Positions 1-64,000 of a stretch of DNA of 64,000 bases are shown here, in pieces (the first letter of the stretch is position 1; every line of letters starts with the position of its first letter). The notes under the pieces were generated by a model that saw only the letters and a list, made by a program, of their open reading frames with translations, had not been told where the DNA came from and made no database searches. Source of the stretch: Siphonodentalium dalli (Eukaryota > Mollusca > Scaphopoda > Gadilida > Siphonodentaliidae); NCBI GenBank assembly GCA_032622095.1, contig CP136061.1, forward strand, positions 25,732,991 through 25,796,990, given 5' to 3'. The translations under genes were made by a program, and so were the position numbers.

Positions 1-44
1 TCAATTCAGGGTCAAAGCCCGGACGAAGTCGGGTCACCTTCTAG
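1..44 (+). repeat. 3' end of a CTAG-terminated (Helitron-like) repeat
   Basis: The segment ends in a short GC stem (CCCGG at 19-23, CGGG at 30-33), an 8-nt spacer and CTAG at 41-44, followed by T. The layout resembles the 3' terminus of rolling-circle (Helitron) elements and recurs at 487, 16961, 34251 and 38890. The 5' part lies outside the window. Confidence 0.45.
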
Positions 45-58
45 TATTATATATTTTG

Positions 59-97
59 TCTGTATGTATGTATGTATGTATGTATTCATGTATGTGT
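59..97. repeat. (TGTA)n microsatellite
   Basis: A run of TGTATG/TGTA units separates two CTAG-ended repeats. The same microsatellite type (TGTC/TGTA or its complement) sits at the inner edge of other copies of this family, for example at 17410-17490. Confidence 0.8.
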
Positions 98-99
98 CT

Positions 100-487
100 T
101 ATAGACTCGAAAACTGCTCGACCGATCAGACTCAAATTTGGTATGTAGGCCTACATTGATCCTGGGAATAATATGGGCGGGTACAATTTCACGTGCGACC
201 GTGCCCTTGACCTTGACCTCGCTCATATAGGCATGTTTCTGGACCTCGGACCGATCCCACTCAAATTTGGTATGTAGGCCTACTTTGATCCCGGGAACAA
301 TATGGGCAGCTCCAATTTCACGTGCGACCGTGTCCTTGACTTTGACCTTGACCTCGCTCATATACGCTCATATAGGCCTGTTTCTGCACCGATCGAACAA
401 TAGTTTGTCTAGACGTTGTATATTCTGCCCAGACGGAGGCGATCCCAAAGAAATCCCTAAATAGCCGAAGTCGGGCACATAAGCTAG
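100..487 (+). repeat. CTAG-terminated repeat with two ~125-bp internal units
   Basis: The element opens with the motif CGACCGATCAGACTCAAATT, shared in altered form with the 14105-18055 arrays. It carries two tandem units (about 119-241 and 244-366), each ending in CTTGACC...CTCGCTCATAT. It closes with a small stem (CCGAAGTCGG near 463-473) and CTAG at 484-487. No coding potential is credible; short ORFs here follow the tandem unit. Confidence 0.55.
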
Positions 488-585
488 TATATAATATAAT
501 GCCCGATTGAAATCCCCTTCATCCCGATGATATCAACGACTTCCGCCTGGATATAAAATGCAATTCAATATCAAAGTTTTCACAG

Positions 586-2235
586 ACAAAGATGATAAAG
601 TATGTGGGTTACAGCAAGACAGAGATCATCCAAGCAATTCGCCGGAAAGTTAATCAGGGCGTCAAGATAACAACGCTCGAAGACGGCAGGCTTACGGTAG
701 GTGCCAAATATACACCCTGCATTTAAACCTTGTTTGTCGTCTACACAACGGAGCGGTGGTTCAATCATATATACTTTATTCTCCCAGCCAATGTACATGG
801 TACGGAGACAACGGAATACATAAAACGATACCTACCCCATGTCAAGTGCGGATGGACGATTGTTAACGTAACTAGGTAATTAATCATATTCAATTTAATG
901 TTGCCATCAGGAGGTGACACGGGGTTTGACAAATAAGAATAGATAATGTGTTATGGCAATTCACAGGCTGCCGGCTTGTGAACTGGAAGCTACCTGATAT
1001 AACCTGCATGGAGAACAGGTAGCTACGGAAGTTTGAACGGTTCAACAACATTGAAATTGCTTACACTCAGATAAATGTCCGTCATTGCAAGTGAGACACC
1101 ACTCCACGCGCGAAGTATATGTGCATGACAGGTATGGATAGGGGAATACAAAAAAGTCTTATTCGGTGAGGGTATCCATCATACATTATGGTATCAAAGC
1201 CTTAGAATGAGACTGATCTGGGATGTCACGTACTCGGAGTTTAGGTGTCAAAGACGCGGAGGACATGATTATTCTTTTTGTTTACTGCGCTAACCGACGA
1301 ATCACAATTGTCCATTGCCAACATCAGCATTTGGATTAGGTCTGACACACGAACAATCTTTCTGTTGCATGCATGATATCTGCACGATGGCGGATGTCTG
1401 TATATGGGATATGTGCCTCACACAATATTTATTTATCCAAAAAATGTTTAATCGGTCGTTTATTTAATTAAAAAGTTATCGATTTTGTTGCGCTAACAAT
1501 CAACGTGGTGAAGGTAACATTATGTGCTCCATTTGTCATACTGCAGATGTATGATGCGGAATTCGACTCTATTAAAGTGAGAGTGTACATGCCTAAATTC
1601 GTCAAGAAGAACTTACCTGGGCTGGTATTTTACCACGGAGGAGGATGGATATCGTTGAGTATAGGTTAGTAATTAATTAGCCCCCCCCCCCTTCGCTGTC
1701 CATTTCGATGATTAGATAACATTCAAGAATTAAGGCAGAAAATGATATGCCCATGTAAATAGTTTTAAGAAAGATTTTCATCGATATGGGTATGGTGTAG
1801 TTTACTAGTTTTACTGCGATTAACGTGTGTAGCAATAGCTACATGTGAACAACAGCACGAACATGTGTTCGAAAATAACAACATGAATTCATCTCCATTT
1901 TCCTTCAATACAAATCGACAGGAGAGATTTCCATATATATCTTAAGTTTCATTTTCTTCGGTCAATGCTATCTTATAATCATACTCATATCTTCAATTTG
2001 TTACATTATACGTGGGGCTTTAACACCCCAGGCATTGCATATCAACGGTATGGTACATTCGGTACATTCTACCTCTCTGCTATATAATGTTCTGAGTCAC
2101 CTAGTTACCTGGTAATTCAATATAACATGTGGACGTGCTATAATTATCATGATCGTTTCGTTCCTTTGCAGACTCTCATCACGTTTTTGTGAAGCGGTTG
2201 TCGTTCGAGGCTAACATTGTGATCGTGTCTGTCGA
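586..2235 (+). CDS. Arylacetamide deacetylase-like serine hydrolase, 5' part (3 exons)
   Basis: Seen: three exons with consensus splice sites and compatible phases. Exon A 586-696 (after TTTTCACAG, before GTAGGT) contains ATG at 592. Exon B 1547-1664 (after CTGCAG, before GTTAGT) carries FYHGGGW. Exon C 2172-2235 (after TTTGCAG, before GTGAGT) encodes SHHVFVKRL and NIVIVSVE. Joined, they follow the AADAC / hormone-sensitive-lipase-family order: a VRVYMP strand, the HGGGW oxyanion-hole motif, then a VVVSV(E/N)YRLAP-type strand. Known family role: alpha/beta-hydrolase hydrolysis of ester or amide bonds, usually in ER-anchored proteins. The catalytic Ser (GDSAGG), Asp and His exons and an N-terminal membrane anchor were not found. 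The next 8 kb is repeat-rich, so the gene is either truncated or continues through a long intron with short exons that I missed. The true start codon is uncertain because exon A appears to have an acceptor upstream of its ATG. Confidence 0.72.
697..1546 (+). other. Intron A of the AADAC-like gene
   Basis: AT-rich sequence between two well-formed splice sites. I see no ORF, RNA gene or recognisable repeat here. Confidence 0.6.
1665..2171 (+). other. Intron B of the AADAC-like gene
   Basis: A 507-bp intron, GTTAGT to TTTGCAG, with a C-homopolymer at 1681-1692 near its 5' end. Nothing else recognised. Confidence 0.6.
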
Positions 2236-3339
2236 GTGAGTATTGCTTAGTTAATCAGGCGTCACTTTTCACATCTGTGTTTGCGTCATGTTTTATACAA
2301 AGACGCCTGGAAGGGTATGGCAATTTATGACTATCTAACTCATAAACCGGCTCTTCATCTTCGGTTTAAACGGCAGATTAAAAACAAGTTTAAACTCACA
2401 AAACGGGCTGGTTCAAGTGGCGATAATTATCCGCAAGTTGGCTAACTCACATGGTCATTTTCAGTTCCGATTAAAATTATTCTCAGACGCTTCAGGTATC
2501 GAGTCTGACGAAATCCGCTATTTTTCGCTATAAATAACTTCCACAGACTTCCAACACGTGCAGTATGACGTCACCGCCCAATTGTTTTCTTTTAAATAGG
2601 TTTGGTCAACACAATGTACATTCGGTTTCGTTTCCGCGAACTACTTTCGTTTTCACAAAAGAAAAACGTGGCTTCTTATTCTATTTCAAAATCCAAAAGC
2701 GAAATCTACCCCAGTTTGCTCGGTACCAAAGGTAATATTGGTCAATTCTTGACTCTTTATATACGTATTTCAGATTGTTTTTAATTGGTTGTCGTAAACT
2801 CTGAATTTGTAAACACTCTGTGAAATTAGCAATTCGGTGGAAAAGTGCCTTCGCTATTTTTAGCTATTGGGTGGTGTTTGCTAGAATTGCGCTGACTGAA
2901 GGGATACCCCTAGTCTTGGGGATTCCATGCTACTATCACCTGATTGGTTACATCCTTTTACAGATGATATTGCAATGAATGCTGGTAGTAATGGAACCCC
3001 TACCCAATTTTGTCAGACTCAGTACCTGAAGCATATGAGTATGATTTTAATCAGAAATGGATCATTGAAACTCCATTCACTGGTATACAGCTGAGCATGT
3101 ATACAAACAACATAATTTGATTGATGCTTTATTCTGATAATTACAAATGAATATTGAGAAATACAGAACGATATTTGCAAATGGATGTGAAGTATTGATG
3201 ATATGAAGGATATACATATACATACATGTATTGAAAACATGTATCCGTTGCAATGGGGATATCTTGCATCAAACATATTTTTTATTTTTGTTTTTTTATG
3301 ATTCTCATCAATATCTTTATTGTCTAACATCTGTATACC
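2236..3339. other. Unassigned non-coding stretch after the last esterase exon
   Basis: The sequence begins with a good 5' splice site (GTGAGT at 2236). I searched by eye for YRLAP-like and GDSAGG-like coding blocks and found none. The ORFs at 2602-2784 and 3019-3330 lack recognisable composition or motifs and are treated as chance. Confidence 0.5.
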
Positions 3340-3840
3340 ACATGAAAGTGATGAAACCCCTATAATATCATTGAATAATCCATTACATATTTTTTGTATC
3401 TGTCACTAGTGGCTAATAGCTAATAGTCCAAGTGGTAATCACTTTCATTTTATACCTGCGCGCGTGACGTCATTTTGTTTCCGTACCAAAAGTTAAACAA
3501 ATTATATTATATTATTGACACAATAATGTTATTGACAAATGTTACCAATAGATAACCCAATAGATGTCAAATAAAGACGAAACTAAAAGGGACTATATTT
3601 CGTTGCGCGTGTATTGCAGTACTGACGTATAGTGGTGAAGCGTCTGAGCCAACACAAGACTTGTATACAGTTTGCGTGTTCTCTACAGAGCTGATGTTGT
3701 TAAAAAGGCATTTTGTTTTCCATGTGATATACAAGATCTTCATCTCGTTATGTTGGGATATAAGATTTTATGAAACTCGTTTCATAAAATCTTATATTAT
3801 ATCGTTTCATAAAATCTTATATCCCAACATAACTCGTTGG
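3340..3840 (+). repeat. Dispersed repeat R1, copy 1, with an internal hairpin
   Basis: About 430 bp match an inverted copy at 32140-32600 over a long stretch, including TAGTGGTGAAGCGTCTGAGC-like and TTGTTAAAAAGGCATT-like blocks. A more diverged copy lies at 26450-26780. At 3748-3834 two arms of GTTATGTTGGGATATAAGAT and its complement form a hairpin; the same arms recur at 32020-32150. Confidence 0.65.
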
Positions 3841-3864
3841 AGATCCTCTACTCGCATATATGGT

Positions 3865-4015
3865 AGCCAGCTAGGCGCGCACCGCCTCTCAGTAGGTGCA
3901 CCGCGCCTCGAGCGAAGGCGCGCCGCGCCTTTCGCTGATTATCATCGCGCCGATCCGCGGAGCGGTCTTCGTTCGTCGTCCGTTGCTTCTACTAATTACG
4001 TCCGCGCGTTCGATT
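3865..4015. other. GC-rich island in AT-rich DNA
   Basis: A short, CpG-dense block (GGCGCGC, CCGCGCC, GGCGCGCCGCGCC, CCGCGGAGCGG) stands out against an AT-rich background. I see no ORF with recognisable product. It could be a promoter-like CpG cluster or the terminus of a GC-rich mobile element; the sequence alone does not decide. Confidence 0.4.
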
Positions 4016-4045
4016 TGATTGAATTATCGAAACTAAATGTAGCTT

Positions 4046-4345
4046 TAACCCTTTCAGTGCCAAGTCCGATGTTTGTATCAACCCATATTTCCTTGATCAT
4101 TTTTCAAATTTACTGATTATAATAATGTGATACATTGATGGAATGAGCTCTTAGTTGTATACGTATACGTTTACATCGAGGTAGGTCTGTACTTTCACCC
4201 TTTCAGTGCCAAGTCCGATGTTTGTATCAACCCATATTTCCTTGATCATTTTTCAAATTTATTGATTATAATAATGTGATACATTGATGGAATGAGCTCT
4301 TAGTTGTATACATATACGTTTACATCGAGGTAGGTCGCAACTTTC
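4046..4345 (+). repeat. Tandem ~150-bp duplication starting with CCCTTTCAGTGCC
   Basis: Two units (about 4047-4195 and 4197-4345) are nearly identical, including the TTGTATCAACCCATATTTCC block. The first 40 bases match the left end of the piggyBac-like MITEs at 30636, 46814 and 47588, so this looks like a duplicated solo end with no right terminus. Confidence 0.7.
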
Positions 4346-4349
4346 TTAC

Positions 4350-5200
4350 ATCAGAGGATACGTTCTTACACCAGAGGATGCAACAAGGCAAATACGTACT
4401 TAGCGTGATTAGTTATATACCAGCTATAAGATACGATATGTATATGCACATGCATGGTACACTTGAAGAGACACGGAAGTGACTGGAATTGGAATTCATT
4501 AGAATTTTTAAATTCTTCCGACTTGATCATCACTCTACGTGCACATGTCTGATATGGCTATAATCCAACTCAAGGCAATCAGGGTTTACTAATGTAACTC
4601 TGCGCTTTATTTTCTATGTCAAGAAATATACCTAAATCGAGAGCGTTTCGCCACACGGATAAAGACCATAAAGAGCGTTGTGTGATATTTTTTTCGAAAT
4701 AACCAACATTGGTTTCAGTCCGATATAACAATGCATAAGGCAATCAGGCTTCTCTTATCAGTTGCAGTATATCTTATTATCTCTGTTACTAGTAGTGTTA
4801 GCACAACAAAAAGAGTTATCAATAAAGAGTGTTTTGTCATATATAAAATTGATATGTATTAACCATAAACCTTCAGTGCGGTGTAACATAGTGCATGATT
4901 TTGGTCCCTTTCTTGTATCTGAATAATTGCCTTTGGTGCGATGCGATGTGTGATTTAAAATGAGATATTGGCATAGTGTGCCATCGCATTTGTACTATCT
5001 TATCATGGGAAATAAAATATGCTGCCAAAATTAAATAAATCCTTCATAGTCATGTCAAGTCTGTATAATAAACTATAAGTATGTACTTTCTGTGTCCAAT
5101 TACTCAACATATATCATGAAACAGGTATGCAGTGACTGCGCGGCTAGTAACTGTGTTCCACTGGTCCTATCCGTCTATTCTGCTATGACGTTAGTAGGTC
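4350..5200. other. Unassigned AT-rich non-coding stretch
   Basis: No ORF, RNA gene or clear repeat was recognised apart from short low-complexity stretches. Confidence 0.5.
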
Positions 5201-5204
5201 TTGT

Positions 5205-5346
5205 GAAATTGTTATGCTGTTGGTAGGACAAACTGACGTCGTTACGAAAAGTACTGTTTTTGTTCTTTTAAGTGTCATTTTCGCGGTGTTTGGCTAAGCC
5301 GAGGGTTTTTATAAATAACAGTGTGTGTATGAAACATTCAATAACG

Positions 5347-5378
<32 letters not shown>

Positions 5379-5625
5379 TAGTAATGGCTGCGCTGGTATT
5401 TGCTAAATAACATTAATAGCTAAATTGTTGATAGTCGATTTGCAACAGCTAATACAAACAGTATTAACTTATTTGTATTGTGCTTCTGAATGTTTCATAC
5501 ACATTATACCGTTTCTTGCATATGTTCAGATTATCCGAACACCGCAATAATGACAACTTTAAAACTGATTAACGGTATCTTTTCGTAACAGCATCAGTTT
5601 GCCGTAACCTCGCATAGCAGTTAAT
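5205..5625. repeat. Degenerate inverted-repeat element
   Basis: Left arm 5205-5345 (GTTACGAAAAGTAC, GCGGTGTTTGG, GTATGAAACATTCA) pairs with right arm 5488-5625 read in reverse complement (GTTACGAAAAGATAC, GCGGTGTTCGG, GTATGAAACATTCA). The arms are diverged, consistent with an old foldback or MITE-type insertion. A (TA)n tract and T-run lie near the centre. Confidence 0.5.
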
Positions 5626-5639
5626 CATTATCCATCAGC

Positions 5640-6180
5640 ACCATATCACATTAGCAGGACAACTTGACTAGGGTGTGTTCCTAAATTTCCACCGCGGATC
5701 GATTCGGTCATGCGTTGATGGTTCTTCGTCGTTAATGACTAATAATTACGCACGCCAGTTCCACCCCATGCATCCGGACATGCTCGTAGCGGAAGACATG
5801 CCCGTAGCGGAATAACCACATGGCCCGCGATTTGCACACCATTCACGGTTAAACACATTTTGCACCGAAACCAACACATACCAGTGGTTGACGGTGGTGG
5901 TACTATTTGTGGCTATAATTTACCCAACTGTACATCAAACTTCTTTAAACATGGACGCAGTTTAATCCTATTCTATAGCGAAGTTAGGCCAAACATTGTG
6001 GCAAACTTTTCATTTCTTACATAAAATTACGATTTCTGTGGTAACAGCCCAGACAACATAGTCTTTGCATACATTGCTATTTCTGCGGATATTCCCTTAA
6101 TATAATAGACAACATTTTCAGTCATGTTTCTACATTTTTCATAGTAAAAAAATTAACATATATGCAGGTCATAGCAAGAA
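5640..6180. other. Unassigned non-coding stretch
   Basis: Nothing recognisable on either strand. Confidence 0.5.
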
Positions 6181-6186
6181 AATATG

Positions 6187-6231
6187 GCATGTCTATAGCA
6201 GTGTTTTTACGTTTGCTATAGACATGCCCCA
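6187..6231. repeat. Short perfect hairpin (14-bp stem)
   Basis: GCATGTCTATAGCA is followed after a short loop by its exact reverse complement. It may be a remnant of a foldback element. Confidence 0.55.
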
Positions 6232-6545
6232 AAATCAAGTGAGTGCATCCATGGAAACTAATTTTTCGGGCACTAATATGATTGACATCGCAAACATGTC
6301 CAGTTATTTGTTATTTAATTACGCTAACGCATGGTCATATTACCATATTTATTCTTGTCGACCACGTCCATCGATAACTTATATAGTGCGTAGAAATAAC
6401 CACACGGAACATGGTGCTGTTATCCCTTACACGAACAAGTACCCTTATGATTTTTGCGATGCTTGATTAATCTGCAAGGCCAGTGTCTAGTTGAAACATT
6501 CAAAAACATATATTCTTGAACTTTATTAACCCATGCCATACTACT

Positions 6546-7394
6546 AGTGTTCGCGCTGCCACTTGCCAAATTTGCTAATGGCAAAAATAATTCAAATTTG
6601 GCAAACAATAATTTCATTTGGCAAATCACTTTTTAATTCCTCTAGAAAAATTGAAAACAATATTGGTCAATCAACACCATTCATTTCAGGAAACGTACAA
6701 TATAATTATATTAGTGGTGTTGTATATGGTTTACGAAAAGTGAACACCTCTATTAAGATGAAGTTAAACTGATAGCATTAATATCGATTGGTGGTGGGAT
6801 TTAGTGTGGAGGTGTTTACATAGCAAACCGGGGCCCCGGTGGTCCAGTCGGTATAGTTCCAGCTGCATTACGCCGCCAGCGTCGACGAAGCTGGTTCTAA
6901 CCCCGTCATATAGAGGGTGACAGGAATCGTGTACCTGGGCAAGGTTGTCAGTTGCTTTCCGGGGTCTGTGGTTTATACACGCAGTGGAACGATTTTCCGG
7001 TGAAATTAAGCCTCTGTGTGGTCTTTCCTCCACCCGTAAAATTGACAACGTCGTTTGTGGCCTAGCGGCTAGAACGACTATAAACACTAACAAACATAGC
7101 AAATCCTCTTGTGATGCGCCCTTCTGATAAGGCAACCCTTCTATCGTGTTATTGTTTGATTATTTGTTTATTATGTGGTGATAAACTAGAGATGCGAATA
7201 TGATTATTAACTTCTCGCTTTTCTATCGATATCAAAAGTTGTTCAAACCGCGAGTGTCAGAACATAAGACTCAAAGTTGCAGAAAATGATACTTACAAGG
7301 ATAGTATTTCGCAAATTTTGAAATAATTTGGCAAACAAAAATTTCTTTTGGCGAATTATATGGCAAAGTAAATTTTGGTCCAGCGCGGACCCTG
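6546..7394. mobile_element. Degenerate hAT-like non-autonomous element hosting a SINE
   Basis: The left end (GTTCGCGCTGCCA followed by GCCAAATTTG-rich sequence) and the reverse complement of the right end (CAGGGTCCGCGCTGG, then GCCAAA-rich blocks) resemble each other. They start like hAT termini (CAGGG...CCGCGCTG). No transposase is present. The two edges also share a direct GGCAAACAA(A/T)AATTTC block. The SINE at about 6829 lies inside it. The hAT assignment rests only on terminal resemblance. Confidence 0.35.
6829..7115 (+). repeat. tRNA-derived SINE
   Basis: The 5' region is tRNA-like: a box-A-like TGGTCCAGTCGGTATAGTTC at 6840-6859 and a box-B-like GGTTCTAACCCC at 6892-6903. A conserved-looking body follows (TTTCCGGGGTCTGTGG, AATTAAGCCTCTGTGTGG) and the 3' part is AAC/TA-rich. 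The anticodon arm is degraded, so this is a retroposed SINE and not a functional tRNA gene. Confidence 0.6.
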
Positions 7395-7912
7395 CAAACT
7401 ACAAAACGTTAGAGCAGATTAGAAATTTACCCCTCCTTAAAGTCAGATAAACGCGTGAAACCAGATCCAGACCAGCGACCATAAATCGACCAACTTAGAT
7501 TCCAATAATTGGGACAAGTACCGATAAGCAACCAATAAGTTTACATGTCCAATAAGTTTACCTTTCTTTGACTGAAAGCAGGCACAATGTACCAGGGACA
7601 AACAATATCCGCATAGCGTAAGTGCTGTCGACATCCAAATTGGTATATGCATGTACTCGTGTGTATACAGCAATAAAATGTGTCTAAGATACTCCGTGTA
7701 TCGGAGTTGAACATCAGCGTGAGTTTTCTAACAAACTTTAAAATGGACGTATCCATAACCAACGAACGGCTCTTGGTTGTGTAACATCAAATCAATTACC
7801 ATCAAAGCCACATGGCGGCCCCAATCGTAATTCAAAGTAATTTGTCAGTTCTGTTAGGTCAGCATATGACATTTTGGTACGTGCTTTGATTAGATAAGTG
7901 ATGTTACTTGGC
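7395..7912. other. Unassigned non-coding stretch
   Basis: The overlapping short ORFs have no recognisable domain. A block near 7800-7830 containing CACATGGCGG anticipates the repeat family that follows. Confidence 0.45.
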
Positions 7913-9960
7913 ACATGGCGGTTTGTGATTCAAAATACAGCTAATAATGTTCACTTTCGAAATTTTACCGGTACCGAAATAGGTCGATACATACATGTAC
8001 ACTCTGCCGTTAAATGAGCATGCCGAGTTCCCAAAAAAAACATATTGATGTAATGTAAAATACAACTTTAAACACGGTGTTTGGGTCCCAAACAAAAACA
8101 GAAAATTCCACGAGGTGGTTTAGAAAAGAGCGTTCAGTATTAGTCTATTCTAGATATCGCAGACATGACGAGCGTTTTTTCTTCACTTGTATGTATGTGA
8201 AAAGTAGAACATAGCTGTAAAACTGCTGTAGCCATGGCATGTATTGCCATAGATCACGAAGCTGGCATATCAGCACACCATAAAAACGATGGCCAGACTA
8301 AATACATAATATACACATTGTAATGAATCTCTCTTGGTCTAGATATATATAAGAGTATAAATTCAGTGTGAAAGTTTGTCTATCTATCTGTCTATCTGCC
8401 CGGATTTTCTCCCTATACCGATTTCAATTGCATTTGGTGTGATGACTCGGGGTACCCTAGCGGATGTTATCACGGTGTTAGATTTAATTAACAAATTATA
8501 AAATAAATAATAAGTGAATGGAGCAGAGCTCAATTTAAAAAAAACAAAAGTGTTTAAAATAAAATATACATATTTTTTTTATCTCAAGACACATGGCGGT
8601 TTGCACTCATAAATACATCTAATAAATAATCACTTTTTAATTGTTACCGACAACGAACTGGTTTGTACTTACACGAACAACCTTTCTGCGGGCATTATAT
8701 GTGTCGGGAAGAAGCATTTAATTCATACAAAATTTAACGTTTAACACGCGGTGTTTGTTCATAAGAAAGAGCGTTTATTAAAATGAAAACGTTTATCAAA
8801 TGGCTGTGACCATGGATATTATTTTTCAGAGCTAGCATATGAAGCCGGTATGTCAATGGTTCGTTTTATTTGTCAATATATCGTATACCTCATTCCAAAT
8901 TACGCCGAGGCGTATAGTTTTTGAGTCTGTCATGGTCATTATTTGTTTAAATAATCTCTCATTGGGGATGTTTCACATGATATGTTCTCGTAAAATAGGG
9001 CGCGCTCGTCTGACAGAGAAATACAGTGTATCAAAAAAGTCGAGGTCAAAGTACCGTCCGCTTAGTATGTTGAAATATGCCAAATAGTAATTGCCGGAAA
9101 GAATCTGGAACCCATTCATTAATGGCAAGCACGTGTCCGTATGTTGTAGCGAAGTCTTTTTCCTGCGAACGATGGATAAACGGCATCCCCCACTGTGTGG
9201 TGTCATCATCCGAGTCTTTAATGATAATATGTCATCCGTGACCACATTGTCACATAACACATGAGCGCATATATAGTACATTACCTAAACATGATATGTG
9301 AATTAAACATATGAACATATAAACATATAAACAGGAAATACACATAGATAAATGTAGTTTGTATAACACATACAAAGCTAAACCTAGAAATCGGCAGAAT
9401 ATAGGACATAAATATTTGACACCCGCTGCGCTCTGTGCCAAATCATCAGGTTGTTGCACCCGTGAATCGGCGCCGTTTTCATGAGTGAGATGGATATATC
9501 TAATTACCCGCGGTGTGATGTCATTATCGAATATTCCGACTAGAGTGCTATATAATTGAGTGTCGGGTAATAAGTTAATCGCAGTCGATACCCCCCGTAG
9601 ATTATCAAAAGTTTCTATCTAGGGTATTATATAACATTAATTAAAGCCATATGGTATAGTTCGCGCTTTAAAATGCATGTAATAATATTCGCTTTTGAAT
9701 GTTTTGCCGGTATCGATATAGGTTGATAAAAACTCGAAATACTGTTCTACGGGCATTTTATGCCACAGAAAGGCGCACTGGAGTAACAAAAAAATCAACT
9801 TTGAACACGGTGTTTGGGTCCCAATACAAACAACATACATATGCACATTTATTTTACTCATATGCAAAACGTTGAAAACAGAGGTAAAACTGCTGTGACC
9901 ATGCCAAGTATTTTTCAGAGAATATGAATCTGATATATAAACATTTCGTGTATTTGTCAA
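7913..9960. repeat. Three diverged copies of one dispersed repeat
   Basis: Related blocks lie at about 7913-8130, 8590-8790 and 9645-9860. Each has, in order, a (CA)CATGG(C/T)-type start, AATAAT(G/C)TTCACTTT-like sequence, a T(A/G)CCGGTA(C/T)CGA-like block, GGGCATT and a final ACACGGTGTTTG(G)GT block. The material between the copies shows no genes. ORFs here have no recognisable product. Confidence 0.55.
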
Positions 9961-10054
9961 CCTATTTTATACTCCTTCTTGTCAACAGTTAATCACATCT
10001 CTGTCACCACATCACAACATCAACGACTTCTTTGATAACTCAATAAAGACATAA

Positions 10055-10585
10055 CTATTTAACGATAATACTCGCAGCAAACTCCCCAGAAATAGCAACA
10101 GACGTGATCCCCCACGCAACAAGCTTAGAACATACAGAACGTTCAAAACAATCACTTGTTTGGAGGAATATCTTGACATCATTTCCACCCCCAAACAACG
10201 AGAATCCCTCACGAAATTCAGAATTAGTTGTCACACACTGGGCATTGGGCGCGGACGCTATTTCGATTTCGATGAAGCAGACCGTAAATGTGAAACCTGC
10301 AACCAAATTGATAATGAGGAGCACTTTCTCCTCCATTGTACCTCACTGTCCGACGAGCGCGCCATATTTCACGAGAAACTAATACCTGATCTCCTAACCA
10401 CCCCTAACGAGAGGTTATTCAATAAAATATTAACAAGCACAGACCCAACAACTCTACAGGCACTGGCATATTTCGTCCACTGTGGACTGAAAAAGAAAGG
10501 TGTTTGGCGATCAAGTGACGAACTGGTTAATCGAGTACAACAAAAAAGGAACACTGCCCTATCAGTCAAATGTACATTAACATAG
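10055..10585 (+). pseudogene. Non-LTR retrotransposon reverse transcriptase, C-terminal zinc-binding tail
   Basis: A 177-codon open frame without its own start codon begins just after a stop. Visible motifs fit the extreme C terminus of CR1/L2-type retrotransposon polyproteins: KLRTYRTFK, then EEYLD, then LTKFRISCH, GRYFDFDEADRKCETC and EEHFLLHC (a C-x2-C ... H-x3-H/C zinc-binding knuckle). The reverse transcriptase and endonuclease domains are absent, so it is a 5'-truncated copy. About 135 bp of 3' UTR follow, ending near 10722 in AATAAACTTGATTGATAGAG, the short-repeat tail style of such elements. The frame is intact, which suggests moderate age. Clade assignment is uncertain. Confidence 0.75.
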
Positions 10586-10722
10586 AATAACATTATTATG
10601 TATTTGTTGCTACTTATTTTGTTCCATGCATATTCGATGTTCTTGTCCTGTTATTCTATATATATGTTAATGTACATTTGACCATACATGGTGTAACGTA
10701 CTAATAAACTTGATTGATAGAG
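10586..10722 (+). repeat. 3' UTR and tail of the truncated non-LTR retrotransposon
   Basis: AT-rich 3' UTR between the stop codon and a TTGATTGA-type tail. It contains a (TA)n tract and AATAAA at about 10702. Confidence 0.55.
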
Positions 10723-11029
10723 TGATCTAAATTGCGTAAACAACACTTGGAAGCTCGGGCGATCCATGTCCGTTTATACATGTATATATATTCACCAGCG
10801 AATATGAAACAATTAATATTGTATATCTTTGGAAGTGTTTTCGTCTCCCATTTGTATACAACGTCATATGGGCAAATCTTGTAATCTGATGGTATATCGG
10901 GTTTATAGCAGACAATTTCAATTGAATTTTAATGGTCAATGACTGAGCACTGGCACTAACGTGGTAAACGAGGCTTTTGTGCGTTGATCTATTCAAAGGG
11001 TCAATTCAAGACATATTATGTACTTGTTC
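10723..11029. other. Unassigned non-coding stretch
   Basis: No recognisable gene or repeat. Confidence 0.45.
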
Positions 11030-11420
11030 GGGTGTGTTAAATTGATAAGTTAGTATGCAGGCGCTATGCCAACTAAAGGAATATTACATTCTACTAACAT
11101 CGCCAAAAATTTGAACCAAATTGGCCGTAGCACTCCATAGAAAACATCGTCATAACTACGCTCAATTGTAAATATTTACTAATCGATTCGGGACGAATCT
11201 ATAGGCGATAAACTAACGAAAACAATTTCGCCATCGAGAGTCACTGCATTTAATTAATATATAAGAATGACGGTGTGTGCTGTGACGTTTGCTACACTAT
11301 TTGTAAAAAAAAATACTACATTGAACAGATTATTCTCCATTTCTATGTTATCACCATACCGGAGTGTTTTACATCACTTTAATACAAATAGTAAAATGTG
11401 TGCATATGACTTGCTTGAAA
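11030..11420 (+). repeat. Dispersed repeat R2, copy 1
   Basis: The block shares long stretches with 56120-56480 in the same orientation, including CACTCCATAGAAAACATC, CTCAATTGTAAAT, CGATTCGGGAC and TTTCGCCATCGAGAGTCACT. It is non-coding and of unknown class. Confidence 0.65.
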
Positions 11421-11799
11421 CGATTAACATTTGGATGTTTTTTGTGTGTATTTCTTGACCACCATATGATGCATTCTTCCTAAATGTTATATGTACCAAA
11501 ATGTTATATGTACCAAGCCTCTACCAATTACTGGTCAATTGTTTTGAACATTAGTACATATATTTACCACTATGGTAACTTATACACATGCAAATGCGAG
11601 CTTTGTTGGATTTTGTTCAGTAAAGCTATCCTCATTGTTCAACTTAGATATAATGATCGGAAACATGCATGTACTGAATTGTTTCTAAGTTTGATCTTTA
11701 AAACTTGACACACTATGCTTGCTATATGCCATTGACGAGAGCCTGTCCGCATATGAATATGAACTCGGTCTGCATGGTGTAATTTGTTTTCGTATAGTG

Positions 11800-12200
11800 T
11801 TATGGCTATCCTTAAATGGCTGCCAAAATGGTGGCCAAAACCTGGAAAATGGTAAATATTGCCCCAGCATGCCATGTAATCGCTTACAAGTTGTGATTGA
11901 CGAATACAATTGGCTATGCTGTCTACATTAAATTTTAGCATTTCTGATGCACATTTGTTAAGTGTTACTAATGTAACCAATGACATTGCCAGAATTATTG
12001 GATTTTTATATCACAAAACTTGACATCAAAATTGGCAAAAATTAACTTTTCGAGTCTGGACCATTTATTCAAGTAAATGGGACTATCTTTGGTATCAAAG
12101 ATGTTTATTGATTTTGGTCTGTCTTAAATGCGTCACACTAATGTGTTTTTCGACAACATTACTCAAGATGGCTTCCAAAATGGCAACCACATTTGGTAAT
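11800..12200 (+). repeat. ATGGC-rich dispersed repeat, copy 1
   Basis: It shares with 27760-28140 the sequence order AAATGGCTGCCAAAATGG, ATTGCCCCAGC, AATCGCTTACAAGTTG, TATTGGATTTTTAT(A/G)TCACAAA, then AAGATGGCTTCCAAA(A)TGGCAACCA. It is non-coding. This type of sequence is common in invertebrate intergenic DNA (general knowledge, not checked here). Confidence 0.65.
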
Positions 12201-12499
12201 TTAGTTTTACACATATCCCGAGTAGTATTCTCTGTTCCCAAGAGTTAGCAAATTGTAACTCACTTGGTTAGTAACCATATTACTTAATCCACTGACTACT
12301 ACGTGTTTGATTCTCGTGGTCCCTGTACCTTCTGGGGCATGATTAATTCATTTAAATGATGTACTGAAGTGTGGACTTTTGCTAAAAATGTCTTTTGGGA
12401 CTCTGGCCATATATTTTAACGGAAAGGGCAGAATGTCTAAACGGAACAGAGTGAAACCATATTAGCATAAAAAATCAACTTAATTGTATGGTATATATC
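12201..12499. other. Unassigned non-coding stretch
   Basis: Nothing recognisable on either strand. Confidence 0.4.
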
Positions 12500-13290
12500 A
12501 AAATGGTATAGCCAGGGAGTTATTGTATGGTCATGAATGGAGCGAAGGAGGAGCCTATACGGTGATGGGGTGGTGTGTCCATGGTGAGATGTATATGTAT
12601 ACAAGGGGTGTCTGTATGGTCATGTGTCAGGTGATTAGCCATACAAGGATTATGTGTATGGTTATTGGAGTGGTGTATTCAGTATAGTACACTAGTTAGT
12701 TATTGTATGTCTCTTTCTTCAGTCTGTATCATGACATTAACCATTGCCCGTATGATTTGACTTCTGAAAGTTTGAGGCGTTGGCAGCATTTCACTGATTG
12801 TACCACATTTTTGTGTGGTACAATTCCGAATATCTAGAATTGTACCACAAAACGACATTCGTGTCTCCATGGGTATACACGATACTGACCAATCGGGACG
12901 AGCCTTGTATGTATGATTAGGCAAGGTCGTATTACAAGTATATATAGTGACTGTATGGTAATGTGTGGGATATACATGCCTACATTGGGTGACTATTGTC
13001 ACGGATGGGTGTATATGTATGCATATGTTGGCTGTATGATCACGTGTCGGACTGCGGGTGTATGCATATATAGCATATAATATAGGGAGTGGTTGTATGC
13101 TTATGTACAATGTATATAGGTGTACATGGAATGACTGTATCATGATTCTTGAAGTGTAAATGCATACCTGGAGCATAGCTGGATGGTCTTTGGTGGTGTA
13201 TGGGTATATATGAAGTGCCCATGTGGTCATGGTTGCATGGCCATGGTTGCATATGTGATGTATATGCATCTCTACCATATTACGTTATGG
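12500..13290 (+). repeat. Degenerate GTATATGTAT-rich minisatellite, copy 1
   Basis: Loose tandem units of roughly 45-60 bp contain GGTGTATATGTAT(A/G), a gap, then GTATGGTCATG. The same family recurs inverted at 16240-16495 and again in plus orientation at 18180-19010. The long minus-strand ORF (12700-13278), rich in H, I, Y and T, is a by-product of the repeat. Confidence 0.6.
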
Positions 13291-13299
13291 GGTGTAATG

Positions 13300-13728
13300 T
13301 TATGTATACATATTACGTGATGTCATTGATGAACAATGGGGAGCTTCACCATGAATTATATTCCTAATAGGTGTATTACCGCATATTATGTCAAAGGGAC
13401 ACAATGCATTCTTTGTGAATATTAAAGGGAGACAATGCGCCGAATCTAGAACCGTTTCTCGGTTATACGCTGCATATTCGTATCGCCCGAATATATCTTT
13501 CTTCGTTCCTGACATAACTCCGTGTTTACTATTCTTATGTCTTTGTAGATTGTAGTTCGTCGATAAGATCTTTCTGCATAATTGGCAAATATTTAATCGT
13601 GTATTTTGGCTTGACGGAAATAAAGCGTGATCCAACCGAAAAATCGTAATTTTATTCCCAATGATTTTAGAAATTAGAGACACTCGGTAATCGGTCGGTG
13701 TCAAGGCCGTTAATTGTGCATAAATCAT
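13300..13728 (-). CDS. Single C2H2 zinc-finger ORF, hypothetical
   Basis: A 142-codon open frame on minus. It starts MIYAQLTALTPTDYRVSLIS and contains one classical C2H2 finger, CQLC...LQRHKNSKH (C-x2-C-x12-H-x4-H), near residues 48-69. The last 50 or so codons run into the inverted arm shared with 16085-16495, so the C terminus is repeat-derived. No second finger and no transposase or integrase domain is visible. It may be an exon of a mobile-element protein or a broken host zinc-finger gene. Function unknown. Confidence 0.35.
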   Translation of the reverse strand: MIYAQLTALTPTDYRVSLISKIIGNKITIFRLDHALFPSSQNTRLNICQLCRKILSTNYNLQRHKNSKHGVMSGTKKDIFGRYEYAAYNRETVLDSAHCLPLIFTKNALCPFDIICGNTPIRNIIHGEAPHCSSMTSRNMYT

Positions 13729-14104
13729 AGATGTACTAAACTGTTAAACTACTGAAAGGGTGTGCCTTTGAATGCAGAAAATCGGGAAATAGGTAACTGA
13801 GGTGTGGCAGATGCAAACCAAATGCAACAAACAGTCTATGACATTTAAATAAAAAATATGAAGTGTTTTCCATGTTACTGACATTGAAAAAAATCTCCCT
13901 GTTTTTAACTAAATTTTCCTAAATCTCCCTGTTTTTAACTAAATTTTCCTATTTCTGAGGACAAATCTCCCTATTTCCAATTATGAAAGTAAACAGGTCT
14001 GATATAAATAGATATATACTATAAAAAGGTACATACATATATCAAATATATCAACAATGGTTCAGAAATTTAAATATACATTGTACTAGTATATATATAT
14101 ATAT

Positions 14105-14850
14105 AAACCAGCCGATGAGCCCGACGTTATCCGGGCTATTCAAAAACCAAATTTCAAGTCGATAGCTCTACCCAGCCCGACGTTGTCCGGGCTATTCAAA
14201 AACCAAATGTCAAGTCGATAGCTCTACCCGTTTCCGAGATCTGGTCTGCGCATGCGCGAAGCTGGCGTCGCACGGGCTCGGCGACCCGATAAAATTCGTA
14301 TCCGGGGCAAGATACATTCACATACCAAATTTCAAGTCGATAGCTCCACCCGTTTCCGAGATCTCGTCTGCGCATGCGCGAAGCTGGCGTCGCACGGGCT
14401 CGGCGACCCGATAAAATTTATATCCGGGGCAAGATACATTCACATACTAAATTTTATGTCGATAGCTCCACCCGTTTCCGAGATCTCGTCTGCGCATGCG
14501 CGAAGCTGGAGTCGCACGGACTCGGCGACCCGATAAAATTCGTATCCGGGGCAAGATACATTCACATAGCAAATTTCAAGTCGATATCTCCACCCGTTTC
14601 CGAGATCTCGTCTGCGCATGCGCGAAGCTGGCGTCGCACGGGCTCGGCGACCCGATAAAATTCGTATCCGGGGCAAGATACATTCACATACCAAATTTCA
14701 AGTCGATAGCTCCATCAGTTTCCGAGATCTCGTCTGCGCATGCGCGAAGCGGTGGCCGCACGGGCTCGCCAATACGACAACGACCACCGCCTGGTCAAAC
14801 TACACACACGTACCAAGTTTCGTCCCGATCGGTCGATATAATTCTGATAT
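14105..14850 (-). repeat. 122-bp tandem repeat array (CTAG family, array 1)
   Basis: Copies recur every 122 bp, as shown by GCGCATGCGCGAAGCTGG at about 14250, 14372, 14494, 14616 and 14738. The left edge is the hairpin GCCCGACGTTATCCGGGC (14119-14136). The right edge is the CCAAGTTTCGTCCCGATCGG block. Because 122 is not a multiple of 3, successive copies rotate reading frame, which produces staggered ORFs of about 95 codons; these are not genes. Confidence 0.85.
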
Positions 14851-15019
14851 ATCCCTATATGATGTAGGGATAGTACAATTTCATATATTTATGTCATTCT
14901 TTCTTTCAGATTTGATGTACGGGTAGTATAATGTGATAATTGGTCATTCTTTATAGTGGAATCCATTAGTTTATATCAAAACAATGTTCTCCTTAGATTT
15001 TCTTAACCTGGGAAGGTAT

Positions 15020-15950
15020 AATAACCCATGCTAACTATGGGCATTATCCCCATAACAAAAATAAAAAATAAAAATAAAACCCTCGCTCCATCGATTCTCA
15101 AAAAAAATTGCCCGAGAATCAAAATACTTTTTTTTGGCCCAAAGTTTTAACATTTTTTTTATTTTTGTAAGTTTTTAATCTTTTTTTGAAATTTTGAAGT
15201 TTAAAATTTTGTTCTGTGTCCTTTTAACATTCATCCACAGTGAGTGCCGAGTGGATATAATAATGAATGGGATGCTGATGAAGTGATGAGAAAATTCAAG
15301 AAACTCCTAGAAATAAATCTAACGGTCGAAGATTCAGGCAATGATTAAATTTCAATAAACTTCATCAAAATGTTATTCTCGTCTTCGTTATATATTCATA
15401 TTTGGGTGGGAGAGAAGATATACGAGATATACTTATTGATAAAAGGTACATTAAGAGCCCGAAAATTTGAAGTTTTAAAATTGGTAAAATGTTATCTTCA
15501 TTCGTGAACAATTTGAAAGTTTTTTTTTTGGAAATAATTTAGAAGTTTTTGGAAATAAATTTTGTTTAAATTTTGTTAAATTTTTAAATTTTTTTATTTT
15601 TGAAAAAAAAAAAAAAATGGAAAATTTAAATTTATTTTCAATTTAGATAAAATGTTATCTTAATTCGTGAACAATTTGAAAGGTTTTTTTTTGGAAATAA
15701 TTTAGAAGTTTTTTGGAAATAATTTTTTTTTTTTATTTTTGTACATTTAAATTTTGTTTAAATTTTTGAAAAATTTTAAAGTTTTTTATTTTTGAAAAAA
15801 AAAAAAAAAATGGAACATTTAAATTTATTTTCAATTTAGGAATTTTTTAAGTTTTAACCTTTTTGTTTTTATTTTTGAAAAAAATTAAGTTTTGTAAGTT
15901 TTCAATCTTTTTTGGAAATTTTGAAGTTTAAAATTTTGTACTGTGTCCTT
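15020..15950. repeat. Long A/T-homopolymer-rich block with internal duplication
   Basis: Runs of T and A dominate. A unit with ATGTTATCTT(C/A)ATTCGTGAAC and TTTGGAAATAATTTAGAAG occurs at about 15486-15620 and again at 15650-15800. A pair of TTTTGAAATTTTGAAGTTTA-like blocks lies at 15185 and 15915. No coding potential. Confidence 0.7.
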
Positions 15951-15954
15951 TTAA

Positions 15955-16150
15955 CTTGCACCCACTGCGAGTGCCGTGTGTCCCTTTAACATTCATCTAA
16001 AGTGAGTGCCGAGTGTCCCTATGAGCACCTCGTGTCACTTTAACATTATCATGCCGAGAGTGCCGTCCCTTTAACATTCACGCATTGCGAGCGCATTGTC
16101 TCCCTTTAATATTCACACATAATGCATTGTGTCCCTTTAACATATATGCG
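15955..16150 (+). repeat. Degenerate ~45-bp tandem repeat (GTCCCTTTAACATTCA)
   Basis: Four to five loose units contain TGTCCCTTTAACATTCA(C/T) followed by (T/G)GCGAGTGCC-like sequence. Fragments in reverse complement occur near 13395-13440, so the array overlaps the inverted arm. Confidence 0.6.
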
Positions 16151-16494
16151 GTAATACACCTATTAGGAATATAATTCAGGGTGAAGCTCCCCATTGTTCA
16201 TCAATGACATCACGTAATATACATAACATTACACCCCATAACTTAATATGGTAGAGATGCCTATACATCACATATGCAACCATGACCATGCAACCATGAC
16301 CACACTGGCACTTCATATATACCCATACACCACCAAAGACCATCCAGCTATTCTCCAGGTATGCATGTACACTTCAAGAATCATGATACAGTCATTCCAT
16401 GTACACCTATATACATTGCACATAAGCATACACCATTCCCTATATATGCATACACCCGCAGTCCCACACGTGATCATACAGCCAACATATAATC

Positions 16495-16660
16495 ACGAAA
16501 CGCTCTTTAAATTTGGAGAACCCCTTAAAAGAGGGGTTAAAGTTAAATTTCAGCGTAGCTCCATATCTAATATCAATAAGTGTGTGAATATGTACATATG
16601 TGCAAAGTTTCATGCTTTAGTCACAATTTGAACAATTGCCTTGAACTTTTTACTTAATCT
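16495..16660. other. Unassigned non-coding stretch
   Basis: Nothing recognisable, apart from GAAACGCTCTTTAAA near 16498, a motif seen in scattered form elsewhere in the window. Confidence 0.4.
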
Positions 16661-16669
16661 ACTCCACTA

Positions 16670-16935
16670 CACAGGAATGTGGCGGTATCGGCGTCGGTGT
16701 GCCCTGGGCAGAGTACGAACGGGTATATATACTGTCGGTGTCGGTGTGTCCGGGACTGAGTACACTTACATGTATACATAAAGCACGCCGTATATACGGG
16801 CATGTGTCGGTGTCGGTGTGCCCTGGGCAGAGTATAAACGAATATATATGTATATGGCACACACATATAGAGTTGGGTTCTGAGATACTTCAGTAAACAG
16901 TAACCATACTTGCGCATGTCGGTGTCGGTGTCCTA
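16670..16935 (+). repeat. GTCGGTGTCGGTGTG-containing tandem repeat
   Basis: Three to four units of unequal length share GTCGGTGTCGGTGTGCCCTG, then GGGCAGAGTA(C/T). Short ORFs on both strands derive from the repeat. Confidence 0.65.
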
Positions 16936-16960
16936 CGTACACATATAGCTATATATACTA

Positions 16961-18055
16961 GCTGATGGGCCCGACGTTGTCCGGGCTATTCAAAAACCAA
17001 ATTTCAAGTCAATAACTCCACCCGTTTCCGAGATCTGGTCTGCGCATGCGCAAAGCTGGCGTCGCACGGGCTCGGCGACCCGATAAAATTCTCGTATTCG
17101 GGGCAAGATACATTCACATACCAAATTTCAAGTCGATAGCGCCACCCGTTTCCGAGATCTCGTCTGCGCATGCGCGAAGCTGGCGTCGCACGGGCTCAGC
17201 GACCCGATAAAATTCGTATTCGGGGCAAGATACATTCACATACCAAATTTCAAGTCGATAGCTCCATCCGTTTCCGAGATCTCGTCTGCGCATGCGCTGC
17301 ATGGGCGTCGCACGGGCTCGCCAATACGACAACGACCACCGCCTGATCAAACTACACACACGTACCAAGTTTCGTCCCGATCGGTCGAGAATCGTAGATT
17401 TGTATTAATGACAGACAGACAGACAAACAGACAGACAGAGGTCTTCAAAATATATATGAGATATGTTTGTATGTCTGTCTGTATGTCATTGATACAAATC
17501 TACAATTCTCGACCGATCGGGACGAAACTTGGTACGTGTGTGTAGTTTGACCAGGCGGTCGTCAACGTCGTATTGGCGAGCCCGTTCGGAGCCCGCTTCG
17601 CGCATGCGCAGACGAGATCTCGGAAACGGGTGGAGCTATCGACTTGAAATTTGCTATGTGAATGTATCTTGCCCCGGATACGAATTTTATCGGGTCGCCG
17701 AGCCCATGTGACGCCAGATTCGCGCATGCGCAGACGAGATCTCGGAAACGGGTGGAACTATCGACTTGAAATTTGCTATGTGAATGTATCTTGCCCCGGA
17801 TACGAATTTTATCGGGTAGCCGAGCCCATGTGACGCCAGATTCGCGCATGCGCAGACGAGATCTCGGAAACGGGTGGAGCTATCGACTTGAAATTTGGTA
17901 TGTGAATGTATCTTGCCCCGGATACGAATTTTATCGGGTCGCCGAGCCCGTGCGACTCCAGCTTCGCGCATGCGCAGACCAGATCTCGGAAACGGGTAGA
18001 GCTATCGACTTGAAATTTGGTTTTTGAATAGCCCGGACAACGTCGGGCTCATCGG
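16961..18055. repeat. Head-to-head pair of 122-bp repeat arrays
   Basis: The left half (16961-17400) runs from CTAG plus the hairpin GCCCGACGTTGTCCGGGC into 122-bp units and ends in CCGATCGGTCGAGAATCGTA. The right half (17495-18055) is the same series inverted, ending in a matching hairpin and TTAG. A (ACAG)n/(TGTC)n microsatellite lies at the centre (17410-17490). The whole is an approximately 1.1-kb palindrome made from two copies of one CTAG-ended element. Confidence 0.8.
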
Positions 18056-18056
18056 T

Positions 18057-18076
18057 TAGTATATATATATATATAT

Positions 18077-18110
<34 letters not shown>
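18057..18110. repeat. (TA)n microsatellite
   Basis: Uninterrupted AT dinucleotides immediately follow the CTAG-type terminus, consistent with insertion into TA-rich targets. Confidence 0.85.
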
Positions 18111-18116
<6 letters not shown>

Positions 18117-18179
18117 CCGTGTCGATAATATATATGGAGAAATATATATGATTTCGTGTATTCTTACATGAAGGACCTA

Positions 18180-19010
18180 CCATATGTGGTATGTATGTGC
18201 ATCTTTGCTGTTGGTGCATTGTCACTAAGGGGTATATATGTATACAGGGAGTCGCTGTATGATCATGGATCGGATGTATGAGTATACAGCGAATGGCTGA
18301 ATTGTCATGCGTGAGGTGTATGCAAGTTTGGAGTATACAAATGGCCATGTGGTATTGGTGTATCCATTCAATGCTGAGGTGTATATGTATACATTGAATG
18401 ACTCTATGGCCATGTGTGGGGTGTATATGTATATCTTGAGTGGCTATATGGCATGTATGTGGCAAATAGGTATTAGGGAGATACCATATGGCCGATGGTG
18501 AGGTGGTGTAAATGGTACGGGTATGTCTTGAAGGATCGTATGGCAATTAGTGAGGTGACCATGCATGACCACTGGTGAGGTATATATGTATACCTGGAGT
18601 GACTTTATATGCATGGGTGGGGTGCATATGTATATCTTTAGTGGCTATATGACCAATGGTGATGTGAATTGGTAAACAATGATTGACTATATGACCACGA
18701 ATGTGGTTATGAGTATACAGCGAGTGGCTGAGTTGTCATGCGTGAGGTGTTTTTGCAAGCCTGGGTGTATGAATGGTCGTGTGAGTGGGGTATTGGTATA
18801 TATAGAACGTCTGTATGGCCATTGGTGATGCGTATATGTGTACTTGGAGTGACTCTATTGTTATGGTGTGGTGTATATGTATAGCTTGAGTGACTACATG
18901 GCCATGGGTGTGGCAACAATATATACATGGAGTAATTGTATGGCCAATGATGAAGCGAATATGTATACATGAAGTGATTATTTGATATTTTGATATTAGC
19001 TATGTGATAT
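18180..19010 (+). repeat. Degenerate GTATATGTAT-rich minisatellite, copy 2
   Basis: Loose units of about 45-60 bp contain GGTGTATATGTATA, GAGTGACT and TATGGCCATG. This is the family of 12500-13290. Two sub-blocks (18270-18440 and 18705-18880) resemble each other closely. Confidence 0.65.
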
Positions 19011-19878
19011 ATGTGATACAAAATTGTTTATCAAAACATGTGGAAATACAACTATTCATCCCAGTTCATCCCAGTTTGAATAATACTGCTGATACCAAAC
19101 ATAACCATGATATACCAATGGCAGGCTGGTAGCCACTGCCTGAAGTAATAGGCTTCGTAATAATTGGGAATAACATATGGATGGATAGCCCAATCTCACT
19201 TCTTTTTTGCTCACGATATCAGTGACGATAAAAATCTTTGTTACTGTGATTAACATTGCAAGCTGATCCACATTAACTTGGAAAACAATTTGAAATTGTT
19301 CAAGCTGGCCCGGCTGGCCTTCAATTTATATGTTAAGATTTTATGTTTTACGTTGTCAAAAGTCTATTTTATTCCATTATGTATTATATCTTTATTTCCA
19401 TGTCCCATATGGTCAAGTGCATGTTATTTCATTTTATCTCTTATTTTCAGCTGAGTTCTGCATAGTTATTCTTATTTTATTGTATCAGTGGATGGAACCC
19501 TGATTAAATTTTATTTTTCCAATAGAGCAGTTGCTTGTTCTATCAAGTTGAATTTGGGTTATTGTTGGCCACTGTTCAACTGATCCAACTTCTGATGACC
19601 TCTATATATATTATAGCATTGCTATTAACTATATATGACCTGTTTCTGTTCAAAACACGTCAAAATAAGACTCAATAGCAGAAATGGAAAAAAGATGTGG
19701 CACAAGGAAAAAACTGCTTTTCGGACCCGAGAGACACCCACCCACCCCATCATACGTGCCTGAAAAAAATTTCCGACCCCCCCCCCCTGGTAAGGTGAGA
19801 ATTTACTTTTTTTTTACTAAGTTGGTGTCAAATCGGGTACAGCATTTTAAGCCGGGAAAATTAATTCTGAATCCCTGC
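19011..19878. other. Unassigned non-coding stretch
   Basis: No gene recognised. A C-homopolymer lies at about 19779-19788. Confidence 0.45.
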
Positions 19879-20078
19879 TAACAGCGAGATATGAATTCCG
19901 CGCACCGCCTGGAAATCAATTCACGCGGGATTCGGGCCATTTCAAGGCGGCGCGCGGAGTTCGTATCCCGCTGTTAGATATGAATTCCGCGCACCGCCTG
20001 AAAATTAATTCGCGCGGAATTCGGGCCATTTCAAGGAATGCTATATAGCTGTGCGCGGAGTTCACATCCCGCTCTTAC
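19879..20078. repeat. Two tandem GC-rich hairpins
   Basis: Unit 1 (about 19880-19975) starts AACAGCGAGATATGAATTCC and ends in a near reverse complement (GGAGTTCGTATCCCGCTGTT). Unit 2 (about 19976-20078) repeats this with ATATGAATTCCGCGCACCGC and GGAGTTCACATCCCGCTCTT. Each folds into a long stem. They lie about 380 bp left of the complete transposon. Confidence 0.7.
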
Positions 20079-20199
20079 CATGGAATCGGGATGTATTCCC
20101 CCGTCTTAAAAATGCTCTAATACTGATGAATACTGACCGACATACCGACATTTATTTCATAAGCACAAGACACAGGAAATCTCCGGAATATAGAATGGT

Positions 20200-20455
20200 G
20201 ATTGAGCTTGATGAATATTTATTCTGGGTTTTTAGTATTCGAGTTACACGTGTGGAGACCGGCGTATAATAGATATGTAAATTTTCGTCTTCAGCGTTTT
20301 TAACTCTCGAATGTTGGATGAGCTCGATCAATATTCATTCTGGGTTTTGAGTATTCGAATTACACGTATGTGGACCGCGAACTCCCCGGAGTATGGTAGA
20401 TATGTAAATTTTCGTCTTCAGCGCTTTTCACTCTCGAATATTGGGTGAGCTCGAT
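20200..20455 (+). repeat. Tandem ~123-bp duplication hit by the transposon
   Basis: Two units share TTATTCTGGGTTTT or CATTCTGGGTTTT, ATTCGA(G/A)TTACACGT, ATATGTAAATTTTCGTCTTC and a final GAGCTCGATC. Related pieces occur at 25863-25905 and 26915-26995. The 4.9-kb element inserted just after the second unit. Confidence 0.7.
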
Positions 20456-20461
20456 CCTTAT

Positions 20462-20912
20462 GGTTACACTGGTGTAAATACTATAGCCAGCTCCCCCTGC
20501 GGTTGCGGGAGGAGTATAGAGTTTCACAGTTAAAACACTCTGGGCTGTGATTGGTTGCATGAATTAAATGTAAACTGTTGACAAAAATTCAAGGAATCAT
20601 TCTCCCACAAACTTCATTTGCCAAGAGGCCCATTCATTAAAGGTGAAGTCTGTTGTGGCTGTTTAGAAATTTTAAGTGTGATTGAAAAAATGACAATATT
20701 TTTTTAGTGCGGAACTGACCCTAGTCATGAAAAAACGAAAATTTGAAGTGGATTCCCTGCTAGACGGTGTTGATTTTTTTATTGGGAAAGTTTCCACAGA
20801 TGTCAAGCTCACATAATCCGAAGGCAGTTTGAACAGTTTCCATTTGACCTCTGATGCAGATCAACAAACGTTAACATTGAAGCCTATGGGAAATATTTAC
20901 ACCAGTGTAACC
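20462..20912 (+). repeat. Left 451-bp terminal direct repeat
   Basis: The repeat is bounded by a perfect 19-bp inverted repeat of its own. Its inner edge is GTGTAACC|TAAAGG, and the nuclease start codon lies only 28 bp further in. It may supply that gene's promoter (inference). No ORF of note lies within it. Confidence 0.9.
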
Positions 20913-20940
20913 TAAAGGTATTTATCCAGTTCCTGATAGC

Positions 20941-21381
20941 ATGTCCCAAATCCAATTTTTAAACACACATTTAAGAATAAACATGGAGGAGAGTCAATTT
21001 TATGATTTTTACAATGCGAAATTATCCGAAAAATCGAGATTTGAGGGGTTGTTCGACTGTCGCGTTTGGACAGGTCGGACAAGAAAGGACGGTTATGGAT
21101 ATTTATATGTCAAGTTCCCTTCGAGTTATAATTCTGAGCCCGGTCAGCCGAGAAAGGATTGGGGTGTCCACCGAATAGCATTCGTCATAAAACACAGACT
21201 CGCGATGTCTCCACCCGCCTATTACCCTGGCAGCCTCGAACTTAGTCACATATGCCATAGGAAGACATGTGTAAATCCCGACCACATTGTTATGGAAAGC
21301 CATGAAAAAAATGTTGAACGACGCCATTGCGAGGGACAGAAATATTGCACTAGGGCACATAGACCCTTTTGTCTGATTTGA
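20941..21381 (+). CDS. His-Me-finger (I-PpoI-like) zinc-binding nuclease of the transposon
   Basis: 146 residues from ATG 20941; a second in-frame ATG lies at residue 15. Seen: FDCRVWTG, then KDGYGYLYVKFPS, WGVHRIAFVIKH, LELSHICHRKTCVNPDHIV, and MESHEKNVERRHC followed by C and H/C near the end. The order C..W.G..DGYG..HR..LSH.C....C.NP.H....S.E.N..R..C fits the zinc-binding loop and His-Me/HNH catalytic region of I-PpoI-type homing endonucleases. The likely general-base His is in LSHIC and the metal-binding Asn in the following CVNPDH..HEKN segment. Known family role: double-strand or nicking DNA cleavage with structural zinc. Inferred role: cutting at donor or target during spread of this element. 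Its stop codon is 20 bp from the end of the convergent transposase tail. The frame is intact. Confidence 0.75.
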   Translation: MSQIQFLNTHLRINMEESQFYDFYNAKLSEKSRFEGLFDCRVWTGRTRKDGYGYLYVKFPSSYNSEPGQPRKDWGVHRIAFVIKHRLAMSPPAYYPGSLELSHICHRKTCVNPDHIVMESHEKNVERRHCEGQKYCTRAHRPFCLI

Positions 21382-21401
21382 GTTAAAGAGAAAGGTACAT
21401 T

Positions 21402-21650
21402 TCACCTCCTTGGTTTAACCCTTTTCCACTTGGATGACTTAGTGTATGTGTGTTCCTTTAACTGTTTGGGACATGCTTCAGGTGGAATCATGATATCCTT
21501 CTGATAGGCAATTTCCTCACTATGTTTGTCGTAGAGAGCATATAACTTTGCCCTCCTGTCCACTCTTGCCCGTTTGGACTTTTTGGTCATTTTATATGAT
21601 CTCAAGTCATTTCCAGCCTTCTGCACTGCTGCAAGTCTTTTGGACACTTT
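21402..21650 (-). pseudogene. Frame-shifted C-terminal tail of the transposase
   Basis: A second minus frame overlaps the last codons of the transposase and encodes VSKRLAAVQKAGNDLRSYKM, followed by a strongly basic stretch (KKSKRARVDRR). Related transposases have a basic tail of this type after the catalytic domain. The main frame instead ends in CPKDLQQCRRLEMT. A one-base loss in the AAA run around 21651-21653 would explain the switch. It could also be a short unrecognised intron or programmed frameshifting. Confidence 0.5.
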
Positions 21651-24035
21651 GATCTTGGGTGAATCTCACAATCAAGTTCTTTACACAACACAGATATGGA
21701 ATTCCCACAGCCTACATTTGTGGAATGGCAAGCTGAATGTGCACGCCCACTAACATTTCGGGTAAATGTCACATTTTTGGGCAGAGATACCCGAATTGCT
21801 CTGTTGAATGCCTCGGCTTTTTGCGTGTTCATGCCAAGAAAAGTCTTGTCATTCATTTGTGGACACAGTCTGTAGTCAACACACTCCGTGAGAATATCCG
21901 AACAGTCCGAAGTTTTATTGATCGTAAATTTGGGTCCTAGCACAGTTTCATTTTTAACGATCCAGTTGGATTTTTTCGTTCCCTTGCACAGATATGAGTA
22001 TTTTTTACACATAACATGGGAGTTTTGGAAACACTTCACTATTGCTTCTTTCACATTCAGTAAATGTTTCTTCATTCCTTCAGCGTTGGCTTTGAAATGC
22101 TTTCCCGCAGATGTCAATTCACCCTGACATCGATCAGAAATGTTCATTGCGAGTTTATTTATCAGTTTTGATTTGCTTTTTAGGTCAGGTCCAGCGATGA
22201 GAGTTGGCAGCGTCTTATGGTTTTTGATGAATTTCCGATGGTTTCTCGACACATGAGCTGAGTCCAGTTGATGAGTTGGTCTGGTCGCTGTTGCTCCTTC
22301 GTCATAGAGATCCTCACAGCCTTTGAAGCCCGCTGCATCGGGATCAGTAACAAGGTGACCAATCTCGATATTGCTATTGGTTTTCATTTCACCAAATGCT
22401 TCTTTCGCCCATGTTCTCTCATCGCCGATGCTCTTCTCAAATGGAATCGTTGCGAAACAGTCTTTCCCACATGTGTGATTATCACATTTGTTCAGGTGTT
22501 TGCGTTTCGAACAAAGCTTGTTGTGCACCACAAGTCCAATAATGTCATGTGACGGCGTTAGATTTTCAACAACACTGTATATAACTTGAGTGCTTGGTTG
22601 AAATGGGTTTCTGCCACACCCAGAATAAATCGGATTATTATAAAGTCCATCTGCCTGTGCGTCGATGATATGTGGACTCTTCTTTCCATCAGTTTGTTGT
22701 TTATGTATGAGTTTCGAACGTCTTTCTCGGAGATCCTTTTTATTTATTTCCTCAATTTTTGGTAAACTTTTATTTGCTGTGCTCTGAATTGACTTTTCGG
22801 CTGGCGGGGGAATATTAGCACTTGCACATATGCGTCTGAATCCTCCTGCTGCAATGGGTGTTTTAGATAATCCGACTGAAAGTCCAACATTTGGTTTTGC
22901 TGGTCTCCTGCCAGGGTTCCCTGTTATAATTTCATCATACAGGTTGAAAATTTCAGATCTAAAATCACAACACGTGCAAATCATTTTCTCTCTACATCCA
23001 ATTCCACGAATTTCCTCAGCGTTCATGTCCCAGTATAGGAATCCTGTACACGTGGGTTTATATGCCCTATGTTTTTCGAAGGAAGAGTTCCACATCATCG
23101 CATTTCGGCGTATATTGACCACCCTGTTTGATCCGCATTCGCATTGCCAACCACTGACACATCTCTTGTCTGGGCTATCATTTCTGAAAATTAAAAAGTA
23201 AAATCCTAAATTTTACTCTTTGAACCATATATATTAAAGGTACATACATATCGGTCTAACTGTGAGATATTTTTTTTCTTTAAAAACACTGCCTGCTCCA
23301 AACAGTCCTTTGAATGAATAGTAAACTAAAGCACTCAGTGCTGCAATTTAATTTATATATATCTGCATGCAAAGCAATGTTATACCTGTGCTGTTTGCAA
23401 TTAGTGACCCAATTCATATGAACAGAATAAGGGGAGTAACTCTATCTGCAAATTATTAGGCTGAAAACCTGTGTTTTGACTCAGGGTACAGTTTTCAAAT
23501 CATTTCCTGCACACAGAGGGATGGGGGCATGTCAAATTAATTTTTGTTGTCATGCAGGAGGACACAGCCAAGATTTTGAAAAAAGATTTTAAAGTCATAC
23601 ACTTGATTTGAGAAGATCAAATATATGTTTAGTTTATTGATATTATAATGCTGAATTTCATACCCCCCCCCCCCCTATTTCTTATCTATATGATGAAAAG
23701 AACATGCATATAACATTGTTTGTTGCATGGAATATTGTGAGAGATGTTTACCTTTCATTTTTTCTTTCAGGCTCTTTGTTGTCAGATTGACCCTTCCCTC
23801 TTGGATTAAGACTGTTTGCAGCAGACCGAGTTTGATGTGCTCTCACAGAGTATGGCTTTTCGAGAATGTCCAGTGATGTAATGATCGTTCTTTTGCGTAA
23901 ATGTTTCACTACTCTGTTATCCACATATGGTTCTCGCTTGGCTTTATACAACTGTTTGTGTCCTGGTTTGAATCTGAGGGGATTATCAAATGTAAACTTC
24001 ATTGTCTCACAGTCCTCACAAATTCCAAAATCCAC
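21602..24035 (-). CDS. DDE-type (Mutator/Kolobok-like) transposase, two exons
   Basis: Seen: exon 1 24035-23752 starts MDFGICEDCETMKFTF. The intron 23751-23184 is GTAAAC to TTTTCAG. Exon 2 is 23183-21602. The joined frame is continuous, 621 residues. The N-terminal part of exon 2 has Cys pairs (CVSGWQCECG, CTCC) suggesting zinc binding. A GFRRICASANIPPP segment follows, resembling the pre-catalytic region of Mutator-like transposases (Pfam Mutator-like type). Candidate catalytic segments are IIDAQADGLYN (first Asp) and LVTDPDAAGFKG (second Asp), with HVSRNHRKFIKNHK and CPQMNDKTFLGMN later. Known role of the fold: cut-and-paste strand transfer at element ends. The 4-bp TTAT duplication and GG...CC termini fit Kolobok (TTAA) better than Mutator (8-11 bp). 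The start codon is uncertain; 900 bp of unassigned sequence upstream could hold a 5' exon. Confidence 0.72.
23184..23751 (-). other. Intron of the transposase gene
   Basis: A 568-bp intron with GTAAAC donor and pyrimidine-rich TTTTCAG acceptor on minus. It contains a homopolymer tract (C-run at about 23666-23676 on plus). The phase joins exactly, which supports the gene model. Confidence 0.7.
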
Positions 24036-24940
24036 TCAACAACTCTGTCACATTAACAGCATTAATTTGGAAAATTCTTCTCGCGAATATACAACTTCCA
24101 GAATTTTTACAATGAGAAATGATATTTGTCTCGAGAAATGATGACAACTAACCGTTCTGAGATCAGCACCTTGCTTTTAAGGAGTTTTGAAATTAATGAT
24201 GCTTGAAAATGTCTGCCATCTTATCTGTTGATATATTACTACTTTATCAGCTGAAGGAACATGTTGTCATTATAACCTCATCATTGGCACCCCCTGTCCA
24301 ATGTTAGTTAACGACATTTGATACTGTGAGACAATAGATTAAGGATTCCTTCTAATTGGGATTGCAGCAGACATTACAAATTTTAGCACCATTTTCAATC
24401 AGGAAAATTCACCGGACCCAGGGTTAAAACACCCTTGTCTGAGCTCATTGTTTAAATAATTTTCCACTTAATTTTTCTGATTTTGGGACAAGTAGTAATT
24501 GTTCTTCAAAATTATGCCAAGTTTACTGACTAATGAACCCTCCACACTATTTATTTTTCAAAGTAAAGGCATTTTTTGTGTGAATCTGCAGCTGATTTGC
24601 ATAGGGTTAAATGAAACCTGTGCATATCTGTTCCTGTGGAGAAATTAAATTCATGGGACACAACAGATGAAAGCCAAGTGAAAACCTGATCAAATGAATG
24701 TGGTATAACTTCTCATGCTTTATTAGATGCCTCATATTATTAAATTAAACTCAAATCCAACCTGCATTTTGGCTTTTTATTCTGAATGGGTGTATTATTG
24801 GGTGGGTTCCAATTAAAGGGTCACATGGCATTAAAAACACATTTTTTTAAAACAACATCAGTTTAATAATTATAGGTATATATCAAGGTTCACAATGGGT
24901 TATGCACAAAAAATATGAAGAAAGGCCACATGGCCCTTTA
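24036..24940 (-). other. Unassigned internal region upstream of the transposase start
   Basis: AT-rich sequence between exon 1 and the right terminal repeat. It may be 5' UTR, promoter or a missed short exon. The inner boundary CCTTTA|GGTTAC mirrors the left inner boundary GTAACC|TAAAGG. Confidence 0.5.
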
Positions 24941-25391
24941 GGTTACACTGGTGTAAATACTATAGCCAGCTCCCCCTGCGGTTGCGGGAGGAGTATAGAG
25001 TTTCACAGTTAAAACACTCTGGGCTGTGATTGGTTGCATGAATTAAATGTAAACTGTTGACAAAAATTCAAGGAATCATTCTCCCACAAACTTCATTTGC
25101 CAAGAGGCCCATTCATTAAAGGTGAAGTCTGTTGTGGCTGTTTAGAAATTTTAAGTGTGATTGAAAAAATGACAATATTTTTTTAGTGCGGAACTGACCC
25201 TAGTCATGAAAAAACGAAAATTTGAAGTGGATTCCCTGCTAGACGGTGTTGATTTTTTTATTGGGAAAGTTTCCACAGATGTCAAGCTCACATAATCCGA
25301 AGGCAGTTTGAACAGTTTCCATTTGACCTCTGATGCAGATCAACAAACGTTAACATTGAAGCCTATGGGAAATATTTACACCAGTGTAACC
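24941..25391 (+). repeat. Right 451-bp terminal direct repeat
   Basis: Same sequence, length and orientation as 20462-20912. It is followed directly by TTAT, the right copy of the target duplication. Confidence 0.9.
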
Positions 25392-25395
25392 TTAT

Positions 25396-26072
25396 TACGC
25401 GCGCCGCGTGTATAACTAGTGGGGAGTTTCTCGCTTCTCGTGGGGGCTGACATTATCAATGGGTGTTTTATTAGTTTTATTTATAGAATGGGAATTTTTG
25501 GGATGATTAAAAGTCAAACTGCGAGCTGGAGGCCGAGTCCGGTAAAAGGTATAGTTGGGGAATTTCAATTTCGTTTATTGTCGTTAATCAACGTTGATTA
25601 ATGTTGATTTTTGGTTTGTGATAAACTATATGTCAATTACAACTGAAAGAATTTTCTGCAGCCCATGAACTGGGGCTTGTGGTCGGAGACCGTCGAGTCG
25701 GTCGCCGTTTCGTTAATTAGGTGCTGGTTGTTATTGTTATTTTAACGGAATTCTGAGTTGGTCATTCGCAAAACCAATATATTTTATATTCTACAATAAC
25801 ATTCTTGGGTTTATAATATATGATCTTGAGCGCGTTACCATTTCTGACATTGGTTTTCTTGTTCATTCTGGGTTTGGAGTATTCGAGTTACACGTGTATG
25901 GTTGGAGATCTAACTTTCCCGTTATTATCAGGTCACCGATTCATTTATATACAAGTCGAGATGGTCACCGATTAATTTATAGATGTCAAGAGCACGTCAT
26001 GAAATCACGTGGTTTCTAGGTTGGTGAGTGTCACGGCTTAAAAATGTGCAAACGCACACAATTATAATATAC
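25396..26072. other. Unassigned non-coding stretch right of the transposon
   Basis: It contains a fragment of the 20200-20455 repeat (at about 25863-25905). No gene recognised. Confidence 0.45.
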
Positions 26073-26380
26073 GTGACCCGCCATATCAAATCCAGTCGTA
26101 AGTCGGGATTTTTTTCACCCTGTGCCAATGCATTCTCCTATATATGCGAGTCGACCATAGGTCGCCTCGCATATATAAGAGAATGCATTGGCCTAACAAT
26201 TTTTTATAATTTTAATACTTTTTTCTTGTATTCTTTAACAATTTTATAATTTCACCCATACAGAGCCCCAGACAAACATGAGCAGACGACACTATTCTAT
26301 ATGCTTCTATATATGTGTGGGGCTCCCTGCAGGGTAATGGGTGTTTTTTATTTTTATGTCCTAAAAATTGTAAGTCGAAA
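26073..26380 (+). mobile_element. MITE family A, copy 1 (right end lost)
   Basis: It starts GTGACCCGCCATATCAAATC and contains the ~69-bp hairpin module (26124-26192), then CAGAGCCCCAGACAAACATG and a (TG)GGGCTCCCTGCAGGG block. It breaks off near AATTGTAAGTCG before the right inverted terminus seen in other copies. Confidence 0.75.
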
Positions 26381-26449
26381 AGTCGCGCATGACATCAACA
26401 CCAGAAACTGCAAAATGATTGATTTGTTCATTAAAGTTAAATTCTTTTC

Positions 26450-26790
26450 AACTTCGTTGCACTAACGAAAATAGACACAAATACAATTGGGGACTTTATT
26501 TTCCATCGCAAGGCTGAACACACAATACTGTCGTATACGTTTGTGAGGCGTCTGCGCCAACGATGTAAATGTATGCAAATTTAAGTTTCTTTTAAGGTTT
26601 TGTTTTGTTGAAAAGCCAGAAAGCTCTAGTTGTGTTCACGTGATATACAACTAAGATCTTCAACTGACCAGGTTGGTATATAAGATTTTATGAACCTCGT
26701 TTCATCAATTTGATTCACAATTCGTCGTATGAAAGTTATGTCCCAACATAACTCGTTGGAGATCCTCTATATCCTAGTGTGTTATCTTTT
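26450..26790 (+). repeat. Dispersed repeat R1, copy 2 (diverged)
   Basis: It shares with 3540-3850 the blocks GAGGCGTCTG(C/A)GCCAAC, GTGATATACAA, AAGATCTTCA, TATAAGATTTTATGAA and CAACATAACTCGTTGGAGAT. Non-coding. Confidence 0.6.
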
Positions 26791-27240
26791 TCCTCGTTTC
26801 TGGTCGCGTTTTCAACCCCCCCCCCCCTCGGGCATTTTGAGTGCGTGATACTCGTCAACTCGGAAACACGTGATTCCCCACCGAGAAGACGTCAGATACC
26901 GACTCATAAGGGGACCGCGAACTCACCAGAGTGTAACATATATGTAAATTTTCATCTTCAGCGTTTTTAATCATCGAATATTGAGTGAGCCCGATTTGCT
27001 TGATTGATTTTGATTTTGTACAATAACAACTAATAATTTAATCATAAGCTGTCAAACCACATAATACTATAGATTAGAAGAGTAGCCTCACTGTAATAAA
27101 ACCATTGGTTGTCACATCATGGCCGCCGTTTTTTTTCAGATCAGGCCCTACGTCAGTTGATGTTAATTATAGCGAAAAAATCTTGTAAAATGTATACACT
27201 TTCGTGTATACTTTCGTCTTTCGTGAAGCTAAGACATGCC
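26791..27240. other. Unassigned non-coding stretch
   Basis: It contains a C-homopolymer at about 26817-26827 and, at 26915-26995, a fragment of the repeat at 20331-20455. No gene. Confidence 0.45.
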
Positions 27241-27560
27241 ACTTTTATAAGGCAAAATTGAAACTCCACATCCAAGATGGCTGCCAAAATGGCGCGTGAT
27301 GTTGAAAATATGACTTTTGTTCACCAATATCTTCTGGATAAGTTTATCCTGTTTTGAACTGGTTGAGAAATATGACTTTATATTGTATTTTTTTATATTA
27401 ACAGGGCAAAATTGAAACTCCACATCCAAGATGGCCGCCAAAATGGCCGCGGGAAGTTGAAAATATGACCTTTTTTTTTACTTATATCTTCTATATCAGC
27501 TCATGCTGTTTAACTGGTTGAGAAATATGACATTATATTGTTTTTTTTATATTAACTGAT
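27241..27560 (+). repeat. ~160-bp tandem duplication with AAGATGGC(T/C)GCCAAAATGGC
   Basis: Two units (about 27246-27405 and 27406-27560) share GGCAAAATTGAAACTCCACA, TCCAAGATGGC, TTGAAAATATGAC and CTGGTTGAGAAATATGAC. Non-coding. Confidence 0.75.
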
Positions 27561-27759
27561 CATTGGAGCAATGAACTATGTTATTATTGGGGGTCCTAGC
27601 ACCTTCCGATCTCTCAAAAATTTGATTTTACAGAATGCGGTGTAAAATTTCACAAAAAAATCACAATTGGGATCCTAGTCATATTTCAACAAGAAGTGAA
27701 GATAACTTTGTACTGTAAGTGAGGCATATCATTACCAATTGGAACCAAAATTGTTACTT

Positions 27760-28140
27760 TGGCTCAAAATGGCTGCCAAAAACGGCCGCCAAAATATGGA
27801 AAATGGTAGATAATTGCCCCAGCGTGTCCTCCAATCGCTTACAAGTTGAGGTTGGGGTATCAAATGGCTATTCTGCCTTCTAACATGTCTGATGCACTAT
27901 GGTTAATTGTTTCTATTGTCACCACTGACATTACCAGAAATATTGGATTTTTATGTCACAAACTTAAATATCGGCAAAAATTAACTTTTCAGATTTGGAC
28001 CATATTTTCAAGTTAAATATAACTATCTTTGGTATAAAATGTGTATATTATTTTGTACTGTCTTAAATGTGTCAAACTACGGTTTTTATATACCAAATTT
28101 ATCAAGATGGCTTCCAAATGGCAACCAAATTTGGTAAAAA
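27760..28140 (+). repeat. ATGGC-rich dispersed repeat, copy 2
   Basis: Counterpart of 11800-12200, with the same order of blocks. Confidence 0.65.
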
Positions 28141-28204
28141 GTAGATTTTTTGCTCATCTTTACTTTGTAAAGTTTGAGCTATTGCCATGGCTTGGTATCT
28201 GTCG

Positions 28205-28275
28205 TCCGTGTGTGTGCGTGTGTGTGTGGGATGGTGCGTGCGCGAAGGAGGGTGCGCGTGTGTGTGCGTCTGTCA
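28205..28275. repeat. (GT)n-rich low-complexity tract
   Basis: A TGTGTGCGTGTGTG-type tract with interruptions. Confidence 0.7.
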
Positions 28276-28285
28276 ACAATTTCCT

Positions 28286-28870
28286 TTAGCACGGGCTACA
28301 GGTCGTATTTTTTGTCAGATCATTATGAAATTTGTCATAGCTGTTGCCATTGACATGTAGATGGGAACTAGTTATTTTTGGGGTCATTCGGCAAAAACAT
28401 GGCTGCCAGCGGCCATCTTGGATTTCAAAATTCAACCCATTAGCACGGTCTACAAGCCGTATTGTTTGTCTGATCATCATGAAATTTGTTATGGATGTTA
28501 ATATTGACATTCGGTCATAAAACATGGCTGCCGGCAGCCATCTTGGATTCTACTCTTTGCATGACTAAATCCTTTGGCATGGGCTACATGTCGTACCTTT
28601 GGTCTGATCATTATGGAATTTGCCATGGCTGTTAACATTGACATGTAGAGGGGAACGAGTCATTGTGGGGGTCATTCGGCCATAAAACATGTCCGCTGGC
28701 AGCCATCTTGGATTTTACTCTTTGGAACACAATACAGTCCACTTCCCTCATCCGATCATCACCAAACTTCATATCAATCTTGATAATTAATCTACTAGAT
28801 GAAAGCTATCAATGTTTTTGAATTTCATTGGAAAACGTAGCCGCCAGCAACCTTCTTGGATTTTACTCTA
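28286..28870 (+). repeat. ~145-bp tandem repeat, about four units
   Basis: Units share GGCTACA(G/T)GTCGTA, TCTGATCATTATG(G)AATTTG, ATTGACATGTAGA, GGTCATTCGGC and a GGC(A/C)GCCATCTTGGATT ending. Boundaries lie near 28286, 28438, 28565 and 28725; the last unit is diverged. No coding potential. Confidence 0.75.
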
Positions 28871-29000
28871 TATATATCTCTTCGTGTTGATAATCTAGTA
28901 TTAGACATTTCAACTTTCCGCATATCCCAAATGGCTTCATTGACTGTAACACATGCAATTATTCCCCTTCCAGGTAACGGGTAGGGTGTATATGTGAACA

Positions 29001-29446
29001 GCCATATCAAATCCAGTCGTAAGTCGGGATTTTTTTACCCTGTGCCAATGCATTCTCTTATATATGCGAGTCGACCATAGGTCGACCATAGATAATGCAT
29101 TGGCCTAACAATTTTTTACAATTTTTATAATTTTGTCTTATATTCTTTAACAATTTTATAATTTTACCCATACAGAGCCCCAGACAAACATGAGCAGACG
29201 ACACCCTTCTATATGCTTCTATATATGTGTGGGGCTCTCTGCAGGGTAATGGATGTTTTTTATTCTATGTCCTAAAAGATGTAAGAAACATTTATTTAAA
29301 AAAAATGATAAACAATTGTTTGGCCAATGCATTCTCTTATATATGCGAGGCGACCAATGGTCCACTCGCGTATATATATAAGAGAATGCATTGGCACGGT
29401 GTAAGAAAAATGCCGACTTACGACTGGATTTGATATGGCGGGTCAC
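29001..29446 (+). mobile_element. MITE family A, copy 2
   Basis: The left end GCCATATCAAATCCAGTCGT pairs with the right end at 29410-29446, CGACTGGATTTGATATGGCG followed by GGTCAC. The first few bases of the left terminus are missing. The first hairpin module is truncated (about 29043-29103); the second (29322-29394) is nearly complete. Confidence 0.8.
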
Positions 29447-29589
29447 AAATAACTAATAATTTCACACAATATCGAAAAAAACCCAAAAATCTTATTGTCT
29501 TGGCTCTACGTGTTTGAGAGAAAACCTCGTGTGTTTCGTAATGATGAATCAAAAATTTAATTGCAAACTATAACTTCATACCCCATATA

Positions 29590-29900
29590 TTACAACTATG
29601 AATAAATCAGTCACAAATATTTCAGCCCAATATAAACTAATGTTGGTGTGTACGTTAGTCCACCCAAGCAGGAGGCTGCAATCAACTGGAATTAAGCCAC
29701 ATTATTATATATATATATGGTCAGCGAGAGGGGCCTGTGATGTTAAACCCATCTCAAGCCAACGATGTATTGATCAGCAGGCACCACACAGACATTATTT
29801 GTTGGTGGTTGTCTCTCTAAATGAAAATAATTATGAAATTTCTTGAATCCAGGAAAATTAAGACACCTCTCATGTTCTTCAGATATTCACTTTTGAAAAC
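29590..29900 (+). repeat. Dispersed repeat R3, copy 1
   Basis: Shares with 53585-53890 the order CACAAATAT(AT)TTTCAG, CA(C/A)TCAAGCA-like, (A/G)CAACTGGAA, TTGATCA(A/G)CAGG, TTGGTGGTTGT and TTTCTTGAA(T/C)C(C/A)A. Non-coding, unknown class. Confidence 0.55.
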
Positions 29901-30339
29901 ATTCTAGCTAAAAGGAGTTCTCGGTACCGGAAAACAGCGAAAATTTACAGTTTTGATTCTATAAAATTATGGTATATCGGGTTAATTCCAGCGATTTGAT
30001 GGTTCTAAACAATGTGTCAAAAATAATCACTTTAACCATTATTTGAAAAAGAAATTCCAGGCAGATTTTTTAGAAAATCCATTCTTGTTGGCAAAACGTG
30101 CAGCTGAACCTTAAATGATATTTAGTATTTTAACGTAACCGATCAGGCTTCAAACCGCGGTGGCTCTTTAATATTTTTGGTGCCTGGCTGACAGGACGCT
30201 GACGTCAAAACGATTGGGAATAGTTTATACTCTATATTATAAATTGTATATTGTGAACTTTAAAAGACACGGTGGTCATAGGTGTTTTCCGGTATTCTTA
30301 AAAGTACTCAATGCGATCAGATGCTCTCAAATTACCATT

Positions 30340-30625
30340 TCTTTGGCTTCAGGGGTAAAATCGGCAGCAATAAGTGGCCCAGAAGCACGTGGAAATCAAG
30401 TAATAACCACTTGATTTTAGAGTTATCCATCGTCATCGGCAAGACCGCCCGTTTGACCACGTGTTTCTGTGCAACTTATTACTGCAGATCTCGAGAAATA
30501 ACAAACTTCAAAAAATCGATATCTGATCACCCTGAGCTTTGATGGGTGGGTTCCTCGACTCGAATCAAATATGTTTGTTTACCTCCGAAGCCAAAGAAAT
30601 AGTAATTTAGGAGCCCCTGATCGGA
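30340..30625 (+). repeat. Dispersed repeat R4, copy 1
   Basis: It contains GATTTTAGAGTTATCCATC, found also at 55812-55832, and GGGTGGGTTCCTCGACTCGA with TCAAATATGTTT, found inverted at 33720-33755. The copies are partial and diverged. Confidence 0.5.
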
Positions 30626-30635
30626 TTGGGTGCCT

Positions 30636-30905
30636 TTAACCCTTTCAGTGCCAAGTCCGATTTTTGTATCAACCCATATACCCTGTGCCAATGCATTCTC
30701 TTAAATATGCGAGTCGACCATAGGTCGCCTCGCATATATAAGAGAATGCATTGGTCTAACAAATTTTCATCATTTGTTATTATTTTTTTACAATTTTTTA
30801 CAATTTTAATAATTTTTTCTTATATTCTTTAACTCTTTCAATGCCAGACTCTACATACAGTAAATTAGGGCCGATGAGATCGGCCCCTGGCACTGAAAGA
30901 GTTAA
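30636..30905 (+). mobile_element. MITE family B (piggyBac-like), copy 1
   Basis: Bounded by TTAA on both sides. The left end is CCCTTTCAGTGCCAAGTCCG; the right end, GGCCCCTGGCACTGAAAGAG, is its approximate inverse. Terminal CCC and TTAA target use are features of piggyBac elements. It contains one hairpin module (30688-30754). No transposase. Confidence 0.8.
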
Positions 30906-31867
30906 CCACCCACCACAGAATCTAATCACGATGATAGCTTTCTACCTACACGTGATCTTTGCGTGATTGTATATATACATATATATATATACTATTCACG
31001 GTGTACTATTTCAAATCTTGCCGACGCATCATGACAGTCATACTTTTTAGTAAATACGAACTATTCCGGTCCTAACAACTCAAGAACAGTTGACCCTATT
31101 GTATATATATAGATTCATTTATTCAAGTATTCGAATTTATTTAAATTAAGGATTATAAAGTTTCGCGACGTATCATATATAAGTCTCGCATTTCAGAACG
31201 AAGAACCATTTTGATCTGGATTCGTGGCAGGTGAGTTATATATATATCTTTATTATCCTCCATATATGGAGATTCATATATAAATGTTTATATTATGAAA
31301 ACAAACACAATTTGGTACATAACACAGTGTATAACAAATTTATAATTACAAACATATCTACAACACATGTCTCAATATGTATGATGATCCAACTACACAT
31401 GCACATATACACACACTCGTACACTACATAAAGTAGACATTCCATTATACAGCCATATCGTACTTACATACAGAGAAATAGAATACTCCGAGACGACCAA
31501 GCCGGTGTTGGACCCGAATCAGGGATCTCTCTCTCTGGAAGACCCACAAACGCCATGCCTTTGTGCAGTCTTACCGACTCAGAGCCGACCATTTCCCCAG
31601 CACCACTCATATATATATACACAGCCATACCATACTTACAGACATACAGACGACAGTCAGACAAGCATGCATACGAGACAAACAAACAAACCCAGAGGCT
31701 CGTAGACAGTAGACTACTGCCAAGTGTCAGAGTGCTAATGTTTGGACAATTATTTCATTGTTTATCTACTTTGATTTGACTGTATCAGAGTTTCGTTTCT
31801 ATATTATTCGCGTTAAGTTCGTTTCTTTGTTAGAAAAGTAGAAAAGTAAACCCATATTATAATACAC
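30906..31867. other. Unassigned AT-rich stretch with (TA)n tracts
   Basis: Several TATATATA tracts occur (30970-31000, 31220-31240, 31610). No gene or repeat family was assigned. Short ORFs at 31464-31779 show no domain. Confidence 0.45.
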
Positions 31868-32007
31868 ATCGTTTTCGAATAGCATGTTACACCAATACAT
31901 TGATAGACAAATTTTAAAGTTAATTCTCAAAGAGTATATTTTTTGCATGAACTTTAATTTTATATCAAAATATAAGATCATATCATGACCATGTCTGGCA
32001 TATATAG
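31868..32007 (+). repeat. Dispersed repeat R5, unoccupied copy
   Basis: It matches 34112-34250 nearly base for base (CAAAGAGTATA, TTGCATGAACTTTA, ATAAGATCATATCATG, TGTCTGGCATATATAGAGGA). The match stops exactly where the CTAG-bounded element begins in the other copy. Confidence 0.75.
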
Positions 32008-32150
32008 AGGATCTCGAACGAGTTATGTTGGGATATATATAAGATTTTTTGAAACGAGTTTGATCAATTTTATTCACAACGAGTCGTAGACGAGTTGTTT
32101 ATCAAATTTATGAAACGAGTTTCATAAAATCTTATATCCCAACATAATGA
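32008..32150. repeat. Foldback hairpin related to R1
   Basis: GAGTTATGTTGGGATATATA at about 32029 and TTCATAAAATCTTATATCCC at about 32124 form the arms. The same arms form the hairpin at 3748-3834. Confidence 0.65.
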
Positions 32151-32600
32151 GTTGAAGATCTTGTATACCACATACAAAAACTAAAACTTTATGCCTTTTT
32201 AACAACATCAGCTCTGTATAGAACATGCAAACTGTACACAAGTCTTGCGTGGGTTCAGATGCTTCACCACTATACGTCAGTACTGCGCTACACGCGCAAA
32301 GAAATATAGTCCCTTTTGGTTTCGTCTTTATATGACATCTATTGGGTTATTGATTGGTTTCGTCTTTATATGACAGCTATTGGGTTATTGATTGGTAACA
32401 TTTGTCAATACTATAATTTTAATCGAAACAAATAATCAGTTTTCAATAGTAATTCACAGTTTCTCGTTATAATGTCACGCGCGCAGGTATACAATGAAAG
32501 TGATTACTGCTTGGACTATTAGGTATTAGCCACTAGCGACAGATAAGAAAATATGTAATGGATTTTTCAATGATATTATAGGGGTTTCATATGATATAAC
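32140..32600 (-). repeat. Dispersed repeat R1, copy 3 (inverted)
   Basis: Reverse complement of 3340-3770. It carries an extra internal duplication of GGTTTCGTCTTTATATGACA (about 32318-32395). Confidence 0.7.
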
Positions 32601-34111
32601 AATATATCCAATAACTAAAGTTGAGATTTCATAGTTCATGTGCTGGAGCCTTCAAACTATTGGTTGACACCACAGTAACAGTTTAGTCGCAAATGTGCTC
32701 ACTGGAGACATGTTAAATTAGATGGTCCACTTCAGAAGTTCTTGCAAAGGCCTAGGCTGTTTCAGTCAGTTAATAAATTTGAGTAATAATAGTACGACCT
32801 CTGCTTTAACCAAGGCTTCAGCATGATTTACATAAACAGAGAACAGAAAATTCCTTTGTTGAAGATTGTCACATCACCAGTTACAATAATTTGACTTGTC
32901 ACCCATCCTCATTCACAATAAATTATAAAATTTACAAAGCACGTTTAAGATATTACACAGCTGAAGATTGTCACACATTTGAGAACTGGTCCATAAATAC
33001 TGTTCGTTATCCACATTGAATGTGAAATTCAACTCATGGCAATTTGGAGCAACGTCTACACGCAGCAACAGATTATTACTCTATGGTGGTCCTCTACTTC
33101 CTGATATGGCACATTCTATGTATGATTCTGTAGTCTTCCTGAAAAAATAAATATATGAAGTCAGATTTTTAAATTATTCTTTATGCATGTCATGGTTTGA
33201 ACTGAAGAAAATCTATTATAGTATGGATCTTAAAATTTAACCGCCCATTTTCAGACATCCCCCACTAGTTGATGAACATTATCCACAAATCAGGTTCCAT
33301 CTATTTAGATCACTTGTACCAATGTTAATCATATTTCCCAAATATGAAATAACATACCGTATGATATCCAGGCATGAATTTAAATATGAATTATATGTTC
33401 CCATAACAAGTGTTATATAGTTTCCTGGGTATAACATAATGAAAAGGAGTCAAAAATACCTATCCTGGAGCGCTACTATCAATAAATATTGATTTTATAT
33501 AAACATTTTCTTATATAATGTGACTATCAAGTGGGTCATATATTTGTTATTATTTTTAGAAAGAGTAATCGCGCATGCAACGCTCAGAACAAACACGAGC
33601 TGTAAAATGTCGCAAATTGATGGTATGTATGTACCAGAATATGTGAAATATTATCAATATTAAGATGCATAATCCGATTGAACACCCCTCAATTACTATA
33701 TATTTGGATTCGGGGGTAAAACATATTTGATTCGAGTCGAGGAACCCACCCACCAAAGCTCAGAGTTATTACATGTCGATTTTTGAAATATATTATTTTT
33801 CACCATCGAGACTTATTAGTGGCCTGGTAAAAAGTCGACTAGCCGATGGTCTTGGACCAATTGCAGGTGAAGATGGATAGTTATTGAACAGGAATCACTT
33901 CTCCGTCAATTTCAGGACAAACTTTTTTTATGCAATTATTGTAAATTGGAATTAATGTTAAATCATGAAAATTGAGATTCAGTATCAAACACCCAGATTA
34001 TATTTGGTCTCTTTGAAGTTATTTAATTATTGTAGCCACGAATCAGCACTGTGAATACAGATTCCGTCAAATTGCGAAAACAATTAATGGATTAATGGAT
34101 TAACGTTTTCG
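32601..34111. other. Unassigned non-coding stretch
   Basis: Apart from the inverted R4 fragment at 33715-33880, I recognise nothing. Confidence 0.45.
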
Positions 34112-34250
34112 AATACCATGTTACCACCAATACTTTGATAGAGAAAATATAATTCTCAAAGAGTATAATTATTTTTGCATGAACTTTACTTTTATATCAA
34201 AATATAAGATCATATCATGTTTCATGACCATGTCTGGCATATATAGAGGA
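34112..34250 (+). repeat. Dispersed repeat R5, copy interrupted by the CTAG element
   Basis: Second copy of 31868-32007. Its homology ends at 34250, and CTAG begins at 34251. Confidence 0.75.
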
Positions 34251-34939
34251 CTAGCAGGGTTACCCGGCGTTGCCCAGGTTAAAGTAATGTGAAACCCTCT
34301 GTGGATATTGTTGGTGGGAAATTGCAAATACTCTTGCTCTCAAAGTGTACATGTTACACGTATTCTCATAAATTGTATATCCAAATGGCATCACAGAACA
34401 TGATTATTACACATGAAATATAAGTAGTGGCTCACCTTGTCAGGTCTGAGCGATTATCATTTTGTTTATCGCGTTTAATCAGTCCCACCAATAAAGAAGT
34501 ATTTATTTATTTACAATTGCGTATACTTCAGACGTTATAGCATGAAACATAAACACATTAGTTCGAAAAAATAAAAGACGACAATTGTATACATAGAGCT
34601 GTATCAAGCAGTCAGTCAATCAATCTAGTTTATCATATCTTCATGAAGATACAGATGTTTTAAAGATATGCCCAAGTGCTCCTCTGTTCTAGTGCTATAT
34701 ACTGGCTAATCATTTTCAGTTTAAATGAAATGATGTTATGCAGGTATAGCAGCTACATGTGCCCGACACATCGATATTTTGAGTTGTTTATGTTAGGCGA
34801 TGAGTCTGTTCTAAAAAATGAAAGAAATCCTCTGTATCGGGCAGATATACCATTGTCAGATGTCAAAATTGTGATTGTGAAATTGGAATGCCAAAAACTC
34901 CTTAGAACGACATGGATATGGCCTATGAGATGACTATAT

Positions 34940-36690
34940 ATAACTTTGTTGGATATCGGCGAATTGAACAATCTTAGTGAATCTCCTCTCGTCATCCATG
35001 ACCCAAACTACCCCAAATGTGATTTAGTTCATCATATCATTAGAGAAGAACGTGCATGAATTTGGTGGAATTAGTGCTAAATATATTTGCATCAACTTTG
35101 GTGCATCTCCCCTCATGCATGACTTGAACCGCGCCACTTTTGTCATATTTAAACCACGTCTATTAGACTCATGCATGTATTATATAATGGAGATGATTAT
35201 ATATAAGTTTGGTGGTAATCGGCAACTGAACAAATTCTTATCATAGTTATTACCCCCCCCCCCATCTCTCACCCAAACGGCACCAATTTAGCGTCTTTGT
35301 TTGGGCACCAATTTCGCGTGTTTAAATCACACGTTTATATTCCTCGTATCATGGAGAAGAATAATATATCAATTTGGTCGAAATCTGCGCAAAACATAGC
35401 CCCTCCCCTGACTCCAACAACGTCACTTTAGAGAATGTTAACCCGCACCATTATCTTACTCATAAAAAGTTACCCCTGTTAGACCGCATTGGTGCCATCT
35501 CGATTGTACACTTAAAGTTATATATAGAACACAGACAGATATTCGCAAATATTGATTTATTGTATCATTTGAGACGAACGTGTGTGAGTTTGATGGTAAT
35601 TGTCACTAAACATATTTTTTTGGTGACCCTCCCGTCCCTATTTCGGACTCAAGAGGGGCCACGTTTGACATCGTTAAACCACACACTTAGACTCATTATA
35701 GAGATGAATATATATACAATTTATGAAAATTGGCGAGTATACAAATTCGTATCAAATTTAGGGCCACCATTGCATATCTCTCAGCCCAAAGCACCAATTT
35801 GGCGCATTTAAACCACACGATTAGATTATTCATATCACGGAGAAGAATATGTATCAATCAGGTGGAAATCGGCGCTGAACATTTTGTTTATCAATGTTTG
35901 TGTCCCTCTCACCCTCCAGGCATCCCTGAATCGAATGGCCCAACTTCTTTAAACCACGCAATTAGACTCCTGATATCATGGTGATTATTATTTGTAAGTT
36001 TGGTGATAATCCGCGACTAAACAAATTTTTATCAAATTTAGTGCCCACCCCACCCCACCCCATCTCTCACCAAAGCAGCACCAATATGACGTCTTTAAAA
36101 TCACATGATTAGATTCCTCATATTATGGATAAGAATGTGTATCAATTTGATGGAAATTGGCGCTAAAAATATTGTGTATCAATTTTTGTGCCCCTCTCCC
36201 GTTTAGTGCACTCCCGACTCGAATGACGCCACTTTTGACAGCTTTAAGCCACACCATTAGACAGCTCATACCATGGGGATGAATTTGTATAAGTTTGGTG
36301 GCAATCGCCGACTAAACCAATTCTTAACAGATTTAGTACCCACCCACCGCCCTCCCCAAATCTCTCATCACAACGACACCAATTTGGCGTCTTTAAATCA
36401 CACAATAAAATTCCTTGTATCATGGAGACGATCTCAGAAGAATGTGCATCAATTTGGAAGAATTCGGCGTTAAAATTATTTTGATCAATTTTGGTTCCCC
36501 GCTCCCCTTCCGGGCATCCTTTACGCGAACGGCGCGACGTTTGAAAAATCTAAACCACACCATTAGATTCCTCATATTATGGGGATGATTATATATAAGT
36601 TTGGTGGCAATCGGCGACAAATTTATTTTCTGCTCCTCCCCCTTTTATGCCCCTGACAACAACGGCGTCACTTTAGAAAATTCTAACCCT
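34940..36690 (+). repeat. ~145-bp degenerate tandem units inside the CTAG element
   Basis: TTTGGTGGTAATCGGCG-like motifs recur at about 34950, 35060, 35208, 35372, 35588, 35718, 35858, 35998, 36148, 36290, 36452 and 36598. Between them lie CACACNATTAGA and ATCATGGAGA(A/T)GA blocks. The ORFs reflect these units. Confidence 0.7.
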
Positions 36691-36814
36691 CGCCATTATC
36701 TTTCTCGTAAAAAGTTACCCCTATTAGACCCCTTTTGTGTCATCTAGGTGGACCCTTATGAATTTCTATAGAACACAGACAGACATACAGACATTCGCAA
36801 ATATAGATATAGAT

Positions 36815-36965
36815 ATCTACACTTTTTGGTTGGATATGGGAATTATCTCATGAGTGATGACAAAAGAAATGAATTTCCACGAGTGGCTCTGCCACGAGTG
36901 GAAATTCATTTTATTTTTGTCATTATGAATGAGATAATTACCACATCCAACCAAAAAGTGTAGAT
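36815..36965. repeat. 151-bp near-perfect hairpin at the palindrome centre
   Basis: Arms run from ATCTACACTTTTTGGTTGGA to its complement ending GTGTAGAT at 36965, with a very small loop around CTCTG (36890-36894). A few mismatches only. This is a foldback (MITE-like) insertion or the extrusion core of the larger palindrome. Confidence 0.8.
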
Positions 36966-38871
36966 GTTCTGTTCATTATATGCTCCCCTCAGTTGTACCA
37001 TGACTCAACCCGAAAGAGTAAAGAGAGCAAATTTGTATACCCATGATAATGAGCTTGTGCATGTAAAAATAGTTCCATTTTTCAGACAGATTGGTTGAGG
37101 GATAAAGGGGTTAACACCATAGTATGTTTACCAAAATAATTTAATTGATCATATATCACAATTTTTCAACCTGAACACTCAGGGACATTTAGCTTAGTCT
37201 TCCACCAAGAAACCTAATCACTTTTAATTTTAGCGCGGATGGATACGAGTGAAATATCGATATCTCACTAGACGGATAACGGTTTGTATCTGATGTAAAA
37301 ATACTATGATAATTGTGCGGGTTAAATTTTTCTAAAGTGACGTTGTTGGTGTCAGGGGAGGGGCTATTTTTAGCACATATTTCGACCAAATTGATATATT
37401 ATTCTTCTCCGTGATACGAGGAATATAAAACGTGTGATTTAAAGACGGGAAATTTGTGCCTTTTGTGTGAGAGATGGGGGGGGGGGGGTAATAACTATGA
37501 TAAGAATTTGTTTAGTTGCCGATTACCACCAAACTTATATATAATCATCTCCATTATATAATGCATGCATGAGTCTAACAGACGTGGCTTTAATATGACA
37601 AAAGTGGCGCGGTTCAAGTCATGCATGAGGGGAGTTGCACCAAAGTTGTTACAAATATGTTTAGCACTGATTCCACCAAATTCATGTACGTTCTTCTCTA
37701 CTGATATGATGAATTAAATCACATTTTGGGTCGTTTGGGTCATGGATGGCGAGAGGATATTCACTAGCATTGATAAGATTGCTCAATTCGCCGATATCCA
37801 ACAAAGTTATATATAGTCATCTCACAGGCCATCTCCATGTCGTTCTAAGGAGTTTTTGGCATTCCAATTTCACAATCTCGACAAATGGTGACCGAATTAA
37901 GTCACTTGAACAATTATATCTTCTCAACTGTCATATTTATATGGGGATGGAAATCAGGGCATAGAAGAAAGCATTAAAAGTATATTTATATCAATCTATT
38001 TAAGAGATACATATATTTATTCAAACTGAGGGACATTGAATCGTCAGATGATTGCATATTAGAATGGCTCATGTATATATTATAACACGATTGAGTCTGT
38101 CGCATTCAATATAGTTTCCACAAAAAAAGTTAAAATTGCCAAGAGATATTGAAATATAGAGCAGGCCTGTTCAAAAATAGTGGTCACAGTGTGCAATCAA
38201 ATATGGTTACTTCTGAGATAAAGGAAAACGCAGTCCGTAGCACTTGACTTTTCAGGATCCTCCAATATTGACATCTGACAAGGGTATATCTGCCCGATAC
38301 AGAGGATTTCTTTCATTTTTTAGAACAGACTCATCGCCTAACATAACCAACTCAAAATATCGATGTGTCGGGCACATGTAGCTGCTATACCTGCATAACA
38401 TCAATTCTTTTAAACTTAAAATGATTAGCCAGTATATAGCACCAGAACAGAGGAGCACCTGGTCATATCTTCAAAAGATCTGTATCTTCATGAAGATATG
38501 ATAAACTAGATTGATTAATGTAAATCTCTATGTAAAACACAATTGTCGTTTTTAATTTTTTCGAACTAATGTGTTTATGATGTTCATGTTTCATGCTATA
38601 ACATCTGAAGTATTCGCAGTTGTAAATAAATAGATACTTCTTTATTGGTGGGACGGATTAAATGCGATAAACAAAATGATAATCGCTCCGACCTGACAAG
38701 GTGAGCAACTACTTATATTCCATGTGTAACAATAATGTTTTGTGATGCCATTTGGATATACAATTTGTGAGAATACGTGTAAAATGTACACTTTGAGAGC
38801 AAGAGTATTCTCAATTCCCACCAACAATATCCACAGAGGGTTTCACATCACTTTAACTTTAACCTGGGTAA

Positions 38872-39352
38872 CGCCGGGTAACCCTGCTAGTTAAGTTATA
38901 TATCGCCGGGTAACCCTGCTAGTTAAGTTATATATCGCCGGGTAACCCTGCTAGTTAAGTTATATATCGCCGGGTAACCATGCTAGTTAAGTTATATATC
39001 GCCGGGTAACCCTGCTAGTTAAGTTATATATCGCCGGGTAACCCTGCTAGTTAAGTTATATATCGCCGGGTAACCATGCTAGTTAAGTTATACATCGCCG
39101 GGTAACCCTGCTAGTTAAGTTATACATCGCCGGGTAACCCTGCTAGTTAAGTTATATATCGCCGGGTAACCCTGCTAGTTAAGTTATATATCGCCGGGTA
39201 ACCCTGCTAGTTAAGTTATATATCGCCGGGCAACCCTGCTAGTTAAGTTATATATCGCCGGGCAACCCTGCTAGTTAAGTTATATATCGCCGGGCGACCC
39301 TGCTAGTTAAGTTATATATCGCCGGGCAACCCCGCTAGTTAAGTTATATATA
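38872..39352 (+). repeat. 32-bp tandem array of the CTAG-element terminus (~15 copies)
   Basis: Units read CGCCGGGTAACCCTGCTAG plus TTAAGTTATATAT. The first unit is the right end of the 34251-38890 element itself. Point variants are ordered along the array: TAACCATG in copies 4 and 7, TACATCG before copies 8-9, GGGCAACC in the last few copies. Confidence 0.9.
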
Positions 39353-39907
39353 TAGCGCAATGGCGGACTCGATGGGCGTCGGTGGCGCACACTTAAAGGC
39401 CCACTTAATTTTCGAGTCACCGATTATTTTTTTATAGTGACTTGATATACGGTTTTAATAACAATCTGTGCCATAAAATATGATTAAAATACTATAATTC
39501 ATGACTATTTGAAACATCTGTGTCTCAGAAGATGCCCACAGAGAAATAGAAAACTGCTGAAGACTCCCCCCCCCTGACATCCAGAAGGCAACATAATACA
39601 ATGTTTTTCAATTAAAGGGGAAGAACTCTATCGTTAATATATAGAGTTATTCCCCCTGCATTGAAAATAATACTGATTTTTACTTCAATCTTGATGACAA
39701 AACTCAACAAAAACAACATGTCCGCAGTTTATTACACCGGACAAGTTGATAACACAATGTTTTGGAGCTTCCTCTTTCAAATGGTATATATTATGGCATA
39801 TATTTTGTATAAAGTAATCTGGGGGTTCGAAAATTAAGTGGGACTTTAAGTATATAATATCCGCAATTAAGAATATATCTGACAATGATATGCGGATCGA
39901 TTGACTG
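39353..39907. other. Unassigned stretch before the SRCR/EGF gene
   Basis: A block GTCACCGATTATTTTTTTAT near 39417 and a C-run at 39567-39574 are noted. No gene. Confidence 0.4.
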
Positions 39908-40056
39908 TACCACAGTTGTTAGAAATTTGTGTCAAAACCCCCCGAAAACAAATATCCCCACCCCTACTTACTATATAATTGACAATTATATAGTAATTAG
40001 GGGTGGGGATATTTGTTTTCGGGGGTTTTTGACACAAATTTCCAACAACTGTGGTA
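39908..40056. repeat. 149-bp near-perfect hairpin 68 bp upstream of a start codon
   Basis: Left arm TACCACAGTTGTTAGAAATT... pairs with ...AATTTCCAACAACTGTGGTA through about 70 bp, including CCCCGAAAACAAATATCCCC and its complement. The apex is an AT-rich TATATAATTGACAATTATAT stretch. It sits where the promoter or 5' UTR of the SRCR/EGF gene should be. Confidence 0.8.
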
Positions 40057-40124
40057 TGTCCGTGTCATTATACTGTCATACGTCCTTATTTTGTAGATCG
40101 CAGACGGAATAACGTGCCGACAAG

Positions 40125-40214
40125 ATGCTGAAACTTTTCTTTTCCGCTTTGGTCGCTGTCGTACTTGGCCAGGTTGTGCTAGTTGACTCATCAGACGAGA
40201 GTAGCGATGGAGAT
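40125..40214 (+). CDS. SRCR/EGF gene exon 1: signal peptide
   Basis: 30 codons, phase 0, ending GGAGAT|GTGAGT. The hydrophobic core SALVAVVLG after a single Lys is a typical signal peptide. Cleavage is likely near Gly15-Val20 (inference). The context GACAAGATGC is an acceptable animal start. Confidence 0.8.
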
Positions 40215-43200
40215 GTGAGTATGAATGAATGCTGTATTGCATAACCTACCATTTAAAGTAGAACAATGCAGAACATATATACAAACAATCTATAATGAAT
40301 GTTGATGGCCGGTCTAAATTTTACACAATATGAAACATATTACATACATGTGACCCGCCATATCAAATCCAGTTGTAAGTCGGGATTTTTTTTATCCTGT
40401 GCCAATGCAACGAATGCATTCCCTTAAATGTGCGAGTCGACCATAGGTCGCCTCGCATATATAAGAGAATGCATTGGCCTAACAATTTTTTATCATTTGT
40501 TTTAAATAAATGTTTCTTACAATTTTTAGGACATAAAATAAAAAACATCCATTACCCTGCAGGGAGCCCCACACATATATAGAAGCATATAGAAGAGTGT
40601 CGTCTGCTCATGTTTGTCTGGGGCTCTGTATGGGTGAAATTATAAAATTGTTAAAGAATACAAGAAAAAATTGTTAGGCCAATGCATTCTCTTATATACA
40701 TGTATGCGAGGCGACCTATGGTCGACTCGCATATATAAGAGAATGCATTCACACAGGGTAAAAAAATCCCGACTTACGACTGGATTTGATATGGCGGGTA
40801 CACATATATGCTGTAATAATGAAATACAACGCAATACACGTCATAGTTTAAAGTTTAAAATTAACACCTTTCTAAAAAAAAAAGAACAGTTATATGTTCC
40901 GCCTCCAGTAAGATTGATTGGTCACATAGAGCCGCGCAACATATACCATGTTCACGTCTCGAGCCGTCAACGTAAGGAAAACCAAGACAATCGTTTCATC
41001 GTCTCTCGCGGCCTGCTTTTTTCATGATGTAATTTACGGTAAACAACGTTATTGAGAGATTTTGACATTTTCTGCTGATCATTCTTCGGAATAAATGTAA
41101 AATTTCTAAGAATTACCAGGACTGTCGGCAGAACATATACGTTTTTGTGGTGAATTGACTGTAACATGGTGTGAGATTGACGGCATGGAGCCTATGTTCA
41201 ACTCCAAGCCGCCAATGTCACACCATGTTACCGTCAATCCACAAGAATAACTTATAATTTGTACACCTCATCTCAGCTGCCCTCCGCGTTTATGTAATCA
41301 CACACCATCTGTATTCACACGATTAGCTCCATAAGAATCAGTACAAATCACGAATGTTTCCGAAGTTCATCAGACTACAACTGATGTTGATACTTCATAA
41401 AAAGCGATGAAAACGTACGTCACTTAACCCTTTACCCAACAAACCGGCCAAAACCGGCCAAATAAAGATTCAACAGCCTAAAATATCTTCGGTCTGTCTC
41501 AATAGAACCATACACATATGGATATCATTGGAACCGGCTCCTTGACCACATTGTGATAGTTACAGTTATGCCCTGTGCCAATGCATTCTCTTATATATGC
41601 GAGTCGACCATAGGTCGCCTCGCATATATAAGAGAATGCATTGGCCTAAAAAAAATCTTTTTTTAACACTTTTTACCATTTTTTCTTACATTCTTTAACA
41701 ATTTTATAATTTTTAATGTGTTAAGCCAATGCATTCTCTTATATATGCGAGGCGACCTATAGTCGACTCGCATATATAAGAGAATGCATTGGCACAGGGC
41801 CCTTCTGTTGGGTAAAGGGTTAATAATCCCGAATGCTATCACAACAATGCTGGACTCCATGCATGTCGCGCCTTGTGTGAGCTGGTCACTCCATGCACAC
41901 AAAGGCGGATACCAGTTGGTTTTGGACTTCCAGTCCTGCCCGGCAAATCACTTATCAGGGCTCTCTACCGGGAGAGGTCTGGAAACTACCAAACCAGCCA
42001 GGAAGAAGCGAACGAAAAAGACTCCATCCAGGAAAAAGAGAGACACAGAGAGATTGGCTGCGAGGAAAAAGAGGAAATCGACTGATGCCACACCAGGCGA
42101 CACCTCCCGCGCAGCCGAGATCGATGCACCGCCCGAAGTGGTAATGGACTCTCCATCGCCACGGATAGACGCGGACATCTCATTTTTCAACCCGAAGACG
42201 CCGGATTACACCGCACCGGAGTCTTCACCTGCCTCTCCTACAGCAAACGAAGCACCAACATCCGACCCCGAAGATACATCCGACTCCGAAGACACATCTG
42301 ACTCCGACTCCGAAGACACATCTGACTCCAACCCCGACGACACATCTGATTCCGACTCTGACTGCGACTCCGACGACACACCCGACTCCGAAAAAGAAGA
42401 AAGACAAAAGAACTTAATGGAAGTTTTAGCGAGAGCACAAGAAGCATTAAGAAAAGCCGATTTAATACAAGCCGAAACCGAAAAGCTCATTAATCGTCCG
42501 ACTCCAAGTTTGCAAACATCACCATCCGAACCACCGCCAAAAAAGAGAAAGAGAAATAGAAAGAAACAAAACAACCGCCGCTAAGACTCCTCCACCACGT
42601 TTTCGCCGCCTTGCCTCCAACCACAGCACCTACGACAGCCAAACTGTTCGATTGTCATCGGAAAAAACCAAGGAAGGGTGAAGAGACTTGCACACTGCAG
42701 TCCGACCATCATACCCGGCCTTCGGCCGGAAACGACTCAACGACGGTCACTTAAAGCCAATCGTGTTCATGCATTCCACTTCACAAAAAACGATGAAAAC
42801 GTACGTCACTTAAAGCCAATCGTGTTATTGGGCGACACTGTTGGAATTTGAAAAATAAATGTTACTTACAATTGTTATGGTAGTTTTGAAAAGTTGTTCA
42901 AATTATTAATGTTCTATTAAAATGTACTGGTATATGATCATAAGAAATAACTTGCAGATCTATTGGGGTCATTGGTTTTTGACCCGGCAGAGTAATTAGA
43001 GAGTGCTCAATTTCCCTTGATATATCAAGACTGCCCCGTGACGATAATATAAATAGTATAGCATTTGTTCCATGGTCAAAGCTGTTATCGTTTACCAGTC
43101 GGCTGTAGAACACGAACTCGGTCTGTTGAACACAACGATATCCAGTAAATCCGACATTGTTGCTTTATACACCATGGTGATTGACATCCTCATCAATGCT

Positions 43201-46200
43201 GCAAAGGAAGCAAGTCATAGAAGGACACACAAACGCAACGTTAAATCATATTGGAATGCTGATTTGAAAGCTCTTCATAAACGTATGCGACAATGCAGGA
43301 GGTTCTGGATATCTAAAGGGCGTCCAACAGACCTACCTAATCAATGTTTTCGTGCTTATATGGATTCCAAACGTCAATTTCGTCGATGCCATCGAGCATC
43401 AGTCAAATTCCTTAAAGTTCAATCTGAGAAAAGAATTGAATATTATGCACAATATGACCAGGCATCTTTCTGGAAAGCCATAAAGAGCAATACAAAATAT
43501 GGTATTAACCAAGGCTCTGAAATGAAATTCGGCGACCTCATATGCAGGGATCCTGAGGATATCGTTACTGGCTGGAGGGGCTATTTCCAAAATCTCTTTA
43601 AAAGCGGCAACCACGGTAATCCCAAGTTTGAAGCTTACATCGGAAACACTGTCAAACAGCTGAAAACTCGCAATACTGTGAACTTAGTATCTGATTTTGA
43701 ATTCTGTCACCCCGTATCTTCCAATGAAATTAGGTCCTGTATTCACAAGCTCAAAAAGCAGAAAGCTGGAGGCCTCACTCAGATCGTGAATGAGCATCTG
43801 ATACACAGTCCACCCAAATTATATGATGTCCTTGGAAAGTTATTTTCGTCCATGCTGGACTTTGAGTTCATACCCCGGGACATGAAAGTTGGGGTAATAG
43901 TCCCTATCTATAAAGGGGACCCAAAGCCTATCGAAAATCCGGATAGCCACAGGGCAGTCACATTGTTGCCTGTCACTTATAAATTATTTGAAACAATTCT
44001 CCTCGATAGGCTTCTACACTGACTCGGCGCTCTTTCAAAATTTCCCGAACAAACTTCAAAATGGCTTCCAGAAGGGTGTCGGGTGCAATGTAACATCCTC
44101 CTTTTTGCAGGAAAGTATAGAGTTTGCACTCAGTAATAACTCTGTAGTATATGCCGCTTTTCTAAACTCAAAAAAAGGCTTTCAATCGCGTTTGGCATGA
44201 TGGCTTGATATATAAATTGTACAGAAAAGGTCTCGCGGGACATATACTCAGAGTTATTGCTGACATGTACACCGACATGAAGAGCGTTGTGAGATACCAC
44301 GGTCTTCATTCAGAATCACTCGATGTAGAACAAGGGACTAGACAAGTTGACATCGTGTCACCTTTTCTATACCTTGTCTATATCGATGACCTTCTAGCTA
44401 CTTTATCCGACGCCCCAGAAGGTCTCCACATCGACGCTGTCTCTTGCAGTTGCCCCACCACTGCCGATGATATATGTTTGTTATCTTACTCTGACGGGGG
44501 CTTGAAGAACATGCTAAACACATATCACAACTACAGTATACCTGGAACTTCGAGTACTCTTTTTCCAAAAGCGAGGTAGTTGTCTTCGGGCCAAAAACGT
44601 ACCACCCAAGGCAAGCACGAGACAGCTCGATGTGGAAACTAGGCGAAAACAAACTCAAAGAAGTGGAGAGCGTGGTACATCTTGGGATACCCCAAAACCA
44701 GAAGTCCGACCGTCAACCAAATATAGATACAGCATGTGAACTAATGCGTAAAACCTTTTTCGGTGCATGCAGGTCGGCCACCGCAAATAACTATCGCCAA
44801 TATCTCAACTGATCATACTAAAGCATCTTGCACTCCCAAAAGCTTTATATGGCTGCGAGATGTGGTATCAGCTATCAGAAGCAAATTTCCTGCAACTCGA
44901 ACGATCTTACCGCATGTGTCTCAAAACAATTCAGTGTTTACCGACAAGGACAAGCATATGTTGCACACACAACGGCCTTGTGCAATATTGTGGGATTTCC
45001 GACAGATGCTGGATATGTGTTAAAATGACATTTGAAGTGCGAATGTTTGCGAAAAAACAAAACAATTCTGAAGTGATGAAAGGCCGTTTTTATCTATTAA
45101 ACAGAGTCTTTCGCTCAAATGGAGACCGCTTACGATCGGCAAATGTGTATGTACAATATATAATTACGTTTATAGCTGTGGTGCAACCGTGTGTCGGTCT
45201 GAAAAATGGATTTTGTGGTGTTGTTATGATATTTCTGTCACATTTACGTTCTAAAAATAGAATTTTTCGTCTTTTCGAAAGCAACTTCCGATTAAATGTT
45301 TGTACCGTTTATACACTGTGGTTATCACAAATCGTCGTTGAATGTTGTCAGCCAGCCACGACGGAGCACGAGCTAGTCGGCAGGATGCAAAAATGCCAGC
45401 TAACAAAACGACCATTGGGCATGGCATTTTTGCAGTTTGCAGTGCAATTTTGCCAGCGTATGAACGTACCCTTATAGAAGCCGATGTTAGTTTCGCGTCC
45501 CATTTGTTGATTTAAGTATTTTTTGTCGAGTTTTTGGATCATGTAATAAATATAATCTACAACTCGTCCCCAGTTTATAGCGGAATTTATAAAACTCGTC
45601 CAGTAAATTAGGTCCGGACCTCACCAAGGCTCGGCCCAGACCTAATTTACTGGACTCGTTTTGTAAATTCCGCTATAAACTGAGGACTCGTTGTATGTGA
45701 TAATCGGGTATTCTTTCATTGTAGGAATTACCAAACTGTGAGCTGTGTCCAGGTGAGTAATACTGCTATGTTAACACTAATGTAATGCCAGTCAAACATT
45801 GGTATGGCAGGTATCTACACTGACACACTGCAGGACTAGTATTCACCAACCTGATTTATATAGGATTGTACTTGGTTTATATATATAGAAGATCTCCAAC
45901 GAGTTATATTGAGAAAAAGATTTTACGAAACGAGTTTGATAAATTTGATTCACAACGAGTCGTAGAATTTAATGGAGGTTAATAAATTACGTATACAATA
46001 GAACGAGTTTGAGACACCTTTTATAACATAATCAAATACACGCGAAGTATTCATCGAAAACAACAATAATAAACTTCAGCGATCCAAAGTCATTGAAATA
46101 ATGGCGTGACGTCATCGCACGCGCTAATATTACACGTGTGTCTTACCAATATTTATGAAGTCGGTTTTGTGGTTTAATTATGTGATAAATATGATTATAC

Positions 46201-49200
46201 TTGGTTTATATCTGATTATACTGGATTTATTTATTACCGGATTTATATGGGATACATCCAGGTCTAGGTATGATTATAATGGGTTAATGTATGCTTATAC
46301 CGGTGTTATATATGATTTTATACCAGAGTTGCTCGTCGTTGTCCAGCCTGAGGTTAAATTGATGTGAAGCCTCTGTCGTGGACATTTGGTCGGAATAAAG
46401 AATGCTCTTACTCAAAGCGTTACACGTATTTTCATATTATTCCAAATGTCATCACAACAGTCATTGTTATACATGGATTATAAGAACTGGCTCACCTTAT
46501 CAGAGTTACTGTCATTTTTGGTTATCGTGATTAATTTGTCCCACCAAATGGCACCAATAAATAAGTATTATTTATTTACAAACGTTATCATTTTTAAATC
46601 GTACAGTCGACGTGGTTCGGAATTGACATTTGTTAGTTTTTTTTCCCAATATATTTTATTGGGATCAAAACATGAACATCATAAACACATTAATTCGCGA
46701 AGAATAAAAGACGTAAATTTAGTTTTACACCCAGATGTATAAATCAAGATAGTGGGTTAGACTAAGATTTTGAAGACACCTGGTTATCATATCTCCATGA
46801 AGATTCATATGTTTTAACCCTTTGAGTGCCAGGTCGATTTTTGTATCAACCCATATACCCTGTGCCAATGCATTCTCTTATATATGCGAGTCGACCATAA
46901 GAGAATGTATTGGCCTAACAATTTTTGTTTTTGTTTTTGTTTTTTTTTACAATTTGTTACAATTTTAATAATTTATCCTTATATTCTTTAACAGACTTAT
47001 TCTGTAGGTTTAGGGCCGATGAGATCGGCCCCTGGCACTCAAAGGGTTAAAGAAATTACCAGGTGCTCCTCTGTTCGTGGTGCTATACTACGATACGATA
47101 CGATACGATATACGATACGATTCGATTTTATTAGCTTATGTTGTTATGAATGTTATGATGTTGAAGCTACATGTATATACAGAGCATGGTAATACATAAA
47201 ATACGTGACGCATGCGCGGGTTTGGGGAGGGGTGGGAAATTGTGGCGTGGTGTTGTGGTGGTTCTAATGGGGTTGGGGTAACTTGGGAATATAGTATGCC
47301 CATATTGTAGGATATGTAATTGTTTAGCTTGGCCCATAGTTAAGCACCAGGGTGTTCCTGGCAAAATTTGAGGGCTTTTTTGATAAAGAGAGTCAAATGG
47401 GCCAATATTCTACCTTTCTTAGTGTTGAAAAGTGCGTTTAGTTTCATCGTGTTTGGCCTGTTATAGTAGTATGGTTCGATGTGTCTCTTCCTAAGATCAT
47501 TCAATTTTTGACATTTACGGATAATGTGGAATTCGTCTCCTGTTTCCAGGTTACATAGCTTGCATTTACTGACTAATTATTCACAGTTTAACCCTTTCAG
47601 TGCCGGGTCCGATTTTTGTATCAACCCATATACCCTGTGCCAATGCATTCTCTTATATATGCGAGTCGACCATAGGTCGCCTCGCATATATAAGAGAATG
47701 CATTGGCCTAACAATTTTTCATCATTTGTTATTATTTTTTACAATTTTTTATAATTTTTTCTTATATTTAACAGACTTATTTTGTAGGTTTAGTGCCAGG
47801 GAATCTTACGTTTTTCATGGGCATCAAAATTATTACTATTTTTTTACATACTTGGTGATAGTTTGGAGTTATAACATGCCCCTAAGGTTTTATCCAGTTT
47901 GTTTTTAAATTCGCTATAGCATGCTTAAGCATACCAAAAAAAATTCAACCAAAAATAAAAATAAATCAAATTTAAAAAAAAAATTGTTTTAGGGCCGATT
48001 TTACAGACCGTAAATTAGGGCCGATGAAATCGGCCCCTGGCACTGAAATGGTTAAAAGAATAGTTTATATATATGAGCTACATGTGCCCACGGATGTGGC
48101 TAGAGGGTCTCCGCTGGGGGGGGGGGGGGTCCACCTTGGGAATTTCCAACTGCAACCCCCCCTTGAGTCGGAATCACACCAACACAACTTTTTGCATAAT
48201 TCCATTTGCAACACCCCCCCCCCCTTGAGTCGGAATCGCACCAACACTACTTTTTGCATAATTCCATTTGCACCCCCCCCCCCCCTTGTACCTCATGCTC
48301 AGGCCTAATTTCCTATATATTCATAAGCCATGCTTCTATTTTCCCAGTATGAGAACATTAAGATATTTTAACCTGAAAATTGCCCCCAAAAAAACAACTA
48401 GTGATCTAATTCCAGACAAATGCACACAGCTACCGACAACAGACCAGGAAACACCGGGCCGACCATGGTTGTTCGGCCCGGTGTGAGAAAATTTTGAAAA
48501 CTATACAAGAAAATCGCAAATCCTAGCATCTAGACTGGCCTCAACTGAAGCTTTCCTAGTGTTGGAAATTTCAAACCTCATGCTCCCCTCAGGTTGGAAA
48601 ATTCTTCAACTGATGACCAATTATGTCTACAAGTTTGACCAAATGTAGTAAAATATTGTTTTGCTAAACTAATTAGCAGTTTTGTATTGGCCATGTGGAT
48701 GGGACAATGACACACCGGTTCGGCCCGGTGTGCGAAAATTTTGAAATCTGAACAAGAAAATCGCAAAATCCTAACATCTAGTAAAATCTCCCCCGTTCTT
48801 AGGAAGCCCTAAGTACGTAAGAATCACACAACACGCTTATGTCTGGATACAGTCACGCTCACGCCCGGACCCAGACGTAAGAATCACATTACACGCATAC
48901 GCTCTTTATCAACGACACTGCGGATACGAATGTTCTTTAACTATCAACGCGATTAACCCCACAGTGCCGTTTTTTGTGACTGGGAGTTTTTACCCTTACA
49001 TGTATATATATGGGAAGTTTGGTCTCGATCGGTGCAGCCGTTTCGAGTCTATAGAGGACAAATATACACATATATTTATATAATTATATATATACGTAGT
49101 TCTCATAATATATAGTATATTTTTTCCCGTGTCACATATATGTGATTATCTAATTTTGCGGGAGACTAGACTATACCACTCAACAATAATCTATTCCGTG

Positions 49201-52200
49201 CACATGAATTACTGCACCATTTATATGACATATAAGGTTATATATAAACACTTACAGATACAGATGTCTGCGATGGAATAGACTGTGGACACGGGTGTTG
49301 TGACTCTGCGAACGGGACATGCAGCTGTTACCCGGGCTGGATTACAAATATATCGCCATGTGATAAAAGCAAGTATTATTTATGTATTCACAAGCAGTAT
49401 CAATGTACCAATCCATGTGTAGCCGATCATAATGTGATCCGCTATATCATAACCAGTCGCAAGTCGGGATTTCTAATACTGTGTAAATACATAATATATA
49501 CAAAAAATGTAAAAAATAAAAAATTATGATCGAGTTTTGTTTTTGACACATTTGTTTATAGTTCTACTCTGTCGACAAAAAGTAGCATAAAGTGAAGTTT
49601 GTGTCTATTAATGTGCTTTTGTAATTTGGACATATAGTGGTGTATATTTATTCAGAATTTAGCTGATTTGTTTGTCTTTAAATGCGATTATCTCTGCTTA
49701 TCTCTGGAATCGGTTCATGTTGACACTGGCATTAAAAATCCTATAACTGTTGACCGCAACAACACCTTAAGTGTGCAACCTATGTGAAGTTCTTATCACA
49801 TTCTATAGCATGCACGTACCACAGTAGCGATGGCATAGTAGGTATGACAATTTATTATGGTGGAGTTTGGTGACAATTGGTCGTCGTAATTAATATGCAA
49901 TAGCTACTCATGTCTCCCGCTGCATATTCGCACAATGAGTCCAAAGTTCGTTACAATCCGACTTGTTCTTGTTTTGGTCCTTGTATAGTTCGCGTTGTTT
50001 ATTTCAGATACTTTCCACCAGCTGCATTTCCTCCAACAGTTCATCGGCCCACATGATAATGTTATATATATATATATCGTAGAGAATACAACGCAGCAAA
50101 ACATAATGAGTAGAAATCTACCTTGCATGGCGAAACGCAATGGGTTAATTGGCCCAGTCGACCCATTGTGCGAAAACTCAGCGGGCAATATGTCTAGTTA
50201 TGGCACATAATTTTGACGACAAATTGTCACCAAACTCCACCATAATAAATTGTCATACATAATATGCCATCGCTACTTTTAAATACTTTAATTTCGTCCA
50301 ATATCACGAAGAGTCACACACATATGTACAGGCTAAACATAATTATATATAAAGGTTTTGGTTGTATAGATATACACATAACAATATTCTACATATAAGT
50401 ACATACAGATGATGATACCAATATCGTGCATTCATGTATAAACAAACAATATATGATTTTTGAAACTAAGGTATCATGCATTTACGCAATGGGTTATTTT
50501 TGTGAATGGAATATGAATTACGCCGTACTATGTCCTTGCAGACGTAATCACCGGGATACACCGGCTTTTAAGTTAACTGCATTAAATGGATACTGCACGC
50601 CAAAGCCGACCACCCAATGCATGGGACCATCCTCAATCACACCCAACAAAATACATGCAACAAATGCACGAAACAGAGCAGAGCCATGGCAATCAATGCA
50701 AGCCATACCCACCCGCTCCCTGAAAGATGCAAACTACATGTCAACTACAATGAAAATGAGTTTATGACTCGAATCATAAACCCATCTCCACCACAATCAC
50801 CATGCCGCCCGCACCGCACATATATAGCCCACGAGCGCACTCCACGTCACCGCACATATATAGCCCACGAGCGCACTCCACGTCACCGCACATATATAGC
50901 CCACGAGCGCACTCCACGTCACCGCACATATATAGCCCACGAGCGCACTCCACGTCAATCCACGGCCCAAACCCATTCACAAACTGCACATATTCTGCCC
51001 AGTACAAAAGTTGACGGTCCCACATAATGATAATATTGAAAGAAGGTATTTGTCATTTTGTTAAAATGTTCACAGTATGTATCGACTGGTGTGATGAGCA
51101 AACCACTAGCCTGGTTCAATGTGATAAAATTTCCAAATATTCGCAGTCACTCTGACAAAAAAGATGACAAGATCCCTCCAATCCGAGTCAACTGGAATAT
51201 CGGTTGGGTGGTGACCAATGCAAGGAAGCAGACTACTAGTTCTTCCTTTTCCAGTCCGTCTACATGCAGGGAGGCCTCAATCCCAAACTGGTCAAGAAAA
51301 TCCTGCCAGACACAATTCCGTAATTCAGCAAGGAAGATACAATCAATAAATATGTGCATAATAAGACATTGGTATGGCATGCCACACTTTAAACAAATGC
51401 CACTATCGCGATATGCTGTATGTGCGAGCAAGCGCGCTGCCACTAAGAAAATAAATTTTTCCTTTGGATAGTCCCTGCATGTTACCCATAAAGGAGATAT
51501 GCAAAGTGATGGATGTGCAGTTGCAAATACTGATAATTTCGGGTCAGCAGTCACAGAATAAATCCACAAAATCCTTTCAAATTCGGATATTTAGGTCTGC
51601 ACCAAGTTTTTCCACAAAGATTTGGAAGGACACATGCACACGAACCAATGTCTGTCGTGTATACATTTATGAACATATGAAAGAGGTGAACGGAATATTA
51701 CTTCATACTTCTTCCTATTGCGTTTATTATCGTAATAATAAACTGGATCTCGAGGTTCATATGTGATTACCGTTTTATCAACATTGCGTTTCTGAGTTCG
51801 TTTTTGAGATGTTCGCAATCTTTGATGTGCGTCACGAAAATTTAAATGATGTCGTTCTAATCTTAGTTTCCAAAATTTATCTCTCTTGTATTTAGGTCGA
51901 GGTCTTAGAAAAATACCCAAAGGGAAGAGTAGGGTGCGATTAAACTCTGTGTAATACCTGGACATTTTAGTACTGTCACTTGGAAAAATATGCATGCAAG
52001 TGCATGGCTTAGTTGTGTGTCCCAATTGCGTGGGCTATTTATTTTTAGACTTTTGAAAGTATACTATTTATCAGTTTGTGAGAAATTTAATTTTGCCTTT
52101 CGACCATGGTGAATATGGCGACATTGTTATTTATTTAGTATACAATTCGCGGCACATGTCTCTCATTGTTCACTTGTGAACTATATGCCGTTTTTTGTCA

Positions 52201-55200
52201 AAATGACTAAAGGTATGGAATATCGACAGAATATTTCATCAACTAGATGTTGAATCACCATATTAGACGATTGAGTCGGCGTTGAATATGCTTCTATAAA
52301 ACCACCGCGGCAATGTTAAGTATTTACTTATTAACGGGTTCTGTTTCATTAAAACTTCAAAAGGTCCTGAGAAATAAAGGCTTATTTTACTCCAAAAGCA
52401 AGCAGGAATGCCATAATCTTGGATTGGAGCTTTGCTTATAGATGTAAATTTCGTTGTTTACAAGGGGTACATTTGTCGCAATGAGTCATGATATATTTAA
52501 AAAGATTTGTCCAAATATATTGTTCTAAAATTGTCCCTTGTAAATGTTTTGGGATGACAAATCTAAAATATGGCATCGCTTGGCATTACGTCTGATAAAT
52601 CGGAGCAAGTGGAAACTTATCATCAAATAAAGTTCTTCATAACACATCGCTGACAATTTTGTTTTTCGACTGATATGTTAATTTTTCAAGTCATATGAAT
52701 AAATTTCAAAGGCCCATCGTTCTAAAAGCGGGATTTTGAATTCAGAGGTAAGAATATGAACACGTGGGGAGTGGACAGAGCCTTCCACATAATACCAGTG
52801 TGTAGGAACAGTTAAATCTGAAGTCGTTCTATCGCCGGTATTGTGATGGTTCTTGACCAGTAAAGAAAAATCAGTCTTCGCAGTTCACATTGACCATTCG
52901 TGTCAAATTGTTTTGCGTCACAATAAAGTGAACGATTCTGTCACTACTTTTGACATAATATAGGAAGGCAGTGTTTATCACCGAATTTGATGATAAGTGG
53001 TGTAAAATCAACATAATGCATATTTGGTTGTGTTTACTTGGTTATTTTCACGTATCCTGCCAAATTATAGTCATCGTATTTCCTTGCAAAGAACCGATTA
53101 AATTAAACCGACTCGATCGTGAGAGAACCGACCGAGATATCACAATTCGCGGGTTTCGTCGTTGTTATTACCCGCAAAGTAGGATTTTAATTATGTTTAC
53201 ATTGTTTGGGATCATATGTTATGAGGGGAATGGAAAAATAATAATCGAACTATCACCTATAGATGGCTAAAAAATTGCGTTTTAACTGTAAAACATTCAC
53301 GAAAATGTATAATCTGGATCATAAGGAACCGTTACAAATCATCAAGAACCACCACACATCGGCGATAGAACGACTTCCGATGTAACAGTTCCCACACAGT
53401 ACACAATACCTACGTGTTCGAAGTCTGTATAGCATGGCAAATCATTCTTTGAGTATGGTTGAGTATTTTTTGTTGAGATTTTTTAAATTTACTTAAACGC
53501 ATTTTTTACAACATATTGCAATTTATTTACTGAAAACCTTTTGTGCCTATATTTGACATTTGTAACAGCTTAGAACATATATTACAACAATCAATAAAGC
53601 AGCCACAAATATATTTCAGTCCAATGAACACAAATGTTATATGCAGTCTAGTACACTCAAGCAAGGCGCAATCCACTGGAAATAGACAGCCGTATTTAAG
53701 ATGCCTGTTCATTCAGCGGCGGATTTGAAACAATGACCTAAAACTAATTTCATACCAAAGTGATGTTGATCAACAGGAATGGCGTGAAATATACCAATTA
53801 TGTATTGGTGGTTGTATTTCTAAATAAAAGTTTCTTGAACCAAGAACAAATAATTCCGCTCTCAAGATCTTCGGGTGTCATGCCATAGATACATGAACTG
53901 CACTTTTGAAACATTCCTATTTTACATATGTTCTTGGTATCACCATTGTATATACTTTTCATTCCAAAAATGTATAGTAAATTTCACTATAATATCCAAT
54001 CAGTTGAAGTTCCTAAATATGGTGCTAGAATAATCGTTTGGAACTGCTATCATCTCTACCAAACATAATATTATCAGAAAGAACTCTACTCGAAGGTTCA
54101 CCTGAAAGTTCAATTAGGGAAAATCATAGTATTTTCGAGGCAACACAAAGATACATAATTAGTACAAAACGATTTTATTAACCTAATACTATGTCTTCTG
54201 CAATTGAGTCATATATAAAGTCGTATATAACGTCATAATTCGGAAAGCCTGACTGCACGGCTAAATCGTGTAGTCTCTGTACGCCTAGTTATACACAATT
54301 GACATATAATTCAACAGCCGAATGTCTAACTACACCCCCCCCCCCCATTGACAATCCTATCTTTCTAACCTTTCTTAAATCTAAATATTCTCCTTTCATC
54401 CCATTGGTTACCTTTAATTCCCTAATCACACCCCACTACAGTTCTTATCTTACCTCTTGCTATTTGTTGTTGAGTGTAATCTATATTAAAATCACCACTA
54501 AGTTATCAAAAGTACAAACCAGAAAAAATTCCCGCCTGACTCGCCCGAACGGCCTTATGTAGTTCGGGAAATTTAAGCGATCGGGGAGAGGACTTACAAA
54601 AAAGCCACAATAGGCAAGTTGTCTCATCCCATTCCAATCACCCATAGTAATCCATTAGCATTTTTGTAAAATATTCATCTTGTTTTGTATTGGAAATAAA
54701 TATTGTTTACACCAATCGTTTGTACATATACCAAATTCAAAGAGAACTTCTAGATGCGTTGTTTCAACAAGGCGTGTTTGTTTCAGATGAATGTGCATTG
54801 TCACACCGAGGTGACTAGATATACATTACAATTCAGAAAATTAGAAAATATCTCATATCTCCTATTCGGTTTTCGGGCATGATAATCTGGAATTGCTCGT
54901 AATAAGTATATACATACGATACATCACTCTTGTCGTATCGATCTTGACACGTTAATTATGCTATGATTATTGGAAACTGATCGAGTGGGGTCAATGGTCA
55001 GGTCACAAACAAATGGTAGTAACAATTCAGTTCATCTGATTCGTGGACTGCCCAAAAGTGACCCATTATTATAGGTTACTGTTGGACAGTCTATGCCCCA
55101 GACGATTGACAATTATAATAAGATAGACAAATTTAAATAAAAACAAAATCTAACTGGGAAAAGAACATTATGAAAAAGCAATAAAGACACCACCACATGT

Positions 55201-58200
55201 GTATGACAAAGATGGGGAAATGGCTAATATAAGCATCACACTTTCTGCCAAATCCCATTATCTAAAATAATTGTCTTTATATATATTATACAACTCTGTT
55301 AATTAATGTGCATGATTTAGAGAAATAAATATGTTTACACCAGATGAATGCGATGATGTTGATTGTGGTAATGGCCTGTGTGATACTGGCACTGGGGATT
55401 GCAACTGCTACCCAGACTATACTTCACCAGAAACGGGTTGTAACAAAGGTTAGTATTGTACGTTTCATCGGTCACATTTGACAAATATAGGCCTAGATAT
55501 CATGGACACCTTTGTGCTGTTTTAGTTTTTGGATTTACCAATGGTTTAGCCATTCATGTTGGCTCGCAAGCAGTCGATCAGACAGAGGTCATGGACCCCA
55601 GTACTTGTCACGCCAGAATGGCGCAAACGTAGCCAGATTAGAATGACTGCCGGTCGGCTCAGTGCCTATACAAATTGTCAACAAAACATAGAAAAATATA
55701 TAGATAAGGGCTGGAAATTATTTGTACATAATATAATAAGATTCGCGGTGGTGATTAAAGGTCGTCAACGGGAGAAGTCGAACTCTTCCGAAACCGCCCG
55801 CATGCCACATGATTTTAGAGTTATCCATCTTCATCCGCAATTTTGTCCGAGACCCTCTGTTTGACAAAGTGATTCTATCCACATATTATTACACATTTCG
55901 AAAAATAACAAACTTCAAAAATCGGTTTCTCTAATTAATGATGCAGTAAGGGCTCCAGACCACCAATTACAAAAGCAACATTAAACCTAAAATGGACCGT
56001 TGTCTGCTTTGTTCTGTTGACACATTGTTGAAAACCAACATGATAAGTAAATTAGACGTGTAAAATAACATAGAATATCGTATTGCTATTAAAGACACAT
56101 TGTGGACTTGTTCTGATGCGTTAAACAGTTAAGTTAGTATCCAGACACTATGCGAACTGGATGAATGTAGCATTCTGCTACAACGCCGAAAATCTGAAGC
56201 AAATCGACCGTACCACTCCATAGAAAACATCTGAACTACGTTCAATTGTAAATGTTTACTTCTCGATTCGGGACACAGCTAGTGGCAATAAAGTAACGAA
56301 AACGATTTCGCCATCGAGAGTCACTTAATTAAATTAATATATAATAATGACGGTATGTGTTGCCAGTTTAGATTTAATATATGTAAACATAACTACTTTG
56401 AGCAAGATTATCTTTCATTTATATTTGATAACCCTATCGGAGTGATTCACATCACTTAAACAAATTAAGAAAATAATTTATGTTGTCCCTCTAAAAAAAT
56501 AAAAACAATATTAAATAAATTAAGTTATCAGGTCTTGACATCCCTTTGCCAATTGGTATAAACCATAAGGCAGACGAAAGTGAACAAGTACATAGCAAAT
56601 GGATTTTCATATAAAGAAGCCGATGCAAAAGTTATGATACGATGTTAGAGTAAATGGACTTTGAATTATTTTCGGGATCTTTTCTTTGTCATCTGTTCTA
56701 ATTTATATTGGAATAGAGGTCTGAATAATGCATGGTATAGTATGACGAATAATTATCAGGCAAATTTTTTCGAACTTAATTGCATGGTTCAAGTACGCAA
56801 ATACCAAGTACGTTTTGAATCACATTTGCTCCATCACCTCCTACGGCTACACCAGATATGCTTGCCAATATAAACCCTAAGATGGCATAATTAATCGTGT
56901 ACCAATCGAGCGACACATATGGTGGTGATATTGACACAAACGGGGGATGAGGTGGCGACACATATGGTGGTGATGTTGACACAAACGGGGGATGAGGTGG
57001 CGACACATATGGTGGTGATGTTGACACAAACGGGGGATGAGGTGGCGTCACATATGGTGGTGATGTTGACACAAACGGGGGATGATGTGGCGACACATAT
57101 GGTGGTGATGTTGACACAAACGGGGGATGAGGTGGCGACACATATGGTGGTGATGTTGACACAAACGGGGGATGAGGTGGCGACACATATGGTGGTGATG
57201 TTGACACAAACGGGGGATGAGGTGGCGGCACACATATGGTGGTGATGTTGACACAAACGGGGGATGAGGTGGCGACACATATGGTGGCAATGTTGACACA
57301 AACGGGGGATGAGGTGGCGACACATATGGTGGTGATGTTGACACAAACGGGGGATGAGGTGGCGACACATATGGTGGTGATGTTGATACAAACGGGGGAT
57401 GAGGTGGCGGCACATATGGTGGTGATGTTGACACAAACGGGGGGTGGTGTGGCGACACATATGGTGGTGATGTTGACAAAAACGGGGGATTAGGTGGCGT
57501 CACATATGGTGGTGATGTTGACACACAAGGGGGATGAGGTGGCGACACATATGGTGATGATGTTGACACAAACGGGGGATGAGGTGGCGACACATATGGT
57601 GGTGATGTTGACACAACGGGGAATGAGGTGGCGTCACATATGTTGGTGATGTTGACACAAAAGGGGGATGAGGTGGCGACACACATGGTGGTGATGGGTA
57701 TGAGGTGGCGACACACATGGTGGTGATGTTAAAACAAATGCTGGTGCTGAAGTAAACGGTGATACTGAATCGAATTGTGATGGGACGAAACAGTCACGAC
57801 TGGAGAACCAATCATATTAAAACAACACAATGTCAGAAAAGTTGAACCAGTATTGTGTATTTATGTCGTCTGCCAGATTATTGAAAACGTGGTTGAATAA
57901 TGTTGATGTTATTTTATGTTGTTTTCGTCCTTCGCACGATAGGAAATAGTTCTACAAATGGCTACCAACAAATTAAAATACGTGACACGCCATATCAAAT
58001 CCAGTCGTAATTCGGGATTTTTTTTACCCTGTGCCAATGCATTCTCTTATATATGCGAGTCGACCATAGGTCGTCTCGCATATATAAGAGAATGCATTGG
58101 CCTAACAATTTTTTACAATTTTAATAAATTTTTTTTGTATTCTTTAACAATTTTATAATTTCACCCATACAGAGCACCAGACAAACATGAGCAGACGACA

Positions 58201-61200
58201 CTCTTCTATATGCTTCTATATATGTGTGGGGCTCCCTGCAGGGTAATGGATGTTTTTTATTTTATGTCCTAAATATTGTAAGAAACATTTATTTAAAAAA
58301 AATGATAAAAAATTGTTAGGCCAATGCATTCTCTTATATATGCGAGGCGACCTATTGTCGACTCGCATATGTAAGAGAATGCATTGGCACAGTGTAAAAA
58401 AATCCCGACTTACGACTGAATTTGATATGGCGGGTCACATATACAATAAAGATTGTTTGATTTATTATCTCGCAGACAGTAATGATTTCAGATGGCAGAC
58501 TGAGCGCATACACCACATGTATACATACTAGTCTGATTCATTAGCTAGATAATGCGGTAGTATTTGCAAATATTTCCTGTCAAACTGTCTGTCGACCTAC
58601 CTAAAAAGTTGTTTTTACGTTTTTTAAACCACTTTTTAAATACATGGAACTTATGTTTACCTTGTCCGATCAAACAGAAACCAGTTGAAGATGAATTTCA
58701 TTTTATAACGAAATGTCCGTTATATGCTGATTTGAGAAATGAACTATATGAAGTAATGGAAGTGCAATATAATGGCTTTAGCGCTATGTCAGAAACTCAG
58801 CAATTCAATTTGATTCTCAAAAATGAAAAACCATATTCTTGTTATAAAATATGCAACTTGATTAGAAAATGTTTTGATCGAAGATCCCAGCAGTAGCAAC
58901 TATATGTAGAGGAACGTGTCAGAGAGTACTAACACATCAATTGGTTATTTAGAACAATGAGTTTCCGATTCAAATTGGTTGCTTGATATTGATAGATTTT
59001 GAAAATTCTCGAATGGGACGCCTCCAAAACACCGATAAGGTTTGGTAAATGGGCGGTCGACAACGTATGTGAACATGTAATCAAGCCCTCAGGCTAGCTA
59101 AATCTTCTTCGCGGATAATTTCAGACAATGTCCGATTAGCTAATGGCAATGCTACAGCCGGAAGAGTGGAAGTGTACAAGCTTGGGGCATGGGGTACAAT
59201 ATGCAAGGACTCATTTGATGACATTGACGCCCAAGTTTTGTGCAGCATGCTTGGCTTAGGAGGAGGCATTGCCTTGACAGATGGAGAATACGGACAGGGG
59301 ACAGGGGCAGTACTGCTGGACAACTTAGAATGTACCGGAGTCGAGATTACAATCTCGGATTGTACACATGAAGGATGGAATATTCATGACTGTGATCATG
59401 AAGACGACGCAGGACTAATATGTGAAAGTAAGTTATACACAATTGTCATCCACTGTTAGACAATTTACAGACAGTTGTATCATTTCATTACGGCAATGTG
59501 TTATGTACGGTTACGGAACATTGTATCATTTCATTACGGCAATATGTTCTGTACGATTACGGAACATTGTATCATTTCATTACGGCAATATTTTCTGTAC
59601 TGTTACGGAATATTGTACAATTTCATTACGGCAATATGTTCTGTACGGTTACGGAACATTGTATCATTTCAATACGACAATATGTTCTGTACGGTTTCGG
59701 AATATTTTACAATTTCAATACGGCAATATGTTCTGTATGGTTACGGAACATTGTATCATTTCATTACGGCAATATGTTCTGTACGGTTACGGAATATTGT
59801 ACCATTTCATTACGGCAATATGTTCTGCACGGTTACAGAATATTGTATCATTTCATTACGGCAATATGTTCTGCATGGTTACAGAATATTGTATCATTTC
59901 ATTACGGAAATATGTTCTTTACGGTTACCGGCTGTTGTATCATTTCGTTATGGCAATGTGTTATGTACGGTTACGGAACATTGTGTCATTTCATTACGGC
60001 AATACATTGTGTAAGGTTATGGAATATTGTACCATTTTATTACGGCAATATGTTCTGTACGGTTACGGAATATTGTACAATTTCATTACGGCAATATATT
60101 CAGTACGTTTACGGAACATTGTATCATTTACTACGGCAATATGTTCTGTACGTATACGGTTACGGGACATTGTATCATTTCATTACGGCGATGTTCTGTT
60201 CGATTACGGAACATTATATCATTTCATTACGGCAATATGTTCTGTAAGGTTTCGGAATATTTTATCATTTTAATACGACAATATGTTCTGTACGGTTACG
60301 GAACATTGTAGCATTTCATTACGATAATGTTATGTACTGTTACGGAACATTGTATCATTTCATTACGACAATATATTCTGTAAGGTTACGGAACATTGTA
60401 TCATTTCATTACGGCAATATGTTCTGTAAAGTTACGGAATATTGTATCATTTCATTACGGCAATATGTTTTGTACGGTTACGGAACATTGTATCATTTCA
60501 TTACGGAAATATGTTCTGTACGGTTACGAAACATTGTATCATTTCACTACGGCAATATGTTCAGTACGGTTACGGAATATTGTACAATTGCATTTCGGCA
60601 ATATGTTCTGTACGGTTACGGAATATTGTATCATTTCATTACGACAATATGTTCTGTAAGGTTACGGAACATTGTATCATTTCATTACGGCAATTTGTTC
60701 TGTAAAGTTACGGAATATTGTATCATTTCATTACGGCAATATGTTTTGTACGGTTACGGAACATTGTATCATTTCATTACGGAAATATGTTCTGTACGGT
60801 TACGAAACATTGTATCATTTCATTACGGCAATATGTTTTGTACGGTCACGGAACATTGTATCATTTCATTACGGAAATATGTTCTGTATGGTTACGAAAC
60901 ATTGTATCGTTTCATTACGGAAATATGTTCTGTACGGTTACGGAATATTGTACAATTGCATTACGGCAATATGTTCTGTACGGTTACGGAATATTGTACA
61001 ATTGCATTACGGCAATATGTTCTGTACGGTTACGGAACATTGTATAATTTCATTACGGCAATATGTTCTGTACGGTTATGTAACAGTTGCAATTTTTCGC
61101 ATTTTGAACGGAAACAGATAACTATTACGAATTGCTATTTGTTGTCGTACGGTCCAAAAATATTTTCGGAGAATTGCGCAATACGAGCCAGTTTGTGAGA

Positions 61201-62740
61201 CAATCGTGCTTGCCACTCGCAGTAAAGGGATTACAGGGCTGCGTGCCGTGGTTATTTTGTACTTAATTAGGTCATAGCTTAGCGCTTTATGTTTCGCAAG
61301 TGTCTCGTGTTTCACGACGGCGAATGGTTTGATTGCCAATACAAATTAAGGCCACATGGCGATCACAACTCAAGAACATAATCTCATATTGATCTCCCAC
61401 ATTGAGGAGCTGAGAAACGATTGCGAACTTATTACTATATCCCGTATTTGAGAGTTTGATTGAACATTCGAACCCGAACCCGAATCGTAACAATGAATAT
61501 GAAAAAAAACGAATTCTAGTGACGTAGTACCCAATTCATAATATCAAGTTTGCGATTTCAAACGGGTACGTATACGGGTAGCTACCCGTAACGGTACATG
61601 TTTTATAATCGCAAACAGCTTCACGGGTATATAATTCAGCATATGAGCCAACTGCAAACAAATTCATATATTGTTTTTAGTTCCACGGTCCAATCAAGAT
61701 CAAGGCTTACATGTGTAGTTTCGGTCAAATATAAGACCGGTTGGACTTTCGCAACATATCTGAGGGTCGAGACACAAATATGTCAACGTTTATACAAATA
61801 ATTGGGATTTTAGTCTGGATCTAAACCCCTAAGTAGGTTGTCAAGTTCAACTTGAGAACGACAAAGAGCGTTCAATGATATTCTATTCATTATATGGTCT
61901 GAATAAAGAGCTTTTACGTCACTTAATGTGTTTCATATAGCACACAGTATAAATTCTATATATCGGTACTTCGTGTCTTTATCAACCTGTATTATCCCCA
62001 TTGCAATATTCACCATTCTTAAGGTTCAAATGCGCCATGTCCGTACAAAGGGTAAAATCTATTAAATTGAGAAATCAGGCACCACTCATATACGACAAAG
62101 TAACTATGTATGCAAAAAGTGTAATATATGTATGCATTAGCATTAAAGGCACGGGCGGCGTTCATTGCAGAAATATTTATATTTCTTCAAATCGCCATCA
62201 ACGGAAGGAACACCAAATATATACAGTTCCGCTCATAATTATGCCAAACATAATCAGCGCGTAAATAGTATATTGTCGCCAAAATGTACGAAGGTGTACG
62301 TAAACAGGAGACTGCTCGTGTTACAGAAGGCTTCTGTTTACATAACACAGCGCAATTCTATTGATTAATCATACAAAATGATATAAACGCTCTTTATTAT
62401 TTCCATATCAGGAAAACAGTAACAAATAACGCTCTTTATGTTTACCATATCCGGATCTAAACAAAGGCCAGGAAACGTAACGTTTTTTGCGTTCGTTTAC
62501 ATAACAAAGGGGGGAAATTTACAATAACATACTGTTTATGCCATATTTCTGATTGATATAAGAACAAAGTCTGTCTTTATTTTACTATTCTTTCTGCATA
62601 TTTTAACAGCACACCCAGAGCCAACGCCGCCCGTATCTTTAATATTACATATACTATACTATAATTATGTACCTGTTAAATGTACCTTTGTCGTATATTT
62701 GTATTTGAATTTTGTATATCTCATATATCCTAATTATTGA
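40125..62740 (+). CDS. Secreted SRCR/EGF-like domain protein (6 exons, 255 aa)
   Basis: Seen: coding exons 40125-40214, 45725-45752, 49258-49368, 55344-55448, 59125-59427 and 62610-62740. The summed length is 768 nt with continuous phase, ending in TGA at 62738-62740. Order: signal peptide (MLKLFFSALVAVVLGQVV), acidic DSSDESSDGD, a short Cys pair, two EGF-like modules (CDGIDCGHGCC...; CDDVDCGNGLC...), one SRCR domain (DNVRLANG to DDAGLICE, six Cys, group-A pattern), then a Pro-rich linker and a hydrophobic, Tyr-rich tail. Known family: extracellular ligand-binding or innate-recognition proteins. The precise ligand is unknown. Odd points: a 28-nt microexon, a GC-AG intron (donor GCAAGT at 49369), and introns of 3-6 kb crowded with repeats. 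The last exon is the least certain. A polyadenylation-like ATTAAA lies at about 62750. Confidence 0.82.
40350..40803 (+). mobile_element. MITE family A, copy 3 (in intron 1)
   Basis: Terminal GTGACCCGCCATATCAAATC and its complement ending ATATGGCGGGT(A)CAC. Hairpin modules lie at 40402-40475 and 40676-40750. The central block is in the reverse order relative to copies 1 and 4, consistent with the element's own symmetry. Confidence 0.8.
41145..41246. repeat. Foldback hairpin, ~40-bp arms
   Basis: TTGACTGTAACATGGTGTGA...GACGGC pairs with GCCGCC...TCACACCATGTTACCGTCAA. Small loop. Intron 1 of the SRCR/EGF gene. Confidence 0.7.
41424..41823 (+). mobile_element. MITE family C (TTAA-flanked, 400 bp)
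   Basis: The left end TTAACCCTTTACCCAACA pairs with the right end TGTTGGGTAAAGGGTTAA. It contains two hairpin modules (41578-41646 and 41727-41793). The termini differ from family B beyond CCCTTT, so it is a distinct piggyBac-like family. Confidence 0.8.
41824..42584 (+). pseudogene. ORF1-like protein of a non-LTR retrotransposon
   Basis: The open frame continues from the MITE edge to a stop at 42582-42584; the codons left of 41824 belong to the MITE and are not part of the gene. It contains WSLHAHKGGYQLVLDF, then a strongly basic KKRTKKTPSRKKRDTERLAA block, an acidic Ser/Asp repeat (DTSDSDSED type) and a basic tail ending KKRKRNRKKQNNRR. The basic KTPSRKKRD-like signature and its position before an RT region fit ORF1 of CR1/L2-like elements. 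No zinc knuckle is visible, and the true N terminus is missing. Confidence 0.5.
43030..45020 (+). pseudogene. Decayed non-LTR reverse transcriptase (several frameshifts)
   Basis: Consecutive frames give VPWSK, KKQKAGG, MKVGVIVPIYKGDPKPIENP, RAVTLLPVTYKLFE (43072-44022), then NGFQKG and AAFLNSKKGFQ (43988-44200), then YLVYIDDLLATL and TADDICLLS, the YIDD- and ADD-type RT catalytic region (44205-44579), then KSEVVVFGP, and finally LPKALYGCEMWYQL and RSYRMCLKTIQCLP (44820-44980). At least three frame changes separate these blocks. The endonuclease domain is absent between the ORF1-like part and this segment. It lies in intron 1, in the same orientation as the host gene. CR1/L2/Jockey-like by motif order; clade not resolved. 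Confidence 0.8.
45559..45694. repeat. Foldback hairpin just upstream of the microexon
   Basis: ACAACTCGTCC(C)CAGTTTATAG...TCCAGTAAATTAGGTCCGGA pairs with its complement ending GGACTCGTTGT. About 60-bp arms, ending 30 bp before exon 2. Confidence 0.75.
45725..45752 (+). CDS. SRCR/EGF gene exon 2: 28-nt microexon
   Basis: ATTGTAG|GAATTACC to CCAG|GTGAGT encodes ELPNCELCP. Its phases (0 in, 1 out) exactly bridge exons 1 and 3, which is the main reason to accept so short an exon. Confidence 0.65.
45880..46010 (+). repeat. R1-related fragment
   Basis: AAGATCTCCAACGAGTTATA, GATTTTACGAAACGAGTTTG and TTGATTCACAACGAGTCGTA match the hairpin-flanking part of R1 (26690-26770 and 32020-32090). Confidence 0.5.
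46814..47050 (+). mobile_element. MITE family B, copy 2
   Basis: TTAA-flanked. CCCTTTGAGTGCCAGGTCGA at the left and GGCCCCTGGCACTCAAAGGG at the right. The hairpin module (46863-46916) lacks one half of its loop. Confidence 0.8.
47092..47567 (-). pseudogene. 5'-truncated non-LTR retrotransposon 3' end
   Basis: On minus, codons 47567-47340 encode KCKLCNLETGDEFHIIRKC, then LRKRHIEPYYYNRPNTMKLN and AHLTLFIKKALKF before a stop. This is the C-terminal zinc-knuckle and helical tail of CR1/L2-like polyproteins. The 3' UTR follows and ends in a (TATCG)n tract (47092-47125 as CGATA repeats), typical of such 3' ends. The reading frame is intact over this fragment. Confidence 0.75.
47588..48055 (+). mobile_element. 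MITE family B, copy 3 (expanded)
   Basis: TTAA-flanked. CCCTTTCAGTGCCGGGTCCG at the left, GGCCCCTGGCACTGAAATGG at the right. Hairpin module at 47639-47707. It is longer than the other copies because of an inserted A-rich segment near 47780-47990, which also repeats the TTTAGGGCCGAT right-end motif. Confidence 0.75.
48115..48290 (+). repeat. G/C-homopolymer-rich ~64-bp tandem repeat
   Basis: Units CCCCC(C)n-TTGAGTCGGAATC(A/G)CACC, CAACAC(A/T)ACTTTTTGCAT, AATTCCATTTGCA appear about 2.5 times, separated by C-runs of 6-14. A G-run starts the block at 48117. Confidence 0.75.
48470..48785 (+). repeat. Direct duplication (GTTCGGCCCGGTGTG...)
   Basis: 48471-48535 and 48717-48782 share GTTCGGCCCGGTGTGNGAAA, ATTTTGAAA, ACAAGAAAATCGCAAA and CATCTAG. 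Non-coding. Confidence 0.6.
48955..49080 (+). repeat. Fragment of the CTAG-family inner edge
   Basis: GGAAGTTTGGTCTCGATCGG followed by CCGTTTCGAGTCTATAGAGG resembles the start of the 100-487 repeat and the inner ends of the 122-bp arrays. Confidence 0.4.
49258..49368 (+). CDS. SRCR/EGF gene exon 3: first EGF-like module
   Basis: CTTACAG|ATACAGATG to GATAAAA|GCAAGT. Six Cys spaced as in a compact EGF module: VCDGIDCGHGCC, TCSCYPGW, SPCDK. A potential N-glycosylation site NGT is present. The donor is GC. Confidence 0.78.
49823..50277. mobile_element. 455-bp MITE with ~70-bp inverted ends
   Basis: AGTAGCGATGGCATA, ATGACAATTTATTATGGTGG and GAGTTTGGTGACAATTGGTC at the left pair with the complement at 50206-50277. 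The centre has no ORF of note. It lies in the intron before EGF exon 4. Confidence 0.8.
50813..50960 (+). repeat. 36-bp tandem repeat, 4 copies
   Basis: Units CCGCACATATATAGCCCACG plus AGCGCACTCCACGTCA. 36 is a multiple of 3, so the frame encodes a 12-residue repeat (HIYSPRAHSTSP) on plus and another on minus. No sign that either is used. Confidence 0.85.
51147..51569 (-). pseudogene. Non-LTR retrotransposon C-terminal fragment
   Basis: The minus frame has CRDYPKEKFIFL, GICLKCGMPYQCLIMHIFID and CIFLAELRNCVWQDFLDQFG, the zinc-knuckle pattern of RT C-terminal tails (C-x2-C ... H-x4-C). The upstream RT is lacking. Confidence 0.6.
51591..52025 (-). pseudogene. Possible Ty3/gypsy integrase C-terminal remnant
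   Basis: On minus, residues about 59-118 read HLNFRDAHQRLRTSQKRTQK, RNVDKTVITYEPRDPVYYYD and KYEVIFRSPLSYV. This follows the A-H-x-R...K-x-x-Q-K-R...Y-x-x-G-D-x-V-Y...GP pattern at the end of gypsy integrases, with the Gly of GD and the GP pair changed to Arg and RSP. No protease, RT or LTR is recognised nearby. Confidence 0.4.
52797..53402. repeat. Element with ~65-bp inverted ends
   Basis: The left arm 52797-52862 (AGTCGTTCTATCGCCGGT, GGTTCTTGA) pairs with 53336-53402 (TCAAGAACC, ATCGGCGATAGAACGACTTC). The interior ORF at 52971 has no domain. Confidence 0.65.
53585..53890 (+). repeat. Dispersed repeat R3, copy 2
   Basis: Counterpart of 29590-29900, diverged. Confidence 0.55.
53891..55343. 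other. Intronic sequence without recognised features
   Basis: A C-homopolymer lies at about 54333-54344. The ORF at 54299-54562 is low-complexity with no domain. Confidence 0.45.
55344..55448 (+). CDS. SRCR/EGF gene exon 4: second EGF-like module
   Basis: TTACACCAG|ATGAATGCG to AACAAAG|GTTAGT. ECDDVDCGNGLC, DCNCYPDY and TGCNK align with exon 3, indicating module duplication. Phase 1 on both sides permits exon shuffling. Confidence 0.8.
55790..55930 (+). repeat. Dispersed repeat R4, fragment
   Basis: ATGATTTTAGAGTTATCCATC and GAAAAATAACAAACTTCAAA match 30405-30510. Confidence 0.5.
56120..56480 (+). repeat. Dispersed repeat R2, copy 2
   Basis: Counterpart of 11030-11420, same orientation. 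Confidence 0.65.
56912..57730. repeat. 45-bp minisatellite, ~18 copies
   Basis: Unit ACACATATGGTGGTGATGTT followed by GACACAAACGGGGGATGAGG and TGGCG. Unit length is a multiple of 3 and contains no stop in several frames. Plus reads HMVVMLTQTGDEVAT; minus frames read PPHPPFVSTSPPYVS, RHLIPRLCQHHHHMC or ATSSPVCVNITTICV. Small indels (a 2-bp gain near 57230, a 1-bp loss near 57616) break every frame, and no splice or start context supports translation. Confidence 0.9.
57982..58438 (+). mobile_element. MITE family A, copy 4 (complete)
   Basis: GTGAC(A)CGCCATATCAAATC at the left, GATATGGCGGGTCAC at the right. Hairpin modules at 58033-58101 and 58319-58386 flank the CAGACAAACATGAGCAGACG...GGGGCTCCCTGCAGGG core. 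Confidence 0.85.
58564..58896 (+). pseudogene. Non-LTR retrotransposon C-terminal fragment
   Basis: The frame contains LCLPCPIKQKPVEDEFHFIT, KCPLYADLRNELYEVME and KICNLIRKCFDRRSQQ: a C-x2-C ... (V/I)EDEFHF..KCPLY..LR pattern of the polyprotein C terminus. Truncated on the left. In the intron before the SRCR exon. Confidence 0.65.
59125..59427 (+). CDS. SRCR/EGF gene exon 5: complete SRCR domain
   Basis: ATTTCAG|ACAATG to TGTGAAA|GTAAGT, a single exon with phase 1 on both sides. Visible hallmarks: VRLANG, GRVEVY, AWGTICKDSFDD, AQVLCSMLGL, GQGTGAVLLDNLECTG, ISDCTHEGW, DCDHEDDAGLIC. The six-Cys set fits group A SRCR domains. Confidence 0.9.
59474..61083 (+). repeat. 46-bp minisatellite, ~35 copies
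   Basis: Unit ATTGTATCATTTCATTACGG plus CAATATGTTCTGTACGGTTA and CGGAAC. It begins 47 bp after the SRCR exon and fills half of the last intron. Because 46 is 1 modulo 3, any plus frame passes through all three phases; the unit has no stop in any, so plus ORFs of up to 288 codons arise. Subtypes (GGAAATATG, TTGCATTACGG, TGTAAAGTTACGG) recur in blocks, for example 60395-60700 resembles 60640-60950, showing higher-order duplication. Confidence 0.92.
61084..62609. other. Remainder of the last SRCR/EGF intron
   Basis: No recognisable gene. GAGCG(T)TC-type short motifs recur near 61866. An ACGGGTA(C/G)-rich stretch lies at 61562-61595. Confidence 0.4.
62610..62740 (+). CDS. SRCR/EGF gene exon 6: Pro-rich and hydrophobic C terminus
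   Basis: TTTTAACAG|CACACCC opens THPEPTPPVS, then SLILHILYYNYVPVKC and a Tyr-rich hydrophobic end, with a stop at 62738. The phase fits. The tail could be a membrane or GPI-type anchor, or readthrough beyond a true exon end, because it lacks strong family similarity. Confidence 0.5.
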
Positions 62741-62746
62741 TTTATT

Positions 62747-62775
62747 GAGATTAAAGAATTGAAAAAAAATGTATA
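62747..62775 (+). terminator. Candidate polyadenylation region of the SRCR/EGF gene
   Basis: ATTAAA near 62750 is followed by AATTG and an A8 run, 10-25 bp after the predicted stop. The spacing is short but possible. Confidence 0.35.
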
Positions 62776-62900
62776 TAAGTCTAGGATTGTATATAAGTAT
62801 AGGATTGTATATAAGTATAGGGATTGTATATAAGTACAGGATTGTATATAAGTACAGGATTGTATGTAAGTATAGGATTGTATATAAGTATAGCATTGCA
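62769..62900 (+). repeat. 18-19-bp tandem repeat (TATATAAGTATAGGATTG)
   Basis: About seven copies directly follow the predicted end of the SRCR/EGF gene. They produce YLYTI(L)-type ORFs on minus and YKYRIV/YISIGL on plus, which are not genes. Confidence 0.85.
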
Positions 62901-63260
62901 ACTCGCCGAATTTGGTGCACATGCACATCATCCATTTTTAACACGTTGCATAATTTTTTCCAGGTTAATTGCAAAATTGTCAGAATTATGGCGAACCTGT
63001 GGTCAAGAGAGAAATTCGAACAAAAGAGGAATACACATAGTATTATGTCGACGAGTTGGTGAAGGAGTACCACTAATTTGTAGGGTATACACATTGGACG
63101 CGCGGAAGTGTGTTTACGCTAAATTCGACAGAAAATGACATCGTGTGTGCCAAGATGACCAGACTACGCATTCCTCGAATATATTAAAAATATATATATT
63201 TTTTTTCGCCGAATCATATATTAATGAGTCTATCATATTTCGAAATCCATCAACAGAACA
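62901..63260. other. Unassigned non-coding stretch
   Basis: Nothing recognisable beyond a TATATAT tract near 63190. Confidence 0.4.
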
Positions 63261-63261
63261 A

Positions 63262-63425
63262 GTCGGTACATGTTGTTCTTCCCATATCACGTATACACCA
63301 TATACAATAAACAGGACAAATCAGCAAATGTTGTTCTTCCCATGTCACGTATACACCATATACAATCAACAGGACAAATCAGCAAATGTTGTTCTTCCCA
63401 TATCACGTATACACAATGTACATGT
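63262..63425 (+). repeat. ~58-bp tandem repeat, ~2.7 copies
   Basis: ATGTTGTTCTTCCCATATCA, CGTATACACCATATACAAT and (A/C)AACAGGACAAATCAGCAA repeat. Confidence 0.85.
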
Positions 63426-63580
63426 TGTTGTTCGTTATATAACATATACCAGTTATTATATTGAACGGAACAATTCGAACTGAATAATGAATAACTGTAG
63501 CCTACCCCGCTATAACCAACACAAACTTCGTTGGCTGAACTATTCAAGGTCCCTTTAGAAGAAGTTTATATACAGGTTAT

Positions 63581-63592
63581 CCCCCCCCCCCC
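63581..63592. repeat. C-homopolymer
   Basis: A run of about 11 C. Confidence 0.8.
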
Positions 63593-63713
63593 TGAATTCA
63601 ACTATTATAGTTATATTCGACTGTAATTGGTAAATATGGATATTGTCGTTCTGTGAATTCGATGAGGAGGTATAAACAAACATCACATTTTTTTAAAATT
63701 ATTAAAAACAGTG

Positions 63714-63772
63714 TCAACACCAACAACAACGACGACAACAACGACAACAACAACAACAACAACGACAATATA
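63714..63772 (+). repeat. (CAA/CGA)n trinucleotide microsatellite
   Basis: Imperfect CAACAACGA units. Confidence 0.85.
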
Positions 63773-63827
63773 CAGTTGTCTCCCGAGAAGAAGGGCAACA
63801 ACTGTTTTGTTATCCGATTATAAAATC

Positions 63828-63945
63828 AGTGTCATACTAAATCCGTGCCATGCTATTAACAGTGTCATACTAAATCCCTACCATGCTATTAACAGTGCCA
63901 TACTAAATCCGTACCATGTTATTAACAGTGTCATACTAAATCCCA
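63828..63945 (+). repeat. 33-bp tandem repeat, ~3.5 copies
   Basis: Units AGTGTCATACTAAATCC then (G/C)(T)ACCATG(C/T)TATTAAC. Confidence 0.85.
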
Positions 63946-64000
63946 ACTTACTGGTTTTCAACCCATTCTATACTAATACTCATGGATAAGTAGCCATCCT

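Follow-up and report, generated by a model that had tools for sequence, protein, structure and literature searches.

A two-gene DNA transposon of the probable KolobokP type, with long direct repeats and tandem arrays, in the scaphopod Siphonodentalium dalli

Introduction

KolobokP DNA transposons, which Kojima and Bao described in 2022 (PMC9587614), are known from 228 families in seven animal phyla. They are built of two long terminal direct repeats (LTDRs) of ~450 or 660 bp around an internal region (INT), and each LTDR carries at its ends short terminal inverted repeats (TIRs) of up to 18 bp, with termini of the form 5'-RR..YY-3'. Their genes are a Kolobok DDE transposase with a C/DxxH motif and two zinc-finger motifs and, downstream on the opposite strand, an I-PpoI-like His-Cys box nuclease. 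The elements also occur as solo LTDRs and as (LTDR-INT)n-LTDR multimers with outer target site duplications (TSDs) of 3 to 5 bp, and no strong target preference is reported (PMC9587614). Other Kolobok lineages (Kol0, KolobokE, KolobokD, and KolobokH) share the Kolobok-type transposase but encode other accessory proteins, and the LTDRs set KolobokP apart from them (PMC9587614). Text searches of the literature for "KolobokP," and likewise for "Kolobok" together with "long terminal direct repeats," returned this one paper only.

The element described here lies in a 64,000-nucleotide stretch (hereafter the window) of contig CP136061.1 in assembly GCA_032622095.1 of Siphonodentalium dalli, which comprises 2.23 Gb in 9 contigs. 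By its match to the published description, we would assign the element to KolobokP within the Kolobok superfamily with a probability of roughly 0.96. Its kind is already described and named (PMC9587614), ordinary in kind and rare in type; what is new is the family copy itself, its apparent youth and array length in the host genome, and a signature in its flanking bases.

Anatomy of the element

Alignment of positions 20462-20912 with positions 24941-25391 gave identity at 451 of 451 bases in direct orientation (both LTDRs read on the plus strand), and TTAT stands on the outer side of each repeat, at 20458-20461 and 25392-25395. The two ends of each LTDR form a perfect 19-bp inverted repeat (20462-20480 and 20894-20912 in the left copy), and its termini are GG..CC. 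The INT between them (20913-24940) starts with TAAAGG and ends with CCTTTA, and both inner junctions, read toward the LTDR, are CC-TTTA-GGTTAC. Within the INT, a nuclease gene on the plus strand and a spliced transposase gene on the minus strand are convergent. A sequence-only reading had noted the two identical 451-bp direct repeats, their bounding TTAT duplicates, the spliced DDE-like transposase, the convergent His-Me finger nuclease, and the lack of a reverse transcriptase; each of these observations was borne out, with one correction to the transposase gene given below. The TIRs on each repeat were absent from that account.

These features agree closely with KolobokP: the order LTDR-INT-LTDR, a repeat length of 451 bp in the ~450-bp class, TIRs on each LTDR, and termini GG..CC that fit RR..YY, together with a PF20700 transposase bearing D188, D290, DxxH, and E467, a downstream His-Me finger nuclease convergent with it, and, in the host genome, solo LTDRs, multimers, and short (4-bp) TSDs. 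Two details differ, since the TIR is 19 bp and perfect here versus up to 18 bp in the published description (PMC9587614), and the INT of KolobokP-1_MeMe ends in TATA on both sides whereas that of the window copy ends in TAAA and TTTA. The architecture does differ from that of ordinary DDE elements, which might speak for a categorically new transposon class, but elements built in this way, with these two genes in this orientation, have been published as KolobokP from the 228 families and seven phyla (PMC9587614), and this reading, now very improbable, is refuted. The leading interpretation of the sequence-only reading thus survives in part: a two-gene unit that moved recently in one piece is supported, while its status as an undescribed or little-described novel system is not, since KolobokP had already been described with this architecture and repeat length, the same two genes in the same orientation, solo repeats, and multimers (PMC9587614).

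The long direct repeats, the solo repeats, and the 4-bp TSDs also recall LTR elements, and an LTR retrotransposon remnant or a DIRS-like element might be proposed on those grounds. However, when all 23 open frames of at least 60 aa listed for 20301-25560 were scanned against Pfam at a threshold E value of 1e-3, PF20700 and PF05551 were the only matches in the window copy, with no reverse transcriptase, integrase, or tyrosine recombinase among the 23 frames, and the 19-bp TIRs on each repeat likewise speak against such an origin, which we consider extremely unlikely. The element also resembles bacterial composite transposons, a comparison drawn in PMC9587614, in that mobile repeats surround an internal region and can move singly or together; unlike in those elements, where the transposase is encoded in the flanking repeats, here it is encoded in the internal region.

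Transposase and nuclease genes

PF20700 (Mutator-like transposase) matches exon 2 on the minus strand with an E value of 1.7e-48. A 251-nt exon 1 (24002-23752), ending in a GT donor, joins this long exon, which carries the predicted DDE core (23183-21602), in frame across a GT-AG intron (23751-23184). A protein search with the transposase recovered 64 relatives, the top-scoring one at 54% identity, with Mytilus and Mercenaria as named sources. A residue alignment, numbered by the exon-2 frame, took in 14 of the 64; among these, D188 is invariant and D290, H320 of the DxxH motif (317-320), and E467 are nearly so, while cysteines 234, 252, 394, 402, and 409 are invariant and cysteine 248 nearly invariant, their grouping into zinc fingers having been made by eye. 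Comparison of 19 complete INTs showed gaps private to the window copy; one of these puts the transposase out of frame ahead of the C terminus, whereas the common exon-2 C-terminal frame is kept in 17 of the 18 other complete copies. The gene is thus spliced and DDE-like as first described, with the qualification that its frame in the window is interrupted ahead of the C terminus common to other copies. Because of this break, the window copy is probably not autonomous, judging from its sequence; copies with open frames are present elsewhere in the host assembly.

The nuclease gene is a 132-aa plus-strand frame (20983-21381) matched by PF05551 (zinc-binding loop of homing endonuclease; E = 3.1e-13) and by I-PpoI structure chains (best E = 7.1e-4), and it is open in 18 of the 19 complete INTs, the window copy among the 18. 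The I-PpoI alignment spans an S-H-x-C-H motif followed by Cys, His, Glu-Ser, Asn, and Cys, and it covers the catalytic residues of I-PpoI and four of its eight zinc ligands. The other four ligand positions were placed by eye on nuclease residues that we presume to correspond. The shared His-Cys box signature and the aligned catalytic His and Asn liken this protein to I-PpoI, a group I intron homing endonuclease; unlike I-PpoI, which sits in an rDNA intron, it is encoded in a DNA transposon. A protein search with the nuclease as query gave zero matches at 1e-3, and a fold predicted from the single sequence (mean pLDDT, 40.6) was set aside. In search of a homing site, we also compared the LTDR-INT junctions with the I-PpoI site CTCTCTTAAGGTAGC, as given in PMC6294500. 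Over four junction readings and two joined INT ends, the best likeness was 9 of 15 positions, a score that ~0.3% of window positions reach; the match was weak after several tries and was dropped.

Copies and arrays in the host genome

A search of the host assembly with the LTDR gave 1,141 candidates, of which the best 40 were scored; all 40 are 100% identical to the query, two of them being the window's own repeats. The surroundings of these matches, together with the window, resolve into 23 insertions: 16 LTDR-INT-LTDR units (window included), 2 trimers, 4 solo LTDRs, and 1 left-truncated copy (L031). Some of the 16 units are gapped in the INT or in one LTDR. The outer boundaries are LTDR ends on both sides in 22 of the 23 insertions, the exception being L031, and the solo LTDRs and trimers all carry TSDs.

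Given that a single LTDR resembles a stand-alone MITE and that solo LTDRs with target duplications do occur, one could suppose that two solo elements came by chance to flank unrelated genes, or that the second repeat is a product of assembly. Both suppositions are contradicted by the 16 separate LTDR-INT-LTDR insertions among the 23 and by the recurrence of the whole unit at many sites with its own TSDs and in arrays, and we give this alternative next to no credence. Assembly duplication in particular is excluded because the unit is found at many places with differing flanks and target duplications. Three outcomes that the sequence-only reading had named as fatal to its proposal (copies ending at different points, an artifactual duplication, and a transposase and nuclease that never occur together elsewhere) were checked in the host genome: the ends agree in 22 of the 23 insertions, the repeats are genuine, and the two genes do co-occur elsewhere. 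The search for further copies that it had suggested yielded both units with two repeats and solo repeats, and its claim of a recent move as one unit is supported by the identical repeats, the TSDs, and near-identical copies on many contigs.

A protein search of the assembly with the nuclease gave 444 candidates, of which the best 150 were scored. Among these 150, matches fall in series of at least 13 at ~4,041-bp spacing in C8, at least 13 mostly ~4,480 bp apart at C3:3.23-3.29 Mb, at least 8 at 4,495-bp spacing in C2, and at least 4 that are ~4,494 bp apart at C6:79.2 Mb. The largest arrays thus have 13 detected units, and monomers and solo repeats are also present. The short spacing in C8 might be taken for an array of INTs only; this was ruled out, as all 13 unit starts sampled there have an LTDR joined to TAAAGG, and the INT must therefore be shorter in that array. 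Similarly, the series at C3:3.23-3.29 Mb was considered as a separate family at 70% and rejected as such; in the one unit that was read, the LTDR is 98.5% identical to that of the window over 343 bases, and we therefore assign the series to the family of the window copy, its nuclease gene being damaged. The family appears to be young in its host, given that almost all examined LTDRs are identical, that the frames are open in most complete copies, and that arrays are long.

Target duplications and flanking bases

We tabulated 37 insertions chosen from the best-scoring matches and kept 34 in which both outer ends were seen. The three dropped were the left-truncated L031, an insertion at C3:136.6 Mb whose fetched left end is an inner array junction, and one at C7:47.1 Mb whose right end was not found; the C8 array (left end not found) and a distant copy, L053 (right end not found), stood outside the table. 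A perfect 4-bp TSD is present in 30 of the 34. The target is loosely TWNA, with T first in 22 and A last in 21 of the 30 perfect TSDs. The TTAA target of the Kolobok superfamily accounts for only 1 of the 30, at odds with a TTAA preference, and TAAA for 2 of the 30.

In the four imperfect cases, the right flank is TAAA (L015, L027, and L029) or the left flank is TTTA (the array at C2:178.2 Mb). These are the tetranucleotides that border the LTDR inside the element, and in all four they lie on the side where the INT would be. From base frequencies in the perfect set, the chance of four INT-derived flanks in four is ~1.7e-4, a rough figure computed post hoc. L027 sits in a host repeat that has paralogs in the window and close by. 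In these, the host sequence runs uninterrupted through the insertion point, and one of them is exactly four bases shorter at that point. Cutting by the nuclease at LTDR-INT junctions followed by end joining was considered as a cause of the TAAA flanks and, because these paralogous repeats show uninterrupted host DNA, was rejected for L027 only.

The INT-derived tetranucleotides suggest that some KolobokP units may leave tandem arrays with four bases of the donor still attached to one end, and that these would replace one TSD copy in the new site, a proposal to which we would give even odds. Such carry-over would mirror, as its reciprocal, the loss of 1 to 5 bases from one side described at KolobokP excision sites (PMC9587614), and would be compatible with an intermediate, circular or staggered-ended, that contains a spacer from the donor. 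In the main text of that paper we found no report of mismatched TSDs with bases from the INT, and a literature text search for donor-flank carry-over found no paper. Ordinary point mutation is a possible explanation as well, if one that we hold somewhat less likely than not, because L027 and L029 are a single base change away from a perfect duplication and TAAA is itself a normal target in 2 of the 30 perfect TSDs; against it, all four imperfect TSDs equal the INT-derived tetranucleotide on the INT side (rough post hoc chance, ~2e-4). The pattern rests on four insertions and was noticed after the fact.

Proposed mechanism

Solo LTDRs, LTDR-INT-LTDR units, and (LTDR-INT)n-LTDR arrays are all inserted as units with 4-bp TSDs, with few differences among the examined copies. 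We propose that the DDE transposase would act on the TIRs of each LTDR and could consequently move either a single LTDR or the whole unit. The His-Cys box nuclease may make a site-specific break in or beside the LTDRs, and repair between LTDRs might then expand or rebuild arrays, following the model of Kojima and Bao (PMC9587614). Some units might exit arrays with four bases of the neighboring INT on one side, and these would stand in for one of the two TSD copies at the new site.

With its apparently young family, open frames, and long arrays, this genome is a good place to study the maintenance of the composite form of KolobokP and the role of the homing-type nuclease. Its copies are fresh and give hints of the way in which single units exit arrays, and the flank signature, if confirmed, would allow the transposition intermediate to be tested simply, from sequence.

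Distant copies

The best 150 of the 444 nuclease candidates also include at least seven more distant matches at 40 to 44% identity. One of these, L053, has a 450-bp LTDR with TATA on its left flank and TIRs that agree at 16 of 18 positions, and its INT starts with TAAAGCTCTTT, close to the INT start of the window copy.

Repeats and other features of the window

An empty site that we used for comparison with L027, a KolobokP insertion elsewhere in the host assembly, lies in the window itself, at positions 28282-28724, and is a repeat whose paralogs on another contig carry that insertion. The left flank of the KolobokP element in the window falls within a degenerate repeat (window 20193-20461; period of ~116 to 127 bases, 82% identity), a further piece of which was found at window 26912-26995.

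Among the best 150 of 444 candidates from the nuclease search of the host assembly, three matches on one contig (C9:23152960-23165767) are ~6197 bases apart, a spacing that exceeds the normal KolobokP unit length.

Two open frames, at window 43057-44022 and 44791-45477, resemble pieces of a LINE; neither had a Pfam match at 1e-3, and a protein search returned one weak match for the former. Long open frames also arise from two tandem arrays, one of a 45-bp unit (17.5 copies, window 56910-57696) and the other of a 46-bp unit (35 copies, window 59475-61085), and these frames are probably spurious. A 122-bp unit occurs in tandem, in both orientations, at window 14194-14768, 16988-17319, and 17597-18019, and, as compared by eye, also adjoins a distant nuclease match at L055, another locus in the host genome.
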